Positions 1 through 22,672 of a DNA stretch of 22,672 bases are shown here, in pieces. Position 1 is the first letter of the stretch, and each line of letters begins with the position of its first letter. A program made the translations under genes and the position numbers. The DNA is from a virus. Under the pieces are notes generated by a model. It searched no databases and had not been told where the DNA came from. It saw only the letters and a list, made by a program, of their open reading frames with translations. The stretch lies in the IMG/VR virus record IMGVR_UViG_3300034374_003314, positions 1 to 22,672 of that record; one strand, 5' to 3'.

Positions 1-39
1 GCATCGACTCGAAACGATGCCGTACCAAACAGGCACGGC
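1..39. other. Two adjacent short hairpins at the window's left edge
   Basis: Positions 1-6 (gcatcg) pair perfectly with 15-20 (cgatgc) around an 8-nt loop. Read on the minus strand, arms 39-32 and 26-19 form an 8-bp stem with one G-T wobble around a 5-nt loop. The two hairpins share positions 19-20, so they cannot both form fully. Neither is followed by a T tract, so I do not call them intrinsic terminators. They lie just beyond the last late gene, where a T7-like phage would have its terminal repeat or processing region. That role is inference only. Confidence 0.4.
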
Positions 40-51
40 AACCACAACCAA

Positions 52-178
52 CCCCACCCCGAGGCCGCCCGAGGACCGCCCCACCCCACCCCGAGGCCGC
101 CCCGAGGCCGCCCCGAGGCCACCCCGGCACACTGGGGGAGGGGTTTGGGGAGGGGGGAGACCACCGGGGTACGGGGGG
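52..178. repeat. GC-rich block: 11-bp repeats plus opposing G4-prone tracts
   Basis: This non-coding block lies downstream of the last gene. The 11-mer ccgaggccgcc occurs at 59-69, 91-101 and 102-112, with variants at 70-80 and 113-123. Runs of four C fall at 52-55, 57-60, 79-82, 84-87, 89-92, 100-103, 111-114 and 122-125, making the minus strand G-rich. From 134 the bias reverses: on the plus strand G5-A-G4-TTT-G4-A-G6 spans 134-157, and further G runs lie at 166-169 and 173-178. Each strand therefore carries a canonical G-quadruplex pattern, and the two halves could also pair with each other. No ORF with family features is present. By T7 synteny this is close to the right genome end, so a role in terminal repeats, packaging or transcription arrest is possible but not shown. 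Confidence 0.7.
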
Positions 179-227
179 AACCGGCGGCTAAAATGCGTAA
201 TAATACCCTCTCGGATTTTTTCGCCAA

Positions 228-443
228 TTACTTCCGGGATCTATTGGCCTTCTTGGAGATCACCCTAAGGTTCACCAAGGAATTGTTCATGGGATTCCCG
301 TCCTTGTGATCGATGTCCTTCCCGGCGATCTTCAGGCCGTTCTTGGCCATCTTGCGGCGAGCCTTGTTCCTGCTGGACCTGTTCCTGATCTGCTCAGGAC
401 GGCTCTGGTACTCCCTGTATTCCTTCTTGTAGTCTCTAGGCAT
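228..443 (-). CDS. Small HNH-type endonuclease-like protein
   Basis: A 71-aa, very basic protein. The N-terminal half is Lys/Arg-rich and probably binds nucleic acid. The C-terminal half has the pattern D45-H46, G49-N50-P51, N54 and N58-L59-R60-V61, ending in a basic tail. This resembles the core of the HNH_3-type endonuclease fold: DH, then N-P-x-x-N, then NLR-V. Phages often carry similar free-standing proteins of about 70 aa. The gene starts 1 nt after the stop of the preceding small gene, behind a weak GGAAG site, so it is probably coupled to it. It is the last gene before the non-coding block. HNH proteins next to terminase genes assist DNA packaging in some phages, but this one could also be a minimal homing-type nuclease. 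The HNH resemblance is fairly clear; activity and role are unknown. Confidence 0.75.
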   Translation of the reverse strand: MPRDYKKEYREYQSRPEQIRNRSSRNKARRKMAKNGLKIAGKDIDHKDGNPMNNSLVNLRVISKKANRSRK

Positions 444-444
444 C

Positions 445-705
445 TCAGCACTTCCAAGCCCGCAGGCTCTTGTTGATCCTGCTATCGGGGTCGTTGGCGG
501 TCTTTGCGGAGGTCAACTTCTTCTTCATGCCCTTCATGCGGGCACAGAAGGACTTCTTCCTAGGGCCTCCCTCGGGCTGAGGCCGCTTCAGGGTCCCCCC
601 GGTCTCCCTCTTGTACGACGCACGGCCCTTGGCGTTGAGGCCCCCCTTGGGGTTCTGGCCTTCCTTGCGTTGCCATGCGGGGGTCTTCTTCTTGATCTTC
701 TTCAT
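445..705 (-). CDS. Basic phage protein resembling DUF6321
   Basis: An 86-aa Lys/Arg-rich protein. It begins with a KKIKKKTPAWQRKEGQNPKG-type motif, followed by GGLNAKGRASYKRETGG, a central KKSFCARMKGM motif and a C-terminal LRAWKC. I recall this layout from a family of unknown function common in tailed phages (DUF6321); the name comes from memory, not a search. Two cysteines, in the SFCAR and WKC motifs, are the only obvious special residues. The chosen ATG (705-703) overlaps the previous gene's stop as TGATG and has a GAGG site 5 nt upstream. A GTG one codon earlier (708) is also possible. No enzymatic motif or membrane segment is visible. High charge suggests DNA or RNA contact, which is inference. 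Confidence 0.8.
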   Translation of the reverse strand: MKKIKKKTPAWQRKEGQNPKGGLNAKGRASYKRETGGTLKRPQPEGGPRKKSFCARMKGMKKKLTSAKTANDPDSRINKSLRAWKC

Positions 706-860
706 CACTTCCTCGCGGTCTTGGCACTTCTGCGGAACGCCTTGGCTGTGGGGGCCCCTTCTGAGCCGGGACGACGCATCTTCTCCCCAGAGCCAGCCTT
801 GATCCGCCTACGCTTGGCATGGATGTTGGCATACAGACCGGGCTTCTTGATGGGCTTCAT
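705..860 (-). CDS. 51-aa basic phage protein of unknown function
   Basis: A very small gene encoding a strongly basic protein that opens MKPIKKPGLYANIHAKRRRI and continues with GSGEKMRRPGSEGAPTAKAF. I recognise this as a recurrent tiny protein in phage genomes; its function is not known to me. An AGGAG site lies 7 nt before the ATG, and the start follows the preceding stop by 1 nt (TGATATG). Its own stop overlaps the next ATG as TGATG. The reading frame and Shine-Dalgarno site make it real despite its size. The PGLYANIHAKRxRIxxGSGEKMRxPG core is well structured and not low-complexity. It always seems to travel with the next basic gene in genomes I recall, which hints at a shared role but is only memory-based. 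Confidence 0.8.
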   Translation of the reverse strand: MKPIKKPGLYANIHAKRRRIKAGSGEKMRRPGSEGAPTAKAFRRSAKTARK

Positions 861-861
861 A

Positions 862-1152
862 TCAGTCTCCTAGGACAGCCTGAAGGGTCCCCAACAGACT
901 TGGGTTGTCTCGGATGATCTGGGTCATGGCGGTCTCTAGGACCCTCACGGTCTTCTCAGAGAACTCCAGACCGTACTGGTCGGAGACGGCATGGATGATC
1001 TCATGGATCAGGACCATGGACCTGACGGGATCGGGACACTCGGTTGACAGTCGAATCAGGTACTCGGGACCTGAGACATACTCCCCAAGGTCCTCCATGT
1101 CATCTGTGGTTTCGATCTTGATGTCGATTCCCCCCACCCGAACGTACGTCAT
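862..1152 (-). CDS. Small HExxH metallopeptidase-like protein
   Basis: A 96-aa protein with H50-E51-I-I-H54, the zinc-binding motif of gluzincin-type metallopeptidases. It is followed by an amphipathic helix (about residues 65-81) containing E73, a candidate third ligand, and an RDNP motif at 81-84. Residues 1-40 look like a short beta-rich start (VRVGGIDIKI and EYLIRL). The pattern, including the closing IIRDNP, matches small phage and prophage proteins usually annotated as ImmA/IrrE-like or putative metallopeptidases. There is no signal peptide or second domain, so it is likely cytoplasmic. The start codon has a strong AGGAGGG site, part of which is the terminase stop codon (TAGGAGG). Substrate unknown: host regulator cleavage, virion protein maturation, or a non-catalytic zinc fold are all possible. 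The motif is clear; activity is not proven. Confidence 0.75.
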   Translation of the reverse strand: MTYVRVGGIDIKIETTDDMEDLGEYVSGPEYLIRLSTECPDPVRSMVLIHEIIHAVSDQYGLEFSEKTVRVLETAMTQIIRDNPSLLGTLQAVLGD

Positions 1153-1161
1153 GGAGCCCTC

Positions 1162-2853
1162 CTAGAACCAGATGGTGTCCGTAGGTGGCCCCGAGACGAC
1201 CAAGGGACCCTTTCGGACAGATGAGACGAACTTTTGCAGTTCCTTGTCCAGCAGGTTGCTCTTGCGGTCCCGGATACGCCTGTCGGCGTCCATGGCCATC
1301 CTTTCGACCCAGTAGGCAACCCCGATGGACAGGGCATCCAGACGGTCGTCGTGGGCCAAAGAGCCCTTGTCCCGGCTGATGCGGGACATCTGGTAGAACA
1401 GTTGGTACTTCAGGCCCTGTTCAGGGGGCATGTCCTTGACGGATTCGATGTCGTTGGTGACCACAGAGGGGTCGATGACCAGTTTGTGCTGGTTCATGAC
1501 CGGCTCAAGGGTGTCGATGATCCGTTTTTCCTTCTGGATCGAGTGCTTTACTTCTTCAACAGCACACCCATGGGTCTTGAACAGGTACGGCTTGATCAGT
1601 TCGGTGAACATTCCGTCCCCAAAGTTGGCCTCGATGACCACTTGGGCGACCTTGTGGGCCTTGGCGATGTCTGCCAGACGCTGTAGGGTGGCCTCGGAGT
1701 AGCCTCCGGGCACTCCACCGCACTCTGGGACGTACAGAAACCCGTTCAGCATCTTGACGACGGCAAAAGCGGTCTCGTCCTTGCCCCGTCCAGCGGGGTC
1801 GATGGCCAGAACCGCCCCTCCGTACTCGATCCAGTCCCCCACGGTGGTCTCAGGGCCTCTGTAGCGGTCTCCGTTGAACCCGACGCACTGGAGATCGGTG
1901 CGGATCAGGGCCGGATTGGAGGACCATACGACCTTCTCAGGGCCATTCTCGCCCTTGCAGTCCATGATCACCAGATCGTTGATCTTGAGCGGGAATCTGT
2001 TGGCATCGGACAGGGTCGTGTCCAGCATGAACTGGAGGGCGAACCCTGAGCGACCGAAGGACAACTCACGCTCCACCAGTTCGTCCTCGGTGAACCGTGC
2101 AGGGTCCACAGGAGAGCCCTCAGGGGCGTCTAGGACGATCTTGGCAAGACGGGAACCATAGTTCACCTCCTGCTTCTCGGAGGGCCTACGGGCGGGCCAG
2201 ACGCGGATCTCGTAGCCTCGGTCTGGCAGCAGGTTGTAGATGGAGTTCTCGGTCTGGGGAGTGCCCAGATAGACGATCCTGCCCTTGGGCTTGATGACCG
2301 CGTCGAACTCCTTGATGCTCTCGGCCAACTTCTCCCGCATGACCTGAGTCATGGAGTTGTTGGGGACCTCGATGTCGTCTGCCACGATCAGGTCGGCACG
2401 GGACCCTGTGATCTGGCTGGTGATTCCCTTGGAGGTCACCGAGGGAGCGTGTTGGGCAGGAGCAGGGCCGACATCGAAGGCGATCTTGGAGTACCTCTGG
2501 TTCTCCTTGGGCCTCAGGTGCTGGAGAATGGGCATCTCCTCGATCAGCCTCAGGGTGAACGTGGAGAAGTCGTCGGCACGCTGCTTGGACGCCGAGACCA
2601 CCAGAATGGTCTTGGCAGGGTCCAGCAGAAGTTGATGAACGACGAAAGCGGAGGTGATGTAGGACTTGCCCACCCCACGGAACGCCTCGATCACCAGACG
2701 CCGTGGCCCGGTTTGCAGATACCGAGCGATGTCGTACTGGACAGGTGTGGGACTGGGCAGTCCCAGATGCTGCCAAGTGACATGAAGGAAGTTCCTGAAG
2801 TCTTGAAGACCCTCAGGAACCCTCGGATTAGGCGCATTCTTCTTCAAGATCAT
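1162..2853 (-). CDS. 19: Terminase large subunit (T7 gp19-like DNA packaging motor)
   Basis: ATPase and nuclease subunit that translocates DNA into the prohead and cuts the concatemer. The 563 aa align by eye along most of T7 gp19. Walker A is AFRGVGKS (57-64), Walker B is LIVADDIE (155-162), and LGTPQTE (196-202) follows the coupling region. The RNase H-like nuclease is marked by AIDPAGRGKDE (D352), VIEANFGDG (E408) and AHDDRLDAL (D502/D503). The gene overlaps the small-subunit gene by 26 bp, so translation is probably coupled. The start is ambiguous: the ATG at 2853 directly abuts its GGAGG site, whereas an in-frame TTG at 2847 has 6-nt spacing. T7 has lysis gene 18.5 (Rz) between gp18 and gp19; here there is no room for it. 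Confidence 0.97.
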   Translation of the reverse strand: MILKKNAPNPRVPEGLQDFRNFLHVTWQHLGLPSPTPVQYDIARYLQTGPRRLVIEAFRGVGKSYITSAFVVHQLLLDPAKTILVVSASKQRADDFSTFTLRLIEEMPILQHLRPKENQRYSKIAFDVGPAPAQHAPSVTSKGITSQITGSRADLIVADDIEVPNNSMTQVMREKLAESIKEFDAVIKPKGRIVYLGTPQTENSIYNLLPDRGYEIRVWPARRPSEKQEVNYGSRLAKIVLDAPEGSPVDPARFTEDELVERELSFGRSGFALQFMLDTTLSDANRFPLKINDLVIMDCKGENGPEKVVWSSNPALIRTDLQCVGFNGDRYRGPETTVGDWIEYGGAVLAIDPAGRGKDETAFAVVKMLNGFLYVPECGGVPGGYSEATLQRLADIAKAHKVAQVVIEANFGDGMFTELIKPYLFKTHGCAVEEVKHSIQKEKRIIDTLEPVMNQHKLVIDPSVVTNDIESVKDMPPEQGLKYQLFYQMSRISRDKGSLAHDDRLDALSIGVAYWVERMAMDADRRIRDRKSNLLDKELQKFVSSVRKGPLVVSGPPTDTIWF

Positions 2854-3055
2854 CCTCCGCAGGGTTGAACGGGAGAACCTCGTTCAACCGCAGCATCGGC
2901 TCGGAGTTCTTGGCAGAGACATCCACACCGTTGTCCTTCAGGAACTGCCGGGCGACCCCTAGGTCACCCGCAGACGCCTCTCCGTTCTTGATCTTCTCGA
3001 TCAGAACCTCGATCAGGCTGGAGTGCAGCCTGTTCAGCAGTTCCTTGTCGTCCAT
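2828..3055 (-). CDS. 18: Terminase small subunit (T7 gp18-like)
   Basis: A 75-aa protein directly before the large terminase, in the position of T7 gp18. This subunit recognises concatemeric DNA and regulates the motor. The sequence starts MDDKELLNRLHSSLIEVLIE, predicted helical, then GEASAGDLGVARQFLKDNGV, a helix-turn-helix-like stretch found in many T7-like and other small terminases. It ends in an acidic tail (PAEDDLEEECA). I chose the ATG at 3055: it follows the previous stop as TGACATG and has GGAG 6 nt upstream. An in-frame TTG 12 nt earlier would add four residues but would remove that site from the leader. T7 gp18 is 89 aa, so the length is slightly short. Assignment rests on motif and position. 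Confidence 0.9.
   Translation of the reverse strand: MDDKELLNRLHSSLIEVLIEKIKNGEASAGDLGVARQFLKDNGVDVSAKNSEPMLRLNEVLPFNPAEDDLEEECA
2854..2858 (-). promoter_or_regulatory. SD site of large terminase (ambiguous start)
   Basis: GGAGG directly abuts the ATG at 2853 and stands 6 nt from the in-frame TTG at 2847. Normal spacing favours the TTG, which would shorten the protein by two residues. The site lies inside the small-terminase gene. Confidence 0.6.
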
Positions 3056-3056
3056 G

Positions 3057-3284
3057 TCAGGCTCCAAGATTCCGTTGAATCAGATTGATGATGAATGAAC
3101 TGGCCGCCCCCACGGCAGCGGAGATGCCCAACAGGAAGTGCTTGTATTGCTCAAGGTTCCTGATCCGCTTGTCTTGGTTGTCCAGATGCTCCTCGATCTG
3201 CATGCTTCGGTGCATGAGGGAATCGACCTTGCCCTCAAGACGGCCCAAGGCTAAGAAGATCTGCTCGTTGCTGGGGTCGGCCAT
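3057..3284 (-). CDS. Holin candidate, single membrane segment with coiled coil
   Basis: A 75-aa protein with a hydrophilic helix (about 10-47) rich in heptad-like hydrophobics, one membrane-spanning stretch (about 49-69, LLGISAAVGAASSFIINLI) and a short basic end. This layout matches XhlA-like small holins and class II/III holin-type phage proteins. The gene sits between the tail genes and the small terminase, where T7 places its holin gene 17.5. A GAGGT site precedes the ATG. The likely role is permeabilising or lesioning the inner membrane at the end of infection, probably working with an endolysin encoded elsewhere. It could instead be a membrane anchor or another lysis accessory. Position and topology support the call; I recognise no diagnostic residue. 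Confidence 0.65.
   Translation of the reverse strand: MADPSNEQIFLALGRLEGKVDSLMHRSMQIEEHLDNQDKRIRNLEQYKHFLLGISAAVGAASSFIINLIQRNLGA
3062..3065 (-). promoter_or_regulatory. SD site deciding the small terminase start
   Basis: GGAG, 6 nt before the ATG at 3055, inside the last codons of the holin candidate gene. It supports ATG over the upstream TTG at 3067. Confidence 0.65.
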
Positions 3285-3292
3285 GGTTCACC

Positions 3293-3628
3293 TCAGATGA
3301 TCTCTGGCTGGGGGTCCAGAACCTCACCGGTCACCGAATCGTGATACAGGCCGGTTTCAGGGTCCATGGGGTATCCGTTGATGATCGGGAAACCGGTCAC
3401 CTCGTCGATCTCAGGCTCTGGGGCTGGCGGGGGAGGAACGATCTCCTTGAGAGCAACAGCCTCGGTCAGGAGAGCCTGTGCCTGTGCAGCCAAGGCGTCG
3501 ATCAGGCCGTCTTCGATGGGGTTACGCAGTTCACGGCTGAACTGCCCGGCAAGGACGTTCAGAGCGACCTTGATTCGCTTGAAGTCGCTGTTGATCTGAT
3601 GAAACTGTTCGAGACTATCGAGTGCCAT
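3293..3628 (-). CDS. Hypothetical virion or lysis-region protein, 111 aa
   Basis: I do not recognise this protein. Residues 1-60 are predicted helical (DSLEQFHQINSDFKRIKVAL, then a Leu/Ala-rich amphipathic stretch), followed by a proline hinge (VPPPPAPEPEI, about 65-75). The acidic tail contains GFPIINGYPMDPETGLYHD, which looks like a small repeated turn motif. There is no membrane segment or signal peptide. The start has an excellent SD (AAGGAGG, positions 3634-3640 on the plus strand) 5 nt upstream, so it should be well translated. It lies between the adhesin and the holin candidate with 8-21 nt gaps, implying one operon. A structural helper or fibre-associated protein is possible; nothing in the sequence settles this. 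Confidence 0.8.
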   Translation of the reverse strand: MALDSLEQFHQINSDFKRIKVALNVLAGQFSRELRNPIEDGLIDALAAQAQALLTEAVALKEIVPPPPAPEPEIDEVTGFPIINGYPMDPETGLYHDSVTGEVLDPQPEII

Positions 3629-3649
3629 GTTGGCCTCCTTTGTAAGTGT

Positions 3650-5248
3650 TTAGACCTTGTATCTCACGATCACAATGCCGGAGCCGCCGGTGCCGGGGGT
3701 TCCGTCTCTTGGTTGCGCACCACCACCGCCGCCGGTGTTTGCCGTACCGTCAACAGCAGCGGATGACGCTTCAGTGACGCCATCGCCGCCGCCGCCTATG
3801 CCACCGCTGCCGCCGGTGCCGGAAATGCTTTGGATACCGCCACCACCACCACCGGCGTAGTAGGTGCCGGACCCAGACGGCCATTCGATGCCGTCCCCAC
3901 CGTCACCACCAGCCAACGGAGACAAGGTATTAGTCGTGCCTGCTGCGGCAGCACCACCGCCACCACCGCCGCCTCGGTTTCCCCCGCTTGTCACAGTGGT
4001 CCCGCCGCCAGCATTCGAGGCTCCGTCAGTTCCAGCAGCGCCTCCCGAGGACGATGCGCTGGTGGAACCACCAGCACCGCCGCCACCGGATCCTCCACCT
4101 GCATTACCGTTGGATGCGTTAGTGCCACCGCCACCACCACCGCCGCCGGTGATCGACACTCCAGTACCTACAAACGTGCTGTCGGCTCCGTCTCCACCCG
4201 GAGTTGAGAAATGGGCTCCAGCCGTGCCTCCAGCACCTATGGTGACGGAATAGGAGCCAGTTGATAGAGCCGCGGTTCCAGTGGCGGCACCGCCAGCACC
4301 ACCACCACCGCCGTACCACGCTCCACCGCCGCCACCACCGCCGACGACCAGATATTCCACGTTGCCAGCGCTCGACACGGTGAGCGTGCCGCCGCTTGTA
4401 AACGTGTGGTACTTGTAGCCACCCGAGGTCGTCTCGGTGCCACCCGAGGCTTGTGCCCAGACGGGAGGAGAGGACTTGTATGGGTGACCTGAGGGGAGGT
4501 TGGCAGTGAGTCCCCACTTGTGAGCGAGGTAGCCTTCGATCGTTTCGCGGTCCCCATCGGACAACGCACCGTTGCCGACAACGACTTCGCCGACCGCACC
4601 ATCGATCTTGTTGCCAGAGTTGTCGTTGCCTACGGCCATCAGCGCAGCCGTCTGCGTAGGAAATCCCGACGTAATGGTTGGATTGGACAGCGTAAGTTCG
4701 GTGCCGTCCTGATAGGCATGCAGGGTACTTCCTGCTGTTCGCATGCCTACGATGGATTTTCCGCTTGCGCTTGACCCGGCACCAGTGCTTCCAATCGCGG
4801 ACACCGGCGTTCTAAACCAGATAAGTCCGTTCGATCGGTATTGAATCGAAAAGAGTATGTCAGCAGAACCTGTGCCGGAATAGTGCCACAAGAACGGGTT
4901 GGATGCACTGTTCTGAACGTCATGCACCGAGAACACCCACGCATCCGCTGCACCACTCAACGTGGTGACCGAAGACGCGGACAAGGTGTTCCCATTTGTT
5001 GGGTCAAAATCGTAAGCGGGAAGGCTGTTGCTCCAGTTGGTGAGCAACGTGACCCCGGAGGACGCTGTTAGATTGACGCTTCCAGACTGGTCACTTGAAG
5101 ATGTGATAGCGGACCCATTGCTGCCGGTTTCGAGAGAGGCGTCGTACCAATGCGAAAGACTCGCTACATGAGATGGGTACCAAGACACTTGAGTCGGTCC
5201 ACCAGTGGTCGTTCCCCCAAGCGGGGTCATCCAGTTATTGGTAGCCAT
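3650..5248 (-). CDS. Tail adhesin: LamG-like domain plus polyglycine-rich domain
   Basis: Likely receptor-contact protein at the end of the tail structural operon. From the ATG at 5248 (532 aa), residues 20-262 resemble a concanavalin/LamG-like beta-sandwich. This closes with GEVVVGNGALSDGDRETIEG and AHKWGL.ANLPSGHPY, a signature I recall from many phage fibre proteins. From about 275 onward is a glycine-rich domain opening with YKYHTFTSGGTLTV and EYLVVGGGGGGG, then many (G)n runs broken by short loops, ending TGGSGIVIVRYKV. This recalls polyglycine-II sandwich adhesins such as those capping T-even-like fibres. Loops between Gly runs would be the variable host-specificity elements. A longer frame from 5287 exists, but it overlaps the fibre gene; the ATG just after the fibre stop (TGACATG) is preferred. 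The receptor is unknown. Confidence 0.85.
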   Translation of the reverse strand: MATNNWMTPLGGTTTGGPTQVSWYPSHVASLSHWYDASLETGSNGSAITSSSDQSGSVNLTASSGVTLLTNWSNSLPAYDFDPTNGNTLSASSVTTLSGAADAWVFSVHDVQNSASNPFLWHYSGTGSADILFSIQYRSNGLIWFRTPVSAIGSTGAGSSASGKSIVGMRTAGSTLHAYQDGTELTLSNPTITSGFPTQTAALMAVGNDNSGNKIDGAVGEVVVGNGALSDGDRETIEGYLAHKWGLTANLPSGHPYKSSPPVWAQASGGTETTSGGYKYHTFTSGGTLTVSSAGNVEYLVVGGGGGGGAWYGGGGGAGGAATGTAALSTGSYSVTIGAGGTAGAHFSTPGGDGADSTFVGTGVSITGGGGGGGGTNASNGNAGGGSGGGGAGGSTSASSSGGAAGTDGASNAGGGTTVTSGGNRGGGGGGGAAAAGTTNTLSPLAGGDGGDGIEWPSGSGTYYAGGGGGGIQSISGTGGSGGIGGGGDGVTEASSAAVDGTANTGGGGGAQPRDGTPGTGGSGIVIVRYKV

Positions 5249-5249
5249 G

Positions 5250-7445
5250 TCAGATGCTCTGGGTGTACGCGACAGACCAACGAACATCCAGAGCGGAGTT
5301 GTTGGATGAGATCACAAGTCTGAGTTCATCACCGGCAGACAGTGGGTTGTTGATGCCGGTGGTGGAACTGAGCGAAGAAGACACCGACACGGCCCCGGAC
5401 GGAAGAATGGAACCGGTCTGGTCCGTCAGGTCTGCCGAACAAGACCCGCTTCCAGCGATGATCTCCAAGCGGTCGATGGTCCGTGCATAGGGGACACGAA
5501 GATCGAGGTAATACGTCTTGTTTGCAGCCGTCTCGATGTGGCCCGAGTAGTTGCCGGTGATGGTGTGGGTATGGTCACCCAGAGCCACCTGAGTTGACGA
5601 GGTGCCGGTCGGGAGGAGCCCGATTGCCAGTTTGCCTGAAGTAATCTGGGTTGCGTCCAACGACAAGGCGTCGGAACCGCCGGAAGCGTGCGAAGCGGCG
5701 TGAGCGGTGGGAGTGCGGCTGTCCGTCAGGCGAGTGTCGTCACCCTTGACGACTTCCCCAACCGAAGCGTTGCCAGTCGCGGCGACATTGAGGGAAGCCG
5801 AGGTTCCCGCATCGGTGACCTCACTGAGCGTGTGGTTGTGTGTCGTGGGAGTTCGGGCATCCGTCAGGCGAGTGTCGTCACCCTTGACGACTTCCCCAAC
5901 CGCAGCGTTTCCAGTAGCGGCGACATTGAGGGAAGCCGAAGTTCCCGCATCGGTGACCTGACTGAGCGTGTGGGTGTGTGCCGTGGGAGTTCGGGCATCC
6001 GTCAGGCGAGTGTCGGTGCCTAGGACAACCTCAGTGGTCGAGGCGTCACCCGATGCGGGCACGTTCTTGCTGGCAGCGGTACCCGCATCCGAGATGGCAC
6101 TCAGGGTGTGCGTGTGGTTGCCTTGGGCAATCGTTCCTGCCGTTGTGCCAAACGTCGGGGCGACGGTATAGGTTCCACCCGCCCCGCCGTCAGTGGTCGT
6201 GAACGCGGTCGCGTTGAAAGTAAGCACCCGTTCGTCACTCAGGTCCCCATCAGCAGCAAGCGTCAAGTATTGGGCGTCGGTGGGGGCACCTCCCGACCCT
6301 TGGCCGGAAGTCTGGTCTGTGCCGGGCTCCCACAGGCCGCTTGTCCCGTTGTATTTCAGAACATCTCCGGTGGACGGAGTTGTCGAAGACACGTTGCTCA
6401 GATCATCGAGATCCACGGGGATCGTGGGCTTGTTCAGAATCTGGGAGTCACCGCTGACCGCGTTCCAGTCAGCGTTGACGTTCACCTCTGCACCCGCAGC
6501 GATTCCGTCCAACTTGCTCTTGTCGGTCGTGGACATCAGACCAGCAGTGGACACGGTGGCGACCGGTGCCTTGACCGCCAGATCGTTGTAGGAACCCGAA
6601 GTCGCCACCGTGGATAGGCTGGGCGTTCCCGACAGATCTGAATAGGAACCCGAAGTCGCAACGGTGGACAGAGAAGGCGTTCCCGTCAGGTCTGAATAGG
6701 AACCTGAAGTCGCCACCGTGGACAGGCTAGGCGTTCCCGTAAGGTCTGAATAGGAACCTGAAGTCGCAACGGTGGACAGGCTGGGCGTTCCCGACAGATC
6801 TGAATAGGAACCCGTGGAAGCGACCGTAACCAAACCGAGGGCTGACTTCTGGGCCGAGGTGGTGGAGGCCGTGATCAGGTCCTTGCCGACCGTGGTGACA
6901 TCGCCACCCATCTTGGTGCTGGTGATGACACTACTGCGGACAGTCAGCACCGAGCCTTGGTTGCTGACATCGATGTCCCCGTAAGTCCCATCAGAGAGAC
7001 CCCCGCCCGGTCCCGAAGCGGACACGGCGGCTACCCAAGACGACGTATGGGAATCCCATGTGAGGACTCTTCCCTCGGCCTTCTGGTCAGCGGGCGGGTC
7101 CTTGATGGAGAAGTCTTCGGTTTCTTGGGAGATGAACAGCGCTTGAAGGTGAGCATTGTTCAGGTCATCTGGCCTGACAATCGCACCGGAAGTGAACGAG
7201 ACTTCCCTGCCGGATACGGTGATGGGAGTCTCTCGACGGATTCGGACAAACGCCCCGGAACCCAAAGCGGTACCGAAGGTGATTTCCTTCGTCACTTCGT
7301 TGACGGTGTAGTCCCCGGTGGACTGGAGGACATCATCGACATAGACCTTGATGTGGTCGATGGACAAGTACCCATCGATGGCGGCGAAGGAGAATGGCCC
7401 GGTTGTCGATGAGGCGGTGGTGTGGTCTTGGTATGAATAGGCCAT
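5250..7445 (-). CDS. 17: T7-type tail fibre protein with HxH and shaft repeats
   Basis: Tail fibre that attaches to the nozzle/adaptor and projects toward the host. The first ~110 residues (IDGYLSIDHIKVYVDDVLQS through the FVRIRRETP motif) match the T7 gp17 N-terminal anchor domain. The rest differs from T7. A GSYSDL(T/S)GTPSLSTVATS repeat of 18 aa follows (about 210-290), then a middle domain. From about 440 a 46-aa repeat with HTLSxVTDAGTSAS, NVAATGN and TRLTDARTPT recurs. HxH motifs occur at 444-446, 490-492, 536-538 and 625-627. The C-terminal ~100 residues form a different Ser/Thr-rich domain that may hand over to the adhesin encoded next. 731 aa versus 553 for T7 gp17. Good upstream site (GAGGTAA). 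Confidence 0.93.
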   Translation of the reverse strand: MAYSYQDHTTASSTTGPFSFAAIDGYLSIDHIKVYVDDVLQSTGDYTVNEVTKEITFGTALGSGAFVRIRRETPITVSGREVSFTSGAIVRPDDLNNAHLQALFISQETEDFSIKDPPADQKAEGRVLTWDSHTSSWVAAVSASGPGGGLSDGTYGDIDVSNQGSVLTVRSSVITSTKMGGDVTTVGKDLITASTTSAQKSALGLVTVASTGSYSDLSGTPSLSTVATSGSYSDLTGTPSLSTVATSGSYSDLTGTPSLSTVATSGSYSDLSGTPSLSTVATSGSYNDLAVKAPVATVSTAGLMSTTDKSKLDGIAAGAEVNVNADWNAVSGDSQILNKPTIPVDLDDLSNVSSTTPSTGDVLKYNGTSGLWEPGTDQTSGQGSGGAPTDAQYLTLAADGDLSDERVLTFNATAFTTTDGGAGGTYTVAPTFGTTAGTIAQGNHTHTLSAISDAGTAASKNVPASGDASTTEVVLGTDTRLTDARTPTAHTHTLSQVTDAGTSASLNVAATGNAAVGEVVKGDDTRLTDARTPTTHNHTLSEVTDAGTSASLNVAATGNASVGEVVKGDDTRLTDSRTPTAHAASHASGGSDALSLDATQITSGKLAIGLLPTGTSSTQVALGDHTHTITGNYSGHIETAANKTYYLDLRVPYARTIDRLEIIAGSGSCSADLTDQTGSILPSGAVSVSSSLSSTTGINNPLSAGDELRLVISSNNSALDVRWSVAYTQSI
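5725..6138 (-). repeat. Three 138-bp coding repeats in the fibre gene
   Basis: The string gtcaggcgag recurs at 5725, 5863 and 6001, exactly 138 bp apart. Surrounding sequence is also duplicated, including tcgtcacccttgacgacttc in the first two copies. Each unit encodes 46 residues with one HxH motif and a TDAGTSASLNVAATGN-type segment. The first two copies are closer to each other than to the third, suggesting stepwise duplication. Such units probably lengthen the trimeric fibre shaft, with the HxH histidines facing its axis. Confidence 0.85.
6592..6807 (-). repeat. Four tandem 54-bp coding repeats in the fibre gene
   Basis: Units lie at 6592-6645, 6646-6699, 6700-6753 and 6754-6807, each beginning gaacc(c/t)gaagtcgc on the plus strand and encoding an 18-aa GSYSDL(T/S)GTPSLSTVATS-type unit. 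A partial fifth follows at 6808. Units 1 and 3 share gtcgccaccg; units 2 and 4 share gtcgcaacgg; but units 1 and 4 share the second half (gggcgttcccgacagatctg). The repeats are in frame and translated, so this is not a CRISPR array. Confidence 0.9.
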
Positions 7446-7449
7446 CCTG

Positions 7450-10400
7450 TTACCTCACAAGATTCATGAGTTCATCGGCACGCTGGCCGGAAAGAAGAGC
7501 AGCACGACGGGCCTGATCGACCCGGTAGACTTCCCGGAGAGCCGAGGACTCCTTGATCATCTGGTCGAAAGCCCTTTCCCGGAACCGGGAGATGATCCGT
7601 CTAAGAATTCGGACCCGGGGCGACTTATACATATCCGTGGACACCGGGGACAGATTTTGATACTGCCGGGTGGCCATCGTTTTCTCCATATACTTCCGTA
7701 GAGTCAACCCCCCGATGGTCACCTCTCCGTGCAACTGGAGCCACCGGTCATACGCCTGCTGGCCGCTGTCGGTGGTGTATTCCCGGAGATCGATCCCGCC
7801 CCCGCGTTGTGGGTTGGGGCTGTCGAACGGGTGATCCAGACGGCGGAGTTCGGCCGCAACCTTGTCGCTGTTCACCTCGGAATACTCGAACGGGGAGAAC
7901 ATGGTCAACGGGCTGTCCTCGGCGACGACATCACCGGCAGAGAGCAGGCCTCTTCGATTGCGCCTGACCGGCTCCCCAAACAGGTCTCGGCGTGGCGGGA
8001 GTTCATTGGCGACCCCGGGGATCTTGGACTTGATCGAATCCAACACGCTGTTGATCTCCCGGTAAAGAGGCTCGTCTTCAGCAAAACCCGTGGACTGCCC
8101 GAGCGCACTGCTGAACGGGACCATCGAGCCGACAAAACTGTTGACAAACGTCTGGCCGTACTGCTTCGGGTTGGACACGGCGTTGGAGAAGTTCGTCAGT
8201 CCTGTCAGGTACGTCTTGTTTGTGATGTTCCGCGCGATGGCGTAGACCAAAGTGTATAGAATGTTGTCTACACTTCCACGGTCTTGTTCCGACCCGTGCA
8301 TATCGAGATCGTTGTTCAGTTCGATTGCGTCAGCCACGATGCCGAGGATCGACGCAAATGGGTCAAACCGCCTATACGAATAGTAGGTGTTCCCGATTCG
8401 GATCGAATACGGACGCCACCCGCTGGATTCCCAAAGTTCCCTTCGATCCCTCTCAATGGGTCCACCGCCCGTAATTATCTCGGCCGATGCACCGGAAACG
8501 ACAAAACTCATGAAGCCGAGGCTCATCGAGAACCGGCCGATGAGGTCCGCCTTTTGAGACGGATCGATGAGATTCCGTTCGGCATCCTTCCATAGACGCC
8601 TGCTGTACGGAAGGTTGACCCCGGGGATACGCTCCAGCGTGAAGTTCAGCAGGTTCGTTGGGGTTCGGATGAACGGGAGCAGGAACCGCATGGGCGGGAC
8701 GCTTTCCGCAACCTTCTGGAACGCAGAAGCGACCTTGTTCGGGAACCCGTATTCAGGGTCCAACGGAGTAGTGAAGGTCGAGTACCGGGCATCGTTTACG
8801 GCCCGCTGGGAAATCAGGCCCAGTTCGGGGTCCCAGTTGTTGGGGTCCCGCATGTACCTGACAACGAACTTGTTCCGCTGCATGGTGGTCAGGCCACGCT
8901 TGGATGCCTCGGCATGGGCCCGACGAAGTATTTCCTTTTCGGTGTAGGCCCGGCCGTCTTCCGTCATGGCCTCGAACTTCTGGCTGGACCACCTCGCGGC
9001 AGCGTCAGGGTCTCCCCCAAACCGGCGGATTCCCTCCATCTGCAATTCGGTTTGGATTCGAGACCGGTAGTTCAACTGCTTGAAGAACTCGTCCTCGGCC
9101 GCAAGAAGGCGGGTTGGGAGGTTCAAGAACTTCCCGATCCAGTCAACAGCCGCCCCTCCTCCTAGATTCGCGGAGGAGATGGAACGGGAAGTGCCCGGGA
9201 GTTCCGCAAGGCCGGACGATCGCGTTCCCGCTTCGAGAATGTTTTCGTCTTCGGAGAACGCCATCCGTGCCAGACGGATGGAGTCGGTGAACTGATTCGC
9301 CATGGCCAAGTAACGGCCAAACATATTGACGTATGCCGCCCCCATTTCCCCACGGATTGCGTGGCCGAGGCCCCTCTCAAAGGGAACCCAGAGCGTGGAC
9401 AGCATGTTCGAGGTCATGTTCACCGCATGGGTGACGGGTCCACTGAGAATGGAGTTCATCCAGTATTCAATAAGCGATTGGCTCCACTTGGAAGCACCAC
9501 GGATATATTTGGCACCGTTCTCGGCACCGCCAAGGGCCTGTGCGGCCGCAAACCTTCGCATGTCCGCAACGATCGCATTGCGTCCCCCCGCTTCCTGAAC
9601 CGCCTGCTGAATGACCCGGCCACGGACCTCGGCGGGAGAGGCGCTCGGGATTCGGGCCTCGACCGCAGGCTGTTGGGGAACGGGAGCCGGGGCCTCCGCT
9701 TCGGCCTCAGGGGCTCGAACAGAAGTCTCTTCCGCTGCCGCTGTCGGGGCCGGTTCCTCGGTCGGACGGGCGGCCGCCTCGTCGGGGACTTCCCGGGGGC
9801 CTTCTGCCTGAACTTCACGGACAGGGCGGGTTTGGGGCCGCATCTGGCTGGGATCGGCTTCCCGGGGCAGCGGCGGGAACAGAACAGAAGACCCACGGTT
9901 GGGGTTGCCCGTGTGGGTGATCCGCTGTTCGCCGAGGAGGCGACCGATCTCGGTCTGCTGGGCCCGGATGTCATACATCATCTGCTCGACGATCCGACGC
10001 CCACGGAGGTATTCGTAGATTTCGTTTCCGTCAGCCAGATCGCCCTTCTTGGCGATCTCGTACGTTCGAGCCGAAACGTCGGACACAAGACGACGCATGG
10101 CCTGCAACTTGTAGCCGATCTGCCGAAGGGCCGTGATGTCCTTCGTGGCGTCCAAGGCTTCTCGGATGTTTGCCGACGATCGATTGCCAACGACGCTTGC
10201 AAGAGCCGTGTAGTCGTCGAAGGACTGGGCAACGACTTCGGTGTGGGACAAAGGCACGAACTCATCGATGTTCGTGTAGTCCTCGATCATTTCCTTGATG
10301 TATGCCGACACATCGGGATTGGACGAGAACCGGTCCCAGTTGGCGGCACCGTACGGATCTTCGATTCCGCCGCTGCCCGCAGGCGTTCCCAGTCGGGCGG

Positions 10401-13400
10401 GGTTCGGGCCCATGGAGGGCTTCGGCGGGAACTCTCGATCGGGGCCGTATGCGGGGGCACTCTTGAGAAGCGAAGGCCCGCCGATGCGTCCTGCCGTGAC
10501 ACCGGCAATCTCAACGTCAGGGCCACGGTTCAGCAACTTGTCGAGAACCTTGGCCACCTCCGGGTCAATCCCGTCGATGACCCCTTCGGAAGCATCGAGA
10601 TCGTTGAAGACGTTCCTCAGCCACAACTTGATCTTCATGAACAGATCCCGGTATCCACCAGACGGGACATCCCCCGTTCGGAGGTACCGGATCAGCGTGT
10701 TGGTGAATCGCTCTTCCGACTCGATCGACCAGACCCACCGGTTGTCCGTGGGGTCCCGTGACGCGCCCATGGCAGAGGCGATCTTGTCGATGTCGCTGTC
10801 TGTGATGCCCAGACGGGAAGAGGTAGGAACGCTTTCGCTGAACAGGAACCGCCGGGCAACGTGGCCGAGTTCGTGGACAGCGGTGCCGAAGTCCGCGTTC
10901 CGAAGACCCCCGATGATGGCGTCTCCGGTTTCCGCAAACAAGGCGAACCCGACTGCCTGCCCTTCCACGGTTTCCCGAAGAAGGTTTGGGTTGGCCCTTC
11001 CATACGGGGCAGCAGCAAGACGGCCGCTTCGGAGACGGCGGCCAAGAACCTCCTTGTCGGCGAACTCGAACCCACGGCGTTCCGCCTCGTCCCTCAGCAT
11101 GCCCGCAGGAGGAAGATTCTGACGGCGGCGGGTATCGGCCTGTCCCTTGTCGAACTCCCTCAGCCAGTCATAGGAGAACTCGTCTGACGCCTTCGTCAGT
11201 CCACGGGCTCTTCGGGAGTCGATGAGGACGGAGTGGGCTCCCTGTCCCCGGCTTGCCCCGACTCTCTCGACTGCCGCTTCAAATGCTGCTCGATCTGAAA
11301 CAAGCGAACTGGGTCGTGTACCAGCCCCCTGTAGTCGGGTCCTAACACGGGTTCGGATCTCCTCAAGGACTGAGACAATACTGTCAACGCTAGATCGGTC
11401 ATCCGTGAGGAACGGTTTGATGGCATTCTGAATCCTTTCGTTGAGGAACACTTCGCTCAGGTCCCAAACCTTGCGGATGTCCTGTGCGGAGAACTTCCTG
11501 AGAATCTGGTCCAAGGGGACATTCTCAGCCTTCAGGGCAATGATGGAGACGATGGAGCCCCAGACCCGCTCCTGCACTTCATAGGGCTTCATCCCCATCG
11601 CCTTGGCGACCTTGTTGATCACCGTTGCATAGGAAGCGTAGTTGCCGGTGTTCGTCAGCCAACGCTTCTTGGCCTCCAACAGCGATTCCATGGCCTCATA
11701 GGAAACCTTTTCCTTGATCGCCTTGCCGCTTGCGTCCCGCACCGTGTTCCCATCGGCGTCCCGCTTGACCACCTCCTTGGTCTTTCGGACCATCTTGGGG
11801 ACCACAATGTCATCGGGCAGCAGGCGGGCCATCCAAGTGTCAAGGGCTTGGTTGGGGCCCTGAGCGGGCAGGACATCCCCCGCCGCAGTGACGACCTGAT
11901 CGGCACGCAGGCCCATGGAACTCCCCATGAAGCCCCGCATCTTGTTGGCGGAATCCCCGCCAAACCACCGGGGAACATCGGAGAAATCCAAGGTTCGGAA
12001 GATGTCTTCTGCGGTAACGCGATACCCGCCTTCAACCGCATCGACCGCAGCGTCGAAGAACCGCTGCATCATCAGATTGTGGACACGCATGGCGTTTGAG
12101 GCGTGGGATGCGGCAGGCATCGAACCCGTTCCCGCATCTTTTTGCAGGGAGTTCAGAAGGTTCTCCATCCGGGCGGATGACGCCTTTTGGGTCTGGCTGC
12201 CTACCCAGTTCCTGCCGTACGCCTTGTCACTGATGGTATACAGGTGTTCCTTGAGGATCTTGCTGGCCTTGGCCCGGCTGATCTTTCCATTCTTGCCCAC
12301 CGCCGCCGCAAGTTGGTCGAACATCGTTCCGGTTTCAGCAGCCGAAGCGACGGCCAGACGAAGGCCGACTTCGGTGTGGATCGGGACCTGAGTCTGCGGG
12401 CTGGTCACGGCCGAGAACATGGCGAACGACTGCATCCGCTGCGTGCCGAGGTGGTGGGTCAGCACTTCCACCATCTCGTCATACCCGCCGTGCATCGCCG
12501 CACCGGCCTCGGTCAGGGGAACGATCAGTTCCTCAAGGCGGGAAACGCCGTTGTTCCAAGACGCCACAGCCTGCTGGGCGGCCCGGTTGCTCCTGATCGA
12601 GTCCTTGAGAGCCTCGGGCATTGCGGTGACCAACGGGTGTTCGTCAATCGCACGGGCGCTGAGGCCGCCAGCCTTCAGGATCGACCGGATTCCCGCATCG
12701 ACATCGTATCGTCGGCCACGGGAGACCGGGATGGAATTGAGGAGTTCCCCAGTGGCCTTGGAATAGATATTCATGGCCTCTTCGCCCCCGACAATGCGGA
12801 GACGGGAGCGGTCGATACCCATCCGGTCGATCAGGATGTTTGCAGCCTGAGCCTCGGCAGCCTCCAGTCCAAAGGCGTCCATGAGTTCCTTTTCTTGGGA
12901 CTCACGGATGACCCGGGCCTCCATGACCATGGCCTTGGTCGGCGACACGCCGTTGTCAACGGCCTTCTTTCCGGCCCGCATGATCCGCAAACTTCCGAGC
13001 AGACCGTCAACGACCAGACCCAGACCGGCACCTTCGATGGCGTTCTTCAGGCGTCCGTTCAGTTCGCCGAGCAGCGTGTCGTCATCCCCGGCGGCCAGCC
13101 AATCCAGAACCGGGATCTCCAGTTCGGTGTGGGCCATCAGCAGTTCAGATAGACGGGCCTCATGCCCGTCCCACACGGCGAAATCACCGATGAATCCTGC
13201 CGTGGTGACCCGGGCGAACTCCTTGCCGGTACCCAAAACAGCAGCCTTGCGTCCCAACTGGGCCGCCTTGGTGAAGTCACCGGCAAGGCGGGCAGCGTTG
13301 GCCCCATTGACGGCCCCAGCAATGCTCTTGTCGATCTTGGTTGAAATCTTTCCGATCGTCCCGATCTTCCCCAACTTGGAAGCCACACCAAGACCGGGAA

Positions 13401-13698
13401 CAAACCCCGACAGGAAGTTCGAGACGCCGCTGGTGATGTCTCCACCGATCGTTCTCGATGCCTCCATCAAACCGAATCGGTCCGACACCTCATAGTCAAA
13501 CGGCAGGCCGACGAGGTTGACAAGATCCGACCCGGCCGACAGGACACCACGGGGGAGGCCCTTGACGGTGTCCATGAACGAAAACGAATAGTATTCGTCG
13601 TCGGTGGGCTCGACGCCGTCAGGGAACCGGGTGGAGAGACCGCCTGACTGGGGCGTGTCGAAAAACCCGGTCTGGGATAGAGAATCAAACAGGCTCAA
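7450..13698 (-). CDS. 16: Giant internal virion (ejection) protein, T7 gp16-like position
   Basis: By position, the equivalent of T7 gp16: an internal core protein ejected into the cell to form the DNA-entry conduit. It is 2082 aa, far longer than T7 gp16 (1318). No lytic transglycosylase motif is visible near the N-terminus. Visible parts: a Gly/hydrophobic stretch (about 90-115); H942-E-L-G-H946, a zinc-peptidase motif, with E995/E996 as possible further ligands; a Pro/Glu/Ala-rich linker (about 1273-1353); a segment at about 1400-1430 containing ILSGPVTHAVNMTSN, which I recall from large phage polyvalent-type proteins; and a hydrophobic segment (about 1716-1743). The start is TTG, with AGGAG 7 nt upstream and the previous stop 2 nt before it; no ATG occurs until residue 42. 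Homology to gp16 itself is by synteny and size, not alignment. Confidence 0.88.
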   Translation of the reverse strand: MSLFDSLSQTGFFDTPQSGGLSTRFPDGVEPTDDEYYSFSFMDTVKGLPRGVLSAGSDLVNLVGLPFDYEVSDRFGLMEASRTIGGDITSGVSNFLSGFVPGLGVASKLGKIGTIGKISTKIDKSIAGAVNGANAARLAGDFTKAAQLGRKAAVLGTGKEFARVTTAGFIGDFAVWDGHEARLSELLMAHTELEIPVLDWLAAGDDDTLLGELNGRLKNAIEGAGLGLVVDGLLGSLRIMRAGKKAVDNGVSPTKAMVMEARVIRESQEKELMDAFGLEAAEAQAANILIDRMGIDRSRLRIVGGEEAMNIYSKATGELLNSIPVSRGRRYDVDAGIRSILKAGGLSARAIDEHPLVTAMPEALKDSIRSNRAAQQAVASWNNGVSRLEELIVPLTEAGAAMHGGYDEMVEVLTHHLGTQRMQSFAMFSAVTSPQTQVPIHTEVGLRLAVASAAETGTMFDQLAAAVGKNGKISRAKASKILKEHLYTISDKAYGRNWVGSQTQKASSARMENLLNSLQKDAGTGSMPAASHASNAMRVHNLMMQRFFDAAVDAVEGGYRVTAEDIFRTLDFSDVPRWFGGDSANKMRGFMGSSMGLRADQVVTAAGDVLPAQGPNQALDTWMARLLPDDIVVPKMVRKTKEVVKRDADGNTVRDASGKAIKEKVSYEAMESLLEAKKRWLTNTGNYASYATVINKVAKAMGMKPYEVQERVWGSIVSIIALKAENVPLDQILRKFSAQDIRKVWDLSEVFLNERIQNAIKPFLTDDRSSVDSIVSVLEEIRTRVRTRLQGAGTRPSSLVSDRAAFEAAVERVGASRGQGAHSVLIDSRRARGLTKASDEFSYDWLREFDKGQADTRRRQNLPPAGMLRDEAERRGFEFADKEVLGRRLRSGRLAAAPYGRANPNLLRETVEGQAVGFALFAETGDAIIGGLRNADFGTAVHELGHVARRFLFSESVPTSSRLGITDSDIDKIASAMGASRDPTDNRWVWSIESEERFTNTLIRYLRTGDVPSGGYRDLFMKIKLWLRNVFNDLDASEGVIDGIDPEVAKVLDKLLNRGPDVEIAGVTAGRIGGPSLLKSAPAYGPDREFPPKPSMGPNPARLGTPAGSGGIEDPYGAANWDRFSSNPDVSAYIKEMIEDYTNIDEFVPLSHTEVVAQSFDDYTALASVVGNRSSANIREALDATKDITALRQIGYKLQAMRRLVSDVSARTYEIAKKGDLADGNEIYEYLRGRRIVEQMMYDIRAQQTEIGRLLGEQRITHTGNPNRGSSVLFPPLPREADPSQMRPQTRPVREVQAEGPREVPDEAAARPTEEPAPTAAAEETSVRAPEAEAEAPAPVPQQPAVEARIPSASPAEVRGRVIQQAVQEAGGRNAIVADMRRFAAAQALGGAENGAKYIRGASKWSQSLIEYWMNSILSGPVTHAVNMTSNMLSTLWVPFERGLGHAIRGEMGAAYVNMFGRYLAMANQFTDSIRLARMAFSEDENILEAGTRSSGLAELPGTSRSISSANLGGGAAVDWIGKFLNLPTRLLAAEDEFFKQLNYRSRIQTELQMEGIRRFGGDPDAAARWSSQKFEAMTEDGRAYTEKEILRRAHAEASKRGLTTMQRNKFVVRYMRDPNNWDPELGLISQRAVNDARYSTFTTPLDPEYGFPNKVASAFQKVAESVPPMRFLLPFIRTPTNLLNFTLERIPGVNLPYSRRLWKDAERNLIDPSQKADLIGRFSMSLGFMSFVVSGASAEIITGGGPIERDRRELWESSGWRPYSIRIGNTYYSYRRFDPFASILGIVADAIELNNDLDMHGSEQDRGSVDNILYTLVYAIARNITNKTYLTGLTNFSNAVSNPKQYGQTFVNSFVGSMVPFSSALGQSTGFAEDEPLYREINSVLDSIKSKIPGVANELPPRRDLFGEPVRRNRRGLLSAGDVVAEDSPLTMFSPFEYSEVNSDKVAAELRRLDHPFDSPNPQRGGGIDLREYTTDSGQQAYDRWLQLHGEVTIGGLTLRKYMEKTMATRQYQNLSPVSTDMYKSPRVRILRRIISRFRERAFDQMIKESSALREVYRVDQARRAALLSGQRADELMNLVR

Positions 13699-13700
13699 AG

Positions 13701-16445
13701 TCAGTCTCCTAGATTCTGAACAGTCATGCCGCCGATCGTGGCCGTGGCTCGTCTTCGCGGTCCCACAAAGGCATCGTTGCCGGAACGTCGAAGCGGAATC
13801 AGGCTTCTTTGGGACCTGAAGACGACCTCGGGGGTGATTCCCGAAACCCCACGCCCCAAGCCCATGACGAGGGCGAACTTCCCTGATTTGCTGGTGAGGA
13901 ACTCGTTATAAGCCGTGTTCAGTTCCGCCTCATTTCGGAAGAACAGGTGAACACGGGGATCAACGGATGTATCTCTTTTTGAGTGGACCCCGTAGAATCG
14001 GACCCCTTCCGCTGTCTCGTAGTATTCGTTTCCGTTGTCGTCAGTGTCACGGGGCACCAGTTCCGATTCAGACCAGCCGCCCCGGTCTTCGGTAAGAATG
14101 CCTTTGCCTGCTAGGTAGTCCAGAGTGGACTTCCTGTCCAATTCCCAAACAACCCGTCTAGGTCTAAACCGCTCGGGTGGGCCAAAACCTTGGGACATTT
14201 CTACCCCGTCTACGGTAAACCTGAGAGTTCCTGCGGGGTACTGGGTATTGAAGCGGGGATCTAGGTCGGCAGGGAGTTGCCGAACTCCCCCCAATTCAAT
14301 GATCGAATCCTGAAACTCAGCAGTTCTGTTGAGAAACTCATCCCGAGCGGCGACCAAACTCTCGTCGTGTCGGTCCGTCAGGCTGCCTGATTTCTCGGCC
14401 TCTTTGTAGATGCCGATGACGCTGCGGTACTTGGAAAAGGAATCGTAGAGGTCGCTGTTGAAGAAGAACCAACCGTCTCCAGCATTTCCACGCTGGCCTC
14501 CGATTGCCCAATCCGTTGACTCCAAAGAGACGGAATCGTTACCGATCGCGGGGGGTGGCGGGGCCTCCGATCCCGGGAGCGGCTGGACTCCGGTCAGGGC
14601 ATTGATGAACCGGTTTTGGTATTCAAGTGCGGTAGTGCGATTTCCCAACCAATCTGCAAGGTCCTTTGGGGTAGTTTCTGGACCTTCAGATGCCAGAAAC
14701 TCCCTCACCATATCCTGTGCCGTCGCGAACGCCGAAGAATCGAGATCGAGTTGACGCAGTGCCCGATCTTCCGGGTCGCCCACTTCATCTGCCATCACAT
14801 TCTCAATCATCCCGCTTGCGAATCCCACAAGAACGTCTTCTGCCCTGCGGACACTCCGAGTCATCGCCGCACGCCTCATGTCTTGGAAGGAGTCCCCCTG
14901 CAAAACCTCGGAAATTGCGGTGTCACTGGCCTGACTGACAGCCTCTCTTGCCATGGTTTTACGGGTATTGGAGTTCCCGTTGACATAGTCGGGATTATTT
15001 CGGAGTCCATCGAAGAGGCGTTCAACGTGTCCGTTGAACACTTCGCGGTACTGTCCCGCTGCTGCTTGACGCTCGGGCGGCTCCAAGCCGAAGTTGACTC
15101 CTCTGTTGGCGATTTCCGAAACAGAGGAAATAAGTCTATCCTCAATGTATGTCCCCACTTCAGGATATCTGCGTGGGGAGAGATTCAAAGACTCGGTCAA
15201 TTCCCCCAACTGGTCTTGACTCAGTTGGACAAGGAGTTCTGCGGGAACATCGGACAGTTCACCAAACTCCCCTTGTGAGACGGCTTGCATCAATTCATCG
15301 AACCGGTCTGCTGAGATGGGACCGCTGGCAAGACGAGAGTTGTAGTTGTCGAAAAGGGACGTAAGACGGACCGCTACGTCTGCGGCTTCAGACGGAGTAA
15401 GTCCGGTCACCTCAGCCACAAAATCGATGTATTCCGACTGGTTGATGGGCTGACCCGCCCGCTTGCTGAGGGCTTGAAAAATAGGACCCCTGTACCTTTC
15501 CGCCAGACGCTCAGCGGTCCTTGACGGGTCATCCAAGCGGGATTCGATCTGGTTCAGCAGTGTTTCATATTCCACAACGACCTCTGGGGAAAGAGGCGGC
15601 CTGCCGTATTCTTCCGGGTTGACGACTTCCGAAATCAACGCCTGCAAACGCCCAAGTTCCCCATCGCTGGTGTTCGGGTCGCTGAGCAACGATCCCGCAT
15701 ACTTCGCCAAGCCCATGTAAAACTGCCTCTGGCCTGACGGGTCCATGCCGCTGCGTCTGAGTTCGTCTGTGGCCCGGAACTGGAACTCACGGATTTGATC
15801 CACGGTCACATCCGGGTCCGAAATCAAACCGATTATCTTGCTATACAGTTCGGAAGAGATCGCGTCGTCGTTCTTCTCGCGGAGACGGGCGGCCAAGATC
15901 CTATCGTTTTCCGTCTGGTAACGGGCGATGATCTGGGACTGGACGGAATTGAAACCTCGACGGACGTACGGGTCGGAGCCGACATCCACCCCGTTGATGA
16001 TCTCCTGAAGCATCTTGTCCCGGGCCGCCTGCGTGATCGGGTTCCCGTTGTCGTCGGTCAGCCGAGTCAGGCGGTCCCTGTTCGCTTCGAGAGCGGAAGA
16101 CAACTGCTGGCCTTTGACAAGGCGACCGAGAGATTCCCGAAACGCAATCTGACGGAGGGGGCCGGGAAGGTTCTGCTCGTCGAACCACTTGTTGGCGGCT
16201 GTCATGTCCGTGATGCCCTTGGGCATCTCCACGGCGGCCTCGGCACCCTCACGGAACTCCTTGTTCCCCATGGTGGCACTTAGGGACATCAGAACCGGGG
16301 AAAGACCGGACAGTGCCCGGGCCACCTGCATCCCCTGTGACGCCTCAAGAGTGGCCAGTTGAGCCAGCGGTGAAACGTCAAAATATGTCGAGACGGGAGC
16401 GGCGGTTGGCCGTGTGATTCTCAACGGTTCAAAGTTCTTAGCCAT
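13701..16445 (-). CDS. 15: Internal virion protein, T7 gp15-like position
   Basis: A 914-aa protein between the gp14-like and gp16-like genes, the place of T7 gp15 (747 aa). In T7 this protein helps form the periplasmic tunnel for DNA entry. The sequence is mostly helical in appearance, with long charged stretches (for example residues 120-260) and few cysteines. The opening region contains LAQLATLEASQGMQVARALS, typical of internal core proteins that begin with a short extended segment and a helix. The C-terminal ~200 residues are beta-rich, with many Arg and aromatic residues (FYGVHSKRDTSVDPRVHLFF). I saw no catalytic motif or clear membrane span. Its stop lies 2 nt before the next start and its last codons provide that gene's SD. 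Assignment relies on order, length and composition. Confidence 0.85.
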   Translation of the reverse strand: MAKNFEPLRITRPTAAPVSTYFDVSPLAQLATLEASQGMQVARALSGLSPVLMSLSATMGNKEFREGAEAAVEMPKGITDMTAANKWFDEQNLPGPLRQIAFRESLGRLVKGQQLSSALEANRDRLTRLTDDNGNPITQAARDKMLQEIINGVDVGSDPYVRRGFNSVQSQIIARYQTENDRILAARLREKNDDAISSELYSKIIGLISDPDVTVDQIREFQFRATDELRRSGMDPSGQRQFYMGLAKYAGSLLSDPNTSDGELGRLQALISEVVNPEEYGRPPLSPEVVVEYETLLNQIESRLDDPSRTAERLAERYRGPIFQALSKRAGQPINQSEYIDFVAEVTGLTPSEAADVAVRLTSLFDNYNSRLASGPISADRFDELMQAVSQGEFGELSDVPAELLVQLSQDQLGELTESLNLSPRRYPEVGTYIEDRLISSVSEIANRGVNFGLEPPERQAAAGQYREVFNGHVERLFDGLRNNPDYVNGNSNTRKTMAREAVSQASDTAISEVLQGDSFQDMRRAAMTRSVRRAEDVLVGFASGMIENVMADEVGDPEDRALRQLDLDSSAFATAQDMVREFLASEGPETTPKDLADWLGNRTTALEYQNRFINALTGVQPLPGSEAPPPPAIGNDSVSLESTDWAIGGQRGNAGDGWFFFNSDLYDSFSKYRSVIGIYKEAEKSGSLTDRHDESLVAARDEFLNRTAEFQDSIIELGGVRQLPADLDPRFNTQYPAGTLRFTVDGVEMSQGFGPPERFRPRRVVWELDRKSTLDYLAGKGILTEDRGGWSESELVPRDTDDNGNEYYETAEGVRFYGVHSKRDTSVDPRVHLFFRNEAELNTAYNEFLTSKSGKFALVMGLGRGVSGITPEVVFRSQRSLIPLRRSGNDAFVGPRRRATATIGGMTVQNLGD
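13706..13710 (-). promoter_or_regulatory. SD site that decides a TTG start (gp16-like)
   Basis: AGGAG on the minus strand, 7 nt before the TTG at 13698. It lies inside the last codons of the gp15-like gene. The next in-frame ATG is 41 codons on, so the TTG start is strongly favoured. Confidence 0.75.
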
Positions 16446-16467
16446 GCTGCTACCTATGAAGACGGAG

Positions 16468-16493
16468 ACGGGAACATGCTACGGGAACATGCT
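16468..16493. repeat. Perfect 13-bp tandem duplication across a stop codon
   Basis: acgggaacatgct occurs at 16468-16480 and again at 16481-16493, end to end without a mismatch. The stop codon of the gp14-like gene (TAG, 16481-16479) spans the junction. The second unit encodes the last residues (SMFP) and the first is the untranslated spacer before the gp15-like gene. It looks like a small slippage duplication. Confidence 0.9.
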
Positions 16494-17057
16494 TTCAAAA
16501 TAGGTGACCCCGGTATCCCCGACCTCGGTGCCAAAGAAACCTGCGGTGGTCCCGATGATGCTCAAGCCAGCCGCAAGGGCACTCGGTTGAGCCACAGGGC
16601 CGGGGGTGGCGGAAATCAATCTGTTCTGATACTGGGCCGCCAGACCCATCTGCTCACGTTGGATCTGGGCGAAGATGTTCCGCTGCTGTTGCTGGGTCCT
16701 CAGGACGAACTCGGACTCGCGTCGGACGATGTCCCCAAGCATCGCATCGACGGACAGGCCCGCCACACCGGACTCGACGGACTGGGTGTACGACCGGGCA
16801 GCGGCCTCGCGGGCCTGACGAGTGATCTCGAAGATTTCCTGATTGGCACGAACAGACTCTTCATTCTGCCGTGCAAGGGTCGCTTCATATTCCCGAACGA
16901 GGGACTGGGCGGCGACACGCTTGTTCTGCTCATAGAGGTATTGCTGATACTGCTGCTGGGCATCAGCCTGCTGCTGGGCAGCCGAGTACGAGACCACGGT
17001 GCCGCCAATGGCGGCGACGGCACCAACCGCACCTAAGGCAATCGCTGGACTGCACAT
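16479..17057 (-). CDS. 14: Internal virion protein, T7 gp14-like
   Basis: A 192-aa internal core protein; in T7, gp14 is ejected first and forms the outer-membrane pore for DNA entry. The start MCSPAIALGAVGAVAAIGG parallels the Met-Cys plus hydrophobic opening of T7 gp14 (MCWAAAIPIA). Next is a long Gln/Ala-rich helical region (about 27-150: SAAQQQADAQQQYQQYLYEQ and further), then a hydrophobic Gly-rich end (LAAGLSIIGTTAGFFG). T7 gp14 is 196 aa, so the length agrees. The start shares one base with the gp13-like stop (TAATG), and AAGGAG lies upstream. The Gln-rich composition is typical of this family. Confidence 0.92.
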   Translation of the reverse strand: MCSPAIALGAVGAVAAIGGTVVSYSAAQQQADAQQQYQQYLYEQNKRVAAQSLVREYEATLARQNEESVRANQEIFEITRQAREAAARSYTQSVESGVAGLSVDAMLGDIVRRESEFVLRTQQQQRNIFAQIQREQMGLAAQYQNRLISATPGPVAQPSALAAGLSIIGTTAGFFGTEVGDTGVTYFESMFP

Positions 17058-17500
17058 TAGTCAATCTCCTTGGAGAACCTGTAGAACGGGACCCCATCAA
17101 TCATTGTCTCTTCCTTGATCTCAAACCCGAGCCACTTCACCCATGCGACATGGACGGTGTTTCGGGAATCGATGTAGTTGCCTAGGATTCGATACCGGCC
17201 GTTCAACTCCGCAAGCCACTTCTTGGACTCCCGGAGAAACCGGAAACGGTTCTTTGGGGCAACCATTTTCGGAGTGCCCACCAGCCACACAGCACCGAGA
17301 CCTTCTATCGATGTGGGGATGACCCCGAAAATACCCACGGGGTTCCCGTTGAGCGTGATAGTGAGGCAGGGGTTGGAGTGCTTGAAGCCGAACTTCAGAC
17401 CCTCTTCAACCGAAGTACCGGCCGTCAGCATCTCCTGCCGGTCGGGCCACCGGAGACGGCGGGCCAACGGCATGAGGTCCTTTTTGACAGACGGACGCAC
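17057..17500 (-). CDS. 13: GNAT-like protein in the T7 gp13 position
   Basis: A protein of about 147 aa with a GNAT (N-acetyltransferase) fold pattern: VRPSVKKDLMPLA at the start, then LTITLNGNPVGIFGVIP, a strand-turn-strand, and a C-terminal NTVHVAWVKWLGFEIKEE motif. T7 gp13 (138 aa) has the same layout, including IRP at its start and SHIRFLKTIGA near its end. In T7 it helps build the internal core but is not kept in the mature virion. The start is uncertain. An upstream in-frame ATG (17590) lies deep inside gp12. GTG at 17500 keeps the conserved RP segment, and ATG at 17473 has the best SD (AAGGA) but drops it. I chose GTG. No acetylation substrate can be inferred. Confidence 0.8.
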   Translation of the reverse strand: MRPSVKKDLMPLARRLRWPDRQEMLTAGTSVEEGLKFGFKHSNPCLTITLNGNPVGIFGVIPTSIEGLGAVWLVGTPKMVAPKNRFRFLRESKKWLAELNGRYRILGNYIDSRNTVHVAWVKWLGFEIKEETMIDGVPFYRFSKEID

Positions 17501-17507
17501 CTGAAGG

Positions 17508-20500
17508 TCAGACCCCGAGTCGCCTGTAGCGTCCTGAGTAGGACGCTTCGATCTCTGCGCTGGTGAACTTGGACGGGTAGGGTGTGTCATTGACAAGGCT
17601 CACGTTGAACTGTTCTGTGGTCCCCATGACCGGAATACGCATTGTACCGGACTCGATGGGAGCGTTCACAAACGAACTGTTCACCGTGGAACCTCGATCA
17701 TAGACATACGAGTCCGACAGAAGGGGATTCTTGGGGGTCACCTCTGCACGGAAAGGCCCCGAGTCGTCGTACAAAACATTGATGTTCTTGACCTGAAACC
17801 GTCCCGAGCCCAAGGCCGAGTTCTGGGACCCGACCCTGAAGTAGGGCTGGGAGAACGTGTAGCGAAACTCGTAGGGATTTCCGTGGAACACCGGGGCACC
17901 GCCTGTGTCGGCCAGAGTGATTGTGGTGTTTCCGGTTGCTGGGTTGAACGACCTTTGAACTTCTTCGACTCTCTGCCCAGCGTTGGGGCCTGAAGCGTAG
18001 ACAACAGTGTCCCCGGAAATGATCGGTGAATAAGGAGTGTTGCCTCCCCCGTATGGGATAGGGACCGAACCTAGGTTTATAATCTGATTCTGGGATGAAC
18101 AACTGTTTGGGGCAAAAGTTGTGTCGAACACCGCCGCAGATTGAACACCTGTGACAAACCTGAGTTGTGCAAAAAATGTTGAAAAACTATCGGATGGGAC
18201 ATCGGAACAATAGGCCTCAATGTACCCATCCATAGACCAATCAACAACAGTTCCCGGAGGGGCTGTATCGTCATATGGTTCAACCCAAAGGAAGTTGTAG
18301 GACAACTGAAATGTCCTTCCTCCGAGAGATACAGTCTTAGGGAAACTTGAATAATAATATGTTCCCGGACCAGAAGGGTTTGGGGCAGACTGCGGTTGAA
18401 AGTCAGAGTTGAACAAGTTCACAAATAGTTCAATCGGGGCGGTATCCAGCACCATTGAAAACTGTCTGTTGACGGGATTATGGGTAGCCCGAGTTGCTGA
18501 AAACTTCAGATAAGTCCTCAGGGTTGCTCCCTTGGCAAGACTAACAAAGTCGCCCATAAGGTGAGGGTGTTCCACAACGTTTTGGGTTATTACGTCTGTG
18601 GTTTCAATTTCAGGGCCTTCATACTTTGTCAACAAAGCCGTTTGACCGGGATTTATAATCTGGGGTTCAACAACACCGTTCAGTACAAGACTAGAAACGC
18701 TGGGTGCGTCTCCAAATCTGAATAAGGCTGCCAAAGGAAAAGGGGGCCCTAAATCAACAAATCCGGGGATAGTGATTGTCCCGCCGGAAGTGTCTGAAAA
18801 ATACCGACGATTGTCCAAACGGGCAGTAATGAAACTGTCTTGGTCAACTCGGTTCTCTCTGAGATCGATCTCACGGAGACCGTAGAGACCCGTTTCAGAA
18901 GAGAAGGTGTACATGACCAGACGGGATTCGTACCAACCGCAGGAGAGAATCTCGATTCCCGGAAACGTCCACTTGGACCAAGAGGACTGGATTCGTTCGT
19001 TGTCCCGGTCGAACCACTTGTAGACATACAGGGTGGATGAATCCTGATCGGTAAGCACCGCCAAGGTCCGATCGAACGGCGAAGCCTTCATGGACTTTGG
19101 AGTGCCGTTGATGTACTTGGGGACATGAGCGGTGACCTCGGGAGCAGCGATCAGGCTGGCGTCCTGAAGGTTCACGACCATGTCCCGAACGCCCGTGTAG
19201 TTGTCCCCACGCTTGAACGGGAAGTATATCTCCTGATCCACCTGAGCAGGCATGCAGTCGGCGACCGCCTCGTACTGACCAGCAGGCTCAAGGATCACGG
19301 TTCTGGGAGTGAGCAGTTCCGTGTCGGGGGAGGTCAAGATCATCTGAGCCTTGTTGGAGAACAGGATCAGACGGTCGCCCAGCGGGATGCCGTGACGGAA
19401 CTTGGTGATCTGAGGATAGGCCGAATAGACATCGATGGGGCCGCTGTCCAAGACGGTGGTGACGGTCGTTCGGAAGAAGTTGAAGAAGTTGCCCGCTTCC
19501 GAGACCGACACCGATTCTCCTGAGAGAATCCCGAGACGGCCCTGAAACGTGAAGATGGAAGAGACTTCACCGTCAACGAAACTCGGGACCGGGTTGGAGT
19601 TGTCGTCCCCGACAGTGCGGTCGTCCCAGAAGACTTCGTTGGAGGCGATGCTCCCGTCGATCGGGGTAAAGATGAAGAACGGGTCTCCCGTGACTGGGTC
19701 GAACTTCCGAATCAGGGCATGGGGCATGGTCACCGGGTCCAGTTTGTACTGGAGACCCGGAGCGACTGTTTCAACCCAGACCCCTTCACCTGTCTCGGTC
19801 TGGATGTTGGACGAGAACCGGACATAGTAGTCGTCCTCGGGAACCTCGGGGAGACCGACGATCTTGGTGATCATCCCGTCTGGCGCAATGACCGGAAGGT
19901 CCTCGAAGGACTGGGTCTCACGGTCAACCACGCGGAGACCGTTTCCCCCAAGGCCGTCAGCGACCGAAGCACGGAAACTCTTCGTGGTGCCTGTCGTGTC
20001 GTCCAGAGTGATGTGAAGACCGTAGTCGGTTCTTGTGACCGAGAAGTCTTCAAACGCTGTTCCAGCAGAGAACTGGGATCTCAGCAACACAGCCAACTGG
20101 GCAGCGATCAGGCGGGTGTCGATGACGGAGTTGCCTGCGGGGAAATCCTCGTTATCAAGGTTCGTCTCAGCGTTCAAGTACCCATCATTATCGACCCCAG
20201 TTTCACTGGGAGTGAACGTCTTCTGAGAGATTTCGGTCGTCCCAAGGCTGTCCCCGTCTACGTCCAGAGCCTCCAGAGTGATTGTGTAGGTCGTTCCATA
20301 GTTGCCGGTCTTCACCCACACGAACGACTCGGGGTTTCGCGCGGCAACCGTATCGTTAGTCATCTGGACGGTGACGTTTCGATTGCAAACGAACGTGTAG
20401 TCCGCAATCGTGGTCAGAGACAGATCCCTTTCCAGATCATCTACACTGCCTCCCCCGAGGTAGGAATAACTACCCCCAGCGGGAAGGTTCACAGTAACCG

Positions 20501-20783
20501 AGGTGTTGTTGATCAGGTCCCATGCAGTGATGCCGTCATCCTTGAGAATGACCGCATAGGCTTCCTTGCCTTCTCCACGATCGATGATGTGGAGTTTCCC
20601 CTTGCCTTCGGCGTCTCCGTTTCCAGAGAAATCGGCCACAACCTCGGTCGGGTACCGCTTGGTCAGCGACTCTGTGGGACTGGCGTAGGCGTTGACGAGT
20701 TCCTCGCACTGGGTGAGGAACCTGACCTGAGGGGGCTGCTGAGAGACCCCGTTCAGCATGTTGGGGATGGCAATGTTGTACAT
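17508..20783 (-). CDS. 12: Tail tubular protein B (nozzle), T7 gp12-like, with large insertion
   Basis: Forms the tail nozzle below gp11; 1091 aa versus 794 for T7 gp12. Matches to T7 gp12 are visible at NGVSQQPPQVRF (near the start), ADYTFVCNRNV, YYVRF, MPHALIR, FQGRLGILSGESVSVSEAGN and FNFFRT, PIDV, HVPKYI, SWSKWTFPG, and at the end YSGRYRRLGV. About 250 residues between roughly 665 and 910 have no counterpart in T7. Their DNA is clearly less GC-rich (about 46% in 18121-18780) than the surroundings (55% or more). The insert is rich in Ser, Thr, Phe and Pro and looks beta-structured. gp11's stop abuts this start (TAAATG). The core call is secure; the insertion is the odd part. Confidence 0.95.
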   Translation of the reverse strand: MYNIAIPNMLNGVSQQPPQVRFLTQCEELVNAYASPTESLTKRYPTEVVADFSGNGDAEGKGKLHIIDRGEGKEAYAVILKDDGITAWDLINNTSVTVNLPAGGSYSYLGGGSVDDLERDLSLTTIADYTFVCNRNVTVQMTNDTVAARNPESFVWVKTGNYGTTYTITLEALDVDGDSLGTTEISQKTFTPSETGVDNDGYLNAETNLDNEDFPAGNSVIDTRLIAAQLAVLLRSQFSAGTAFEDFSVTRTDYGLHITLDDTTGTTKSFRASVADGLGGNGLRVVDRETQSFEDLPVIAPDGMITKIVGLPEVPEDDYYVRFSSNIQTETGEGVWVETVAPGLQYKLDPVTMPHALIRKFDPVTGDPFFIFTPIDGSIASNEVFWDDRTVGDDNSNPVPSFVDGEVSSIFTFQGRLGILSGESVSVSEAGNFFNFFRTTVTTVLDSGPIDVYSAYPQITKFRHGIPLGDRLILFSNKAQMILTSPDTELLTPRTVILEPAGQYEAVADCMPAQVDQEIYFPFKRGDNYTGVRDMVVNLQDASLIAAPEVTAHVPKYINGTPKSMKASPFDRTLAVLTDQDSSTLYVYKWFDRDNERIQSSWSKWTFPGIEILSCGWYESRLVMYTFSSETGLYGLREIDLRENRVDQDSFITARLDNRRYFSDTSGGTITIPGFVDLGPPFPLAALFRFGDAPSVSSLVLNGVVEPQIINPGQTALLTKYEGPEIETTDVITQNVVEHPHLMGDFVSLAKGATLRTYLKFSATRATHNPVNRQFSMVLDTAPIELFVNLFNSDFQPQSAPNPSGPGTYYYSSFPKTVSLGGRTFQLSYNFLWVEPYDDTAPPGTVVDWSMDGYIEAYCSDVPSDSFSTFFAQLRFVTGVQSAAVFDTTFAPNSCSSQNQIINLGSVPIPYGGGNTPYSPIISGDTVVYASGPNAGQRVEEVQRSFNPATGNTTITLADTGGAPVFHGNPYEFRYTFSQPYFRVGSQNSALGSGRFQVKNINVLYDDSGPFRAEVTPKNPLLSDSYVYDRGSTVNSSFVNAPIESGTMRIPVMGTTEQFNVSLVNDTPYPSKFTSAEIEASYSGRYRRLGV

Positions 20784-21425
20784 TTACAGACCCGTCACAT
20801 ATGGATAGGCACGATCGACAACCCGATAGACCGCGTAGGAATCGAAGATCGAGTGGTCGGCGGTCTCCGACTCGAACCGCCTGAGTTCAGACAGGGCGTA
20901 CTGCTCGTCCCGCAGGGTGAACGAGTGGTGCTTCTCGGAACCCACGGATCGATCCTGAAAGACCCTTGCCGAACGAATGGCAATGTATTGCCGAGCAGGC
21001 TGGGGAAGCGAGTTCCAGTCATAGGCGTAGACGGTCTTGGTCGTGATCGATGAAGTGAACGTATAGGTCTTGTTGTAGTTGTCGTACAGATACCTCTTGC
21101 CGCCCCGAATCTTGATGGTCGCCTGACGTTCGTCTACGGCAACCTTGGGGGTCACATAGGCATTGTCAACGTACATGACCTGATCGGGAATCGGGATCAA
21201 GCCCCCAGCATCGGGAGTCCAGACCTTGTCCTGTTCCGTGTTGAAGTACCACCCGTGGCTCTGAACAGCCAGAGAGGTCTCCTTGAGAGTGTTCTTGGCC
21301 ATCGAGACATCGACGGAAGGGGTGTCAACATCGTTGACCGGCGAGGCTCCGATCGTTGCCAGACTCATGTTGATGGCATCGACCTCGCTCAGAGCCCACG
21401 GTGATGTGCCGTCGTGGATTGGCAT
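20784..21425 (-). CDS. 11: Tail tubular protein A (adaptor), T7 gp11-like
   Basis: Ring protein that binds the portal and carries the nozzle and fibres. The 213 aa (T7 gp11 196 aa) include ALSEVDAINMSLATIGASPV near the N-terminus, the typical opening of gp11/gp4-type adaptors, then VDVSMAKNTLKETSLAVQSH and WYFNTE. The C-terminal half has LPQPARQYIAIRSARVFQDR and an acidic helix rich in Glu/Leu (SELRRFESETAD), matching the family's core helices. AGGAG lies 5 nt before the ATG. It is the first gene after the terminator, so its expression probably depends on readthrough from the capsid transcript, as in T7. Confidence 0.95.
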   Translation of the reverse strand: MPIHDGTSPWALSEVDAINMSLATIGASPVNDVDTPSVDVSMAKNTLKETSLAVQSHGWYFNTEQDKVWTPDAGGLIPIPDQVMYVDNAYVTPKVAVDERQATIKIRGGKRYLYDNYNKTYTFTSSITTKTVYAYDWNSLPQPARQYIAIRSARVFQDRSVGSEKHHSFTLRDEQYALSELRRFESETADHSIFDSYAVYRVVDRAYPYVTGL

Positions 21426-21445
21426 GTCAGGCTCCTGAAAGATGT

Positions 21446-21482
21446 AAAAAAGGGGCCTGCCCCTGTTACGGGACAGACCCCT
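21446..21482 (-). terminator. Rho-independent terminator between capsid and gp11
   Basis: Arms at 21470-21482 and 21451-21463 form a 13-bp stem with two G-U wobbles and a 6-nt loop (GTAACA in the transcript), followed by six T residues (21451-21446, including the stem's last base). On the minus strand it reads AGGGGTCTGTCCC, loop, GGGGCAGGCCCCT, then T. Placed after the capsid and before gp11, it matches T7's T-phi in position and would reduce downstream expression relative to capsid. Confidence 0.95.
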
Positions 21483-21504
21483 AGATTGGGATCACCTGCC
21501 TTGG

Positions 21505-22560
21505 TTACGGGGCAGTGGCGATAAGTCCGGCACACTCATGACGGAGCGAACCGTGACCCATGGCGTACTTGGCGACCATGAGGTGGCCCTGAAGACGGAT
21601 CTCGTACTCCGACTCCATGGCGAGGTCGAGCAACTTGACCGTACCGAAAGCCTGCTTCTGGAAGGCGATAGCCTTGACTCGGGAGAAGTTACCGCCATAC
21701 GAGTTCTGAGTGTTAGCGGCAGTGGGGGTGGTAACAGTCGTGCCGTACACAGACGGGGCAATATTGCTGCGGATCATACGGAAACCGGCAACCGAGGCGA
21801 TCTGAGCATTCACAAAGGAGTTGCTCGGATCGGGATTGTAGTCCCGGTTGATCAGGTCCTTGCCATCGGCGCTGTTCACGATGGTATAGTACGTCTGGGG
21901 AGTGACAACAACGTACCGGTCCTCGGAGGGGACGTTCTTCTCGTCGAAGTTAGCAGCCATCTCGAACATCATGTCGATGAACGCGGCGGCTTGATTCTCG
22001 GTGGTCAGATCTGCACCGTTTGCTCCAAGCGCGTTGTTCTCAAGAACGGTCGAACTCGGAAGGTCGGTAACCGCACTGTTGACCGGGGCGGGGTCTGCCT
22101 GCGTAAAAGTTGCCGCAGTGTTGATTGCAACACCGATCAGGTGCTTGTCCATCTCGCGAGCAAGCGCACGACCGAGTTCGGACGAGTAGATCGACCGGAC
22201 ATCGTAGTGGTTCTTGGCCTCGTCCAACTTGTCGATGAACGTGGTGGCCGTGAGGAGATCGTCAATAGTGATGACCTTCTCGGCGTGCTTGATCGCGGAG
22301 ATGTAGGACCCATCGCTCAGCAGGTCCTCACCGGGCGTGTGGTAACTCGCAGAGGCGATTCCGGTAAGCGGGAACTGAGCCGACTTTCCGTTGCTGATGG
22401 TACGGACCATGTGAAGCGGCTTCATCACGGTCGCGGTCTCGAACGCCTGAAGGACTTCGCCACTGAAGACCTTCAGGAACATCGCGTTGTCAGTCGCGTA
22501 GTTGACATTTGCTCCCGCGCCATTGATCTGGCCAGTCAGGGAGATTCCAGTAACAGCCAT
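21505..22560 (-). CDS. 10: Major capsid protein, T7 gp10A-like
   Basis: Main shell protein, HK97 fold. The 351 aa (T7 gp10A 345 aa) open MAVTGISLTGQ and continue with NAMFLKVFSGEVLQAFETAT, the helix after the N-arm. SAQFPLTGIASASYHTPGED follows in the E-loop region. Then come YISAIKHAEKVITIDDLLTA and DKLDEAKNHYDVRSIYSSEL, the spine helix. Later motifs such as SEDRYVVVTPQTYYTIVN and VAGFRMIRSN agree with gp10. The start has AAGGA 7 nt upstream. No slippery site or extended frame near the stop suggests a gp10B-type frameshift product. The terminator directly follows, so this gene should be the most highly expressed here. Confidence 0.97.
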   Translation of the reverse strand: MAVTGISLTGQINGAGANVNYATDNAMFLKVFSGEVLQAFETATVMKPLHMVRTISNGKSAQFPLTGIASASYHTPGEDLLSDGSYISAIKHAEKVITIDDLLTATTFIDKLDEAKNHYDVRSIYSSELGRALAREMDKHLIGVAINTAATFTQADPAPVNSAVTDLPSSTVLENNALGANGADLTTENQAAAFIDMMFEMAANFDEKNVPSEDRYVVVTPQTYYTIVNSADGKDLINRDYNPDPSNSFVNAQIASVAGFRMIRSNIAPSVYGTTVTTPTAANTQNSYGGNFSRVKAIAFQKQAFGTVKLLDLAMESEYEIRLQGHLMVAKYAMGHGSLRHECAGLIATAP

Positions 22561-22573
22561 TGTATATCCTTAG

Positions 22574-22672
22574 TTAGTAAGACTTCTTTCGGCCCACCCG
22601 CTCCTTGCGGATGGGTCCCTTCTGCTTCTTGTCGTTCTCCAAGTCCGGGTCCGCAGACAGGGACGGGAAATC
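22574..22672 (-). CDS. C-terminal end of the gene upstream of capsid, probably scaffold
   Basis: Partial: only the last 32 codons and the TAA lie in the window, cut by the window edge. The fragment is hydrophilic and ends in a basic tail (KKQKGPIRKERVGRKKSY). In T7-like phages the gene before capsid is the scaffolding protein gp9, and scaffolds often have basic C-termini that bind the capsid interior. This identification is by position only; another small gene could sit there. The stop is 13 nt before the capsid ATG. Confidence 0.55.
   Translation of the reverse strand, partial: DFPSLSADPDLENDKKQKGPIRKERVGRKKSY

Follow-up and report, generated by a model that had tools for sequence, protein, structure and literature searches.

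The window, a stretch of 22,672 nucleotides of viral DNA, encodes a 2082-aa gp16-position ejection protein of the P-SSP7, pelagiphage and roseophage type, in which a variable slot lies between conserved N- and C-terminal parts. The slot holds a cargo region and a domain that, by predicted fold and ligand pattern, is a zincin-type metallopeptidase with predicted zinc binding and activity. Comparison of related loci indicates that this central slot swaps different enzyme domains among related phages. Our preferred reading, at a probability of about 0.5, is that of a polyvalent-type ejection protein of an autographivirus-like podophage, whose zincin would cleave its own chain and free the slot cargo after injection. 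The features of the gene are collected in the table.

Table. Features of the gp16-position gene of the window; residues refer to the 2082-aa translation.
Feature	Position	Strand	Basis or remark
Whole gene, gp16-position ejection protein with cargo slot	7450..13698	-	2082 aa; open reading frame and translation
N-terminal part, residues 1-300	12799..13698	-	common to gp16-position proteins; blastp and HMM matches
Cargo region, fold unassigned, mostly helical, residues 301-900	10999..12798	-	homologous to L001, L096, L108 and L097
Zincin-like metallopeptidase domain, residues ~901-1070	10489..10998	-	alignment, profiles and model
HELGH motif, residues 942-946	10861..10875	-	E943 and H946 invariant, H942 nearly so
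E996, predicted third zinc ligand in the following helix	10711..10713	-	invariant in 69 sequences
Pro/Glu/Ala-rich linker, residues ~1297-1395	9514..9810	-	composition; candidate cleavage region
Conserved C-terminal part, residues 1404-2082	7453..9489	-	tblastn, phrog_6651

The gene starts with a TTG codon preceded by AGGAG and lies in a T7-type virion module with major capsid, tail tube A and B, T7-type tail fibre and T7-type terminase genes. Profile scans and gene context gave the order MCP-TTA-TTB-gp14-gp15-2082-aa gene-fibre, and the gp14 neighbour matched PF24072 (E 1.4e-24). The gp14-gp15-gp16-fibre order together with the conserved N- and C-terminal parts places the protein at the gp16 position known from P-SSP7, pelagiphages and roseophages. 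In scans with Pfam, NCBIfam and PHROGs, the only matches of the 2082-aa protein were phrog_6651 and phrog_9880; no Pfam model reached it. A second copy of the protein, in L001, is 75% identical. Measured against L001 (for the C-terminal part also against L095), dN/dS was 0.15 in both the N- and the C-terminal part, 0.23 in the cargo and 0.20 in the zincin, so that all parts are under purifying selection. We do not favour a sequencing artefact, given the frame that is open throughout, dN/dS values of 0.15-0.23 and the second copy. An antisense open frame of 466 codons (9361-10761, plus strand) runs within the gene and is probably a by-product of base composition, not a gene.

Sequences within residues 1-300 matched the N-terminal parts of CRP-114, CRP-125, ProddE, ctgrD200 and IMG/VR relatives by blastp and HMM. 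A tblastn search with residues 1404-2082 matched 85 records of phages, which included P-SSP7 gene 16, Syn5 gene 45, pelagiphages, roseophages and Desulfovibrio phage ProddE; identity to L095 over this part is 79%. The C-terminal part is common to the window protein and the gp16-position proteins of P-SSP7, Syn5, HTVC119P, CRP-114, CRP-125 and ProddE, and the last three also share the N-terminal part and the gene order. The proteins of the Roseobacter phages CRP-114 and CRP-125 and of ProddE, however, are only 1268-1334 aa long; their slots are short and contain no zincin, and compared with CRP-114 the window protein has ~760 extra residues between its N- and C-terminal parts. In the phage-record proteins of CRP-114, CRP-125, ProddE and ctgrD200 the whole zincin domain is absent.

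In T7 gp16, a transglycosylase at the N-terminus is combined with two putative membrane regions and with a central part assigned to the cytoplasm (PMC8954989). The window protein resembles it in gene position and in the weakly hydrophobic stretches of the N- and C-terminal parts that flank a long central part, but differs in having no SLT domain and no detectable sequence homology. The initial annotation had seen no transglycosylase motif, and this holds: the SLT scan gave no match in the window protein, whereas the same library found the SLT domain of T7 gp16 at residues 15-127 with an E-value of 1.7e-31. Family profiles of the N- and C-terminal parts gave no significant match to T7 gp16, and we therefore use the name gp16-position protein. 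That label, already given in the initial annotation, is right in view of gene order and conserved parts, while homology to T7 gp16 remains unproven.

Within the slot, the HELGH motif was confirmed in the translated minus-strand gene. From its composition, a protein like this should contain 0.014 HExxH motifs; since the motif is also kept in related loci, we rejected a chance origin. E995 and E996, which had been singled out about 50 residues further on, are indeed at these positions, but the alignment identifies E996 and not E995 as the invariant third residue. Residues 902-1097 weakly matched giant proteins of phage BPP-1, Pseudomonas phage AF, Acinetobacter phage Ab9, Cobetia phage Carin1 and Xanthomonas phages, all at the same gene position as the window protein. 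Invariant in the alignment with these proteins were H942, E943, H946, E996 and a Tyr, a Gly, a Pro and a Phe. When IMG/VR was scanned with a pattern that covered the Glu segment only, so that HExxH was not selected for, 80 loci were obtained, of which 68 had HExxH and 12 had HExxxH; an HEXXXH variant of polyvalent-protein zincins has been described (Iyer et al, 2017; PMC5512222). The 69-sequence alignment behind the conservation given in the table included the EExxH rows discussed below.

The AlphaFold model of the zincin, built from the domain alignment, had a pTM of 0.70 and a core pLDDT mostly between 84 and 96 (~90). In the model, a three-stranded sheet (strands 17-22, 25-32 and 38-42) precedes the HExxH helix (48-63), which carries HELGH, and E996 lies in helix 103-119. 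In a library of predicted viral structures, the best matches included ART-PolyVal and large-polyvalent proteins with a probability of 1.0. Matches to solved structures were weak: Foldseek found none in the PDB with E <= 1e-3, the best PDB match in VIA had Z 4.6 and was to unrelated helical proteins, and a PDB sequence search with the domain profile gave nothing relevant. The lethal-factor protease domain was among the VIA rows with Z 3.8, rmsd 5.7 and 116 aligned residues, which is in the expected range and below the level that counts; a distant lethal-factor relation was likewise found for the N4 domain by Iyer et al (PMC5512222).

The domain shares with the zincin MPTase of polyvalent proteins (Iyer et al, 2017; PMC5512222) the HExxH motif with a Glu in the following helix, the three-stranded sheet, the location inside giant proteins among virion genes and, in close relatives, ART and methyltransferase partners. 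The class has been described, and the domain itself is therefore not new. What differs is its fusion into an autographivirus-type family of gp16-position ejection proteins; gp16, BPP-1 and internal virion proteins go unmentioned in the main text of Iyer et al (2017; PMC5512222). The zincin is a new member of a described class, and its presence in a slot with exchangeable content, within ejection proteins of the autographivirus type, seems to be an unreported variant: a literature search for zincins together with internal virion proteins, which was not exhaustive and had most subscription journals outside its reach, found no paper. The suggestion of a zincin-type domain in the ejection-protein position is thus supported by HELGH and E996, by the alignment with polyvalent-type proteins and by the gp16-position gene order. 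The polyvalent-like segment also suspected there is best equated with the zincin itself, given its similarity to phrog_9880, and not with the conserved C-terminal third, which belongs to the gp16-position ejection proteins.

Close parallels exist in Bordetella phage BPP-1, with its protein Bbp10, and in the equivalent proteins of AF, Ab9 and Carin1, which follow gp14-/gp15-like genes at the same position, carry the same zincin and, at 2052-2854 aa, are of similar or larger size. The three that were scanned (BPP-1, AF and Ab9) differ in having LPD22, LPD23 or PBECR domains, and none of them gave a match to either conserved gp16 part. In Rhodobacteraceae phage LS06-2018-MD07, the protein encoded at this position is 3100 aa long and includes the zincin; its gp16 N- and C-terminal parts were not detected. 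Another giant protein that is ejected, the N4 virion RNA polymerase gp50, likewise has a zincin-type domain with HExxH (PMC12633501, PMC5512222), but it carries an RNA polymerase and belongs to another phage family.

A fusion of several domains had been proposed for the window protein, and zincin and cargo region do lie between the conserved N- and C-terminal parts. The Pro/Glu-rich linker that had also been noted was located by composition and keeps the same position within the window's own clade. An AlphaFold model of residues 281-925, which span the cargo region, was not interpretable (5 sequences, pLDDT 52). Many of the best 80 C-part relatives have long inserts between the N- and C-terminal parts. 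For the slot count we took the 80 relatives most similar to the window, added four phage proteins, left out the rows of the zincin scan and removed near-duplicates, which gave 46 full-length non-redundant proteins. With a threshold of 470 aa, chosen after the data were seen, 24 of 26 long slots had an HExxH-type motif, compared with 0 of 20 shorter ones. The long slots comprised nine with the window-type zincin and HExxH, four with the same zincin and EExxH, 11 with other HExxH motifs and two with none; over all long slots together, composition predicts 0.24 HExxH motifs. In more distant relatives (L110, L128, L137, L139, L144, L156, L158, L161, L164, L166 and L172), the slot is filled by different zincin-like motifs, HELWHSLS for example, that fall outside the window zincin profile.

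Several unrelated domains in one giant chain among virion genes, as in polyvalent proteins, were found in this family: zincin and cargo in the window, an ART-PolyVal domain in L105 and a methyltransferase in L096. The ejection protein of L105 (L105:2211-10022, 2604 aa) combines the zincin with ART-PolyVal (E 3e-19) and a second motif, HExWH. Methyltransferase matches were obtained in the slots of L096 and L124, and L159 has an ART-like signature in its cargo and no zincin. The proteins of L106 and L108 are ~90% identical over most of their length and unrelated at residues ~350-750, just upstream of the zincin, which indicates at the level of sequence that the cargo was swapped and the zincin retained.

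A loss of HExxH in most close homologues had been raised in the initial annotation as a possible objection, and the outcome is mixed: close gp16 relatives that have the domain keep HExxH except for one EExxH clade of 7 contigs, whereas the phage-record proteins named above lack the domain altogether. In L098-L104 (L102 is a fragment) and L125, which come from several different metagenomes, EEITH or EEISH replaces the HELGH of the window. The clade groups with HExxH relatives of the window in the C-terminal tree, a placement compatible with a single loss, and it retains cargo and linker despite the lost first His. Its zincin is possibly a pseudo-peptidase. The existence of this sister clade shows that catalysis is neither universal nor indispensable in the lineage.

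On the preferred reading, the N- and C-terminal parts would do the entry job and the central slot would carry exchangeable cargo. By analogy with T7, the protein would probably be stored inside the phage head and ejected as infection begins; gene position and relatives annotated as internal virion protein D point to its presence in the virion and its ejection. The slot, between presumed membrane-active N- and C-terminal regions, would reach the cytoplasm as in the T7 model, and the weakly hydrophobic stretches shared with T7 gp16 suggest that it may be the cytoplasmic part. As no sequence homology with T7 gp16 was detected, this topology argument draws on gene position and weak hydropathy. The zincin could then cleave the chain it belongs to, most probably within the Pro/Glu linker or next to the cargo, and such a cut would separate the upstream cargo from the rest of the protein at the membrane.

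We favour self-processing because zincin and extra cargo co-occur almost constantly and because the zincin is retained when cargo is exchanged. The zincin is the commonest domain of polyvalent proteins, and Iyer et al proposed, from DdrB of phage P1, that zincins process their own polyvalent chain or else hit host proteins (PMC5512222). Against self-processing count the N4 virion RNA polymerase, which has a domain of the same class and is packaged uncut (PMC5512222), the EExxH clade, which keeps cargo and linker, and L159 with its ART-like cargo and no zincin; the weak PDB fold matches also weigh against the preferred reading. That the gp16-position slot is dedicated to cargo throughout, with zincins as its general release protease and the EExxH clade as a switch to uncut delivery, is a tentative extension, on which these small lytic phages would inject sets of enzymes in the manner of large phages and plasmids.

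The second option of Iyer et al (PMC5512222), in which the zincin is itself an effector that cleaves a host protein, perhaps one involved in defence, alongside further slot domains with effector roles of their own, appears to us a lesser but serious prospect. It suits the HExxH motifs outside the zincin profile that fill the same slot elsewhere, and the smallest zincin-bearing slots (L099 and L111) hold little besides the zincin; yet extra cargo almost always accompanies the motif, and a zincin kept while the adjoining cargo is swapped suits a service role towards that cargo. Rather unlikely is a domain that has lost its protease activity, or never had any, and acts as a structural or encapsidation module. 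The EExxH clade keeps its domain without the first His and the N4 region with the same domain is needed for encapsidation (PMC5512222), but in the window, L001 and most relatives all the ligands are retained across very divergent sequences. The suggestion that a peptidase takes the place of the T7 gp16 transglycosylase and opens the cell wall would fit a protein without SLT, but we consider it very improbable. It fails because the zincin-free proteins of CRP-114, CRP-125, ProddE and ctgrD200 lack SLT as well; moreover, the zincin sits in an internal slot and not at the N-terminus, its relatives are polyvalent-protein zincins, and the wall enzyme of BPP-1 resides elsewhere, in bbp11.

The ejection of proteins and genome has been studied best in T7-type phages, whose gp16 tends to be regarded purely as an entry machine. 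If gp16 relatives do have a cargo slot with a protease that releases effectors, they would give these phages an injected arsenal against early host defences, and the T7-type ejectosome would become a testable delivery device. The slot comparison yields clear pairs, L106 versus L108 and HExxH versus EExxH.

The neighbouring virion genes showed further peculiarities. Compared with L001, capsid and tail tube A are 78-82% and the gp16-position protein 75% identical, whereas the gp15-position protein (13701-16445, minus strand) has 30% identity to its counterpart and so marks an apparent mosaic boundary. The best phrog_457 stretch of the tail tube B protein (17508-20783, minus strand; 1091 aa) covers residues 5-665, which leaves a C-terminal extension of ~400 aa. 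The tail fibre protein (5250-7445, minus strand) contains several near-identical tandem copies of STVATSGSYSDLTGTPSL.
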